This document shows positions 1-48,430 of a DNA stretch of 48,430 bases, piece by piece. The DNA is taken from the NCBI GenBank assembly GCA_016788705.1, contig JAEUSQ010000066.1, positions 1-48,430 on the forward strand, written 5' to 3'. Below the pieces are notes generated by a model that saw only the letters and a list, made by a program, of their open reading frames with translations, did no database searches and was not told the origin of the DNA. The DNA is from Bacteroidetes Order II. bacterium. GTDB lineage: Bacteria > Bacteroidota > Rhodothermia > Rhodothermales > UBA2364. The translations under genes and the position numbers were made by a program. Within the stretch, counting starts at the first letter, position 1. Each line of letters opens with the position of its first letter.

Positions 1-69
1 TTGCAACAACTCGAAGAGGGCGTTGGGTTGGTAGGTAAAAATGAGGTGGAAGAGGGTGTCGGTACGCAT
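1..69 (-). CDS. Partial N-terminus of a Rpn/DUF2887-like nuclease-transposase protein
   Basis: Reading the minus strand from the ATG at 69-67 gives 23 residues without a stop before the window edge. They start MRTDTLFHLIF and continue with a FELL motif. This resembles the opening of the Rpn/DUF2887 family (recombination-promoting nuclease or putative transposase, PD-(D/E)XK fold), whose members commonly begin with M-K/R-T-D-x-L-F-Y and a nearby FEL. Only the first residues are present, so neither the catalytic motifs nor the integrity of the gene can be judged. The assignment is by pattern only. Confidence 0.5.
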   Translation of the reverse strand, partial: MRTDTLFHLIFTYQPNALFELLQ

Positions 70-156
70 TGTTTTAGGGCTATAAAGCCAACATACACGA
101 TACAAAAATCGCAAAAAATAGGTGTGGATAAATTTTTAGGGGGAAAATAAACCCGA

Positions 157-324
157 ATGATTACAGTTGCACGCGATGAGCAGGTGTCATGTAAGCAAGG
201 CCAATTGCATGAACGATATGGGCTGTCAGATGGGCTGTTTTCGGATGGAAGTGCTTTCATGCTACCCCTCACCGATCCTTATTACAACGGTAATATAGAG
301 GTAACAGAAAAGGAACTTTCATAA
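157..324 (+). CDS. Possible small protein, 55 residues
   Basis: An ATG-started ORF of 55 codons ends in TAA 76 bases before the TonB receptor start. A purine-rich AGGGGGA at 138-144 lies 12 bases upstream, a little far for a Shine-Dalgarno site. The peptide is mixed polar, with no signal peptide or membrane segment (begins MITVARDEQV, ends VTEKELS). I do not recognise it. An ORF this long can occur by chance, so this is a candidate only. Confidence 0.22.
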   Translation: MITVARDEQVSCKQGQLHERYGLSDGLFSDGSAFMLPLTDPYYNGNIEVTEKELS

Positions 325-400
325 CAGGGTGATAACATGCCTGAGCACCTAAAGGGGATATTTTCACCTGTCTTTATGTTTCTCACCTAAACAACCTGTT

Positions 401-3274
401 ATGCAATTTCGCAAACTGCTTTTTATTATTACCATTGTATGTGTTTCTCTGGGGCTTCAATCTGCGCTTGCTCAGCAAGGCACACTGTCAGGAACGGTAA
501 CTGATGCAGCGCTCGGTGAAACCATGATTGGGGTTACTGTTCAGATTCCGGGCAAATCAATCGGTGCTGTAACCGATCTTGATGGGAAGTACACCCTGCG
601 TTTGGCTCCTGGCGACTATGAGGTTCAATTTTCATATATCGGCTATGTGTCGGTGCTGAAGAAAATCAGTATTGGGCCCAATCAACTTGTTAAATTGGAT
701 ATTGCCATGAAGGAAGAGGCATCCACTTCTGGTACCGAGGTGGTGATCGAGGCAACTGCTATTGGTGATTCTGAAGGAGCGATGTTACGCCTGCGTCAAA
801 AAGCTACGGCGGTGAGTGATGCGATCTCGGCAGAAGCGATCTCAAAATCCGGATCGTCCTCTGCCGCCGATGCCATGACGAAGGTGACCGGCGCCTCAGT
901 AGTGGGGGGAAAGTATGTGTTTGTACGCGGTTTGGGCGAGCGCTATTCGAGTACCCACCTAAACGGCGTAGAATTACCAAGTGCCGACCCTGATAAAAAA
1001 GCCTTCAATTTTGACCTCTTCCAGTCTGACATGCTGGACAATATCACCACGTTAAAAACCTTTACGCCTGATAAGCCTGGTAACTTCTCGGGTGGTTTGG
1101 TGGATATTGGAACCCGGAAGTTCCCGGAAAAGCGCATGTTATCGTTCGGTATTTCGAGTGGCATCAACACTATTACCAATTTTAATGATGGTTTTTTGCG
1201 TTACGAAGGTGGTAAAACCGACTGGCTGGGTAGAGATGATGGCACGCGGGCGATTCCGTCCTTTCTCTCGGATCCCAACTTCGAGGTTCCCAGTGCCATC
1301 GAAGCACGCCGAGATGCGGCCAAAGCCCAGGTTTTAGACGAAGCCTCCAAATCCCTCACCAACATCATGTCTCCGAAGGCTGGCGCGGCCCCATTGAAAG
1401 GCGGTTTTAATATGGCACTGGGGAACCAAGTCAAAATTGCCAAACGCCCCCTCGGTTATTTGGCTAGTCTTAGCTATGATTATAATGTTTCTCGCCGAAA
1501 CGGTAAATCGGAACGGTATGTGAATCCAACCGTTGGTGCAACCGAACTGTATTCGACCCTTGGTTTTTATACCGATGAGAAAAGCACCGAAGAAGCTTCG
1601 TTGGGCGGCTTATTAAACCTTTCTTATACCCTTAACCCTGCGCACCAGATTTCGGTGAATGGACTTTATTCGCGAAGTGGCGAATCGGTATCCCGCTATC
1701 AAGAAGGTTTTTGGTATCATTCTTTTGGAAATGATGATTCCAAAGTTATGCTAAATAATGTATTGGGCTATACAGAACGGGAATTGCGTTCCCTTCAGGT
1801 GAAAGGAAAGCATGTCTTAACTCGGGTGTCTGGGGCTACCTTAGAATGGTCTTTTGCCAATGCGCTCACCAAACAAGATGAGCCGGATTTACGCTTTTTT
1901 GTTTCTTTGAAAAGCACCGATGAAGAAGGCCGAACAACCTATTCGACGAACTTGGCCAATGTGTTGTTTCCGTCGCATTATTGGCGGGCACTCTCTGAAG
2001 GCAGCAATACGGGTGTCATAGACTTTTCATTGCCATTTAAGCAATGGGGTGGGCTAAAAGCCAATCTCAAAATAGGTGGTTTGTTTACTGCATCCGAGCG
2101 CGACTTTACAGAAAGAACGTTTTTGATCCGCCCGTCCAATACCCTTGCTTACGACAATAATCCGGAAGCCTATTTTGGTGCTGCCAATGCAGGGATTATT
2201 TCTCAGCGCACCCTATCCAATGGAACAACCGAATACAACTTTGGCAATGTGGTGGAATTGCCTCGTAAAGAAGCCGTTCTCCGGAATAATTATCAGGGAG
2301 ATCAGACCGTATCTGCGGGATACCTGATGACAGAATTACCTTTGACCGATAAATTTCGTTTCATTGGCGGTGTCCGTTATGAAACCACCGATATGACGGT
2401 GAAAAGTGCGGATCCGGCCCTCGAAGATGCCCAACTTACGAACAAAGACTGGTTGCCTTCGGCGAATTTGGTTTATCAGATTGGGGACAAAACCAATGTC
2501 CGGGCAGCACTTACCCGAACCATTGCGCGTCCCGTCTTTCGGGAACTCTCTCGGTTTTCTAGTGCAGACTTCCTCCTTGGGGGCTTTCTGGCCGGAAATC
2601 CACACCTGAAGCGAACCCTGATTACGAATTATGACCTTCGGGTAGAAAACTTCCTACGCCCTGGTGAAATCTTGGCGGTGAGTGTTTTTTATAAAGACCT
2701 GCAAAATCCGATTGAGCGCTCTATCTATGAAGCAGGTGCCACGGAATCTATGCAATTTGTAAACGTGGACAAAGCGATCATCCTCGGTGCAGAATTTGAA
2801 GCCCGTAAAAGATTAGATGCATTGGGAGCAACTTTTGAGAACCTTTCTGTTGGTGCGAATGTCTCCCTCGTAAAGTCCACCATTACGCTTCCGGAAGCCG
2901 AGTATCTTGAACGGAAGGCACTTGATCCAAATGCCAGTAAAATTAGACCTTTGCAAGGCCAATCACCCTTTATTGTCAATACCGATCTTGCTTATTCCAC
3001 CAGGAAAACAACGGCAAGTCTGTATTTTAATGTGTTTGGGGATCGCCTCACGGCTGTTTCTTTTGGGAATACGCCTGATGTTTACGAGCGTCCTTCGCCG
3101 AAACTGGACCTGATCATTTCGCACACGGTGCGTAGCCTTAAACTTAAACTCTCTGCTAAAAACTTGTTAGACAGTCCATACAAAGAAACTTATCGTTTCC
3201 TGAGCAAAGATTATACTTATTATGAGTATAATACAGGGCGTTCTTTGTCGTTGAGCGTCGGGTATAACTTCTAA
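401..3274 (+). CDS. TonB-dependent outer-membrane receptor with carboxypeptidase-regulatory-like N-terminal domain
   Basis: The 957-residue protein has a signal peptide (about residues 1-24, ending ALAQ) and then a CarboxypepD_reg-like beta-sandwich (about 27-110, GTLSGTVTD through the FSYIGY region). A plug domain follows, with VRGLGERYSS, LNGVELPSADPD and GNFSGGLVDI. The remainder is a long beta-barrel ending in an aromatic residue (SVGYNF), as expected for BAM insertion. It should import a ligand across the outer membrane using energy from TonB-ExbB-ExbD, which are encoded at 28234-31222. It is followed by its own terminator and then by a secreted beta-helix protein that is probably its partner. 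No SusD-like lipoprotein is adjacent, so it is not a classical SusCD pair. The substrate cannot be read from the sequence. Confidence 0.93.
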   Translation: MQFRKLLFIITIVCVSLGLQSALAQQGTLSGTVTDAALGETMIGVTVQIPGKSIGAVTDLDGKYTLRLAPGDYEVQFSYIGYVSVLKKISIGPNQLVKLDIAMKEEASTSGTEVVIEATAIGDSEGAMLRLRQKATAVSDAISAEAISKSGSSSAADAMTKVTGASVVGGKYVFVRGLGERYSSTHLNGVELPSADPDKKAFNFDLFQSDMLDNITTLKTFTPDKPGNFSGGLVDIGTRKFPEKRMLSFGISSGINTITNFNDGFLRYEGGKTDWLGRDDGTRAIPSFLSDPNFEVPSAIEARRDAAKAQVLDEASKSLTNIMSPKAGAAPLKGGFNMALGNQVKIAKRPLGYLASLSYDYNVSRRNGKSERYVNPTVGATELYSTLGFYTDEKSTEEASLGGLLNLSYTLNPAHQISVNGLYSRSGESVSRYQEGFWYHSFGNDDSKVMLNNVLGYTERELRSLQVKGKHVLTRVSGATLEWSFANALTKQDEPDLRFFVSLKSTDEEGRTTYSTNLANVLFPSHYWRALSEGSNTGVIDFSLPFKQWGGLKANLKIGGLFTASERDFTERTFLIRPSNTLAYDNNPEAYFGAANAGIISQRTLSNGTTEYNFGNVVELPRKEAVLRNNYQGDQTVSAGYLMTELPLTDKFRFIGGVRYETTDMTVKSADPALEDAQLTNKDWLPSANLVYQIGDKTNVRAALTRTIARPVFRELSRFSSADFLLGGFLAGNPHLKRTLITNYDLRVENFLRPGEILAVSVFYKDLQNPIERSIYEAGATESMQFVNVDKAIILGAEFEARKRLDALGATFENLSVGANVSLVKSTITLPEAEYLERKALDPNASKIRPLQGQSPFIVNTDLAYSTRKTTASLYFNVFGDRLTAVSFGNTPDVYERPSPKLDLIISHTVRSLKLKLSAKNLLDSPYKETYRFLSKDYTYYEYNTGRSLSLSVGYNF

Positions 3275-3282
3275 ATCATTGG

Positions 3283-3312
3283 CCGGATGGATAAAATCCA
3301 TCCGGTTTTTTT
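3283..3312 (+). terminator. Rho-independent terminator after the TonB receptor
   Basis: A perfect 10-bp stem, CCGGATGGAT (3283-3292) with ATCCATCCGG (3296-3305), has an AAA loop and is followed by seven T. It lies 8 bases after the receptor stop codon, so the next gene probably has its own promoter or depends on read-through. Confidence 0.9.
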
Positions 3313-3406
3313 CCACTTTAACATTACTGTACTCGTGTCTTTTCAGGCAGCGATAGCGGTGCTTTTTGTCTGACTATTCAATTATTCTCACCAAAACACA
3401 TAGTAT

Positions 3407-6370
3407 ATGAAACGTCTGTTGCAATTTTTATTGTTAGGCTCCCTGCTTGCTCCGATGAGTAGTTGGGCACAAACCAAAGTAGTGGTAAAAGATGACATTA
3501 CCACCAATACCACTTGGACCGCTGCAAATGAATATCATTTGGATGGATTGGTCTTCGTAAACAGTGGGGCAACACTCACCATTCAGCCCGGAACGGTGAT
3601 TAAAGGGATTAAAAATCCCACGACTGGGGAATTTGCGACAGCCTTGATTATTCGTCGTGGGGCGAAAATCATGGCAGAAGGAACCGAAGCCAATCCCATT
3701 ATTTTTACTTCTGAATTGGACAACGTTCGGGACGCTACAGACCTCCGGCCAACCGATGGTGGTCTCTGGGGCGGCGTGGTAATCCTCGGAAAAGCCACCA
3801 CCTCGAATCCGGTTAATGATAAGCAGGTAGAAGGCATTCCCGCAGACTTGGATGCGAAGTACGGTGGTTCGGATGATAACGATAACAGCGGCGTTTTAAC
3901 GTATGTCTCCATTCGTCATGGCGGTGCGGTTCTAAATACTTCGGGTAACGAAATCAACGGTCTTACACTTGGGGCTGTTGGACGTGGCACCAAAATCGAA
4001 TTTGTAGAGGTCTTTTCCAATACGGATGACTGTTTTGAGATGTTTGGTGGTACGGTAGATATGCGGTATATGGTTGGGTCTTTTTGTGAAGACGATACGT
4101 TCGACTGGGACGAGGGCTACCGTGGCCGTGGTCAATTTTGGTTTTCGCTGAACCGTCCAGATATTGCGGGTCGTGGAGGGGAGCATGATGGCGGTCCTTC
4201 GGGTAATTTTACAGGTCAACCGTATTCGATACCTGTGATTTCGAATGCCACGTTTATTGGTTCTGGCTTAGGAACGGTACCTGGAAATGATAAAAATGAC
4301 TTTGCCCTTAAATTCCGAGACTTTTCTGGCGGTAAATATTTGAATACCGTGTTTACCGATTTCCCTTCTAATGGAGTCAGTATTGAAGAAGTAACCTCCA
4401 AAGGGGGTGACTCAAAAAAACAACTTGAGGATGGCAATTTGTTGCTGAAAAATAACCTATGGTGGAACATTGGTCATGCGAATACGACGTTGGCAAACGT
4501 CACAAAAAATACGGCCTTTATCGAGGCGCACCTAACGGCGAACCAAAATGCGATTACCAATCCGGGCTTGGCGGGTATTAGTTGGGAACAGCGCAACCTG
4601 CTGGATCCACGCCCGGTGGATAAGAATGCAGCCGTAATGACCACGCCCTGGGCCTCGACCGGGGATGCATGGCATACCGATCCGAAGCACTTGGGCGCAT
4701 TTGGAAATAACCTTTGGATTAAAGGATGGACGGCACTTTGGACGCAAAATATTGCAGGAGAACGTTCAAAACTTCAGAAAGAAGTCATTATCATAAAAGA
4801 TGACTTGGCCAGTAGTACCTCGTGGTCTGCCAATTTTGAATACCTGCTCGATGGATTGGTCTTTGTAAACAACGGTGCAACCCTCTTTATTGAACCCGGT
4901 ACCGTGATTAAGGGCCGGAAAAACCCTACAACTGGTGAGTTTACTTCTGCATTAATCATCCGTCGTGGGGCCAAAATTCAGGCAGAAGGCCGTGTAGATG
5001 CACCGATCATTTTTACATCGGAGTTGGATGATGTGAATGATGTAACAGATTTACTTCCGACGGATGGTGGTCTCTGGGGCGGCGTGGTAATCCTCGGAAA
5101 AGCCACCACCTCGAATCCGGTTAATGATAAGCAGGTAGAAGGCATTCCCGCAGACTTGGATGCGAAGTACGGTGGCTCGGATGATGAAGACAATAGTGGC
5201 GTACTCAAGTATGTCTCCATTCGTCATGGCGGTGCGGTTCTAAATACCTCTGGGAACGAAATCAACGGTCTTACACTTGGGGCTGTTGGACGTGGCACCA
5301 AAATTGAATATGTAGAAGTATATTCAAATACAGATGATTGCTTCGAGATGTTCGGCGGTACGGTCAATATGCGTTATATTTCTGGCGCTTTCTGTGAAGA
5401 CGATACGTTCGACTGGGACGAGGGATATCGGGGGCGAGGGCAGTATTGGTTCTCACTAAATCGTTCAGATATTGCAGGCCGTGGAGGGGAGCATGATGGT
5501 GGTCCTTCAGGGAATTTTACAGGTCAGCCGTTTTCTACACCCATGATTTCCAATGCCACGTTTATTGGGTCTGGCTTGGGAAGCAATCCGGGTAACGATA
5601 AAAATGACTTTGCCCTTAAATTCCGCGATTTCTCTGGTGGTAAATACCTGAATACCATTTTTACAGACTTTCCAACCAATGGGGTGAGTATCGAAGAAGT
5701 AGCGTCTAAGGGCGGCGACTCAAAAAAACAACTTGAGGATGGCAATTTGTTGCTGAAAAATAACATCTGGTGGAATATTGGGAGCACCAATACCACTTTG
5801 GCGGCCATTTCTAAAAGTACGGCTTTCATTGAGGCGCACCTTACCGCCAATGCCAATAGCATCATAGATCCTATGTTGGGTGGAGTCAGCCGTGCCGCTG
5901 ATGGGAAATTGGATCCCCGTCCGAAAACGGCCAATAGCCCCATTCTCACCACCAAATGGAGCGATCCAGGTGAATCATTCTTCGATAAGCAAGATTTTAT
6001 TGGTGCTTTTAGGGGAAAAAACTGGCTCAATGGATGGTCTGCTCTTTCTACCATCGGTCACCTTGGCAACTTAACCAGCGTTGCCACAGAAGCCAATGAA
6101 GTCCCTGAAACGATGCTACTCGAGCAAAACTACCCAAACCCCTTCAATCCTGCAACCACCATTCGCTTCAGCCTTACGGCCAACCAGAGCGTTCATTTGG
6201 CTGTATATGATCTAACCGGAAAGCAAGTGGCACAATTGGCAAATGGCCCCTTTAATGCCGGAAATCATCAAGTTACGTTTGATGCGACAGGATTGGCATC
6301 GGGCATGTACCTCTATCGTCTCGAAACGGGTGGAAAAGTGTTTACGCGCAAGATGGCATTGCTGAAATAA
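3407..6370 (+). CDS. Large secreted protein with two beta-helix-like repeats and a T9SS sorting domain
   Basis: The protein has 987 residues. A signal peptide (about 1-22, ending SWAQ) is followed by two copies of a roughly 430-residue unit, about 25-455 and 461-890, with an exact period of 436 residues. Each copy has the motifs LDGLVFVN, PGTVIKG, SALIIRRGAKI, GGLWGGVVILG, DDCFEMFGGTV, EDDTFDWDEGYRGRGQ and GGEHDGGPSGNF. The pattern suggests a right-handed beta-helix with acidic, possibly calcium-binding loops. The C-terminus (about 903-987) is a T9SS type A sorting domain with NYPNPFNP, DLTGKQV, LASGMYLYRL and a final RKMALLK. The protein should be exported and anchored or released by T9SS. 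It lies downstream of a TonB receptor and may bind a ligand for it (inference). No enzymatic activity is recognisable. Confidence 0.85.
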   Translation: MKRLLQFLLLGSLLAPMSSWAQTKVVVKDDITTNTTWTAANEYHLDGLVFVNSGATLTIQPGTVIKGIKNPTTGEFATALIIRRGAKIMAEGTEANPIIFTSELDNVRDATDLRPTDGGLWGGVVILGKATTSNPVNDKQVEGIPADLDAKYGGSDDNDNSGVLTYVSIRHGGAVLNTSGNEINGLTLGAVGRGTKIEFVEVFSNTDDCFEMFGGTVDMRYMVGSFCEDDTFDWDEGYRGRGQFWFSLNRPDIAGRGGEHDGGPSGNFTGQPYSIPVISNATFIGSGLGTVPGNDKNDFALKFRDFSGGKYLNTVFTDFPSNGVSIEEVTSKGGDSKKQLEDGNLLLKNNLWWNIGHANTTLANVTKNTAFIEAHLTANQNAITNPGLAGISWEQRNLLDPRPVDKNAAVMTTPWASTGDAWHTDPKHLGAFGNNLWIKGWTALWTQNIAGERSKLQKEVIIIKDDLASSTSWSANFEYLLDGLVFVNNGATLFIEPGTVIKGRKNPTTGEFTSALIIRRGAKIQAEGRVDAPIIFTSELDDVNDVTDLLPTDGGLWGGVVILGKATTSNPVNDKQVEGIPADLDAKYGGSDDEDNSGVLKYVSIRHGGAVLNTSGNEINGLTLGAVGRGTKIEYVEVYSNTDDCFEMFGGTVNMRYISGAFCEDDTFDWDEGYRGRGQYWFSLNRSDIAGRGGEHDGGPSGNFTGQPFSTPMISNATFIGSGLGSNPGNDKNDFALKFRDFSGGKYLNTIFTDFPTNGVSIEEVASKGGDSKKQLEDGNLLLKNNIWWNIGSTNTTLAAISKSTAFIEAHLTANANSIIDPMLGGVSRAADGKLDPRPKTANSPILTTKWSDPGESFFDKQDFIGAFRGKNWLNGWSALSTIGHLGNLTSVATEANEVPETMLLEQNYPNPFNPATTIRFSLTANQSVHLAVYDLTGKQVAQLANGPFNAGNHQVTFDATGLASGMYLYRLETGGKVFTRKMALLK
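3755..3867 (+). repeat. First copy of a 113-bp perfect direct repeat inside the beta-helix gene
   Basis: Bases 3755-3867 are identical to 5063-5175, an offset of 1308 bases or 436 codons. Third codon positions are identical too, while flanking sequence in the two gene halves differs at many silent sites. A second identical run of 48 bases is 4409-4456 against 5717-5764 at the same offset. This indicates recent sequence exchange between the halves. Confidence 0.95.
5063..5175 (+). repeat. Second copy of the 113-bp perfect direct repeat
   Basis: Identical to 3755-3867 and encodes the same stretch (GGLWGGVVILG through LDAKYGG) in the second protein repeat. Recombination between the two copies would delete or add exactly one 436-residue unit in frame. 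Confidence 0.95.
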
Positions 6371-6403
6371 GACGCTGTTCACCAAAGAGTATCACATAAA
6401 GAC

Positions 6404-6452
6404 AAGGCCGGGATCGGTGAAGGTGTTCGCACCTAACTGGTTCCGGTCTTTT
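6404..6452 (+). terminator. Rho-independent terminator after the beta-helix gene
   Basis: A long stem pairs AAGGCCGGGATCGGT (6404-6418) with AACTGGTTCCGGTCTT (6435-6450), using several G-U pairs. It is capped by AGGTG-TTCG-CACCT (6421-6434) with a stable TTCG tetraloop, and the 3' arm ends in a T run. It sits 34 bases after the stop codon. Confidence 0.75.
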
Positions 6453-6560
6453 ATGGTCTCTAAGGCCGTGTTTCGTGAAATCTACCGATAGATTCTTGGG
6501 CACGTTTTTTGATTACATTGGAGTGCTAAAAAACATTATTGCTCATTCAAAACCAGTCCC

Positions 6561-7427
6561 ATGCCACCCATTGTTGCTTTAGAATCTACGGTCATCAGTC
6601 ATGGCTTGCCCTATCCACAAAACATACAACTGGCTCAACGCTTAGAGGCGATTATCCGAGAGGAAGGAGTACGGCCTGCCACCATTGGTATAATTGGAGG
6701 CCGAATCATTGCTGGATTGAACGAGGCGCACATTCGGCTTTTGGCGACAGCACAAGACATTCGCAAAGTGAGCCGCCGCGACTTGCCCATTGTGGTGGCC
6801 CGAAAACTACATGGTGCTACTACGGTTGCGGCCACCATGTGGGCAGCCCATCGAGCCGGGATACAAGTGTTTGCAACTGGCGGGATTGGCGGCGTCCATC
6901 GTGGGTTGGGGGACCTTGGAACCGGAAGTTTTGATGTAAGTGCAGATTTGCAGGAGTTAGCCCAAACGCCCGTTACGGTGGTGTGTGCGGGTGCAAAAGC
7001 GATATTGGACTTACCCGCGACGTTGGAATACCTCGAAACGTTTGGTGTTACCGTTATTGGTTATCAAACAAATGAATTTCCAGCATTTTATAGCCGAGAG
7101 AGTGGCCTAACAGTGGATGTGCGTTGCGATACGCCCGAAGAAGTGGCAGCGATCATAAGGGCCAAGCGGCAACTAAATTTGCCGGGAGGTATATTGGTGG
7201 CGGTGCCTATTCCCGAAGAAGCCGCTATTCCGAAGGGCGAAATTGAGCCTATCATCGCTTTGGCCATTGAGGAAGCCGAGTTCCATAAACTACGTTCGGC
7301 GGCTGTAACCCCCTTTCTCCTCAAAAAAATAGCCGAAATGACGGGTAAACGTAGCGTAGAAGCAAATTTGGTACTCCTCGAAAATAATGCACGAGTGGCA
7401 GCCCAAATTGCACGTGTTCTCGGTTAA
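6561..7427 (+). CDS. psuG: Pseudouridine-5'-phosphate glycosidase
   Basis: The 288-residue protein matches the PsuG/IndA family along its whole length. It has the opening IVALESTVISHGLPYPQN, the segment TIGIIGGRIIAGL, GGIGGVHRG, and VCAGAKAILD with Lys146, which corresponds to the Schiff-base lysine known in E. coli PsuG. The C-terminal segment is EANLVLLENNARVA. The enzyme cleaves pseudouridine 5'-phosphate to uracil and ribose 5-phosphate in the cytoplasm and belongs to pseudouridine salvage. The usual partner, the PfkB-type kinase PsuK, is not adjacent or elsewhere in the window, so it must be encoded elsewhere or be absent. The gene stands alone between a terminator and a convergent efflux operon. 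Confidence 0.95.
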   Translation: MPPIVALESTVISHGLPYPQNIQLAQRLEAIIREEGVRPATIGIIGGRIIAGLNEAHIRLLATAQDIRKVSRRDLPIVVARKLHGATTVAATMWAAHRAGIQVFATGGIGGVHRGLGDLGTGSFDVSADLQELAQTPVTVVCAGAKAILDLPATLEYLETFGVTVIGYQTNEFPAFYSRESGLTVDVRCDTPEEVAAIIRAKRQLNLPGGILVAVPIPEEAAIPKGEIEPIIALAIEEAEFHKLRSAAVTPFLLKKIAEMTGKRSVEANLVLLENNARVAAQIARVLG

Positions 7428-7447
7428 GTTGTCTGCACAAGCGAGGT

Positions 7448-10400
7448 CTATTCAGGTTCTTGATCAAGAATGGGGATCTCGGTATCTTTTTCAACCCATC
7501 CGTAGAGGGTAGGTAGCACAAAAAGGGTGAGCATGGTCGCCGTGATCAAACCACCAATTACGACCGTCGCCAAAGGTCGTTGTACTTCCGATCCTGGGCC
7601 CGCATTAAAAGCCATTGGAATGAAGCCCAGTCCAGCCACCAAGGCAGTCATAAGTACAGGTCGAAGACGGTCTGAAGCCCCTTGTCGAATGGCAAATTGA
7701 ACGTCCATTCCCTTTTGCCGCAAATGGTTTAAGTGGGAAATCAGTACAATCCCATTGAGTACCGCCACCCCAAAAAGCGCCACAAAGCCAATACTGGCCG
7801 AGACCGAGAGGTATAATCCACGAATTCCGAGCAGGAAAATGCCACCAGAAAAGGCCAATGGGAGGTTTAGGAAAATGAGCCACGCATACCGAGCTTGTCC
7901 AAACATGATGTAGAGCAAGCCAAAAATGATCAATAAAGCCAATGGAACCACAATCATCAGGTGCTGCGTGGCACGTTGTTGGTCTTCAAAAGACCCCGCA
8001 TATTGGAGAAAGACCCCTGGAGGCATTTTTACCTCACGGGCAATGGCGTCTTCGAGTTTAGCAACATAGGTTCCGATGTCCGTATTACGCAGGTTGATAC
8101 CCAAAATCACCCTCCGCCAGCCGTTCTCGCGGGCAATCTCTCTTGCGCCTTCTTGTGGTGCAATGTGGGCCACTTGCGAAAGCGGAATAGAACCACCATT
8201 GGGTAATGGAACAGGTGCTTGCAAAATGTCTGCAAAATGTTTGCGCGCCGTTTCCGGAAAACGTAGGCTGATCTCAAAACGGCGTTGGCCTTCAAAAACT
8301 TCACTAACGGATTTACCACCGATTCCAGCCTCTATAACCGTTTGCACGTCTGCCACATTGAGGCCATAAGCTGCAATGGCTTCGCGGTCTATCTGGATGT
8401 TCAGATAGGGTTGTCCGACGGTACGTTCCAAGAAAAAATTGTCCGTTCCTGCAATTTGTGGGAGAATACGGGCAATTTGTGTCCCAGCCTTGTTTAGTTC
8501 GGTCAGATTTTCCCCCTGAATTTTCACGGCTAAATCCGATTTTACACCGCTGGTCAGTTCGTCCACCCGCATGGCAATGGGTTGGGTAAAATTATAGGCC
8601 AAGCCCGCCTCTCTGTCTAACAAAGGACGCATTTGGTCTTGAATATCGGTTTTACTAACCCCTTTTCGCCATTCATCCATAGGCTTTAATACCACCCACA
8701 CATCGGTTTGGTGAACCCCCATCCAGTCATTCGCCAAGTCCGACCGACCCGTTTTGGGAACGATTGTTTGGATTTCCGGAATGCTCTGTTTGGCTTTTGC
8801 CGCAAAATCATTTGCCCGTTTCACCGATTCATCGAGGGTAATACTTGGAAGCCGTACTTGTTCCACCAGTATAGACCCTTCGTCTAATTCTGGCAGAAAT
8901 TCCGTTCCTAAGAAAGGCATCCAAATGAGCGCCAGAATAAAGACGGTAAAAGCCACTCCGAGGGTTGTTTTTCGGTTGCGCAAGGCTTTTTCCAAAATCT
9001 GGACATAGCGTGGTTGGAGCCAGTCCATTACACGGTTTTGCTGGATGCGAACCCCTTTCCGAAAAACGATGGTGGCAATGGCCGGAACAAAGACTAGGGC
9101 GAGCAACAAAGAACCAAAGACAGCCGTGGCCACGGTAATCGCCATAGGTCGGAACAAGATACCCTCGGTACCGCTAAAGGTGGCAATTGGCACATATACC
9201 ATAATGATAATGAGCACACCGAAAAAAATGGGCCGAGAAACCTCGTGTGCGGCCTCGCGAAGGGTCGAAAATACCGATCGTCCTTCTTCTATGTGTTGCA
9301 CCTTATGAACCATATGCTCGATCATCACCACCGAGCCATCCACCACCATCCCAAAGTCTATGGCCCCCAGGGACATAAGGTTCGCTGCCAAGCCAAATTC
9401 GTACATCCCGATAAAGGCGAAGAGCATGGATAGGGGGATTACGGATGCTACAATAATGGCCCCTCTTACCTCGCCCAAAAGCAAAAGTAAAACCACAATC
9501 ACCAAAAAGCCGCCTTCTAATAAGTTCTTTTCTAAGGTCCAAGTGGTACGTTGAATAAGATCCGATTGGTCGTAGAATTTTTCGATTTGGACGCCTTCGG
9601 GCAATCCCTTTTGTATAACGGTAATTTTCTCTTCAATTTTTTGAATCACATCCATGCCATTGCCGCCTCGGAGCATCATCACAATGCCCGTCACCACTTC
9701 GCCGTGGCCGTCTTGTGTAACCGCACCTTGGCGAAGCTGCGTACCGAGCGTAACCGTTGCGAGATCGCGCAAAAAAATAGGCGTTCCGGCATCTTTTATG
9801 ATAATATTTTCCAAATCTCCGATGGTGCGGATTTGCCCAAAACCCCGGATGATGTATTGTTCTTGATTGTGTTCCAAATAGTTGCCACCTGAAACCTGGT
9901 TATTTGCCTCGATGGCCATTGAAATATCTTCAAGGGTGAGTTGGTATGCCCTAATTTGTTCGGGGTTTACAGTAACTGCATATTGTTTGACATATCCGCC
10001 AAAAGCATTGATTTCGGTGACACCAGATACGGTTTTGAGCTGAGGTGCAATCATCCAATCTTGAATGGTGCGCAGTTCTGTGAGGGAATGACAATCGGTT
10101 CTCGGTTCTTTAATATCCGCCGGGCACGGATTTTTTGAGCGAATCACATATTGATAGATCTCGCCAAGTGCCGTAGAGATGGGCCCAAGCCTCGGTTGAG
10201 AAACCCCTTGTGGCAAGTTCCCCGCCACGTTTTGAAGTTGTTGACTCACCATCTGACGGGCAAAATAAATGTCGGTGTCTTCCTCAAATTCTACGGTAAC
10301 TGCCGAAAGGCCAAATTGAGAAATGGAACGCACTTCTTTAACCTTCGGTAGGCCGTTCATTTGCGTCTCGATGGGAAAGCTGACCAATTGCTCCACATCA

Positions 10401-10576
10401 TAAGGGGCATACCGACCAGCCGGCGTGATCACCAAGACCTGTACGGGGGTCACATCTGGCAAAGAATTAATCGGCAATTTAAGCAAAGACATCACCCCGC
10501 CAAAGGCTGCAAGCGCCACCAATGCAAGTGCAATGTATTTTTGCCGAAGGCTGAAGTCTATCAGTTTGTTTAGCAT
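7448..10576 (-). CDS. Heavy-metal-type RND efflux pump, CusA/CzcA family
   Basis: The ORF is open from 10621, but the family start is the internal ATG at 10576 (MLNKLIDFSL), giving 1042 residues, the normal length for the family. The upstream extension would overlap the adaptor gene. The pump is a proton-driven inner-membrane antiporter with twelve membrane segments and two periplasmic loops. The heavy-metal RND signature is complete in transmembrane segment 4: DFGMVVDGSVVMIE carries Asp407, Asp413 and Glu420, matching the Asp/Asp/Glu proton relay of CzcA. The C-terminal half has GVAVLNGIVLISH and RPVLMTALVAGLGFIP. An unusual Cys-containing insertion (about residues 149-163) precedes SLTELRTIQDW. 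It is the last gene of a TolC-adaptor-pump operon, 34 bases after the adaptor. The metal (monovalent or divalent) cannot be fixed by eye. Confidence 0.93.
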   Translation of the reverse strand: MLNKLIDFSLRQKYIALALVALAAFGGVMSLLKLPINSLPDVTPVQVLVITPAGRYAPYDVEQLVSFPIETQMNGLPKVKEVRSISQFGLSAVTVEFEEDTDIYFARQMVSQQLQNVAGNLPQGVSQPRLGPISTALGEIYQYVIRSKNPCPADIKEPRTDCHSLTELRTIQDWMIAPQLKTVSGVTEINAFGGYVKQYAVTVNPEQIRAYQLTLEDISMAIEANNQVSGGNYLEHNQEQYIIRGFGQIRTIGDLENIIIKDAGTPIFLRDLATVTLGTQLRQGAVTQDGHGEVVTGIVMMLRGGNGMDVIQKIEEKITVIQKGLPEGVQIEKFYDQSDLIQRTTWTLEKNLLEGGFLVIVVLLLLLGEVRGAIIVASVIPLSMLFAFIGMYEFGLAANLMSLGAIDFGMVVDGSVVMIEHMVHKVQHIEEGRSVFSTLREAAHEVSRPIFFGVLIIIMVYVPIATFSGTEGILFRPMAITVATAVFGSLLLALVFVPAIATIVFRKGVRIQQNRVMDWLQPRYVQILEKALRNRKTTLGVAFTVFILALIWMPFLGTEFLPELDEGSILVEQVRLPSITLDESVKRANDFAAKAKQSIPEIQTIVPKTGRSDLANDWMGVHQTDVWVVLKPMDEWRKGVSKTDIQDQMRPLLDREAGLAYNFTQPIAMRVDELTSGVKSDLAVKIQGENLTELNKAGTQIARILPQIAGTDNFFLERTVGQPYLNIQIDREAIAAYGLNVADVQTVIEAGIGGKSVSEVFEGQRRFEISLRFPETARKHFADILQAPVPLPNGGSIPLSQVAHIAPQEGAREIARENGWRRVILGINLRNTDIGTYVAKLEDAIAREVKMPPGVFLQYAGSFEDQQRATQHLMIVVPLALLIIFGLLYIMFGQARYAWLIFLNLPLAFSGGIFLLGIRGLYLSVSASIGFVALFGVAVLNGIVLISHLNHLRQKGMDVQFAIRQGASDRLRPVLMTALVAGLGFIPMAFNAGPGSEVQRPLATVVIGGLITATMLTLFVLPTLYGWVEKDTEIPILDQEPE

Positions 10577-10610
10577 ATGGGTATCGGGGGGAGTGCAAAT
10601 AAAAAAGACC

Positions 10611-11771
10611 CTATTCCGCAAATTCGGCCAGTCTGCTTAACGATTTTAGGGTAAAGACTTGGGTGATGGCGATGGTTTCGTCGCCTTGAAGGCCCTCTGA
10701 AATTAAGGCAGCGTCTCCAAGCAATCGGAGGACTTTTACAGGCCGACGCTCGTACCGATTTTCGGCTTTCTGCACAAAAACATGGGCATCGTCCCCTTCG
10801 TACTCAATTGCCGATAGCGGAATTTGGGTGGCGAAATCATCAACGAGGGTGGAGAACTCCACTTGAACCAACTGGCCAGGCTTCGGGAAGCCGTTGAGCG
10901 TTTGGCTTTCCAATAATACGCGCACCGCATGACGCGCTTCGTCCATGGTGGCTTGTACCCCAACCACCGTCATACGTATCACTTCTGTCTGGCCTTGTAG
11001 CCGAACGGTGGCTTCGTCGTTCACCTGAATGCGTGGTGCTTGCTCTGGTGAAACAAAGGCTTCTACCATCACCTCCGTTGTTGGGATCAGGGTCATCATC
11101 TGTGCATAGGCTACAACCGATTGGCCTATTTGTACATCCTGGGTGTTTACCATGCCAGAAACAAGGGCATAGACTGGAAGCGTAGGCTGCTGAATCTTTC
11201 GAGAAGCCCATTGTTGCAAATACGACCGACCAATGCCGGTGGCCGTGAGTTTCGTTTCTGTAACCCGAATTTGCGTGGTGGCACGCATTTTTTCGGCCTC
11301 GGCCCGTTGTACTTCTGATTGAGGGACTAAGTTTTTTTCGTATAACGCTTGTAATCGTTCCCACTCCAGTTTTCGATAGTGAAGATCGGATTCCGCTTGT
11401 AGGTATTCCGCTGCCAAAGTTGCAAATTCAAGGCTTTCTAACTCGGCCACTACTTGGCCTTTTCGTACCATTTGGCCTTGATGTGCATACAAACGAATAA
11501 TTCTGCCGGAAATAGGCGCACTCACGACGCCGGTTCCATGATGATTGGGGATGGCTTTGCCTTGCACCGAAATCGGAATTCCCAAACCGTTCTTAACAAC
11601 GCGGATGCTCTGAATACCAAGTTGGCTGACTTGTTCGGGGGTAAGAACCAATTCATTAGGGGAAGAGGCAGCAGCCTTGGGGGGAGGCGTGGAAGCGGTA
11701 GAATCTGCAGATTGACAGCCTGTACCAAACATGCCAAGGGTAAAATACAGTAACAAAAAAAAGCGTTTCAT
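10611..11771 (-). CDS. RND efflux periplasmic adaptor, CusB/CzcB-like (HlyD superfamily)
   Basis: I start at the ATG at 11771 (MKRFFLLLYF), 49 codons inside the longest ORF. This gives a lipoprotein-type signal peptide ending GMFGTGC, and the upstream extension overlaps the TolC gene. The 386-residue protein has a lipoyl/biotinyl-like hairpin part (ISGRIIRLYAHQGQMVRKGQVVAELES), an alpha-helical hairpin (about 135-190), a beta-barrel part (VEAFVSPEQ through VRLQGQ) and a C-terminal membrane-proximal domain. It bridges the inner-membrane pump and the outer-membrane channel. A gap of 31 bases separates it from tolC upstream. No extra metal-binding domain such as an N-terminal His/Met-rich segment is obvious. 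Confidence 0.9.
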   Translation of the reverse strand: MKRFFLLLYFTLGMFGTGCQSADSTASTPPPKAAASSPNELVLTPEQVSQLGIQSIRVVKNGLGIPISVQGKAIPNHHGTGVVSAPISGRIIRLYAHQGQMVRKGQVVAELESLEFATLAAEYLQAESDLHYRKLEWERLQALYEKNLVPQSEVQRAEAEKMRATTQIRVTETKLTATGIGRSYLQQWASRKIQQPTLPVYALVSGMVNTQDVQIGQSVVAYAQMMTLIPTTEVMVEAFVSPEQAPRIQVNDEATVRLQGQTEVIRMTVVGVQATMDEARHAVRVLLESQTLNGFPKPGQLVQVEFSTLVDDFATQIPLSAIEYEGDDAHVFVQKAENRYERRPVKVLRLLGDAALISEGLQGDETIAITQVFTLKSLSRLAEFAE

Positions 11772-11802
11772 GATTTCAAGCATTGGGTGCATAAGAGCAA
11801 CG

Positions 11803-13053
11803 TTAGGGCATAGGGAGCAAGCCCGTTGCGAGTTCGGCCTCTGCATAGGCCAAAATAGCCTGTTGCATGAGTTCCATATGTTCAATTTTAACAAGATGTT
11901 GTCGTGTACGCTGAGCAAGATATTGAATCACATCTATGCGCTTCTCGCGATACATGGCTTCGGTTTGCGCCATACTCTCGGCAAGGGACGCCTCTACGAC
12001 TTGGGCAAGTTGGAGGGTTTCTACCAGCAATCGGTATTGCGTACTCGCCGTTAGTACCTCGTTCCTAATTTTCTCTTTTTGGGCTTCATACAGAAAATTA
12101 ATCCGTTCCAATTCATGGTCGAGGCGGTTGATTTCTGCGGTCCCATTGTTGTACCAACCTGCGTTTCGGATGGGCAAGGGCATTGCAGCCCGAAGACCCA
12201 CAACGGGCGTAAAGCGATCTAAATAGGTGTTGTCTAAAGCAAAAAAAGCCCCAATTTGAAGGTTAGGTGTTTTGTTTTGATAAGATAAAAGACGTAAACC
12301 AGTCGTCAAATCCCGTTCTTTTGTTAATTGCTTTAGTTCGGCACGGGTTTGCCATGCTATTTCCACCAGTTGCGTATCATCCGGCAGTGCGGTTGGCATG
12401 GCAGGAACGACCAGTTTTAAATGAGGCCCCAACTCCATCTCGGCCACCAATGTCAACGCCCGACGGGCTTTTTCGGTTTGTATTTCAGCCTGTCTTACCG
12501 CAATATCGGCGCGATTTGCATCCAGGGCGGCCATCGTTACGTCAAATCCGGCTGCTTGTCCCATCCGAAACCGCTCCTTAAGTGCATCATGGAGTTGCTT
12601 GGCCTCGGCTGCCTTTATCCGAAGTAAGATTTGTTTCTCTTGTGCAAATGCGGCCTGCAAATAACTCCTTCGGACTTCCGCATACTGTTTTTGTATGATT
12701 CCCTGCGCCACTTGTTGGGCCATTGCCACTTTTGCTTCACCAATCGTCCTTCGTGAAGTCACCTGATTCCGTAATTCAAGGGTATGCATCCCACCAATGG
12801 TCAAGGAATACAGCCGACCACCCATCACCCGCATCATCGAGGCATCCATTTCCGGTAAATTCGGAAACCGTACCGATAGCCCCGTTTTTTCGGCCTCGGC
12901 ACCAGAAACCTCAGCCCTTGCGGCTTTTATGATCGGGTGACTCCGTCTAACATAGGCCCAAACACTGTCTAAAGGAAGTGAAGTTGGTTGCGCATGAAGA
13001 ATGGGCGGGAGGAAGAGGAAAAAGAAAGCAGGGAAAAAGCGTAAACGCTGCAT
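11803..13053 (-). CDS. TolC-family outer-membrane channel of the RND operon
   Basis: The 416-residue protein has a signal peptide (FFPAFFFLFLPPILHAQ) followed by the two-fold repeated long-helix organisation of the outer-membrane efflux proteins. Typical pieces are LDSVWAYVRRSHPIIKAARAEV near the N-terminus and the Ala/Gln-rich coiled-coil segments around 110-210 and 320-400. It provides the exit duct for the pump encoded downstream. It is the first gene of the minus-strand operon and has a perfect TAnnTTTG box 26 bases upstream. No metal-responsive regulator is encoded next to it. Confidence 0.9.
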   Translation of the reverse strand: MQRLRFFPAFFFLFLPPILHAQPTSLPLDSVWAYVRRSHPIIKAARAEVSGAEAEKTGLSVRFPNLPEMDASMMRVMGGRLYSLTIGGMHTLELRNQVTSRRTIGEAKVAMAQQVAQGIIQKQYAEVRRSYLQAAFAQEKQILLRIKAAEAKQLHDALKERFRMGQAAGFDVTMAALDANRADIAVRQAEIQTEKARRALTLVAEMELGPHLKLVVPAMPTALPDDTQLVEIAWQTRAELKQLTKERDLTTGLRLLSYQNKTPNLQIGAFFALDNTYLDRFTPVVGLRAAMPLPIRNAGWYNNGTAEINRLDHELERINFLYEAQKEKIRNEVLTASTQYRLLVETLQLAQVVEASLAESMAQTEAMYREKRIDVIQYLAQRTRQHLVKIEHMELMQQAILAYAEAELATGLLPMP

Positions 13054-13078
13054 GGCCAGTTAAGGTTTAGTCCTGCCG

Positions 13079-13086
13079 CAAAGTTA
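13079..13086 (-). promoter_or_regulatory. Bacteroidetes-type -7 box for the RND operon
   Basis: On the minus strand the sequence is TAACTTTG, a perfect match to the TAnnTTTG -7 element described for Bacteroidetes sigma factors. It lies 26 bases before the tolC ATG. A TTTG at 13113-13116 (minus) could be the -33 element, but the 26-base spacer is longer than usual. Confidence 0.4.
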
Positions 13087-13137
13087 CTTCTCAACTATAT
13101 GCGCTTTAATTACAAAAAAATGAGAATGGAACACCAT

Positions 13138-13161
13138 AAAAAAAGCCCCAAAAGGGGCTTT
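13138..13161 (-). terminator. Rho-independent terminator of the DUF1460 gene
   Basis: On the minus strand AAAGCCCC (13161-13154) pairs with GGGGCTTT (13149-13142) around a TTTT loop and runs into a T tract. It lies 28 bases beyond the stop codon of the gene at 13190-14206. Confidence 0.9.
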
Positions 13162-13189
13162 CTGCAATCTACTATGTAAAATAGTCTCC

Positions 13190-14206
13190 TTAGGGCTTAA
13201 TCGGGCGAAGAACCACAATCCCAACTTGCGCTTTAATGCCCATGCTATACTCCTGTAAATCGGGTGAAATCTTGACTTTCCCACTTCCAGAAGATGCGTG
13301 CATAAAGCCTTTGGAGCCATCCGGGTTCGCAACCACAAAGCCGGTATGTGTTACATCTAAACCGTTAAGGTTGGTAGCGGTTGCCAGAATATCGCCTGCT
13401 TGGAGTTTGCTGTAAATCTTGCGTAGGTTGGTTTTTGGAACATAGAACAACTGAACGCCTTTAAGCCGTTGCTCCATTTGCACAATTTCTTGATACAAGG
13501 CATCGTTCCCAATTAATTGCGGGTAGCTGCCTCGGTGCGTGCTCATAAAGTTTAACGTTTGTTTAGACTGCACAAGGCCCGCTCCTTGCCCCACTTCTTT
13601 GGTCACATCTTTAATGCGGTTGTGCGCACTATTTTCTAAAATCCAATCGGTGAAATAATGTAGGCGCGTACCATATCCTTGTTTACCATCTTTATACCGA
13701 ATAGCACGAAGGGTAGCCTCAAAGTTTTGGTAATTGGTATCGTTTCGGGCAATTTGTGTAGAGAGGGCGGTCACGGTTTCCACCAGCAACAAACAGTCGA
13801 AGGCAGAAAAATTTACCACCAGCGGTTCTTTGGAGGTATCTTTATCCAGTAAACCACCTACATAGGGTTGGCCGATGAATTTCTTGCCGACCTCCACCAA
13901 GATTTCGTTGAAGGGTCTTGCGCCGAGTTGTTGCGTAGCAGCCCAAGCCATCAATGCGTTAAAGGCGGCTTCTTGGGCATTATTTGTGGAGGCAGTAGGG
14001 GAGTCTGGAATCATTTCTGTTCCGTTCAACTTGTTTTCTAGGGCAGTAGTTACCGCTTTTGCGTTCCGATTGGCTTCTTCAATTTTGGCCATTTGCCCGC
14101 GTGTGGGGTCTTGACAGGCCATGAAATGAATCATGAGCAAAATAATCCACAGTGGAGACAAGGTGGGGAATAGACCAGAGAAAGAGGCCAAGGTAGCGGT
14201 TTTCAT
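13190..14206 (-). CDS. DUF1460 lipoprotein, probable cell-wall amidase of the NlpC/P60 superfamily
   Basis: The ORF is open to 14299, but the ATG at 14206 gives a sensible lipoprotein signal (hydrophobic WIILLMIHFMAC, lipid Cys31) and 338 residues. The body matches DUF1460: FIGQPYVGGLLD, FSAFDCLLLVETVTAL with the probable catalytic Cys138, DWILENSAHNRIKDVT, LQAGDILA and GLDVTHTGFVV with the probable catalytic His, then FMHASSGSGKV. Family members are NlpC/P60-fold proteins predicted to act as N-acetylmuramoyl-L-alanine amidases on peptidoglycan. The protein should sit in the periplasm attached to a membrane. It is a single gene with its own terminator. Confidence 0.85.
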   Translation of the reverse strand: MKTATLASFSGLFPTLSPLWIILLMIHFMACQDPTRGQMAKIEEANRNAKAVTTALENKLNGTEMIPDSPTASTNNAQEAAFNALMAWAATQQLGARPFNEILVEVGKKFIGQPYVGGLLDKDTSKEPLVVNFSAFDCLLLVETVTALSTQIARNDTNYQNFEATLRAIRYKDGKQGYGTRLHYFTDWILENSAHNRIKDVTKEVGQGAGLVQSKQTLNFMSTHRGSYPQLIGNDALYQEIVQMEQRLKGVQLFYVPKTNLRKIYSKLQAGDILATATNLNGLDVTHTGFVVANPDGSKGFMHASSGSGKVKISPDLQEYSMGIKAQVGIVVLRPIKP

Positions 14207-14951
14207 GTCGGTTTGTAGCAGGTGATTGGATATATGTCTTCGTACATCATACACGGCATACGGTTCCGGTTTTTTTGATTTTTTTAAAGGGTGCTTCATC
14301 GGTGGTCCCTGTGGTCAATAGAAACGCGGGTTGCAGAATTTTGCAAGTTTTATTATCCGTTTGTGATCTGTTCGATCCGTTTTTATCCGTAGTCCTTCCC
14401 TTGTTTCCAAAGATGAAATACACAAAATAAAAAAATCGTGGCCATTGGTCATCTTTTGATCAGGCCGTGTAAACTCATCGGAACGCTGATAGACAGAGGA
14501 AAGGCTGTACAGGGAATGATCCTTTGTATGGCCTTTTCTCGTTCTAAGCATTAGAATCGTTTTGCACAACCGCTAAACCAACACAAAGCCATGAAAACTT
14601 CCCGTTTGGTTGTGACCGCCGAGTTATTTGCGTTAGCGCTGATGCTTTGGGCTTATCTGGTCATGCAACTCTAACTTCGCGAGGGCATGGATGTCCTTGT
14701 CCTGAGCAATTAAAAAGGTACCGCTTTAGATCGTTCATCCCCTTTGGATGGGTTGAAGACAGGTATTTTAATGCTGTAGGCTTCTGTTTTTATCGGTGAC
14801 AGAGCCTTCTTTTGTTGGGAATTGGGTTGGCTGAAGAAATCCATGAAAGTATCTTTGCCATAAATTCCGATGAAGGGTGGATCATTTGCTTTTCTACTTC
14901 GTATTAAATTGATACTTTATTCACCACCCCTGACTCTTCTAAATTAAAATA
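14207..14951 (+). other. Intergenic region between the DUF1460 gene and ferritin
   Basis: About 745 bases without a recognised larger gene. It holds a possible 27-residue membrane peptide (14591-14674). A minus-strand ORF at 14315-14569 is judged spurious. Before ferritin there is an AT-rich stretch (14903-14951) that could hold a promoter, with TACTTTAT at 14913-14920 resembling the -7 box imperfectly. No tRNA or clear riboswitch is seen. Confidence 0.4.
14591..14674 (+). CDS. Possible 27-residue single-span membrane peptide
   Basis: A complete ATG-to-TAA ORF begins MKTSRLVVTAELF and continues as a hydrophobic helix rich in Leu, Ala and Met, ending AYLVMQL. A basic N-terminus plus one membrane-length helix is the architecture of small membrane proteins that stabilise larger complexes. 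It stands in an otherwise empty gap, and no family can be named. It is too short to exclude chance. Confidence 0.3.
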   Translation: MKTSRLVVTAELFALALMLWAYLVMQL

Positions 14952-15461
14952 ATGATGAAAAGCAACATTCAATTTGCGATTAACGATCAAATACAAGCCG
15001 AGTTTGAATCTGCCTATCTCTATCTGGCAATGGCTGGTTATATGGAATCCCTAAACCTAAGTGGTTTTGGGCATTGGCTCCGTTTGCAGTGGCAAGAAGA
15101 AACCTTGCATGCCACAAAACTCTTTGACTTTCTGCTCAAACGGGGTGGAAAAGTGGAACTTAAAGCGATTGCTGCCCCACCTGCGTCTTTTGGTACACCA
15201 CTTCAGGTTTTCGAGGCAGTATTGCAGCACGAACAACACATTACCCAGCGCATTCATAAATTGTATAGCTTAGCGGTTTCTGAAAAAGATTTTGCCTTGC
15301 AAACACTGATGCATTGGTACATAGATGAGCAGGTGGAAGAAGAAGATAATGCATCGCAAATTATTGAAAAACTTAAACTTATTGGTGGATCTGGACCGAG
15401 TTTATACCTTTTGGATGTAGAATTGAAAAACCGCCAACCAGAGGCTGAAGCCGCAAAATAA
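14952..15461 (+). CDS. ftnA: Bacterial non-haem ferritin
   Basis: The 169-residue protein is the normal length for a bacterial ferritin. The ferroxidase ligands are all in place: Glu17 (QAEFESAYLYL), Glu50 and His53 (WQEETLH), Glu94 (LQHEQH) and Gln127. The third-site ligands typical of FtnA also appear to be present (Glu49, Glu126, Glu129, Glu130). Twenty-four subunits form a cytoplasmic shell that oxidises Fe(II) and stores it as a mineral. Two adjacent ATGs (14952, 14955) are possible starts. The gene is monocistronic with a terminator immediately downstream. Confidence 0.95.
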   Translation: MMKSNIQFAINDQIQAEFESAYLYLAMAGYMESLNLSGFGHWLRLQWQEETLHATKLFDFLLKRGGKVELKAIAAPPASFGTPLQVFEAVLQHEQHITQRIHKLYSLAVSEKDFALQTLMHWYIDEQVEEEDNASQIIEKLKLIGGSGPSLYLLDVELKNRQPEAEAAK

Positions 15462-15481
15462 AGGTTAGCTCATCAAGCAAT

Positions 15482-15512
15482 AAAGACTGTTCCGTTTGGG
15501 CAGTCTTTTTTT
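15482..15512 (+). terminator. Rho-independent terminator of ferritin
   Basis: AAAGACTG (15482-15489) pairs with CAGTCTTT (15501-15508) around an 11-base loop, and T residues continue to 15512. Confidence 0.85.
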
Positions 15513-15724
15513 GTTCCCTTTTTCTACTCATGGCTTTAATGTTTGTGTGGAAGCGCTACTGAAAGCGGTTTTATGTAAACATTTTAAAATTATACACTTA
15601 AAAAACGTTTTTATGCTAAAGCAAGACATCTTTTTGCCAGCTAAATCGTTAAACCACATGCATAGCGAATAGGTATTCCCAAATGGGTAACCATGTCGCA
15701 CTTTGTTTCACAAAACCATATGGT

Positions 15725-15919
15725 ATGAACGCATTTATCCCATATTCCCTGTGTCGGTATGATCAATTTTTTGAATCTCCCAAAAAGCCAGCGAAAAAGC
15801 GTGCAGACAAACGCCTGTCCTTTAAAGCGCCTTCGCCCTTAAATCCATTAAATAGGCGGTTTAAAAAATGGATTAGTAAACAGATCCCTTGGCCTTTGGT
15901 TGTGCGCCCAAGTATGTAA
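15725..15919 (+). CDS. Possible small basic protein, 64 residues
   Basis: The ORF starts at ATG 15725 (an in-frame ATG also exists at 15683) and encodes a Lys/Arg/Pro-rich peptide with segments such as SPKKPAKKRADKR and LNRRFKKWISKQ. It ends 62 bases before the HD-domain gene. I do not recognise it. Charge and length would suit a nucleic-acid-associated small protein, but that is only speculation. Confidence 0.22.
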   Translation: MNAFIPYSLCRYDQFFESPKKPAKKRADKRLSFKAPSPLNPLNRRFKKWISKQIPWPLVVRPSM

Positions 15920-15945
15920 TACTTTTTTGGGTAATTAGTTGGGAA

Positions 15946-15974
15946 GTCCGGAGGGGTGTAGTACCTTTCCGGAC
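15946..15974 (+). promoter_or_regulatory. Inverted repeat just upstream of the HD-domain gene
   Basis: GTCCGGA (15946-15952) and TCCGGAC (15968-15974) form a 7-bp stem, with GGT/ACC able to pair inside the 15-base loop. It ends 7 bases before the ATG at 15982. It has no T tract, so it is more likely an operator or a translation-control hairpin than a terminator. Confidence 0.4.
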
Positions 15975-15981
15975 AAACCTT

Positions 15982-17271
15982 ATGCGCATGGCAGTACGAT
16001 CTCGTTTTAAGATGTTCTCCGATCCAGTACATGGCTTTATTTCGGTACCCAAAGGGCTAATTCTTGATTTGGTGGAAACACCGGAAGTGCAACGATTGCG
16101 TCGAATACGGCAATTGGGGCTTGGACATATGGTTTTTCCGAATGCAGAACACAACCGTTTTGGTCATGCCTTGGGCGCAATGGCCTTGATTTCGGATGCC
16201 CTGCAACATCTTTCTGAAAAAGGAACGCTGGTTTCCAAAAAAGAAGCTGAAGCGGCTATGGTTACCGCACTGCTACATGACGTGGGGCATGGGCCGTTTT
16301 CGCATACCTTGGAGCATGTTTTTTTTGAAGACTTCCACCACGAACAGATGAGCCGAGCGCTGATGGCCGATCTAAATGACCGTTTCGGTGGTAGATTACA
16401 ACGCGCATTGGATATTTTTGATGATTGCTACGAACGGCCTTTTTTTCACCAACTTATTGCCAGCCAATTGGATATGGATCGGTTGGATTATCTCCGTCGC
16501 GATTCCTTTTTTACGGGTGTGGCCGAAGGCGTTGTGGGTGTGGAGCGCATCATTAAAACCATGCGGGTACATCCTTTGGAAGGCGGCCCAGATGCCCGAT
16601 TGATGGTGGAACGGAAAGGTCAATATGCCGTGGAAAACTACCTGATTGCACGGCGGCTAATGTATTGGCAGGTTTATTTACATAAAACCGTTATTGCTGC
16701 TGATATTGCATTGAAATCGGTTATCGAATATGCTCGTAGGTTGGCGTTAAAACCTGCTTCTCCGGCGTTTGCCTTTTTCCTCGGTCAGCGGCTGAACGAG
16801 AAAGACGTTGAAGACCCGAATGTGCGGAGGCAGTTTTGTGCGCTCGATGACACAGATGTGGAGTTTAGCATCAAAGTTTGGACGCAGGCGCACGATCCCG
16901 TTTTGTCTGACTTGGCCGACCGATTTGTGAACCGAAGGTTACTCCGTGTACAATTTGGCGAGCAACCACCTTCAGAAACGGTGCTCCAAAAAATTCGGTC
17001 ACGTGTTATAGACTGGCTTACGAAGACCAAGCACCTATCGGGTACCAAGGCCGAAAATGTCTTACCTTTTTATTTTGAACATAAATTGGTACGGGTAAAA
17101 GGCTATGGAAAAATAACAGATACAATACAAGTAGTAGATCGGTATGATCGGGTTATGGAACTTTCTGCTGTGGCCGATAACGCCATCATCCGGGCCTTGG
17201 CAGAACCACAGGAAAAATGGTATATCGCCTTTCCTAAGGAGGTGGAAGTGGAAGATGTGTGGATGAACTAA
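15982..17271 (+). CDS. HD-domain phosphohydrolase (COG1078, dNTPase-like)
   Basis: The ORF is open from 15889, but homologues begin close to the FSDPVHGFI motif, so ATG 15982 is chosen (429 residues). The metal-binding HD residues are visible: His62 in HNRFGHALG, His99-Asp100 in ALLHDVGHGPFSH, and a later Asp in ASQLDMDRLDYLRRD. This arrangement is typical of the COG1078 branch, related to dGTPase and SAMHD1-type triphosphohydrolases. The exact substrate is unknown. The protein is cytoplasmic. Its stop codon overlaps the stop of the convergent minus-strand gene by bases 17268-17271, and an inverted repeat lies immediately before the start. Confidence 0.88.
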   Translation: MRMAVRSRFKMFSDPVHGFISVPKGLILDLVETPEVQRLRRIRQLGLGHMVFPNAEHNRFGHALGAMALISDALQHLSEKGTLVSKKEAEAAMVTALLHDVGHGPFSHTLEHVFFEDFHHEQMSRALMADLNDRFGGRLQRALDIFDDCYERPFFHQLIASQLDMDRLDYLRRDSFFTGVAEGVVGVERIIKTMRVHPLEGGPDARLMVERKGQYAVENYLIARRLMYWQVYLHKTVIAADIALKSVIEYARRLALKPASPAFAFFLGQRLNEKDVEDPNVRRQFCALDDTDVEFSIKVWTQAHDPVLSDLADRFVNRRLLRVQFGEQPPSETVLQKIRSRVIDWLTKTKHLSGTKAENVLPFYFEHKLVRVKGYGKITDTIQVVDRYDRVMELSAVADNAIIRALAEPQEKWYIAFPKEVEVEDVWMN

Positions 17272-17774
17272 TCCGGAGCCGATACCCTTAATGGTGTAGA
17301 ACCCAGCTCGGAGGCTTGTGCAAGCGCTATTGTCAAGGACTCGAAAGAAGGCCAATTTGTACGGGTTAGTTCAAAGACTTCCGGCCCGAAGTTTACGGTG
17401 CAGCGGTCTGGGCTTTTGGCCATAAATCCCGTAACCCAAAAAGGTGCCCCGGAAAGCCCTTGAGAAACCTCCCAAATGGTTCGAATGTGTGCCACGTCTT
17501 CTTCAATGATGATCTCTGCTGGTTGACGGTGTACATATCCGGTTAGCCAGCCATAAAGTGCCAGCGCACCCAAGCCCAATCCGCCAAGTAAATATGGTAA
17601 ACCATCATGTCCTTGCAGGGCGGTTAGCAAAGTGAAAAACATCAGGGTTCCCATCCAGCCCAGCCATAAGGGGAGCCACAGGGTCTGGGTAGATTTTATA
17701 TAGGAAGAACCCTCCTGAAAAAATGCGGAACGAAAATAATGGGGCGGCGATGCGATAAGAGTAGTCGTTTCCAT
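17268..17774 (-). CDS. Unknown protein with two membrane helices
   Basis: The longest ORF reaches 17912; ATG 17774 (METTTLIASP) is preferred, giving 168 residues and clearing the neighbouring promoter region. Two adjacent hydrophobic helices (about residues 36-57 and 63-85, LPLWLGWMGTLMFFTLL and YLLGGLGLGALALYGWL) are followed by a C-terminal beta-rich soluble part (EIIIEEDVAHI, CTVNFGPEVFELT). This resembles small bacterial proteins with a two-helix anchor and a PH-like domain, but no family is certain. It converges on the HD-domain gene, and the two stop codons share bases. Confidence 0.6.
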   Translation of the reverse strand: METTTLIASPPHYFRSAFFQEGSSYIKSTQTLWLPLWLGWMGTLMFFTLLTALQGHDGLPYLLGGLGLGALALYGWLTGYVHRQPAEIIIEEDVAHIRTIWEVSQGLSGAPFWVTGFMAKSPDRCTVNFGPEVFELTRTNWPSFESLTIALAQASELGSTPLRVSAPD

Positions 17775-17935
17775 ATGGCGTGTATGCAGTATTGTTTCCT
17801 TAAAGTCTGAGACGTCTAAAGGTTCCGGTTTAAGGCGGAAATTATGCGCATACAAGAATCTCACCTGAAGCCATGTGACCAAATTGTTAAGCGAAGCGGC
17901 AAGAAAATACATTCACCTTCTAAAGTCCTTAAGTC

Positions 17936-20299
17936 ATGACTCAGCTATACAAAGTTATGGCTATCTGTTTTGTCCTCACAAACATAATTGTTGATAATAA
18001 AACAGTAGCACAAAATTTGCCTGCTCAAATGCAGTTCACTTCAGGCGGTACCATGTTGAAAACAGGAGGCCGTGACTTGGGCGGTTTATACGACGAAAGC
18101 ATCATCCGAACCATTGAATTGAATTTCTCCGAATCCAATTGGTGGGCGCTACTCACCCAAAATTACGCCTCTAAAACGGATCTGATTGGTACAATGACCG
18201 TAGGTGGGCAGACCTTTCAAAAAGTAGGTGTTCGCTTTAAGGGACAAACCTCTTATAATACCGGAACTTCCCAAAAAAAATCGTTTAACATTACGCTGGA
18301 TGCGCAGGTAGAAGACCAAAACTGGTTGGGCTACAAAACCTTGAACCTGAACAATGCGTTTGATGATCATTCATTTATGCGGGAAGTGCTATACCTCAAG
18401 CAAATCCGGAAGCACATTCCGGCTGCACAAGCGAATTATGTGAAGCTAATGATCAACGGCGTAGATTGGGGAATTTATGCCAATGTACAGCAGTTGGACA
18501 AAGCCTTTATCCGAGAATGGTTTCGGAACGACAATGGGACCCGGTGGCGTGCAGATGCACCCACAACCGGAACGGGTGGACCTGGTGGGCCTGGGGGTGG
18601 TGGCTGGGGCGATGGAACAGCTGCCATCAACTATTTAGGGACCGATACCACAGCCTACCAAAAATACTATACCCTGAAATCAACAAAAAGGAGCAAGCCT
18701 TGGGAGGATTTGGTGCAGGCCGCTGCCACTCTCAACAATACGACATTGACAGACCGTACCACACAATATCCGGTTTCACTTGATGTGGATCGGATTCTAT
18801 GGCACTTGGCCAGTGAAGACCTGTTTTCGGATGATGATAGCTACATCTACAAAGGGAAAATGGACTATTATCTGTATTGGGATAAAGAAACAGGACGATT
18901 GCTGACGCATGAATACGACGGAAATAGCGTTATGAAGTCCAATACTTCATCATGGAGTCCGTTTTATAATGAAACCAAGGTCAATTACCCGCTCATGAAC
19001 AAAGTCTTGGCTGTACCCGCTTATCGCCAGCGGTATTTGGCTCATCTGCGGACTTTGATGAAAGATGCGTTCGATCCAGTTTCGATTGGGGCACAGATTG
19101 ATACATATTTCAACTTGATTAAAGAGCCGATAAATGCAGACCCCAAAAAACGCATGACCTACACAGCTTTTACGAATGAAATTCAGGTGCTAAAAAATTT
19201 TGTCAATAACCGGAGAACGGCACTATTGGCCAATGCAGAGGTGAGCCGGACCGGAATTACCTTAGATGGCGTAACCCTGACATCCGATTTGGGTGCTGGG
19301 AAAGCGCCTGCGCCATTAAAACCTGCCCGGATTACCGTCAGGGCAACCGGAAATGCCAAAGGGATAAACCTATATTTTGGAAATGGTTTGGAGGGTACAT
19401 TTACACAAGTGGCTATGGTTGACGATGGCTTACATAATGATGGGGCAGCCGGTGACCAAGTCTATGGAGCCGAAATTCCGGGCTATGGTGCGGGTTCCTG
19501 TGTACGATATTATTTTGAAGGCATTGCAAATGATGGTTTTCAAACAGCAACGTATCTGCCGGAAGGAGCTGAACACGAACTGTATGTTTATCAAGTACCC
19601 ATTCAAGCGATCTCAGCTACAACGGTGGTCATCAATGAACTGATGGCGCAAAACACAAAAACAGTTGCCGACGAAGTTGGGGAGTATGAAGACTGGATCG
19701 AACTATACAATACAACGAATTCTAATATTGACTTAAGTGGTTATTTTTTAACGGATAAAGAAGATAATATAGGAAAATGGACGTTGCCTAATGGCACCAT
19801 TATTCCGGCAAACGGATACCTAATTGTATGGGCAGACGAGAACGGAAGCCAAGGTGCGCTCCATGCAAACTTTAAGTTATCGGCATCCGGTGAAGCAGTT
19901 ATCTTGTCTGATCCTGCCAAACAAATTGTGGATCAGGTAACATTTGGTGTACAGGAAGCAGATAAAAGCTATGCCCGAAACCCAAATGGAATAGGTAATT
20001 TTGTGATACAAAATCCAACATTCAAAAACGACAATACCGGAACAACCGCTACCCAAACCGAACCCATTGCACGTTTTCAACTCGCCACCTACCCTAATCC
20101 GGTCCGCGACCAACTTCATGTAAAAGTTCAATCGGTCTCTAACAAACCTGTTGCCCTTAAACTCTATAATATTCTGGGCCAGATGGTTTGGCAGGGCGAA
20201 GCACAAGATCAGATTTTGGTAAACCTGTCAGGATTTCCAACAGGTCTGTATATCTTGAGAAGCCCAAGCCATCAACAAAAAGTGATGGTGGTGCGCTAA
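17936..20299 (+). CDS. Secreted CotH-kinase protein with lamin-tail domain and T9SS sorting domain
   Basis: The 787-residue protein has a signal peptide (about 1-26). The CotH kinase-fold domain (about 50-420) has IIRTIELNFSE, GVRFKGQTSY, LNLNNAFDDHSFMRE, DWGIYANVQQLDKAF and HEYDGNSVM with Asp328 as a likely metal ligand. A glycine-rich loop (211-223) interrupts it. An Ig-like segment (about 455-555) follows, then a lamin-tail domain (about 570-680; INELMAQN, DWIELYN, LSGYFLTDKEDNIGKW). The protein ends in a T9SS type A sorting domain (YPNPVRDQLHVKV, LYNILGQMVW, GLYILRS). CotH proteins are atypical kinases that phosphorylate extracellular or spore-coat proteins. Here the target would be a surface protein (inference). 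The gene is monocistronic with a terminator. Confidence 0.88.
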   Translation: MTQLYKVMAICFVLTNIIVDNKTVAQNLPAQMQFTSGGTMLKTGGRDLGGLYDESIIRTIELNFSESNWWALLTQNYASKTDLIGTMTVGGQTFQKVGVRFKGQTSYNTGTSQKKSFNITLDAQVEDQNWLGYKTLNLNNAFDDHSFMREVLYLKQIRKHIPAAQANYVKLMINGVDWGIYANVQQLDKAFIREWFRNDNGTRWRADAPTTGTGGPGGPGGGGWGDGTAAINYLGTDTTAYQKYYTLKSTKRSKPWEDLVQAAATLNNTTLTDRTTQYPVSLDVDRILWHLASEDLFSDDDSYIYKGKMDYYLYWDKETGRLLTHEYDGNSVMKSNTSSWSPFYNETKVNYPLMNKVLAVPAYRQRYLAHLRTLMKDAFDPVSIGAQIDTYFNLIKEPINADPKKRMTYTAFTNEIQVLKNFVNNRRTALLANAEVSRTGITLDGVTLTSDLGAGKAPAPLKPARITVRATGNAKGINLYFGNGLEGTFTQVAMVDDGLHNDGAAGDQVYGAEIPGYGAGSCVRYYFEGIANDGFQTATYLPEGAEHELYVYQVPIQAISATTVVINELMAQNTKTVADEVGEYEDWIELYNTTNSNIDLSGYFLTDKEDNIGKWTLPNGTIIPANGYLIVWADENGSQGALHANFKLSASGEAVILSDPAKQIVDQVTFGVQEADKSYARNPNGIGNFVIQNPTFKNDNTGTTATQTEPIARFQLATYPNPVRDQLHVKVQSVSNKPVALKLYNILGQMVWQGEAQDQILVNLSGFPTGLYILRSPSHQQKVMVVR

Positions 20300-20318
20300 T
20301 GGTCTATTAAAGCATCAT

Positions 20319-20351
20319 AAAGGACGGATCTTTTGGGATTCGCCTTTTTTT
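20319..20351 (+). terminator. Rho-independent terminator of the CotH gene
   Basis: AAGG-A-CGGATC (20320-20330) pairs with GATTCGCCTT (20337-20346) with one bulged A and one G-U pair. A run of seven T ends at 20351. Confidence 0.75.
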
Positions 20352-20412
20352 GTGTCTTTTCCCGTTAAAATTCTTTTGCTCTCATGGCTCCGGAATAGCG
20401 ATCTTAGACCAT

Positions 20413-21603
20413 ATGTTACCTAACCACACCTTTTATACCTCTCACGAATCGGAACCTCTCCGAAACCTCGTGGTACTGGGTTCAACCGGTTCCATTGGTA
20501 CACAAACCCTTGAAATTGCCTGCCTCTTTCCGGAGAACATTCGTATTGTAGCGCTTACGGCGGGGAAAAATGCGGATCTCCTCATTCGGCAAGCCCAACA
20601 GTTTAAGCCAAAATTGGTGGTCATCGGGGATGAAACGCAGTATGCATACGTTCGTGAAGCCCTACATGGAACGCCCACCAGGGTGGCAACTGGCGCCGAA
20701 GGGATCGAAGAAGCTGCAATCCATCCGGATGCAAATTTGGTGGTGGCAGCCATGGTCGGCTATGCGGGTTTGGCACCAACGATTGCTGCGATGAAAGCCG
20801 GAAAAGATATTGCCCTTGCCAATAAAGAAACCTTGGTGGTGGCCGGCAAACTAATTGCAGAACTGGCCCGACAAACGGGAACCGCTGTATTACCTGTGGA
20901 TTCCGAACACTCCGCAATTTTTCAATGCCTGTTGGGTGAGCCTGAAAAAGCGGTAGAAACCTTAATCCTGACGGCCTCTGGAGGCCCCTTTCGGACACGC
21001 TCCGCCTCCGACTTTGCCACCATCACCAAAGCCGAAGCCTTAAAACACCCAAACTGGGACATGGGGGCAAAAATCACCATAGACTCCGCAACCATGATGA
21101 ACAAGGGGCTGGAAGTGATTGAAGCCCGGTGGCTGTTTGATATTGAACCTGAAAAAATTCAAGTAGTAGTGCATCCACAATCCATTATCCATTCGATGGT
21201 CTTGTTTTGTGATGGCTCTACGAAGGCCCAACTTGGCGTACCAGATATGAAAGTACCCATTCAATATGCCCTGACCTACCCCCGACGTTGGGCGGCACCA
21301 CATGAACGGCTTAACTGGTCTCAGATTCGGTCGTTGGAATTTGAAACCCCAGATTTTGATAAGTTCCCATCCCTCCGTTTGGCATTCGAGAGCCTAGACA
21401 GGGGAGGCGTGGCCCCGGCAGTGCTCAATGCGGCTAACGAGGTGGCAGTGGGGTTGTTCTTACAAGAAACCATTCGTTTTGCCGATATTCCAGCCCTTGT
21501 GGAAAAAGCCCTTGGACGGATCCAGCATGAGGGAGGCATAGATTTAGACGTGCTTCGGTCTGTGGATTCTGAAACAAGACGTTTTGTTGGGGAACTTGTT
21601 TAG
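20413..21603 (+). CDS. dxr: 1-deoxy-D-xylulose-5-phosphate reductoisomerase
   Basis: ATG 20413 (MLPNHTFYTS) is chosen over the upstream in-frame start at 20350, which lies in the preceding terminator, giving 396 residues. The NADPH-binding motif LGSTGSIGTQTLEI is followed by ANKETLVVAG, the metal-binding VDSEHSAIFQCL, TASGGPFR, DSATMMNKGLEVIEARWLF and VHPQSIIHSMV. The enzyme converts 1-deoxy-D-xylulose 5-phosphate to 2-C-methyl-D-erythritol 4-phosphate, the committed step of the MEP isoprenoid pathway. It is followed after 65 bases by rseP, a gene pair common in many bacteria. Its product pool feeds UppS encoded downstream. Confidence 0.97.
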   Translation: MLPNHTFYTSHESEPLRNLVVLGSTGSIGTQTLEIACLFPENIRIVALTAGKNADLLIRQAQQFKPKLVVIGDETQYAYVREALHGTPTRVATGAEGIEEAAIHPDANLVVAAMVGYAGLAPTIAAMKAGKDIALANKETLVVAGKLIAELARQTGTAVLPVDSEHSAIFQCLLGEPEKAVETLILTASGGPFRTRSASDFATITKAEALKHPNWDMGAKITIDSATMMNKGLEVIEARWLFDIEPEKIQVVVHPQSIIHSMVLFCDGSTKAQLGVPDMKVPIQYALTYPRRWAAPHERLNWSQIRSLEFETPDFDKFPSLRLAFESLDRGGVAPAVLNAANEVAVGLFLQETIRFADIPALVEKALGRIQHEGGIDLDVLRSVDSETRRFVGELV

Positions 21604-21668
21604 CCGATAGTGCATTTTAACCCCGCCTTTCGTATTTTCCGAAGTTTTAACAACCATCCAAAAAATTC

Positions 21669-23033
21669 ATGCAGGATATATTGAGTTCTTTAGGCTCTGT
21701 TGGAAATGTATTAACCTATGTTTTCTGGGTGATTCTCGCACTGTTTATTCTGGTGCTGGTTCATGAAATGGGGCACTTCCTCTCTGCCAAAGCATTTGGA
21801 ATGCGGGTAGAGCGGTTTTCAATCGGTTTTCCTCCCAAGATTCTTGGTAAACAAATCGGTGAAACGGAGTATGTAATTGGGGCAACCCCTTTAGGGGGGT
21901 ACGTCAAAATCTCTGGAATGATTGATGAGAGTATGGATACCGGCTTTGTGGAAGGGGTACCTGAGCCTTGGGAATTCCGGGCCAAGCCAGTCTGGCAAAA
22001 GATGGTGGTCATAACCGCCGGGGTTATTTTTAACATGATTCTCGCAATCATTATCTTTTCTACCCTCAAACTTACGTATGGCGAACCATATATCCCGATT
22101 GAGCAAATTGCGCAGTTTTCGGTGGAGGAAGGCTCTTTGGCCTATGATATGGGGCTGCGGACGGGGGACCGCATCGTTGCCGTGAATGGGAAACAGGTGA
22201 AACGACATACCGATATCTTGAATATTGGTGTCTTGATGGCCGATAATCCTTCGATTACAGTGAATCGGAATGGTAATAAAATTACCTTGAATGCCCCTCC
22301 GGCGATGGTTTCTAAACTATCCAAAGCACAAGGAAATTTTGGGATCACGCCCTATTTCCATTCTCGCATTGGCGAAGTGGTTCCAGACATGCCCGCAGAA
22401 AAAGCAGGGCTTAAGGCAAATGACAAAATTGTGGGGATTAACGGAAATCCGATTCGCTTCTGGGAAGAAATGACGGATGCGCTTAAAAACTCCCAAGGCA
22501 AACCGCTGGACGTTAAATGGGTACGGAGTGCGAAAAATGGCGTCAATGATACGCTTTCTGCGACCATCGTTCCCAAGAAAGAAGGCGAGTCATACTTATT
22601 GGGTGTTGGACGATCTGCAACTGCAATTGAATACTTTTCGTTGGGAGGAGCCATTGCCGCAGGTACACGCGAAACCTGGACCAATGCTACGGGAACGCTG
22701 CTGATGTTCAAAAAACTGATCATGGGTCAGGAAAATGTCCGGGATGCGCTTGGTGGCCCTGTGATGATTGCGCGAGAAACCAAACGCGCAGCAGACCAAG
22801 GGGCTTATTCTTTCTGGCGTATCGTGGCCTTGCTTTCCGTCACCCTTGCCGTTGTCAATATCCTGCCTATTCCGGCGCTGGATGGTGGACATCTGGTCTT
22901 TTTGATCTATGAAGCCATTGCCCGAAAAGAACCTTCGCCGCGCTTCCGGATGATTGCACAGCAGGTGGGGATGGTTCTCTTGCTTGCATTGATGGTTTTC
23001 TTGGTATTTAATGATGTCTTACGCATTCTGTAA
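21669..23033 (+). CDS. rseP: Site-2 intramembrane metalloprotease RseP
   Basis: The 454-residue protein has a first membrane helix carrying the zinc site HEMGH (His32, Glu33, His36), followed by GMRVERFSIGFPPK and GGYVKISGM. Two PDZ-like segments (about 130-210 and 215-300; GLRTGDRIVAVNG and AGLKANDKIVGING) precede the C-terminal helices with NILPIPALDGGH, which supplies the third zinc ligand Asp. It cleaves membrane-bound anti-sigma factors after site-1 cleavage and so relays envelope stress. It probably shares a transcript with dxr, and a strong terminator follows it. Confidence 0.96.
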   Translation: MQDILSSLGSVGNVLTYVFWVILALFILVLVHEMGHFLSAKAFGMRVERFSIGFPPKILGKQIGETEYVIGATPLGGYVKISGMIDESMDTGFVEGVPEPWEFRAKPVWQKMVVITAGVIFNMILAIIIFSTLKLTYGEPYIPIEQIAQFSVEEGSLAYDMGLRTGDRIVAVNGKQVKRHTDILNIGVLMADNPSITVNRNGNKITLNAPPAMVSKLSKAQGNFGITPYFHSRIGEVVPDMPAEKAGLKANDKIVGINGNPIRFWEEMTDALKNSQGKPLDVKWVRSAKNGVNDTLSATIVPKKEGESYLLGVGRSATAIEYFSLGGAIAAGTRETWTNATGTLLMFKKLIMGQENVRDALGGPVMIARETKRAADQGAYSFWRIVALLSVTLAVVNILPIPALDGGHLVFLIYEAIARKEPSPRFRMIAQQVGMVLLLALMVFLVFNDVLRIL

Positions 23034-23060
23034 TTAAAAAGACCTTATCTTCTCTTGATT

Positions 23061-23095
23061 AAAGCTCCTGCTTTGGTTTTAAGGCAGGAGCTTTT
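23061..23095 (+). terminator. Rho-independent terminator after rseP
   Basis: An 11-bp perfect stem pairs AAAGCTCCTGC (23061-23071) with GCAGGAGCTTT (23084-23094) and ends in a short T run. It separates dxr-rseP from uppS. Confidence 0.85.
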
Positions 23096-23111
23096 GTTAA
23101 AAGAACCGAAA

Positions 23112-23128
23112 CTTCCCTATTTGGGAGG
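23112..23128 (+). promoter_or_regulatory. Hairpin over the Shine-Dalgarno-like site of uppS
   Basis: CTTCCC (23112-23117) can pair with GGGAGG (23123-23128) around TATTT. The 3' arm is part of the purine stretch GGGAGGGAGA that lies 4 bases before the uppS ATG. This is the clearest ribosome-binding-like sequence in the window and the hairpin could mask it. Confidence 0.3.
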
Positions 23129-23136
23129 GAGACCAC

Positions 23137-23922
23137 ATGGAAACCGAAGTTATTCGTCTCTCTAAGACAGAACAGACCATAGAAGACCGGAATCGTCAGC
23201 ATTCTCTTAAGAAACAGGGTGAAATTCCGGAACACATCGCCATTATTATGGATGGAAATGGGCGATGGGCAAAAAAACAAGGTTGGAAGCGTGTGTTTGG
23301 GCATCGGGAAGGCATTCACTCCGTTCGCGACATCACCGAAGCGTCTGCGCAATTGGGGGTAAAATTCCTAACCCTATATACCTTTAGTGCCGAAAATTGG
23401 AACCGTCCGCAAGAAGAAGTGAGGGCATTAATGGAATTGCTTGTTACAACAATCCGTAAAGAGGTTCCTGTTTTGGATGAGAACAATATCCGTGTCAATA
23501 CCATCGGAGACAGAGAGGCATTACCTCCTCTGGCCCGACGGGAAATGGACGAAGCCATGCAGATTACCGCAAAAAATACAGGTATGACACTAACCCTTGC
23601 ACTTTCTTATAGCGGAAGGCAAGAAATTGTAGAAGCGGCTCGTAACATAGCAAAAAAAGTGTCTAACGGCATGTTGTCTGCCGAGGCTATTACGACTGAT
23701 ATTCTAGCACAACACCTGTACACCGCCACAATACCAGATCCATCCCTTATGATTCGCACAGGAGGGGAAATGCGTGTGTCCAACTTTTTGTTATGGCAAA
23801 TTGCCTATACGGAATTTTATATCACGGATACCTATTGGCCAGATTTTCGGCGGGCTGAGCTATACCAGGCGGTGGCCGAGTATCAGCAGCGCGATCGGCG
23901 CTTTGGTGGAGTGAAAACCTAA
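23137..23922 (+). CDS. uppS: Undecaprenyl diphosphate synthase (cis-prenyltransferase)
   Basis: The 261-residue protein carries the full cis-isoprenyl diphosphate synthase signature: IAIIMDGNGRWAKK with catalytic Asp39, GHREGIHSVR, TLYTFSAENWNRP, RIGD-like VNTIGDREALP, and MIRTGGEMRVSNFLLWQ followed by YTEFYITDTYWPDF. It extends farnesyl diphosphate with isopentenyl units to the C55 carrier for peptidoglycan and polysaccharide synthesis. The enzyme is cytoplasmic or membrane-peripheral. It lies after the rseP terminator with a good purine-rich ribosome-binding sequence, and bamA follows. The cdsA gene often found next to uppS is missing. Confidence 0.97.
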   Translation: METEVIRLSKTEQTIEDRNRQHSLKKQGEIPEHIAIIMDGNGRWAKKQGWKRVFGHREGIHSVRDITEASAQLGVKFLTLYTFSAENWNRPQEEVRALMELLVTTIRKEVPVLDENNIRVNTIGDREALPPLARREMDEAMQITAKNTGMTLTLALSYSGRQEIVEAARNIAKKVSNGMLSAEAITTDILAQHLYTATIPDPSLMIRTGGEMRVSNFLLWQIAYTEFYITDTYWPDFRRAELYQAVAEYQQRDRRFGGVKT

Positions 23923-23953
23923 ATTAGCCCCCACATACAATAACACGCGATGT

Positions 23954-23975
23954 GTATCCGTTCTTTTCCGGATAC
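23954..23975 (+). other. Hairpin between uppS and bamA
   Basis: GTATCCG (23954-23960) pairs with CGGATAC (23969-23975) around an 8-base loop. Only a weak T stretch follows (ATTTTG), so it could be an attenuating or processing hairpin rather than a full terminator. Confidence 0.35.
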
Positions 23976-24067
23976 CATTTTGTCAAACCGGATGATTCTA
24001 CGGATGCGCGGGTTATCCATCCCTTTTGTCCCTCTTAGGTTAACAGACTTTGAAACACCCATTTTGT

Positions 24068-26563
24068 ATGTTCAGAATTTTAAGTAGTTTAATACTAACC
24101 TTTTGTTTATTGATCAATTTGGTTCATGCCCAAACGACCCAACCAGAACCGAAATATCGCATTCTGGGCATTACCGTTGAAGGGGCTTCCGACGAGAATA
24201 CCCGTCGGGTGGTGTCTCAGTCGAGTGGTCTTGCAGTAGGGCAAGAGGTCACCATTCCCGGAGACGAAAAGTTTTCGGATGCGGTTAGAAGGTTATATCG
24301 TCTGGGATCTTTTTCCGATATTTCGGTGGTGGCAGAACGGATCATTGATCAGGGTGCCTACTTGGTCATTCGGGTTAAGGATGAGCCGTTATTGGGGGAA
24401 TATGCAATTACGGGTGTCCGAAAGTCCCAGAATGACGAACTCCGCAAGAAAATTGATTTATTACGAGGCAGACCTGTTAAGCCTGCGGATGTTGCCGTTG
24501 CTCGTCAACGCATTTTGGACCATTTTCAAGCCAAGGGAAACAGCTTGGTAAAAGTGGAGGTGGAAACCAAAATGGGTGATGATGGACGGAAAAACCTAAC
24601 ATTTAAGGTTGAACGTGGCCCCACATTGGAGGTCAAACAAATTGAAATCGTTGGGAATGAGTCCATTTCAAGCGCCCGCATCAAACGTAAAATGAAAGAC
24701 GTGAAGGAAGATAAGTGGTGGCGCTTTTTTAAAAAAAATACGTTTAACCGTGATAAGTTCGATGAAGCCCTTACTAAAGTGGTGGGAATGTACACCGAAA
24801 GAGGGTTTTATGCTGCTCATGTCGTGAAAGATTCCGTGTTTGTCTTTAGAGATGAAAAAGGAAAACCAGGCATGAAAGTTCGTTACGTACTGAATGAAGG
24901 TCCAAAATACCACATCCGTAAAATTGATTGGAACGGCAATACCGTTTATACCGATGATCAACTCTCCGTTGCATTGGGTCTTCAGAAAGGACAACCTTAT
25001 AATTCTAAACGGTTGGAACAAAACCTGTATATGACCAAAGAAGGGTCCGATGTTTCCAGCCTTTATATGAACCGAGGATACATGCAATTCCGTGTGATGC
25101 CAGAGGTTTTACAAGTCCCGGGTGATTCATTGGATCTGGTGTTTGATCTCTTCGAGGGGGATGTATTTCGGTTCGGGCAAATTAATATTGCGGGCAATTC
25201 TAAGACGAAAGACCACGTAGTCCGCCGCGAACTCAATACCGTTCCCGGCTCCATCTTTAGCCGTAGTGACCTGATAGACAGCCTAAACCGTCTGTCTCAA
25301 CTCAAGTACTTTGACCAGCAAAAATTGTATGGGGCCGATGCCATTGGTCAAAATATTGATCCCGAAAAAAAGACGGTGGACATTACATATAATCTGGCAG
25401 AGGTCAGTACAGATCAACTTCAGTTTTCTGGCGGCTGGGGAGGTTCTACGGTGGGGCTTATCCTCCAACTGGGAGTGACCTTTAATAATTTTTCTATTCA
25501 GAATACCTTTAATAAAAAGGCATGGAAACCGCTCCCTGCCGGAGATGGTCAGCAGTTTGCCGTCAGTGTTCAAGCAAGTGGTCGTTCTTATCAAAGTGGT
25601 AGCATTTCGTTTACAGAACCTTGGTTTCGTGGCAAACCACGTCCTATCGGTTTGTCGGTTTCTTATAACCGGTATAACCTAAATGCCTTACGCTATAGCA
25701 GCTACTATGGCCTTCCGATTGAGCAAGAGGAAACAACCGATAAACGGGAATTCTCAACGATTTCGGCCCAAGGGTCTTATGGACTTCGTTTGGCTTGGCC
25801 TGATCCTTACTTCCAGACTTCTTCCGCATTGGCGTATCGGCGGTATAACGTAAATTTCACCGGGGTAACGTCCTATTATGGATTACCTGTGGGCATTAAT
25901 CAAGAGGTCTCTTTTACCCAGAGTCTGTCGCGAGATACACGGTTTCCAGCCATTTTCCCAAGAGAAGGCTCTAGTGCCGTCCTTTCGGTCTCCGTTGCAC
26001 CGCCAATCTCTAATTTTATTCAGTACCACAAATGGAATTTTAAAAGCAATTACCTGATTCCCATAACCGGAGGTCTTTCTTTTTCGGCCAGTGCAGACTT
26101 TAGCTATGTGGGTTCACTAAATAGCAAAAAGCCGAACTTCGGCCTCTATCAAGTGGGTGGAGGGCCAATGGATTCACAGTATAATTATGATTTTGGGACG
26201 GAACGGGTGTTTTTACGGGGGTATCCTCTTTCCACAATCACACTGTTTCAATCGGACGGCTCACGAATTGGCGGAAGTTTATTAAACAAATACACCACCG
26301 AGTTGCGCCTTTTGGCTGTTCGCTCGCAGCAATTTACGCTTGAGCCATATGTGTTTTTTGATGCGGCCAATGTATATGATGGATTCGCCGCATGGAGCCC
26401 GTCCAGTTTGTACCGCTCTCTCGGAGTAGGTGGGCGGATATTTTTACCAATTCTTGGCATGGTGGAAGTTAGCTATGGGCGTAACCTTGATCCGTTTATT
26501 GATGGAACCAGCATGAATAAAGGAAGTTGGAGGCCTCAATTCACGATTGGTGGAAGTTTTTAA
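24068..26563 (+). CDS. bamA: Outer-membrane protein assembly factor BamA
   Basis: ATG 24068 (MFRILSSLIL) gives a clean signal peptide ending VHAQ and 831 residues. A TTG at 24050 is the alternative start. The N-terminal half consists of successive POTRA modules (for example YRILGITVEGA, LGEYAITGVRKS, LEVKQIEIVGNE, YHIRKIDWNGNTVY, FRFGQINIAGNSKT). The C-terminal half is the Omp85 barrel with a VFLRGYPLSTI motif, which matches the conserved VRGY/F loop, and ends WRPQFTIGGSF. It folds beta-barrel proteins into the outer membrane. Two OmpH/Skp chaperone genes follow, a common arrangement. Confidence 0.96.
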   Translation: MFRILSSLILTFCLLINLVHAQTTQPEPKYRILGITVEGASDENTRRVVSQSSGLAVGQEVTIPGDEKFSDAVRRLYRLGSFSDISVVAERIIDQGAYLVIRVKDEPLLGEYAITGVRKSQNDELRKKIDLLRGRPVKPADVAVARQRILDHFQAKGNSLVKVEVETKMGDDGRKNLTFKVERGPTLEVKQIEIVGNESISSARIKRKMKDVKEDKWWRFFKKNTFNRDKFDEALTKVVGMYTERGFYAAHVVKDSVFVFRDEKGKPGMKVRYVLNEGPKYHIRKIDWNGNTVYTDDQLSVALGLQKGQPYNSKRLEQNLYMTKEGSDVSSLYMNRGYMQFRVMPEVLQVPGDSLDLVFDLFEGDVFRFGQINIAGNSKTKDHVVRRELNTVPGSIFSRSDLIDSLNRLSQLKYFDQQKLYGADAIGQNIDPEKKTVDITYNLAEVSTDQLQFSGGWGGSTVGLILQLGVTFNNFSIQNTFNKKAWKPLPAGDGQQFAVSVQASGRSYQSGSISFTEPWFRGKPRPIGLSVSYNRYNLNALRYSSYYGLPIEQEETTDKREFSTISAQGSYGLRLAWPDPYFQTSSALAYRRYNVNFTGVTSYYGLPVGINQEVSFTQSLSRDTRFPAIFPREGSSAVLSVSVAPPISNFIQYHKWNFKSNYLIPITGGLSFSASADFSYVGSLNSKKPNFGLYQVGGGPMDSQYNYDFGTERVFLRGYPLSTITLFQSDGSRIGGSLLNKYTTELRLLAVRSQQFTLEPYVFFDAANVYDGFAAWSPSSLYRSLGVGGRIFLPILGMVEVSYGRNLDPFIDGTSMNKGSWRPQFTIGGSF

Positions 26564-26659
26564 CGGATAAAAGAGAGAAAATCTTTTTTGTCTTTTCGTG
26601 AAACAATGCGGCACCCTCATCACCCAAGCTGTATCTTTCATTATCTAAACCATTTTGCC

Positions 26660-27220
26660 ATGAAGAAAAGTATCTTCCTTATCGCGTTTATCGCACTTGT
26701 CTGGAACACGGATAGCGTTTTGGCACAACAAAAAATTGCGTACATTCGCTCCGAGTTCATTCTTGGTAAATTACCGGAATATGCCAGTGTGCAACAAAAA
26801 TTAGATCGCCTAACCCAAGACTGGGAAGGAGAACTACGCCGTAAAAAGCAAGAAAATGACGAGCTATTCCGTGAATATCAGGCGCGAGAGCTATTATACA
26901 CCCCCGAAAACCGAAATGCCAAACGCCAAGAAATCATCGAAAAGGAACGGGTACTCGAAGACCTGAGACGTCGCTATTTTGGACCAGAAGGAGAGTTGTT
27001 CAAACAACAAGAAGGCTTGATGAAGCCCATACAAGAGCGTGTGCTTACAGCAGTCGAGAAAGTGGCCCAACGAGATGGCTATGACTATGTATTTGATAAA
27101 AATGGCGACTTTGTATTTGTCTTTACGAAAGATCAGTTCGACCTGAGCGAACTTGTTTTGAAAGAACTGGGGATAGATTTGCGTAATATCAATGCACAGC
27201 CTCGCCCTAACCGAGACTGA
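26660..27220 (+). CDS. OmpH/Skp-family periplasmic chaperone (first copy)
   Basis: I start at ATG 26660 (MKKSIFLIAF), since the upstream extension to 26588 begins with TTG and does not look like a signal peptide. The 186-residue product has a signal peptide ending VLAQ and then KIAYIRSEFILGKLPEYASVQQ. A long charged coiled coil (about residues 45-125) follows, then the conserved YDYVFDKNGD type C-terminal strand. Skp trimers hold unfolded outer-membrane proteins in their helical tentacles and deliver them to BamA, encoded immediately upstream. Confidence 0.9.
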   Translation: MKKSIFLIAFIALVWNTDSVLAQQKIAYIRSEFILGKLPEYASVQQKLDRLTQDWEGELRRKKQENDELFREYQARELLYTPENRNAKRQEIIEKERVLEDLRRRYFGPEGELFKQQEGLMKPIQERVLTAVEKVAQRDGYDYVFDKNGDFVFVFTKDQFDLSELVLKELGIDLRNINAQPRPNRD

Positions 27221-27266
27221 TCTCCTATTGAACCTTGTAACCTAAATCTTTGATAAACCAAACATC

Positions 27267-27884
27267 ATGAACCACATTAAAAAGGCGTTTTTCCTCTTGG
27301 TCGTGCTCCTAGGAGTAAGCCAATCCCCAGTAGCAGCACAAACCCCAAAAATCGGTTATACTGAGCCGGGGCTTATTCTAACCCAAATGCCGGAGTATCG
27401 CTTAGTTTTACAAAAGTTAGATGCCGAATACCAGATGAGCGACGCCGAAATCCGCCTCAAAGCCCAGGAGTTTCAGACTAAATTGGACGACTATCAGCGG
27501 AAAGCCGCTTTTATGTCGGACTCTACGAAGGCACAAACCGAACGGGAACTCACTTCGTTGCAGGAAGCGGTCCAGCAAATGCAGCAGGACAAAACCCAAT
27601 TGCTGCGTCAAAAAGAAAGTGAAATGCTTCAACCACTTTTTGACAAAATCTCGGAGGCCATCAATACCGTTGCAAAAGAGAAAAATTTAGAATATGTCTT
27701 CTCTACACGAGTTTCGGAGTCTGGGCCAGTGTTGCTTTATTCCAAAGACGAGTCTGCCGACATCACACGGGCCGTAATGGAGAAGTTGGGCATCAAAGTA
27801 GAGGCAGCAACTCCTGCCGCCAATAAACCTGCTTCCAACGGGAACAGGCCTGCCCCTTCGGGCAACAATAAGCCCAAAAACTAA
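27267..27884 (+). CDS. OmpH/Skp-family periplasmic chaperone (second copy)
   Basis: The 205-residue protein has a signal peptide ending VAAQ and the family opening KIGYTEPGLILTQMPEYRLV. A charged coiled coil (about 45-130) is followed by LEYVFSTRVSESGP. It ends in a low-complexity Asn/Pro/Ala tail (PAANKPASNGNRPAPS) that the first copy lacks. It is a tandem paralogue of the preceding gene after 46 bases and probably shares its transcript, which ends at the terminator at 27898. Confidence 0.9.
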   Translation: MNHIKKAFFLLVVLLGVSQSPVAAQTPKIGYTEPGLILTQMPEYRLVLQKLDAEYQMSDAEIRLKAQEFQTKLDDYQRKAAFMSDSTKAQTERELTSLQEAVQQMQQDKTQLLRQKESEMLQPLFDKISEAINTVAKEKNLEYVFSTRVSESGPVLLYSKDESADITRAVMEKLGIKVEAATPAANKPASNGNRPAPSGNNKPKN

Positions 27885-27897
27885 ACGATTGGTATTT

Positions 27898-27933
27898 AAC
27901 GGCTCTTTCCTTTTGGCAAGGGCCGTTTTTTTT
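27898..27933 (+). terminator. Rho-independent terminator of the bamA-skp-skp unit
   Basis: AACGGCTCTT (27898-27907) pairs with AAGGGCCGTT (27918-27927) with one G-U pair, and a run of eight T follows. Confidence 0.88.
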
Positions 27934-28233
27934 GTTGTGCCCAGTCCTAAAATTGCCTAAATTCCGCAATAGGTAAAAACCATTCAGCCCTTTTACCGTC
28001 CTTTTCCCACCATGTATGAATTATAAAACTTGCAGCCAAGAGGTTACGAAGTGCTCTGTTTTTGCGGCTTCAAAGACACCCTTTTGTTTTTTATGCAAAA
28101 CAAAGCGCTTTTTTTAACGCTAAAGGTTTAAAAAATCGTACATAGTGTTGTGGCTGATTGCGAAATAAACTATTTTCGCCGAAACGTTTTCTTTAAAACC
28201 CTATTCCATTAACCTAAACATCATAACAAAGGT
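27934..28233 (+). other. Upstream region of the exb-tonB cluster
   Basis: About 300 bases without a gene. It is AT-rich with T/A runs and two loose inverted repeats, and contains the promoter candidate at 28147-28178. No RNA gene is recognised. Confidence 0.4.
28147..28178 (+). promoter_or_regulatory. Candidate promoter of exbB
   Basis: GTTG (28147-28150) is followed after 20 bases by TATTTTCG (28171-28178), one mismatch from the Bacteroidetes -7 box TAnnTTTG. The spacing suits the -33/-7 arrangement. Transcription would start about 50 bases before the exbB ATG. Confidence 0.3.
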
Positions 28234-29046
28234 ATGGCAACCAACACGAAAACCGCCAAAAAGACCAGTGCAGGCTTTCCGGTAGCACTTGTAATCCCAG
28301 TGATCTTTATCATAACCTGGTTGATTTACTTGTTCGTACTCGGAGACGGAAGTAACTTCCAAGGTGGCAACAATGCAAACGAACCATTACCGGGGAATTA
28401 TCTGGGCGTGGTGTATAAAGGGGGCTTTATTGTACCCTTCCTGATGGGATTCTTACTTATTGTAGTCGTCGCGATGCTCGAACGCTTCTTTACGCTGAAT
28501 AAAGCCAAAGGAAAAGGTTCTATCGCTGCTTTTGTACGTAAAATCCAAGCCTATCTCCATGCAAATGACGTAGAAGGCGCCATTGCTGAATGCGATAAAC
28601 AACGCGGCTCCGTAGCAAACGTCGTTCGCAATGGCTTGGTAAAATATGGCCAAATGCAAAACGATTCAAGTTTAAGCATGGATCAGAAAGTAGGTGCTAT
28701 TGCTTCTGAAATTGAAGAGTCCACCTCGTTGGAATTACCGATCTTGGAAAAAAACCTTCCAATTTTGGCCACCTTGGCACCTACCGCCACTCTCCTCGGT
28801 CTGATCGGTACAGTACTTGGGATGATCAAAGCTTTTGCTGCACTTGCAAACGCTGGTGCACCAGATGCTGGCGCGCTTGCTACAGGTATCTCGGAGGCCC
28901 TGATCAATACTGCTCTGGGAATTTCCACTTCCTTCTTTGCCATTATTGCATACTCTTACTTCACAAATAAGATTGACCAGATGACCTATGGCATTGATGA
29001 AGCCAGTTTCTCGATGCAACAAACGTTTACCAACATGAACCGTTAA
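28234..29046 (+). CDS. exbB: MotA/TolQ/ExbB proton channel protein
   Basis: The 270-residue protein has a first helix near residues 15-35 and a second at about 62-86 (FIVPFLMGFLLIVVVAMLERF). A cytoplasmic domain follows, then the signature pair of helices (about 170-245; LPILATLAPTATLLGLIGTVLGMIKAF and ALINTALGISTSFFAIIAYSYF). It forms the pentameric proton channel that, with ExbD, powers TonB. It heads the cluster exbB-exbD-exbD-tonB. The extra N-terminal helix before the conserved core is common in Bacteroidota members. Confidence 0.93.
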   Translation: MATNTKTAKKTSAGFPVALVIPVIFIITWLIYLFVLGDGSNFQGGNNANEPLPGNYLGVVYKGGFIVPFLMGFLLIVVVAMLERFFTLNKAKGKGSIAAFVRKIQAYLHANDVEGAIAECDKQRGSVANVVRNGLVKYGQMQNDSSLSMDQKVGAIASEIEESTSLELPILEKNLPILATLAPTATLLGLIGTVLGMIKAFAALANAGAPDAGALATGISEALINTALGISTSFFAIIAYSYFTNKIDQMTYGIDEASFSMQQTFTNMNR

Positions 29047-29091
29047 CCAGACGGTTTCTCTGAACCCGTCCACATTTAACCCTAACGGATT

Positions 29092-29700
29092 ATGCCAAAA
29101 GTCAATATTAAACGTAAGAGTACCGTACTCGACATGACGGCGATGGTGGACGTTTCTTTCCTGTTGCTTACGTTCTTCATTATGACCACCCAGTTCCGCT
29201 CGCCAGAGCCGATCATTGTGGATACGCCGTCTTCGATCTCGGATACCAAAGTACCTGATATGGACATTATGACCATTTCAGTGGACAAAGAGGACAAAAT
29301 CTATTTTACCATAGACAATCCTAAGTACCGAGAAGCCTTGCTCGACAATATGCGCACCAAGTACCCCCAACTCCAACTAAATGCAACCCAAAAGAAGCAT
29401 TTTGTTTATGGAAGTTCGGTGGGTTCACCCATTAGCCAATTGCCAAGTCTCCTAAATAATCCTCCTGCAGAACATGCCAAAATTAAACAATTAGGAATTC
29501 CTGCAGACTCCACCAACAATGAGTTGGGGAATTGGATTGTTCAGGGCCGATTTGCGAACCCCAAAGTTCGTATAACGGTTAAGGCGGATGCGAGTGCAAA
29601 ATATCCGACCATCAAAAAGGTGATTAAGACGCTGACAGAACGTGACATCAACAAATTTAACCTGATTACGGACTTGGAAGAGAAACCCAAGAACTTGTAA
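29092..29700 (+). CDS. exbD: ExbD/TolR-family protein (first copy)
   Basis: The 202-residue protein has a single N-terminal helix containing the proton-carrying aspartate: DMTAMVDVSFLLLTFF with Asp20 corresponding to Asp25 of E. coli ExbD. The periplasmic domain is larger than in classical ExbD and ends in the usual RITVKADASAKYPTIKKVIKTL region. It lies 45 bases after exbB and 34 bases before the second exbD-like gene. Confidence 0.93.
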   Translation: MPKVNIKRKSTVLDMTAMVDVSFLLLTFFIMTTQFRSPEPIIVDTPSSISDTKVPDMDIMTISVDKEDKIYFTIDNPKYREALLDNMRTKYPQLQLNATQKKHFVYGSSVGSPISQLPSLLNNPPAEHAKIKQLGIPADSTNNELGNWIVQGRFANPKVRITVKADASAKYPTIKKVIKTLTERDINKFNLITDLEEKPKNL

Positions 29701-29734
29701 TCTGTCCTTTTTTAACCGCTAAATGTAAACAAAA

Positions 29735-30280
29735 ATGGCAGATATAGAACCGAGTGGTGGTCAGGAAAAAGGTGGGAAGAAACGATCTAAAAAGTTGTCC
29801 ACCCGCGTTGATTTTACGCCGATGGTGGACCTTGCCTTTCTCTTAATCACCTTCTTCATGCTGACTACTACGTTTGCCAAGCCGCAAGCGATGGAAATCA
29901 ACATGCCGGAAAAGGAAAAGCCTGGAGACCCGGCTCCTCCCGAAGTAAAAGCATCCACCGTGATGACCTTACTTTTAGGGAAAAATAATAAAATCGTTTA
30001 TTACGAAGGGTTGCCTGAAGAAGGGGCTAATACGAAAACTGAGGTGACCGACTTTGGTGCCAATGGAATTCGGAAAGCCCTGATCAAGAAAAAACAAGAG
30101 GTAGATGCCCGTGAAGACAAAAAGGACAAAACCCTTGTTTTGATTAAGCCTTCTGACGACAGCAATTACCGGAATTTGGTGGATAGCATTGATGAAATGG
30201 CCATTACGGGCATTAAGCGTTATGCGATCATCGAATTGCAACCCGTAGAAAAAGACTTGCTAAAAAAAGCTGGTTATTAA
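29735..30280 (+). CDS. exbD: ExbD/TolR-family protein (second copy)
   Basis: The 181-residue protein has a charged cytoplasmic N-terminus (KKRSKKLSTR), the transmembrane segment VDFTPMVDLAFLLITFFML with Asp31 in the conserved position, and a periplasmic domain with LVLIKPSDDSNYRNLVD. Two non-identical ExbD proteins per cluster are normal in Bacteroidota and may form a heterodimer inside the ExbB pentamer. A 78-base gap containing a nested inverted repeat separates it from tonB. Confidence 0.93.
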   Translation: MADIEPSGGQEKGGKKRSKKLSTRVDFTPMVDLAFLLITFFMLTTTFAKPQAMEINMPEKEKPGDPAPPEVKASTVMTLLLGKNNKIVYYEGLPEEGANTKTEVTDFGANGIRKALIKKKQEVDAREDKKDKTLVLIKPSDDSNYRNLVDSIDEMAITGIKRYAIIELQPVEKDLLKKAGY

Positions 30281-30288
30281 AACAATAA

Positions 30289-30352
30289 GTTAACTCCCGT
30301 TTCGTTATAATGATAGATTACGTAATCTTTCCTATTTTTACGAAACGTTAAC
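30289..30352 (+). promoter_or_regulatory. Nested inverted repeat between exbD and tonB
   Basis: The outer arms are GTTAAC (30289-30294) plus CGTTTCGT (30298-30305) against ACGAAACGTTAAC (30340-30352), giving a 13-bp stem with a 4-base bulge. Between them lies a perfect 14-base palindrome AGATTACGTAATCT (30315-30328). The structure ends 6 bases before the tonB ATG and has no T tract. It may be an operator, an RNA processing site or a translation switch that sets TonB level relative to ExbB/ExbD. Confidence 0.6.
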
Positions 30353-30358
30353 CCAATA

Positions 30359-31222
30359 ATGAATATGGCTACAGTTAACCCGCAAGAAGTCCCGGAACTT
30401 ATGGAGCTTATCTTCGCCAATCGCAATAAAGCGTATGGTGCTTATGAACTTCGTAAGATATTTCCGACCTTTTATCGTCGTGCGGCAGTACTTGGCATCT
30501 TGTTGGTGGGGACGGCTATTAGTGCACCTTTGTTGATCACCAAATTTGGCCTTAACCAAAAGGAAAAGGAGGTAAACGTAGTGGCGAAGTTGGAGAACCT
30601 TCCGCCGCCACCGCCGATCAACGATAAAAATGAGCCGCCACCACCGCCCCCTCCGGTACCACCGCCCCCCGTCCGTCCGACGGTTCGGTTTGTGGAACCT
30701 GTTGTGAAACGTGATGCCGAAGTGCGCGACGAAGAACCACCTCCGATGATTGAGGAGATGGAGAACAAAGACATCAGCACCAAGACGCAAGAGGGCGATA
30801 TTAATGCAAAGCCCGTGATTGAAGATGTGGTGTATGTAGAAGCCCCACCTAAGGAAGAGGAAAAGAAAGTTGTTGAAGCACCGAAGGAAGAAAAGCCTAA
30901 AGAGCCAGAAATTTTCACCTTCGTAGAGCAGCAACCAGAATTTCCAGGTGGAGCGGCTGCGATGAACGAATACCTCCAAAGCAATATTCAATACCCCGAA
31001 ATTGCGCGTCGTGCAGGGATCGAAGGCCCCGTATTCGTCCAGTTTGTTGTGGATGAATCAGGTCGGATTTCTCAAGCGCAAGTGGTGCGGAGTATTGGCG
31101 GCGGTTGTGACGAGGAAGCCCTGCGTGTGGTGAATGCCATGCCTGCTTGGCGTCCTGGGAAGCAAAATGGTCAGCCTGTGAAAGTACGATATACTGTTCA
31201 GGTTCGCTTCCGTCTTCGTTAA
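30359..31222 (+). CDS. tonB: TonB energy transducer
   Basis: The 287-residue protein has a cytoplasmic N-terminus with the Bacteroidota-type motif ANRNKAYGAYELRK, one membrane helix (about 41-60) and a long proline-rich and Glu/Lys-rich spacer (about 78-180, repeated Pro-Pro and PPKEEEKK type segments). The TonB C-terminal domain (about 190-287) has QPEFPGGAAAMNEYL, IQYPEIARRAGIEG, VVDESGRI and GGCDEEALRVVNAMPAWRPG. It transmits proton-motive-force energy from ExbB/ExbD to receptors such as the one at 401-3274. ATG 30365 is an alternative start two codons later. Confidence 0.94.
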   Translation: MNMATVNPQEVPELMELIFANRNKAYGAYELRKIFPTFYRRAAVLGILLVGTAISAPLLITKFGLNQKEKEVNVVAKLENLPPPPPINDKNEPPPPPPPVPPPPVRPTVRFVEPVVKRDAEVRDEEPPPMIEEMENKDISTKTQEGDINAKPVIEDVVYVEAPPKEEEKKVVEAPKEEKPKEPEIFTFVEQQPEFPGGAAAMNEYLQSNIQYPEIARRAGIEGPVFVQFVVDESGRISQAQVVRSIGGGCDEEALRVVNAMPAWRPGKQNGQPVKVRYTVQVRFRLR

Positions 31223-31246
31223 TACAAGGGTAGTACACCTTTTTTT

Positions 31247-31282
31247 AAGCCTCGCAGCATCAAATCTGCGGGGCTTTTTTTT
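31247..31282 (+). terminator. Rho-independent terminator of the exb-tonB cluster
   Basis: AAGCCTCGCAG (31247-31257) pairs with CTGCGGGGCTT (31266-31276) with one U-G pair, followed by a T tract to 31282. Confidence 0.88.
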
Positions 31283-31295
31283 AAAACTTTTTTAT

Positions 31296-31445
31296 GTGCC
31301 ATACGAGCGCGGTCATTATCAAGCCGAATGGGCGTCAGCCGTGTATAGCATTTTGCAGATTCAAAAACTGGACAGGCGTGCCGTAGATTACTATCTTGGT
31401 GAGACAAAAGTTAATATAAACCAACGACCTATACTTGATGCCTAA
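31296..31445 (+). CDS. Small protein of 49 residues, translationally overlapping the next gene
   Basis: A GTG-started ORF begins 13 bases after the tonB terminator and ends in TAA at 31443-31445, overlapping the ATG of the dehydrogenase gene (31438) by 8 bases. The peptide starts VPYERGHYQAEWASAVYS and continues with LDRRAVDYYLGET, ending QRPILDA. Codon choice and the mix of aromatic and charged residues look protein-like, and the overlap matches the tight coupling of the following genes. I do not know a family for it. It is short enough that automated gene finders may skip it. No ATG start is available in frame. Confidence 0.5.
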   Translation: MPYERGHYQAEWASAVYSILQIQKLDRRAVDYYLGETKVNINQRPILDA

Positions 31446-32391
31446 AATTGTTGTTTTAGACGGCTTTGCCCTCAATCCTGGTGACTTGTCATGGTCGTCA
31501 CTTCAAAGCCTTGGAGAGACGACTATTTACGATCGAACCATGTCATACGAGGTAGCGGAACGTTGCCAGAGCGCGGAAATTATTGTTACCAATAAAGTGC
31601 GCTTGGAAGCCGCTCTGATCAAAGCCCTTCCGCATCTGAAAGCCATTATGGTTTCGGCAACGGGCCATGATGTCGTGGATGGCTATGCGGCACAACTCCG
31701 GGGCATTCCCGTTTGCAATGTAGCGGGATATGGGCCTGATGCCGTGGCACAACACACCTTTGCGTTGTTGCTTTCGCTTATTAATCGTGTAGGAGAATAC
31801 CAGAATGATGTACAAGCAGGTGGGTGGACACAACGTGGCGATTGGTGCTATTACCTATATTACCCTATTGAATTATCCGGAAAAACAATAGGATTAATCG
31901 GATTTGGGCAAATTGCCAAGCGCGTGGCCCGCATTGCTATAGGATTTGGAATGAAGGTAGTGGCTTATACACCGCGTCCGAAGCACCACCCCTCGGTCCA
32001 TTTTTTGCCATTAGACGAGGTTTTTCAAATAAGCGATGTTGTTAGTTTGCATTGCCCTTTAACGGCCTCCAATGCAAACATGGTGAATGCAGGGCGACTT
32101 GCCCTCATGTATCCTTCTGCGTATCTTATCAACACGGCGAGGGGCGGCCTTGTGGATGAAAAGGCGCTACAGTTGGCCCTGTTTCGGAAACAAATAGCTG
32201 GTGCGGCACTCGATGTTTTGTCGGTAGAGCCTCCGCCCATAGACCATCCGTTGCTCGGCATAGAAAACTGTATCATAACCCCGCATGTTGCGTGGGCTGC
32301 ATACGAAACCCGCAAACGACTTCTTGGCCTAATGGTGGAAAATATTCGGGCATTTTTGGCTGGCAAGCCTATAAACGTAGTCAATGGATGA
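31438..32391 (+). CDS. D-2-hydroxyacid dehydrogenase, NAD(P)-dependent
   Basis: ATG 31438 gives 317 residues (a TTG precedes it at 31435). The Rossmann motif GLIGFGQIAKRVA and the segments VSATGHDVVD, AVAQHTFALLLSL, CPLTASNANMVN, LINTARGGLVDE (catalytic Arg) and ITPHVAWAA (catalytic His), with a Glu near SVEPPPIDHP, define the D-isomer-specific 2-hydroxyacid dehydrogenase family, closest in style to glycerate/hydroxypyruvate reductases. It reduces a 2-oxoacid to the D-hydroxyacid or the reverse in the cytoplasm. It overlaps the 49-residue ORF at its start, and its TGA overlaps the modA ATG as ATGA, which is unusual company for a molybdate transporter. Confidence 0.9.
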   Translation: MPKIVVLDGFALNPGDLSWSSLQSLGETTIYDRTMSYEVAERCQSAEIIVTNKVRLEAALIKALPHLKAIMVSATGHDVVDGYAAQLRGIPVCNVAGYGPDAVAQHTFALLLSLINRVGEYQNDVQAGGWTQRGDWCYYLYYPIELSGKTIGLIGFGQIAKRVARIAIGFGMKVVAYTPRPKHHPSVHFLPLDEVFQISDVVSLHCPLTASNANMVNAGRLALMYPSAYLINTARGGLVDEKALQLALFRKQIAGAALDVLSVEPPPIDHPLLGIENCIITPHVAWAAYETRKRLLGLMVENIRAFLAGKPINVVNG

Positions 32392-33089
32392 AGATTATCC
32401 ATTATTGCTTTATATCGAGTTTAGTGTGGGGAGCAGGGTGTATCCCAAAAACACCATCGCCCTTAACCGTTTCGGCAGCGGCTTCTCTTGCCGACGTGAT
32501 GACAGCGTTGGCTTCGGCATACAGCAAAGAAGCCCCGCATCAAGCCATCCGGTTAAATTTGGGCGGGAGCGGTCTTTTGGCGCGGCAGATAGAGGCCGGT
32601 GCAAAAGCAGATTTATTTATCTCGGCAGATGTGAGTTGGGTGCGTTATCTGGCGAAAATAAAAAAAATAACGATAGTTGATACCAGTTCGATCGGAAATT
32701 CCTTGGTAGTCTTTGTTCACACCAAGGGCATGACCCTTCAACATGCCAAGCGCATTGTCCTTGCAGACCCCAGGTCGGTTCCTGCGGGCCGTTACGCAAA
32801 AATGGCCTTGTCGTGTATGGGCCACTGGACCGCTCTTTCCCCCAAAATGATTCCGGTGCAAGACGTAAAAGCGGTCGTTCGCACCTTGCAACTCCGTGCG
32901 GCGGACGTCGGTTTTGCCTATGCTACCGACGTACTCCCCCATTTGATCCGAATACCGTACCCCTCAGAAAACTGTTTACCCAAGATCCGGTATGGCATTG
33001 CGGCAACCAAAGACGGTTTGGGTTTTGCACAGTTCCTTTTGTCGGACGAAGCGAAAAAAATCTGGAAGAAATATGGGTTTAACGTATGA
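32388..33089 (+). CDS. modA: Molybdate ABC transporter substrate-binding protein
   Basis: ATG 32388 overlaps the preceding TGA by 4 bases and gives 233 residues with a lipoprotein-like signal (SLVWGAGC). Family motifs are TVSAAASLADVMTALASAY, LNLGGSGLLARQIEAGAKADLFISAD, VFVHTKG, RIVLADPRSVPAGRYAK, VQDVKAVVRTLQLRAADVGFAYATDV and GLGFAQFLLSDEAKKIW. It captures molybdate (possibly tungstate) outside the inner membrane and hands it to ModB. The gene overlaps modB by ATGA as well. Confidence 0.92.
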   Translation: MKIIHYCFISSLVWGAGCIPKTPSPLTVSAAASLADVMTALASAYSKEAPHQAIRLNLGGSGLLARQIEAGAKADLFISADVSWVRYLAKIKKITIVDTSSIGNSLVVFVHTKGMTLQHAKRIVLADPRSVPAGRYAKMALSCMGHWTALSPKMIPVQDVKAVVRTLQLRAADVGFAYATDVLPHLIRIPYPSENCLPKIRYGIAATKDGLGFAQFLLSDEAKKIWKKYGFNV

Positions 33090-33727
33090 TAGATAATGAC
33101 TTGTCTTCGGTCATACTGCGTTCATTATGGGTGGCTTCTATGGCGGTAGGAGTGGGGGTGATTCCGGCGGTTTTCTGGGCCTTTCGGATGTCGCGCAAAC
33201 ACAATCTCTTCTGGGTGGTGATGGAATATTTTTTATATGTTCCAATGGTCTTTCCTCCGGTGGTCATTGGATGGTGGCTACTACAAATAAAATTTTTACA
33301 GTTTAATATTTGGGGGGCAGTGGTGGCCGCCTGTGTGGTTGCTTTTCCGTTATTAACCCAAACCATGCGGGCGGCCTTCGACCAAATAGACCCTTCATTA
33401 GAAGATGCCATGCGGGTGGATGGCGGGGGAAAATGGCCTATTTTTCGTTATTTATACCTTCCACTTGGATTGCCCGGTATGCTCGCAGGGGCGGTTTTGG
33501 CCTTTGCACGTGCCCTGGGCGAATTTGGTGCAACGATGGTGGTGGCAGGCAATATTCCCGGAGAGACCGAAACCCTGTCTCTGGCAATATATGCAAGTCT
33601 TCAACGGCCCAATGGAGAGATGTTTTTGTATCCGTTATTGTTTGCTTGTTCCCTGCTGTCTGTCGCAGCCGTATTGGTTCATGCCTTACTCCGGCAACTT
33701 ACACGAAAACGATTGGGACAGATGTAA
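33086..33727 (+). CDS. modB: Molybdate ABC transporter permease
   Basis: The 213-residue protein has about five membrane helices. It carries the permease coupling motif EDAMRVDGGGKWPIFRYLYLP and the ModB-typical ARALGEFGATMVVAGNIPGETETLSLAIY. It forms the dimeric inner-membrane channel for molybdate. The ATP-binding subunit ModC, normally the next gene, is absent; the downstream sequence is AT-rich and non-coding for 260 bases. An unlinked PotA/CysA-like ATPase lies at 41359-42351. Confidence 0.92.
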   Translation: MIDNDLSSVILRSLWVASMAVGVGVIPAVFWAFRMSRKHNLFWVVMEYFLYVPMVFPPVVIGWWLLQIKFLQFNIWGAVVAACVVAFPLLTQTMRAAFDQIDPSLEDAMRVDGGGKWPIFRYLYLPLGLPGMLAGAVLAFARALGEFGATMVVAGNIPGETETLSLAIYASLQRPNGEMFLYPLLFACSLLSVAAVLVHALLRQLTRKRLGQM

Positions 33728-33787
33728 TTCGCAACTGAACTACGCCTATATGGGGCTTAGGGTGAAAGGATGCAATGGCTTATTTGG

Positions 33788-33810
33788 AAACAAACACCAG
33801 ACGTTTGTTT
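33788..33810 (+). terminator. Possible weak terminator after modB
   Basis: AAACAAAC (33788-33795) pairs with GTTTGTTT (33803-33810) around a 7-base loop and is followed by TGTCC. The stem is AT-rich and the T tract is short, so strength is doubtful. Confidence 0.35.
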
Positions 33811-33864
33811 TGTCCAAAATCTATTAATAGCCACATAATAGGTGTAAAATAAAATTAATCTTTT

Positions 33865-33883
33865 GTAAGTGTAAGTGTAAGTG
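33865..33883 (+). repeat. Three tandem copies of GTAAGT
   Basis: A short direct hexamer repeat (three units plus one base) lies in the AT-rich gap between modB and the next gene. It may be a slippage site with variable copy number. Confidence 0.7.
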
Positions 33884-33987
33884 GTGTGGTACATATTTTA
33901 TGCAGAAGCATTATATCGTGTTCTAGACTTATTGGTTGTGACTCTAATTTATCTTTTTAGATCCCCCATTAGCCCATTATAGAAGAA

Positions 33988-34950
33988 ATGATGTACACGT
34001 TTATTCGGCCTATTTTTATTTTGCTTGTGCTTATATCGGGCCAATCGGTTGCAGTTGCTCAAAGAATCAGCCCCACTCCAACCGACTCTGTTCGTGTGGT
34101 GCGAATAGAACTAAAAGACGGATCGGTCTTGTTTGGGCAGGTCGCATCCGATGAAGGCGGGCTTTTGGTCTTGAGGTTTGCCTATGGCGAGACTTTGCGC
34201 ATTCCACATACCCTGATCATCCGGCGCGAGGTGCTTGCTCAATCGCTTTCAGGGCAAATCATCGAAATTGACCCCAACCAAACCCGTCTTCTGTTTGCGC
34301 CCACGGCGCGTCCTATTCCGAAGGGTGATGCGTATATTGCTAATTATTACCTTTTCCTGAACTTTGTGGGGTATGGAGTCACCGATCGCTTTACCATGGC
34401 GGGTGGCTTTTCCATGCTACCAGGCGCACGCATTGCCAACCAAGCCTTTTATGTTGCCCCCAAATACACCCTCTTACAACAAGAACGCCAACAAGTGGCC
34501 ATCGGACTTTGGGCGGGAGCAGCCGGATTGTCGGAATCCTCTCAGATGGTGGGCGGCATCCCTTATCTAAACTACACCCGTGGATCGGCGCAAAAATCGT
34601 TGACGCTGGCGGTGGGCTTGCCTGTCTATCGCCAAAATGAATATGAGTATGACCCCATAACCCAAAGGGATGCCCATAAGTACGTCTGGAAAGCGGGTAA
34701 AAACCTGATTACCGTACTTGGTGGCGAGCGGCAATTAGGCCGAAAAACCAAATTAGTGGGCGAGGCATGGATGTTTTGGGGCAAAGACACCCCAGCTCCG
34801 CCAGAAAACTTGTTTGTAGCCCCAGCCCTGCGGTATTACAACCAAAACTTTGCCCTCGATTTTGGTATGCTGTACATTGGCCCCTCTTCCGATATTATCG
34901 CCATTCCCTATTTAGATGTGGTCTATCACTTCCGCAAAAAACGGGAGTAG
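33988..34950 (+). CDS. Probable outer-membrane beta-barrel protein of unknown function
   Basis: The 320-residue protein has a signal peptide (about 1-25, ending VAVAQ). A small beta-rich N-terminal domain (about 36-85, VRIELKDGSVLFGQVASDEGGLLVLRF, resembling an SH3-like or LSm-like strand pattern) precedes alternating amphipathic strands to the end (YIANYYLFLNFVGYGVT, LNYTRGSAQKSLTLAVGLPVY, ALDFGMLYIG, LDVVYHFRKK). This suggests an 8-14-strand barrel. No family is recognised. It stands alone between AT-rich gaps. Confidence 0.7.
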   Translation: MMYTFIRPIFILLVLISGQSVAVAQRISPTPTDSVRVVRIELKDGSVLFGQVASDEGGLLVLRFAYGETLRIPHTLIIRREVLAQSLSGQIIEIDPNQTRLLFAPTARPIPKGDAYIANYYLFLNFVGYGVTDRFTMAGGFSMLPGARIANQAFYVAPKYTLLQQERQQVAIGLWAGAAGLSESSQMVGGIPYLNYTRGSAQKSLTLAVGLPVYRQNEYEYDPITQRDAHKYVWKAGKNLITVLGGERQLGRKTKLVGEAWMFWGKDTPAPPENLFVAPALRYYNQNFALDFGMLYIGPSSDIIAIPYLDVVYHFRKKRE

Positions 34951-35112
34951 AAAGAGTTTCCTTTATTTGTAACTTTTAGTGTTGAGGGTACTTATCTGTT
35001 AATATTTAAAGAAGTCAAAATGTTTACTTGTGAATTAATATCTAAATGGATTATCTACTAAGTACAAAAACGAAATGAATCACCACGTATCTTTAATCTT
35101 TTTTAAATAGTT

Positions 35113-35568
35113 ATGAGACTTCAAAGTTTTCTTCTGTCAACATTAATCACTTTTCTTTTTACTAATGCAGTAGCTCAATCTCAATCACCTTCCACTTCAG
35201 TTGTGACTTGGTCTGGTATTCATCCTAATGGGCAGACTTTTGGTTCTGGAGGCGGTAACATTGCAATAAGGGATCACTTAGGCAATAGAAATGTAACATT
35301 AACAGGAGGATGGCAGTGGCTAGGGGTTCCTACAGAAGCTGTTGACACGGGACATAACAGATTACGTTATCAAAGCATTTTACAAGACTTAGCAAGCCGA
35401 ATTATAGCTAACTCTACTAATAATTCTTCTGCCCCAGTGATGTTTGAAATGGAAATAGGGGTGCATTCCGTTAATGTAAATACGTCAGATTTGGCAAGCG
35501 GTGTCTATATATATCGTATTAAGACAGATTTATCATCTGTTCATAATCGTTTTACAGTTTTGAAATGA
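35113..35568 (+). CDS. Short secreted protein ending in half of a T9SS sorting domain
   Basis: The 151-residue product has a signal peptide (about 1-22, ending AVAQ), a middle part rich in Gly, Asn and Thr, and a C-terminus (GVHSVNVNTSDLASGVYIYRI, then RFTVLK) that equals the second half of a type A sorting domain. The first half, with the YPNPFNP motif and the LGQxV strand, is missing. The DNA is AT-richer than that of the neighbours. It looks like a gene shortened by an internal deletion, although it still has an open frame. Whether it is secreted by T9SS is doubtful. Confidence 0.5.
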   Translation: MRLQSFLLSTLITFLFTNAVAQSQSPSTSVVTWSGIHPNGQTFGSGGGNIAIRDHLGNRNVTLTGGWQWLGVPTEAVDTGHNRLRYQSILQDLASRIIANSTNNSSAPVMFEMEIGVHSVNVNTSDLASGVYIYRIKTDLSSVHNRFTVLK

Positions 35569-35696
35569 TTATTAGAGGTGGCTTTTAATTTTAATCTCTA
35601 AGAAATTAATAGTCACTATTTTGTTATTGGATAAGTATAGGGTAAAAATGTGTTTTAAAAAAATACTCCTACACAAAACCTTACAGTTAATTTCCC

Positions 35697-36485
35697 ATGC
35701 AACAGACACTAAACGAGCGCGTAGAGCGCGAAAAAGCCGCCCACACCGAGAAGGATGTTTTGGCGGAGAACCTACGTATCAAAAGTCGTTTTCCGCACTT
35801 AGATATCTATCCATCCAAGAAACGGTTGTTTCAAAAAATGGATGCCTATCTTGGCGCGGTAGAAGGGCTATCCGTTTTGGATTATGGCTGTGGACGCGGG
35901 GCTTTAAGCATGAAGCTCTTGAACAACCATGCACAAAAAGTTTGTGGTATTGATATTTCGGAAGTCTATATCAAAGATTGCATCGCCCAAGCAACTGCGG
36001 CAGGTTATTCGCCCCAATCGTATGATTTTCAGGTGATGGATGCACACCAACTCACGTTTCCGGATGAAAGTTTTGACTTGATTGTGGGGTATGGAATTTT
36101 GCACCACTTAGAGCCGCTCGTGGCTTTGAACGAAATTTACCGCGTGCTAAAGCCGAGAGGCCGTGTTTTATTACAAGAACCCTTAGCCGATAACCCACTG
36201 TTGCGTATTTTTAGACACTTTACTCCCGAGGCGAGGACGGAAGATGAGGCTCCTTTTACTAAAGAACAAATTCAGGAATTCATGTCTCTGAACAATTGGA
36301 AGTCTGAATGCGTCTATTGTGGACTCTTAGAAATGCCTGTTTCGATGTTTACTTCTGTGGTTATGCCCCAATCGCCCTATAATTTTTTGGTAAAAGCGGC
36401 AGATAAAATGGAATCTTGGTTTCATCGGAAAAACCTATTGTCTTCCTGGAATCAATATATCCTGCTTAATTTTGTGAAGCATTAA
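35697..36485 (+). CDS. Class I SAM-dependent methyltransferase
   Basis: The 262-residue protein has the SAM-binding motif I VLDYGCGRGALSMKLL (about 60-75), an acidic residue at the end of the next strand (VCGIDISEVY), DFQVMDAHQLTFPDESFDLIVGYGILHHL (motifs II/III) and RVLKPRGRVLLQEP, typical of the UbiE/COQ5-like Methyltransf_11 group. Its C-terminal half (about 175-262) is predicted helical. The substrate is unknown; lipid, quinone or polysaccharide methylation are all possible. No partner gene is adjacent. Confidence 0.88.
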   Translation: MQQTLNERVEREKAAHTEKDVLAENLRIKSRFPHLDIYPSKKRLFQKMDAYLGAVEGLSVLDYGCGRGALSMKLLNNHAQKVCGIDISEVYIKDCIAQATAAGYSPQSYDFQVMDAHQLTFPDESFDLIVGYGILHHLEPLVALNEIYRVLKPRGRVLLQEPLADNPLLRIFRHFTPEARTEDEAPFTKEQIQEFMSLNNWKSECVYCGLLEMPVSMFTSVVMPQSPYNFLVKAADKMESWFHRKNLLSSWNQYILLNFVKH

Positions 36486-36925
36486 AACAGGGTTTGATGG
36501 CATAGCGGAGCGACATACGAAGCAGATGCACGTATATTTTGATCCCGAAGGGACTTGATGCTTGTAGAAATTTGATGAAAGTATTGGATACGACTCCGTC
36601 GAGGTTGCATGTAGTGAAGCTTGTGCCATTGGTTATAAATTTGCACTTCGTCTAAGGATCATTCTTGGAGTGCTTTGGCCAAAGTAGATTGCTTGGTAGT
36701 GGGCATGGTAGTTGTGGCGTATGAAGTAAGTGAACCGTGAATATATAAGGCAAGGTAGGAATAAATGGCAAGCCATAATGGGTGAAAATGCTTGTTCTAA
36801 TTTGAAGAAAGTAGAGGAAGGTAATAAAGTTGGACATTTTTAGAACAGTACTTCCGTTTCTACCAATATTTTTTTGCCGCTTGCCCGCCGGTACTGTATA
36901 TTAATGATCTAAAACCTTCAATTAC
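36486..36925 (+). other. Non-coding gap with a candidate interspersed repeat
   Basis: About 440 bases without a credible ORF on either strand. The first part (36491-36611) resembles an intergenic repeat family; the rest is AT-rich with no recognised element before the TPM gene start. Confidence 0.4.
36491..36611. repeat. Candidate interspersed intergenic repeat
   Basis: This stretch contains the blocks GATCCCGAAGGGACTTGATG, CTTGTAGAAA and ACTCCGTCGAGGTTGCAT in that order, with small hairpins around CCCGAAGGG. The same block order occurs in intergenic repeats I recall from Bacteroidetes and cyanobacterial genomes. Only one copy is present in this window, so repetitiveness is not shown here. 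Confidence 0.35.
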
Positions 36926-37588
36926 ATGGCCAATATCGTTTTAACCGATACCGATTTGCAACGGGTACGTACTGCTGTTCAGCAAGCAGAATCTCGAACT
37001 TCGGGCGAGATCGTGCCTTTTATCGTAAAAAAAAGTGATGCCTATTCTAGTGCAGCGTGGCGTGCATCCGCTTTTGGAATGTTGCTGGGAGCCTTAATTG
37101 GCTTTGGACTTTCGCAGTTTAACAATACGTGGGGCCTCGGCTGGCTCTATACCAACTGGGGAGTGGTATTGTTGATGCTCCTTTTTGCTGGTGGATTTTT
37201 TGCCCTCGCTCATTTCCAAGCGGGAGTAAAGCGATTTTTTGCGGGCTATCTGGCGCTGAACAAACGGGTACAGCAACGGGCTGTTCAGGCGTTTTTGACC
37301 GAAGAGGTGTTTAATACCGAAGACCGGACGGGCATTTTGCTGTTTATCTCTTTGATGGAACACCGTATTTTGGTGATGGGGGATAGCGGCATCAATGCCA
37401 AAGTGCAACAAGAGGACTGGGAAGAGGTGGTGGCGCGTGTAAAGCGTGGAATTAAACAGAATAGTTTAGCAGACGGCTTGGTAGAAGCTATTCAAATGTG
37501 TGGAGACTTATTGGAGCGAAAAGAAGTGAAAATTAAGCCGAATGACCGCAATGAACTATCCGACGACCTGAGAATCCAAGATCATTAA
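36926..37588 (+). CDS. TPM-domain membrane protein
   Basis: The 220-residue protein starts with the first TPM-domain motif (LQRVRTAVQQAESRTSGEIVPFIV, about 11-35). Two membrane helices are inserted (about 47-65 and 76-97), and the domain completes with RTGILLFISLMEHRILVMGDSGINAKV and WEEVVARVKRGIKQ. This split arrangement is typical of TPM_phosphatase/YgcG relatives of Bacteroidota. TPM proteins have been linked to photosystem repair and membrane quality control, but the bacterial role is not known. It is a single gene. Confidence 0.85.
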   Translation: MANIVLTDTDLQRVRTAVQQAESRTSGEIVPFIVKKSDAYSSAAWRASAFGMLLGALIGFGLSQFNNTWGLGWLYTNWGVVLLMLLFAGGFFALAHFQAGVKRFFAGYLALNKRVQQRAVQAFLTEEVFNTEDRTGILLFISLMEHRILVMGDSGINAKVQQEDWEEVVARVKRGIKQNSLADGLVEAIQMCGDLLERKEVKIKPNDRNELSDDLRIQDH

Positions 37589-37810
37589 CAACGCCAGTAT
37601 CAGCCCTTCCGCCACCCAAACCCCATATTACCCTTACACGCCCGCTCCGAAATTCCACTCCGAGGAACAAAAACAGCACCGAATCTGGGCGAATAACCTT
37701 CATTTCTCCGTATCAACCAAGTGTGGTTCATGTCCTCGCACGTTACACTTGGGCAGGTGACCGCCGCGTGAAGCAATTCAACGTTGTTGCTGAACAAAGG
37801 ATGGATTAAA

Positions 37811-37853
37811 CGTTTAAGTAAGATGTTGCCGGAACTTGCCATCTACTTAAACG
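37811..37853 (+). promoter_or_regulatory. Long inverted repeat before lptD
   Basis: CGTTTAAGTAAGATG (37811-37825) and CATCTACTTAAACG (37840-37853) pair over 14 bp with one bulged A; the loop contains TTGCC twice. It ends 36 bases before the chosen lptD ATG. There is no T tract. The rest of the 300-base gap (37589-37889) shows no credible gene. Confidence 0.45.
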
Positions 37854-37889
37854 GTTCTTGTGACGCATTCCCCGTATTCACAACTATTT

Positions 37890-40487
37890 ATGAGGCTGGG
37901 CCGTTTTCGATTTCTACTTTTCGTTCTGATGTTCTTCTTTGTTTGGGGTTCATCCAACGACAATTTATGGGCACAAACCCCCACACCAACTCCTGTAAAA
38001 CCGGATTCATTAGGCAGAAAAAAACAGGCCCCCAAGCAACCCATCCAGTTTACTGCCGACTCGCTCCGCATTGTGTTTGATGATAAAAAAGGAGATATTG
38101 CGCGTCTATCTAAAAATACCAGTGTTGTTTATGACCAAATAAAGGTGGCTTCCCCACTAATCCGGTTCTACTTCAAGGATCAATTAGTGGAGGCTGTTGC
38201 TATCTCGCCCAGTCCAGACAACTTCCCGAAATTCACCAGAGGTTCCGAGACCTTTTCCTCCGAACGGCTCTCCTTTAACTTGAAAACTGAACAAGGACGT
38301 TTTGTAAATAGCCGCACGAAAATGCAAGATGGATTTGTGTTGGGACGGGTAGTGAAGGTACGTTCGGATAGTACGGTTTTTGTGCAACATGGCCTTTATA
38401 CCACCTGCGACGATCCGTCTCATGTGCATTACGCTCTCGAAGCAAAGAAGATGAAAATTGGACGGAATAAATGGATTTATACAGGGCCTATACGGTTGAA
38501 TTTGTTAAACATAAAACTCCCAATCATACTGCCTTTTGGGGCCATTCCTACGTTAGAAGGAAGACGCAGCGGGCCTTTAACCCCTACCTACGGGCAAGAT
38601 AACCAACAAGGGTTTTACCTCAAAGATTGGGGGTGGTATTGGCCCATCAGCGATTATATGGATGCACAAGTGCGGTTCGGGATTTGGTCTCTCGGAAGTT
38701 TTCAGGTTCGTCCAACCTATCGGTATGCACTAAGAAACCGATTTAGTGGTTCTGTGGATCTGACCTATCGCTATGTTGTAACGGGACAACGATATGATGC
38801 CGACCGCAATCCACGATCCGCTTGGGATTTAGGATTGAACCATGCCCAAAAAATTGACCCTTATTCCGATGTATCCGCCAATATTCGCGTTGGTAATAGC
38901 CGTCTTTTGCGGGTACTTTCCGAAAATTTTAATGATCGCATTCTCTCTGAATCTAATCAAAACTCAAATTTTAGTTACAACAAGCGCTGGACGCATAAAG
39001 GCCGCTCGGTTTCTTTGTATGGCAGTTTGTCGGATAATCTAACCACCCGTTCTGCAGCTCTTACCCTTCCAGCCCTCCGGTTTAGTCAACGCTCCCAGAC
39101 CCCTTTTCAGCGTAATTCTAATACTTCTACGCAAAATGCACGGGTATATGAAAATCTTCAATATGATTTAGACGCAGACCTCAATACCAACTATCAGTTT
39201 AGGCCCGTTACCGGAGATACCACGGATAACCGCTGGTGGGAGGGGTTGTTTAATTCTGACGCATACCGAAACACTACAAGGCTCGATCCCGCACAGCGAT
39301 ATTACCTCACTGGGACAGGGAATTTCCGCGTTTCGATGCCTTATACCATGAGAAAAACCCCACTTCGGGGTAAAAATATGGAGCTTACGTTGTCCCCTAA
39401 CCTGAGCCTCCGTGAATACGTGGCTTCCCGCGAAGAAGGACGGCTGCGTATTTGGGGAAACACAGATCCGGTGACAGGTGTTCGCGCATATCGAGACAGT
39501 ACGTTCTACCGGACTGGTATGGTGTTTTTTCATGATCTTAACCTTAGCTTTTCCGCAGGTACGGTGGTTTATGGCACTTTTCCATGGAAAATCGGTACAT
39601 TAAATGGATTCCGTCATGTTATGCGGCCATCCTTATCGTTTTCTACAAGACCTACGTATGAAAATTCACCTTGGAGTTATTTTAAAAACCTCACGGATAC
39701 CGATGGGAAAACGGTTTATGATACACAAAATCAGCCGATAACGTATGCCGTAAATAGCAGTATCCCATCGGGAAAATCCCGCACATTAGGGCTTTCGGTG
39801 GAGAATGTGCTCCGAACCCGCACCGTCAAAACGGATTCCACGGGCACTGTCCGTAAAAATGCCTTTGACCTTCTTAATTTTGGATTTTCTTCTGGATACA
39901 ATTTTGCTGCCGATTCCCTCCAGTGGCAAGACATCAGTATGCGGGGATACACCAATATTGCAGGCCGACTAAACCTGAATTTCGGGGGAACCCTTTCTCC
40001 TTACCAGGGCCTTACTTCTTGGAGTACCTCGTTCTCCACCTCATTGCGTAGCCGTCAAAATACTACGGGCGTTGGCCAAAAGAGTGACAAGAAAAAGACC
40101 GAACTAACCAGTGATTGGACCAATTATCCCATTCCTTGGACGCTGGGACTGAATTTTTCTTATGGCTATACAGCCGCACTTACGACAGGTGCAAAAAGCC
40201 AGCATAGGGCCATTTTGGATGCAAGTTTTAATTTCCAACTCACCGAAAAATGGCGGTTGGAGGGACGTAGTGGTTTTGATTTGGTATCGGCATCGGTTAC
40301 GTCAACCGACTTATCGGTATATCGCGATCTCCACTGTTGGGAAATGGCCTTTTCAGTACGTCCTTTTGGTAAATATCAGTCTTTTCAATTTCGTCTCAAT
40401 GTGAAAAGTGGGAAATTGCGTAGCATCCTTCGTTTGGAACATCCCAAATCCGATATTCGAAGTTCACTGACCGATATTATACGATAG
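37890..40487 (+). CDS. lptD: LPS-assembly protein LptD-like outer-membrane protein
   Basis: ATG 37890 gives a normal signal peptide (FLLFVLMFFFVWG, ending LWAQ) and 865 residues; a GTG at 37860 is the alternative. The N-terminal OstA/LptA-like jellyroll (about 40-170; IQFTADSLRIVFDDKKGDIARL, LSFNLKTEQGRFVNSRTKMQDGFVLG) is followed by YTTCDDPSHVHYALEAKKMKI and by LPFGAIPTLEGRRSG, typical of Bacteroidota LptD. A long barrel ends with NVKSGKLRSILRLEHP. LptD with LptE inserts lipopolysaccharide into the outer leaflet. No lptE is adjacent. Confidence 0.87.
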   Translation: MRLGRFRFLLFVLMFFFVWGSSNDNLWAQTPTPTPVKPDSLGRKKQAPKQPIQFTADSLRIVFDDKKGDIARLSKNTSVVYDQIKVASPLIRFYFKDQLVEAVAISPSPDNFPKFTRGSETFSSERLSFNLKTEQGRFVNSRTKMQDGFVLGRVVKVRSDSTVFVQHGLYTTCDDPSHVHYALEAKKMKIGRNKWIYTGPIRLNLLNIKLPIILPFGAIPTLEGRRSGPLTPTYGQDNQQGFYLKDWGWYWPISDYMDAQVRFGIWSLGSFQVRPTYRYALRNRFSGSVDLTYRYVVTGQRYDADRNPRSAWDLGLNHAQKIDPYSDVSANIRVGNSRLLRVLSENFNDRILSESNQNSNFSYNKRWTHKGRSVSLYGSLSDNLTTRSAALTLPALRFSQRSQTPFQRNSNTSTQNARVYENLQYDLDADLNTNYQFRPVTGDTTDNRWWEGLFNSDAYRNTTRLDPAQRYYLTGTGNFRVSMPYTMRKTPLRGKNMELTLSPNLSLREYVASREEGRLRIWGNTDPVTGVRAYRDSTFYRTGMVFFHDLNLSFSAGTVVYGTFPWKIGTLNGFRHVMRPSLSFSTRPTYENSPWSYFKNLTDTDGKTVYDTQNQPITYAVNSSIPSGKSRTLGLSVENVLRTRTVKTDSTGTVRKNAFDLLNFGFSSGYNFAADSLQWQDISMRGYTNIAGRLNLNFGGTLSPYQGLTSWSTSFSTSLRSRQNTTGVGQKSDKKKTELTSDWTNYPIPWTLGLNFSYGYTAALTTGAKSQHRAILDASFNFQLTEKWRLEGRSGFDLVSASVTSTDLSVYRDLHCWEMAFSVRPFGKYQSFQFRLNVKSGKLRSILRLEHPKSDIRSSLTDIIR

Positions 40488-40501
40488 ACATTAAACTTTT
40501 T

Positions 40502-40543
40502 GGTGTTTGGTACGATTTTAGATATAGATCGTATCAAACCACC
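40502..40543 (+). promoter_or_regulatory. Inverted repeat just before the BON-like gene
   Basis: GGTG-TTTGGTACGAT (40502-40516) pairs with ATCGTATCAAACCACC (40528-40543) over about 15 bp with one bulge and one G-U pair, leaving an 11-base loop. It ends 5 bases before the ATG at 40549 and has no T tract on either side, which suggests an operator or translational hairpin rather than a terminator of lptD. Confidence 0.45.
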
Positions 40544-40548
40544 TAACA

Positions 40549-40854
40549 ATGCAAACCTCTCTTTTTAGATTATCTCCGGCTTTAGCAGGGTACTTCTCCA
40601 AAGGGCGCACCTCTGTTGGCCGTAGTGAAAAAACAAAGCAAGATCAATCCCTATGCTTTTCTGTCTGTCAGTTGTTCGATCACGATTTGGCCCATCTTTC
40701 ATTGAATGGTCTTCATTTTTATATACGGGACGGGATTCTCACCGTTCAGGGAACACTAAAAGACAACATTGCAAAAGAAACGGTGTTTAAACTCTTGGAA
40801 AGTATTGCTGGAATTAAAGAGATTGTGGACATGATAGACCTTTTGGAGGCATAA
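40549..40854 (+). CDS. Small protein with a BON-like C-terminal domain
   Basis: The 101-residue protein has a basic N-terminal part (FSKGRTSVGRSEKTKQ) without a signal peptide, then LNGLHFYIRDGILTVQGTLKDNIAKETVFKLLESIAGIKEIVDMIDLL, which follows the BON-domain pattern (a strand with xVxLxGxV, a helix, then GVxxVxNxL). BON domains bind phospholipid surfaces or act as small accessory modules. Its role is unknown. It is expressed after lptD, possibly from its own promoter inside the gap. Confidence 0.6.
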   Translation: MQTSLFRLSPALAGYFSKGRTSVGRSEKTKQDQSLCFSVCQLFDHDLAHLSLNGLHFYIRDGILTVQGTLKDNIAKETVFKLLESIAGIKEIVDMIDLLEA

Positions 40855-40888
40855 AAAAAAAACGGATACCCGCTTCGGATACCCGTTT
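40853..40888 (-). terminator. Terminator of the acetyltransferase/ABC unit
   Basis: The direct repeat CGGATACCCG-CTT-CGGATACCCG folds on the minus strand into an 11-of-13 pair hairpin (40860-40888) running into ten T residues (complement of 40853-40862). On the plus strand it may also end the BON-like transcript, but the plus T tract is only three bases. Confidence 0.75.
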
Positions 40889-40906
40889 ATCAGGCTGAAG
40901 ACGGTC

Positions 40907-41347
40907 TTATTGCCATTTCCAAAGCCCTTCTTTCATGTTCAAAAAACCCATCTTGGCATAAAATCTTGAAGTGGTTTTGGCGTCATACAAATAAATCTGC
41001 GTCCCTTTAAAGTTTTCCCGCACTTTTTCCAGCAACATACGCCCAATACCCAGCCCTTGCACATCTGGTTCAACGGCAAAATCACAAATATAGGTATTTA
41101 AAACCCCATCGCTCAGTACACGGGCCAGCCCCACTAAACGTCCTTGAACCCAAGCCGTCACCACCAAAGAAGATTGTTCAAACATGCGCCATAAGGCAGC
41201 GTGGTCTTCTACTGGTCTTTGTAGCGGGGCCCGGCGATACAAAGTGGCGATCCGGGCAGGAGTGAGGTCATGCAGTCCAATCTTAACCTCGATGTTAATA
41301 TTGGTTCCCTTGTAGTGGTCGCGGGACCGCGTAGCAAATCTTTCCAT
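40907..41347 (-). CDS. GNAT-family N-acetyltransferase
   Basis: The 146-residue protein has the GNAT core: LVVTAWVQGRLVGLARVLSDG, then ICDFAVEPDVQGLGIGRMLLEKV with the acetyl-CoA-binding Q/RxxGxG/A loop, and the C-terminal AKTTSRFYAKMGF motif. It transfers an acetyl group from acetyl-CoA to an unknown amine in the cytoplasm. It starts 11 bases after the stop of the ABC ATPase gene, so the two are probably cotranscribed. Confidence 0.9.
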   Translation of the reverse strand: MERFATRSRDHYKGTNINIEVKIGLHDLTPARIATLYRRAPLQRPVEDHAALWRMFEQSSLVVTAWVQGRLVGLARVLSDGVLNTYICDFAVEPDVQGLGIGRMLLEKVRENFKGTQIYLYDAKTTSRFYAKMGFLNMKEGLWKWQ

Positions 41348-41358
41348 ATCAATTAAGG

Positions 41359-42351
41359 TTAGGAGAGTGGGTGTTGAATAGGGTGCCAGCGGGTTGGGAA
41401 AATGGCAGAAGAAGCCGTTAATACCACTTCTGGCGGCAGGGCAATGCGCAGGGAAGTTCCATTAATTTCAACCCGCCATTCTGAAAAAGTTCCAGAAAAA
41501 TAGCGTGAAACAATTTTTATTGGAAAGGAAATTGTGTGATTTTCCTTAATTATCCAGTTTTCGGGCTTAATTGAGATTATAAAATTAGGATCCGGTGTAA
41601 TACCCCATTCGGTAAGGAGTACTGGATCTTGGACTAAGTTGCTGTTTCCAATAAACGTGGCCACAAAAGCATTTTTCGGACGGAAATAAACCGACTCTGG
41701 CGTGCCCATCTGCTGAATACATCCTTGGTTCAACACCACCAATTGATCTGAAAGTGCCAGCGCTTCATTTTGGTCATGCGTTACATACAAACTGGTGGTT
41801 CCGACGGATTTTTGAAGTTGTCGGATTTCAAAGCGGGCTTGTTCTCGTAAAGATGCGTCCAGATTAGAAAGTGGCTCGTCGAAAAGTAAAACCTCTGGCT
41901 CCATCACCATGGCCCTTGCCAAGGCCACCCGTTGTTGCTGGCCTCCAGAGAGGGTAGGTACAGGCTTTTCGGCAAAGGAAGATAGCCCCACTTTCCGCAG
42001 TGCTTCATCGGTACGGGTACGCACTTCCGAACGAGAAAATTTTTTAACCCGTAAACCAAAAGCCACATTCTCCCGAACGGTCATAGAGGGAAACAAGGCA
42101 TAGCTTTGGAAAACCATAGCGGTTGGGCGTTTCTGCGCCGGAAGATGGGTTACATCCTGCCCATCCAACAAAATCCTTCCGGCAGTTGGTTGCTCAAACC
42201 CGCCAATCATCCGCAAAAGCGTTGTTTTTCCACAGCCACTTGGCCCCAAAAGTGAAAAAAACTGACCTTGGGACACACTAAACGAACAATCATCTACAGC
42301 AAGATGATCGCCAAATCGTTTCTGTAACGCTTCTACTACTACAAAAGACAT
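41359..42351 (-). CDS. ABC transporter ATP-binding protein, PotA/CysA/FbpC type
   Basis: The ORF extends to 42531, but ATG 42351 (MSFVVVEALQ) is the family start, giving 330 residues. Walker A is GPSGCGKT (36-43), followed by MVFQSYALFPSMTVRENVAFGL (Q-loop), the signature LSGGQQQRVALARA, Walker B VLLFDEPLSNLD and the H-loop YVTHDQNEAL. The C-terminal part (about 235-330, from VATFIGNSNLV) is a degenerate TOBE-type regulatory domain. This branch serves importers of polyamines, sulfate, iron, thiamine or oxyanions. No permease or binding protein is adjacent. It could energise ModB, which lacks a ModC, but this is inference. Confidence 0.88.
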   Translation of the reverse strand: MSFVVVEALQKRFGDHLAVDDCSFSVSQGQFFSLLGPSGCGKTTLLRMIGGFEQPTAGRILLDGQDVTHLPAQKRPTAMVFQSYALFPSMTVRENVAFGLRVKKFSRSEVRTRTDEALRKVGLSSFAEKPVPTLSGGQQQRVALARAMVMEPEVLLFDEPLSNLDASLREQARFEIRQLQKSVGTTSLYVTHDQNEALALSDQLVVLNQGCIQQMGTPESVYFRPKNAFVATFIGNSNLVQDPVLLTEWGITPDPNFIISIKPENWIIKENHTISFPIKIVSRYFSGTFSEWRVEINGTSLRIALPPEVVLTASSAIFPTRWHPIQHPLS

Positions 42352-42865
42352 GCTGTGTGTGCGTGTATAGGTGAGAGCATGATTATGGAAAAATACGCCG
42401 TGTACGAAACCAAAAGGATGAAGTTTTATGTTCGGCTTAGCAAGAATAGGCTGGCAAATGGGGGATGAAAGATAGGAACTTGTCTTGTAATATACATCTA
42501 ATGTAAACTGTATGATATGTAAAAATAGCATTTGTCATTTTCTTGTATGGTGGCATATGATATTATAGCCTGTAGTGGTCCCAGTGCATCCATTTGTGAC
42601 TTGATATATTCGGTGAGATTGTTTAGTTTAAGTAAAAATAGTTTCTTTATAGTTGCTATTATATTTGATTTGTAGTTGGGCGATTTGCTTTACAATTTGC
42701 CTGCAGCATGTAAAAAAAGCAAATTGGAAGCAACAAGAAGGAAAAAATAATGCCCAGTGGCTACTATATTTTCCGTATTCAAATAGAGGATCATCAAATC
42801 ACAAAACCTATTTATGCTATAAAATAAATTTCCTGTTTTTAATACCTATTTATCGGATAAATGAC
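42352..42865. other. AT-rich gap before the decayed gene
   Basis: About 510 bases. An open frame from 42653 joins the pseudogene frame but its first 71 codons look non-coding (unusual Cys/Trp/Tyr-rich text without a signal peptide), and a proper signal peptide starts only at 42866. No RNA gene, terminator or known promoter is recognised. Confidence 0.5.
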
Positions 42866-44925
42866 ATGAAAAATAGGCTTTTACTTTTATGCCTCATGTT
42901 TTTTCCCTTTTACACGCAAGGACAAGTCATTTGGAAAAATTTGGGGCAACCTCAAGGCTTGGTTATACCATGTTCATTCTATACGGACAGTAAGAAATTG
43001 GTCTCATGTGGGCTTTCTCTTGGAGATATGCGCATAAGTTTTCCTTATGTTTCGTCTGATTTGGCGACGAGTTGGCAATCTATCTTGACAAGTAAAAATG
43101 ATGAAAATGTCAAATACGCAACTGCCATGAGCACCCAAAATGAACGTATAAAACGAGATAAAAAAGGATTTTAATCTACAGTCCAATTTTTATACGACCG
43201 ATAGAACGTTTGTTTGGAATTTTGATATTTCGCCTGAAAATGAAATATGGATTGCTACAAATAAAGGGTTGCTACGATCTAAAGATGGGAATAAGAGCTA
43301 TCAAACGGTGTCTTTTTCCAATATAAACACTACCGCGATTACCTTTACCGACAACGGTGAAATTTGGGTAAGTACGCAAGATGGTATTTTTAAATCAGCA
43401 AATCAAGGGATAGATTGGAAAAAAATTAGCAGCCTTATTGATGATCATATACTGTATTTTGATCGGTTAAGTCGGCAAATGTTGGTTGTTAACAACACCA
43501 ATTCACAATTGGAGTTTTCTGCTAAAGGTGGAAAAGTTGAATATACGCGATTTTCGGAAGATGGCAGTTTTATTGCCACCCATGTTTTTGAGAATAATTC
43601 TATTTATGATGTGTTCCGTGCTACGGAAAAACATCTTTATATGGCAACATAAACAGGTTTGTGGCGTTCACAAGATAATGGAGTTAGTTTTAAAAAAACT
43701 ACTGTATCACTACCAACGTATCATTTTACCAAAGCAGAGAACTATCTTTTTGCCTCAACATTTAGTGGGCTTTTTCGAGCTTCTTTAATGGATACCTCTT
43801 GGGTCAAAAAAAGGCGTATCAGGGCTTACCATTACTTCGCTTGCTTCAAATGATTCGCGCCTATTTGCAACGACAAGTACTGCAGCTTTTGGACTTTATT
43901 ATTCTGATGATAATGGTATTTCGTGGTAGGAGAAGACAATCCTTAATGAAAAAATGAATAGCGTTTCGGCCTTAAAAAACCATGTTTGTGTAGAAACACT
44001 TTCTGGTACATGGTGTTCATTTGACAATGGTAGTACTTGAAAAAAAACGTCGGATAATGCTGGTGATCTGTATTTGATGTCCGCTAAAACGTGGTATATT
44101 CGAAAATATAAGATTATTTGGCATTCGCAAGATCAAGGTGCAACTTGGATAAGGCGTGATATTCCCACAAATATAGGATTCAACAAAATTATTGCACCAA
44201 ACGAGACTTCGGTTTTTGCTTCTGGAATTGAAGGGACTTTTCATTCTAAAGATCAAGGGGCAACTGGGGAAAAATTACCGATTCATTGTTTGCCAACTTG
44301 TTCTATCATATAAAGCAATCGCAATGGTGTACTCATCATGTCAAATGGTTGGAAAACACATTATTTTTCTATGGATTATGGTTCATCTTGGCAAAAATTT
44401 TCTATTCCTGAAAAAATGGCAATAAGCAACAAAGGACAAATTGCTATAGCAACGCGGGATAATATATATTTGTAAGGAGATTTTAAAACATGGTTGTCTT
44501 CGACTGATGAAACGTCTGTGTGGAAGAGCAATAAGGGAGAAATTACGTCGCTTTATTTTGATGACCATAACTTTCTATATTTGGGGATGAGTGAAATTAG
44601 TTTACATCGCAGCTCAATGCCTATTTCATTGGTTGCCAACGAAGATGAAGGCGAGTTGCCCCGATCTATCACGCTTTCGCAGAACTACCCCAATCCGTTC
44701 AACCCAAACACGACAATTAACTTCACGCTTCCACAAGCAAGCGACATCGTGCTTGAAGTATTCGATCTTCTTGGCAAGCGTGTGGCTCTCCTCGAAAAAG
44801 GCTGGCAAACCGCAGGAATGCACCATCTTCAACTCGATGTCAAAGACTTGCCAAGCGGTACATACATCTATCGTTTACAAGTGGGCAACCAAGTCTTTTC
44901 TCAAAAAATGACCATCCTAAAATAA
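42866..44925 (+). pseudogene. Decayed Asp-box (BNR) repeat protein with intact T9SS tail
   Basis: ATG 42866 begins a good signal peptide (MKNRLLLLCLMFFPFY). The reading then shifts at the A6 run 43160-43165 and again at the A7 run 43806-43812; one A fewer at each restores the frame. In-frame stops interrupt it at 43650-43652 (TAA), 43927-43929 (TAG), 44038-44040 (TGA), 44311-44313 (TAA, after a missing T near 44265) and 44473-44475 (TAA). Joined, the pieces give about eight Asp-box repeats (SxDxGxxW: SQDNGVSF, SDDNGISW, SQDQGATW, SMDYGSSW), so the ancestor was a beta-propeller like sialidase or sortilin families. The end is an uninterrupted sorting domain with NYPNPFNPNTT, DLLGKRV and LPSGTYIYRL. 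Substitution stops exclude simple sequencing slips. Confidence 0.85.
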
Positions 44926-44961
44926 GACAAAAGACGTTTTCTAAATCTCCTTTCTTGTTGC

Positions 44962-45795
44962 TTAAAGGGCCATATTTTTCAGATATTGCGCACTATCTCC
45001 GATGTTGGCAAAAGGATCTTGTGGGTTGTCGTGTTCCACAAAGAAATGTTTAAACCCTGCCAAACGTGCTTGCTTAAATATCTGAGCAAAATTGATTTTC
45101 CCTTTTCCTACCGCCACCATATTGCCCTGATCGTCCATATCTTTTACGTGGCAAGCTGGGAATCTTCCGGAATATTTCTTAAAATAGAATAAAGGATCTT
45201 TTCCGGCTTTTGTGATCCAAAAAAGATCTAGTTCAAAGCCTACTAAATTGGGTTGAGTATTGTTTAGCAATAAGTCGTATGGTATAAAATTGTCAACAGA
45301 TTTAAATTCAAAATCATGATTATGATAGGCGAATTTTAATCCAGCATTTTTACATTTTTCGCCTGCGACGTTTAAACGATCAGCCCAGCGTTTCCAATCA
45401 CTTAATTTTAAATTTTCGGAAGGAATCCATGGCAAAATAAGAAATTGGTGGCCAATAATTTGAGCTTCTTCAATTTCTTTTGTTAGATCACCTTTTTCAA
45501 CGGCGGTATGTGGGATATGTACTGCGGGGGCTGACAGTTTATTCTTTTTGAGTAGTGCTTTAATTTCTTGTGGTGTTTTGTTAAAATATCCTGCAAACTC
45601 CACTTCTTTATAGCCTAATTTGGCTACAGTGATAAGGGTATTTTCCACACTTTTTGCCATTTCGGCACGCACGGTATAAAGTTGAACACCAAACCGTTTG
45701 AGTTTTGCAGATGCGTCATTCGGGGCTATTTGGGTCGCAAGATTGGCCATAGCGGCACTAAAAATAGAGGTTTTGAGAAAAATTCTGCGGTTCAT
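44962..45795 (-). CDS. Sugar phosphate isomerase/epimerase family protein (xylose-isomerase-like TIM barrel), Tat-type signal
   Basis: The 277-residue protein begins MNRRIFLKTSIFSAAM, a twin-arginine-like signal. The TIM barrel follows: FGVQLYTVRAEM, LGYKEVEFAGYF, AYHNHDFEF, VGFELDLFWI, ACHVKDMD and FFVEHDN, which supply the Glu/Asp/His metal ligands of the AP-endonuclease-2/xylose isomerase superfamily. It probably epimerises, isomerises or cleaves a sugar in the periplasm. It lies 19 bases downstream of the GMC oxidoreductase, and this pairing suggests it acts on the keto-sugar made by that enzyme (inference). Confidence 0.88.
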   Translation of the reverse strand: MNRRIFLKTSIFSAAMANLATQIAPNDASAKLKRFGVQLYTVRAEMAKSVENTLITVAKLGYKEVEFAGYFNKTPQEIKALLKKNKLSAPAVHIPHTAVEKGDLTKEIEEAQIIGHQFLILPWIPSENLKLSDWKRWADRLNVAGEKCKNAGLKFAYHNHDFEFKSVDNFIPYDLLLNNTQPNLVGFELDLFWITKAGKDPLFYFKKYSGRFPACHVKDMDDQGNMVAVGKGKINFAQIFKQARLAGFKHFFVEHDNPQDPFANIGDSAQYLKNMAL

Positions 45796-45814
45796 TGTAG
45801 GAAAAATTGGTATT

Positions 45815-47530
45815 TTAAAGTTCGTTTCGTTTCATTTTCTCGACCACGTAATGGCAGGCACGTGCTGTGAGGGCCATATAGGTGATGGAAGGATTTTGGC
45901 AGGCAGAAGAAGCCATTGCGGCCCCATCGGTAACAAACAGATTGGGGACTTCATGCGCTTGGTTCCAGCCATTTAAGACAGAAGTTTTAGGGTCTTTGCC
46001 CATCCGAGCGGTTCCCATTTCATGAATGCCATGTCCGGGAATAGAGCCATTGTCAAAGGTATAGACCTCTTTTCCACCTGCTGCTTCGATCATTTCGGCG
46101 GCGGCGGCGAGCATGTCTTGACGCATCTTCCTCTCGTTATCACTCCAATCGGCTTCAATATGCAGCATTGGAATCCCCCACTGGTCGTTTTTTTCGGGGT
46201 CTAACCAGATGCGGTTTTCGTATAAGGGCAACGTTTCCCCAAATCCCATCAGACTGAAGCCCCAATCACCTGGTTCGCGTAATTTGGTTTTAAGGGCAAA
46301 TCCAAACTCTTCCAAATCATTGCCACGTTTCCAAGAGGCACGTCCAGCACCTCCTTGGTAGCCATATCCACGTACAAAATCCGGTCGTTGTTCACCATTT
46401 AGGTTTCGGAAACGCGGAATATAAATGCCATTTGGACGTTTTCCAGTATAATACCGATCATTAAATTCTGGGAATTTAGCCCCTGCGCCCAACTGAAAGT
46501 GGTGGTCCATCAAATAATGTCCTAAAGTTCCAGATCCATTTGCAAGGCCATTCGGAAACGTCCGTGATGTTGAATTAAGCAAAATGGCCGTAGAACCAAT
46601 GGTGGAGGCGCACAGAAAAATGACTTTGGCTTTGTAGATTCTGGTTTCTTTTGAGAGGGCATCAATGACTTGCACGCCATAAGCACGGCCTTTTTGCTCG
46701 TCGAAGAGCACGCTATGTACGATGCTGTTGGCCCGAATCGCCAGTCGTCCGGTTTTGAACGCTGCCGGAAGGGTAGAACTTTGGCTGGAAAAAGAGGAGC
46801 CTGTAGAACAACCGCGTTCACATGGGCCGCAGTAATGGCAAGGAGTGCGTTCTCCGATCGGTTCGGTGAGGTTGGCGCAGCGACCAATGGTCATTTTCCG
46901 ATCGGTAAAATTTTTCTCTATGCCTGCTTTAACGTGCTTTTCCACCGCATTCATCTCCATCGGCTTCTGAAAAATCCCATCGGGCACGTGTGGCAATCCC
47001 AACGCCTCCCCACTAATCCCAACGAAGCGCTCCACGTAGTCGTACCAAGGGGCAATATCCCGATAGCGGATGGGCCAGTCCACGCCATAGCCATCTTTTG
47101 CATTGGCTTCAAAGTCTTGTTCGCCCCAGCGGTAGCATTGCCGCCCCCACATGAGGGAGCGCCCACCAAGGTGATAGCCGCGAATCCACCAAAAGGGTTT
47201 TTCTGGATTTTGGATGTATGGATGGTCTTTATCGTTAACGAACATGTGTTCTGTGCCCTCATAAAAGGCATAGCAGGTACTTTGAACCTCGTATTCTTCT
47301 TCGAATTTTTTTCGTTCCCCACGTCCTCTAAAGGGAAATTCCCACGGAGATTTGTGTTCGGTTACATAGTCTTTTTTGTGTTCTAAATAGTTGCCACGTT
47401 CTAACATCAGGACATTCAGCCCTTTTTCGGTCAACTCTTTGGCAGCCCAGCCACCCGTAATACCCGAACCAACCACAATGGCGTCGTATTCGGTTTGGGT
47501 GGAGACATATATATTGGGTTTTTGGAACAT
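45815..47530 (-). CDS. GMC-family FAD oxidoreductase, large subunit with cysteine cluster
   Basis: The 571-residue protein has the FAD Rossmann motif DAIVVGSGITGG (Gly21-Gly26), the second GMC segment GGRSLMWGRQCYRW, a four-cysteine motif CHYCGPCERGC (Cys231, 234, 237, 241) directly before STGSSFSSQ, and the C-terminal active-site segments GIHEMGTARMG and FVTDGAAMASSACQNPSITYMALTAR. It has no signal peptide; in this family it is carried across the membrane by the small subunit. The cysteines may hold an iron-sulfur cluster, as known for bacterial FAD glucose dehydrogenases. Likely role: dehydrogenation of a sugar or glycoside such as C3 oxidation by LacA-type enzymes. Genes on both sides belong to the same operon. 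Confidence 0.9.
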   Translation of the reverse strand: MFQKPNIYVSTQTEYDAIVVGSGITGGWAAKELTEKGLNVLMLERGNYLEHKKDYVTEHKSPWEFPFRGRGERKKFEEEYEVQSTCYAFYEGTEHMFVNDKDHPYIQNPEKPFWWIRGYHLGGRSLMWGRQCYRWGEQDFEANAKDGYGVDWPIRYRDIAPWYDYVERFVGISGEALGLPHVPDGIFQKPMEMNAVEKHVKAGIEKNFTDRKMTIGRCANLTEPIGERTPCHYCGPCERGCSTGSSFSSQSSTLPAAFKTGRLAIRANSIVHSVLFDEQKGRAYGVQVIDALSKETRIYKAKVIFLCASTIGSTAILLNSTSRTFPNGLANGSGTLGHYLMDHHFQLGAGAKFPEFNDRYYTGKRPNGIYIPRFRNLNGEQRPDFVRGYGYQGGAGRASWKRGNDLEEFGFALKTKLREPGDWGFSLMGFGETLPLYENRIWLDPEKNDQWGIPMLHIEADWSDNERKMRQDMLAAAAEMIEAAGGKEVYTFDNGSIPGHGIHEMGTARMGKDPKTSVLNGWNQAHEVPNLFVTDGAAMASSACQNPSITYMALTARACHYVVEKMKRNEL

Positions 47531-47542
47531 GGTTTTGGTGAA

Positions 47543-48148
47543 TCAGGCCCACGCACGGCCAATTTGGGAAAGGGGTGCATCTGGAATATAGGCTCCATGC
47601 GCAGCAGAGTATTGCAGTTCTTGGGTAGCGCCAATTTCGGAGGTATAATATCCTTCCAGTGTGAGGGATTTTAAGGTCTTGAAAAACTGCCCGTTTGCGC
47701 CCAATCCCGACTTTGCGGCTTGTGCATACCGTCTTAGCAACTTGTCTTGCTCCGTTGGTAGTAGTTTGGTAATTGGTCTTCCAAACTGATGAAGGGCAAT
47801 TTGCTCAATACCCTCCAGTCCTGCCAAGAACTGACCTTTTTCGTCTTCCTTCATCCATAGAGACAAAATCCGGTCAATGTACTCATTGACCTTTGCTTCC
47901 TTAGCGCCCGGTGTATCGGAAGCCGGAATAATCCGCTCGGTTATGGCTATTAAGCGTTCATTTTGTGCTGCCGTAAGGGTTTGAGGCACGAACGGGGTTG
48001 TACTGGCTGGTTTTGAGGGCGCGGCTTGGACATGATGATGGTCGTGTGTGTCATGCGCACCGAAACCTGTTAGGATTCCTAGGCCCGGAACGGCCAAAAG
48101 TCCGCCGAGTATTCGTGTAGAATTTCTAAGGGCTTGTCTTCTGTTCAT
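47543..48148 (-). CDS. Gluconate 2-dehydrogenase subunit 3 family protein (small subunit of the GMC enzyme)
   Basis: ATG 48148 (MNRRQALRNSTRILGG) yields a twin-arginine signal and 201 residues; the ORF itself is open to 48208. A His-rich stretch (HDTHDHHHVQ, about 53-62) follows the signal. The family body runs from LTAAQNERLIAITERIIPASDTPGAKEAKVNEYID to the end. These subunits act as chaperone and Tat carrier for the GMC flavoprotein. It is the first gene of the operon, 12 bases before the flavoprotein gene. No cytochrome c subunit is encoded in the window. Confidence 0.88.
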   Translation of the reverse strand: MNRRQALRNSTRILGGLLAVPGLGILTGFGAHDTHDHHHVQAAPSKPASTTPFVPQTLTAAQNERLIAITERIIPASDTPGAKEAKVNEYIDRILSLWMKEDEKGQFLAGLEGIEQIALHQFGRPITKLLPTEQDKLLRRYAQAAKSGLGANGQFFKTLKSLTLEGYYTSEIGATQELQYSAAHGAYIPDAPLSQIGRAWA

Positions 48149-48274
48149 GAAATTAAATTGATTGGAAAACGCTTTCAAAAAGATACGATGAAGTAGTGTT
48201 GGATGCAATGCAAAAGTGATTTTTGTAAATCATATTAAAATATTGTAAGTAAGATGCTTAAATAAAGTGTTTTT

Positions 48275-48323
48275 ATAGTTATTTTTTGTAACTATTTAGG
48301 AGGTCTATGACAGACATTTGTCA
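48275..48323. other. Two small inverted repeats upstream of the IS66-like ORF
   Basis: ATAGTTA (48275-48281) pairs with TAACTAT (48289-48295), and TGACA (48308-48312) pairs with TGTCA (48319-48323). The first could be part of a terminal repeat or a terminator-like hairpin. The region 48149-48347 otherwise holds only the divergent promoter space. Confidence 0.35.
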
Positions 48324-48347
48324 TGCCTGTTGTATTAAATTTGAATC

Positions 48348-48430
48348 ATGCCCGATCAATTACCTCATATCGACTTATCGAACATACCCGAATCGTTGCA
48401 TCCGTTGCTGACGACGTTGTTGACTATTAT
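48348..48430 (+). CDS. Partial N-terminus of an IS66-like transposase
   Basis: Twenty-seven codons are open to the window end, starting MPDQLPHIDLSNIPESLHPL and continuing with a leucine-rich stretch. IS66-family transposases often begin with a short DLxxIPxxxxPLIxxLLxLIE segment followed by a coiled coil, and this matches in pattern. The DDE domain lies outside the window, so the assignment rests on the first residues only. Confidence 0.42.
   Translation, partial: MPDQLPHIDLSNIPESLHPLLTTLLTI

Follow-up and report, generated by a model that had tools for sequence, protein, structure and literature searches.

ABC importers normally run on motors that are matched to their own permease. How is a molybdate importer energized when its genes come without such a motor? 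The question is raised by a locus of a Rhodothermales bacterium (GenBank assembly GCA_016788705.1, contig JAEUSQ010000066.1), where genes for a molybdate-binding protein (modA) and a molybdate permease (modB) follow a D-2-hydroxyacid dehydrogenase (HADH) gene and no gene for the ATPase subunit (modC) is found. The whole stretch of DNA that was analyzed, 48,430 nucleotides in length, is called the window below. A preliminary description of the locus had offered two answers: either the transporter borrows an ATPase, or the cluster connects the supply of an oxyanion with redox metabolism.

Layout of the gene unit

The dehydrogenase, modA and modB genes are all intact and stand head to tail, joined by two four-base ATGA overlaps (Table 1). 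The preliminary description had counted four overlapping genes by including an ORF of 49 residues at the 5' end. Its eight-base overlap with the dehydrogenase gene was correctly described but does not prove that it is a gene. The GTG start sits just 3' of a terminator-like hairpin, and neither Pfam nor NCBIfam searches returned a family match. In one of two congeners (G106) the reading frame is interrupted by stops and a frame change, and in the other (G107) it is absent. Since it is broken in the one, absent from the other and without a family, the ORF was rejected as a gene and is treated as a chance occurrence. Judged by this conservation, the unit has three genes, not four.

Table 1. Coordinates of the features discussed. 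Positions refer to the window unless a contig is given.
Feature	Position	Strand	Remarks
Terminator-like hairpin and T run	31249-31284	+	Separates the unit from the tonB-like gene upstream; identified by eye
49-residue ORF	31296-31445	+	GTG start; probably not a gene; not conserved in two congeners, no family
D-2-hydroxyacid dehydrogenase, 317 aa	31438-32391	+	ATG at 31438, or TTG at 31435; first gene of the unit
modA, 233 aa	32388-33089	+	Molybdate-binding protein with lipoprotein-like N-terminus; shares ATGA with the end of the dehydrogenase gene
modB, 213 aa	33086-33727	+	Molybdate permease; shares ATGA with the end of modA
Codons of the ModB coupling helix, residues 106-117	33401-33436	+	Asp-Gly replaces the Leu-Gly of ModC-linked ModBs
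TPM-domain protein	36926-37588	+	PF04536; follows modB in the ancestral arrangement of the order
Orphan CUT/Fbp-type ABC ATPase, 330 aa	41359-42351	-	Rival candidate energizer; no permease beside it
MsmX/UgpC-like ATPase, 369 aa	C7:59218-60324		Orphan, next to a LacI-type regulator

The two junctions differ in their constancy. The overlap between the dehydrogenase gene and modA is constant at four bases in the three species of the genus. At the modA/modB junction there is a four-base overlap here, one of seven bases in G106 and none in G107, in which about 288 apparently non-coding bases (L070:7811-8098) split the two genes. Because the first overlap is kept in G107 despite differing upstream genes and the 288-base intrusion, the dehydrogenase and ModA are probably co-translated in this genus.

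Elsewhere in the order, modAB is usually flanked by genes for a zinc-ribbon protein on the upstream side and for a TPM-domain protein on the downstream side. In most families read (L071, L073, L074, L078, L086), the protein encoded before modA combines two zinc ribbons with a membrane segment; in this genus its place is occupied by the dehydrogenase. The TPM gene lies directly 3' of modB in G106 (L069) and in most other families examined; here, an insertion of about 3 kb (33728-36925), which contains a methyltransferase and other ORFs, parts the two.

Identity of ModA and ModB

ModA scores 121 bits against TIGR01256 (cut-off 62.5), also matches SBP_bac_11 and reaches an E-value of 2e-31 against solved molybdate-binding proteins, including Escherichia coli ModA (1amf). 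ModB carries the BPD_transp_1 domain; modB models rank best, the score against TIGR02141 (144.6 bits) lying below the cut-off of 182.6. An AlphaFold2 model of ModB (pLDDT 87.7) finds its best fold matches in two ModB chains, 2onk_C (Z 20.9) and 3d31_C (Z 20.4). The protein is not a member of the sugar permease family and groups with the molybdate permeases in both models and fold. As modelled, ModB is thus a molybdate permease, one that bears a sugar-permease-like coupling element.

That molybdate is the substrate of ModAB is suggested by the similarity of ModA and by the co-occurrence with MoaA, which is present in 44 of the 46 modAB genomes of the order versus 44 of the 68 genomes without modAB. 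The presence of moaA in nearly all modAB genomes fits a role in molybdate uptake.

The dehydrogenase as a lineage-specific neighbour

The dehydrogenase possesses both a catalytic and an NAD-binding domain (PF00389, 2-Hacid_dh; PF02826, 2-Hacid_dh_C). It scores 341 bits against NF005069, below the cut-off of 448, and its closest solved chain is 5tx7. Only three of 114 genomes of the order encode it (E<=1e-50); all three belong to this genus, and in each of the three species the gene precedes modA. Among 394 sampled Bacteroidota genomes, 24 more encode a relative (E<=1e-60, at most 52% identical, the best about 50%), and in the retrieved stretches around these genes neither modA nor modB was found.

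These distributions bear on the proposal that dehydrogenase and transporter form a functional unit in which molybdate supply is tied to redox metabolism. It draws on the ATGA overlap with modA, retained in three species even though the upstream genes have changed and the modA/modB junction is broken in G107. Yet the rest of the order lacks the dehydrogenase, and its relatives elsewhere do not stand beside modA or modB. No molybdoenzyme or molybdenum cofactor (Moco) gene lies within the unit, no Moco riboswitch was found, and the search for tRNAs and Rfam RNAs near the junction returned a sub-threshold match only. Nor was evidence found that ties the chemistry of the dehydrogenase to molybdate. 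The link to redox metabolism is therefore very unlikely, and a cluster of dehydrogenase and modAB genes conserved beyond the genus was rejected. The likeliest reading is that the dehydrogenase is a lineage-specific passenger, which took up its position ahead of modAB in the common ancestor of this genus. The preliminary description had named two signs of an accidental link: modA, modB and modC together in relatives, and a dehydrogenase adjacent in this genome only. The dehydrogenase link is indeed restricted, to one genus, but the relatives do not carry the three mod genes together.

Absence of modC from the genome and from most modAB genomes of the order

No modC follows modB at the locus, and in the whole genome of 4.28 Mb no protein exceeds the TIGR02142 cut-off (best score 198 bits, cut-off 285). 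The missing ATPase subunit had been recognized from the window; what had been overlooked is the orphan ABC ATPase encoded on the minus strand of the same window (Table 1).

The absence is not peculiar to this genome. In a sample of 114 Rhodothermales genomes, relatives of this modB accompanied by modA occur in 46, and only two of these (G018 and G036), both with a diverged ModB, encode a canonical ModC. They are also the only ones among 31 neighbourhoods examined in which an ATPase gene adjoins modB. Across this sample, modAB without modC is a conserved trait and the rule in Rhodothermales.

Candidate ATPases

ModB needs an ATPase of some kind, and the genome encodes five of the relevant class. 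Three are found beside their own permeases (C13, C38, C43), and two are orphans, one on contig C7 and one in the window.

The orphan in the window was first suspected by proximity. If it were the ModC substitute, rearrangement would have parted it from modAB. Its distance from modB is about 8 kb here and some 5 kb in G106; it has no permease alongside, and its congeneric counterparts are 95% and 84% identical. In G107, however, it is on a separate contig from modB, and it is absent from family f3, all 16 genomes of which carry modAB. The models that fit it best are those of PhnT2, PotA and FbpC, not that of modC, and it has one of six MsmX interface residues. Its distribution instead follows that of a fused double permease, likewise an orphan, with LGA in its coupling helices: nine of the 12 genomes examined have both and three have neither. 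The candidate was demoted for its absence from f3 and this co-occurrence, and its service to ModB appears unlikely. The double permease, which comes with a binding protein at C38:65067 (L190), on another contig than the ATPase, would more likely be its partner than ModB.

The orphan on C7 matches solved MsmX (6yir) over its full length (E 4e-124). With numbering by ungapped offset and the residue list of a published MsmX study (PMC7658222), all six interface residues checked are present (K74, D77, N84, R104, E110 and K154), the Pot ATPase having been left out of this comparison. Three CUT1 permease pairs of the same genome have no ATPase gene (C27, C65 and C7:186962; L102, L191 and L192) and apparently share the C7 ATPase. 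From these features, the C7 protein is likely a multitask ATPase outside Bacillota.

MsmX/UgpC-like ATPases are encoded in 42 of the 46 modAB genomes, the four that lack one being 77-88% complete. When only genomes of at least 90% completeness are considered, the ATPase is found in 37 of 37 with modAB versus 15 of the 40 good-quality genomes that lack modAB, an association that is confounded by kinship among the genomes. The occurrence of the ATPase in some genomes without modAB is expected if it also serves sugars. In G012 (four contigs, 96% complete), ModB is the sole detected BPD permease without an adjoining ATPase, and the MsmX-like protein is the sole modC-like ATPase without an adjoining permease. 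Genomes G112 and G113 likewise have no sugar permease among the matches, their remaining permease pair being PstCA-like by length.

The coupling helix of ModB

In the AlphaFold2 model, the coupling helix of ModB spans residues 103-111 and ends at D112-G113; E106-A108 and D112-G113 belong to the segment EDAMRVDGGGKW. ModB thereby carries Asp-Gly after the EAA motif, as do the CUT1 sugar permeases. A highly conserved Asp is among the predicted permease-ATPase contacts of sugar importers (PMC8603345).

A comparison of 123 ModBs, drawn from the order and from loci of a scan of bacterial genomes, revealed two kinds of protein, told apart by the residue that precedes the conserved Gly in the coupling helix. 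An adjacent ATPase accompanies 73 of 74 scoreable Leu-type ModBs, whereas 41 of the 44 scoreable non-Leu ModBs have none, a contrast to be read against a ModB tree with just about five changes of ATPase linkage, which leaves too few independent pairs for significance. The remaining three non-Leu proteins comprise two with an MsmX-like ATPase next to them and one, with Cys, that is fused to an ATPase (L244). Asp is the commonest non-Leu residue (30), followed by Tyr (13). Since some ModC-less ModBs carry Tyr, Phe, Glu or Ile in place of Asp, Asp is not required. Further non-Leu ModBs without adjacent modC were noticed in an uncultured Clostridiaceae (L313, Tyr), in Paenibacillus xylanivorans (L298, Ile) and in Chamaesiphon (L285, Asp), and are possibly additional independent cases.

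Within the genome under study, the sugar permeases read IDGC, QIDGA and AIDGC at this site, and LG is found in the permeases of the Pot, Fbp and double type. This pattern also bears on the idea that ModAB is powered by another unlinked ATPase (Pot, Fbp or C43) or by several. Oxyanion ATPases are homologous to those of the CUT type, and the genome encodes five proteins of this kind, but the Pot, Fbp and C43 ATPases adjoin permeases of their own, and the Pot and Fbp permeases have LG, not DG, in their coupling helices. Such an energizer is accordingly quite improbable.

A parallel in Bacillales

Thirteen Bacillales ModBs also possess Asp-Gly and have no ModC alongside. In two of these species, Ureibacillus galli (L275) and Lysinibacillus halotolerans (L276), the gene order is MsmX-like ATPase, modA and modB with Asp-Gly, and the ATPase is 51% identical to the C7 ATPase over its full length. 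Bacillus subtilis, used in the control set, yielded no match to modC at E<=1e-56. A published account of a Bacillus genome names modA and modB, but modC is missing from its list.

In a ModB tree built with the coupling-helix columns removed, the Bacillales stand apart from the main Rhodothermales group, which argues that the coupling-helix switch arose more than once. It is fairly probable that in at least these two distant groups ModC was lost, a sugar-type coupling helix was gained and molybdate uptake came to depend on a shared sugar ATPase. The lack of modC from the genome and the split between modA and modB in G107 could speak for a decaying transporter, non-functional without modC. Such decay is hardly credible, as both genes are undamaged and have been conserved in dozens of species, a coupling helix of the MsmX type is kept in two distant groups and moaA is retained in the genomes.

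Proposed mechanism and its implications

Several lines of sequence evidence point to the same motor, and the first of the two preliminary answers, a borrowed ATPase, is the one that finds support, modC-less modAB being usual in the order. With a probability of roughly 0.7, the ModAB importer, which has no dedicated ModC, would run on the shared MsmX/UgpC-like sugar ATPase of contig C7. In this mechanism, ModA and ModB would form a molybdate importer energized by the orphan ATPase, which would also serve the CUT1 sugar permeases of the cell that have no ATPase gene. ModB would have adapted to this motor by losing Leu-Gly from its coupling helix and gaining the Asp-Gly of sugar permeases. We infer both the physical pairing of ModB with the C7 ATPase and its energization from the sequences.

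Sharing of nucleotide-binding domains has been stated to be reported exclusively for CUT1 sugar importers (PMC7658222), so that the case of ModB would extend sharing to an oxyanion. Molybdate is unmentioned in a structural genome-wide survey of the ABC systems of B. subtilis (PMC11466899). No literature that pairs ModB with MsmX or a sugar ATPase was found in a search that left subscription journals mostly outside, and a prior mention is possible. If the proposed mechanism holds, this would be the first multitask sugar ATPase that powers an oxyanion importer, and it could couple molybdenum supply to the regulation of sugar uptake. Molybdenum-dependent nitrate metabolism would then rely on a component of sugar uptake. 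The gap in annotation that leaves modAB of Bacillales and Rhodothermales without a modC would be explained, and a short motif of the coupling helix would predict the ATPase of an orphan permease.

Comparison with known systems

The dehydrogenase resembles the PRK06487-type 2-hydroxyacid dehydrogenases (glyoxylate/hydroxypyruvate-reductase-like) over its whole length, but falls below the family cut-off and stands before modA only in this genus. With the ModABC molybdate transporters of known structure (2onk, 3d31), the system described here shares the ModA family, the ModB fold and the order modA-modB; it differs from them in that the genome is devoid of any ModC and in that the coupling helix reads Asp-Gly instead of Leu-Gly. 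The modAB loci of Bacillales, for example those of Bacillus altitudinis (L252) and U. galli (L275), are likewise modC-less and have a VDGA coupling helix. They form a separate ModB branch, however, two members of which have an adjacent MsmX-like ATPase, and the dehydrogenase is absent from them. The C7 ATPase resembles MsmX of B. subtilis in full-length similarity, orphan status, interface residues and the presence of CUT1 permease pairs without an ATPase. MsmX is known only with CUT1 sugar importers, whereas the mechanism proposed above would add a molybdate permease to the clients.
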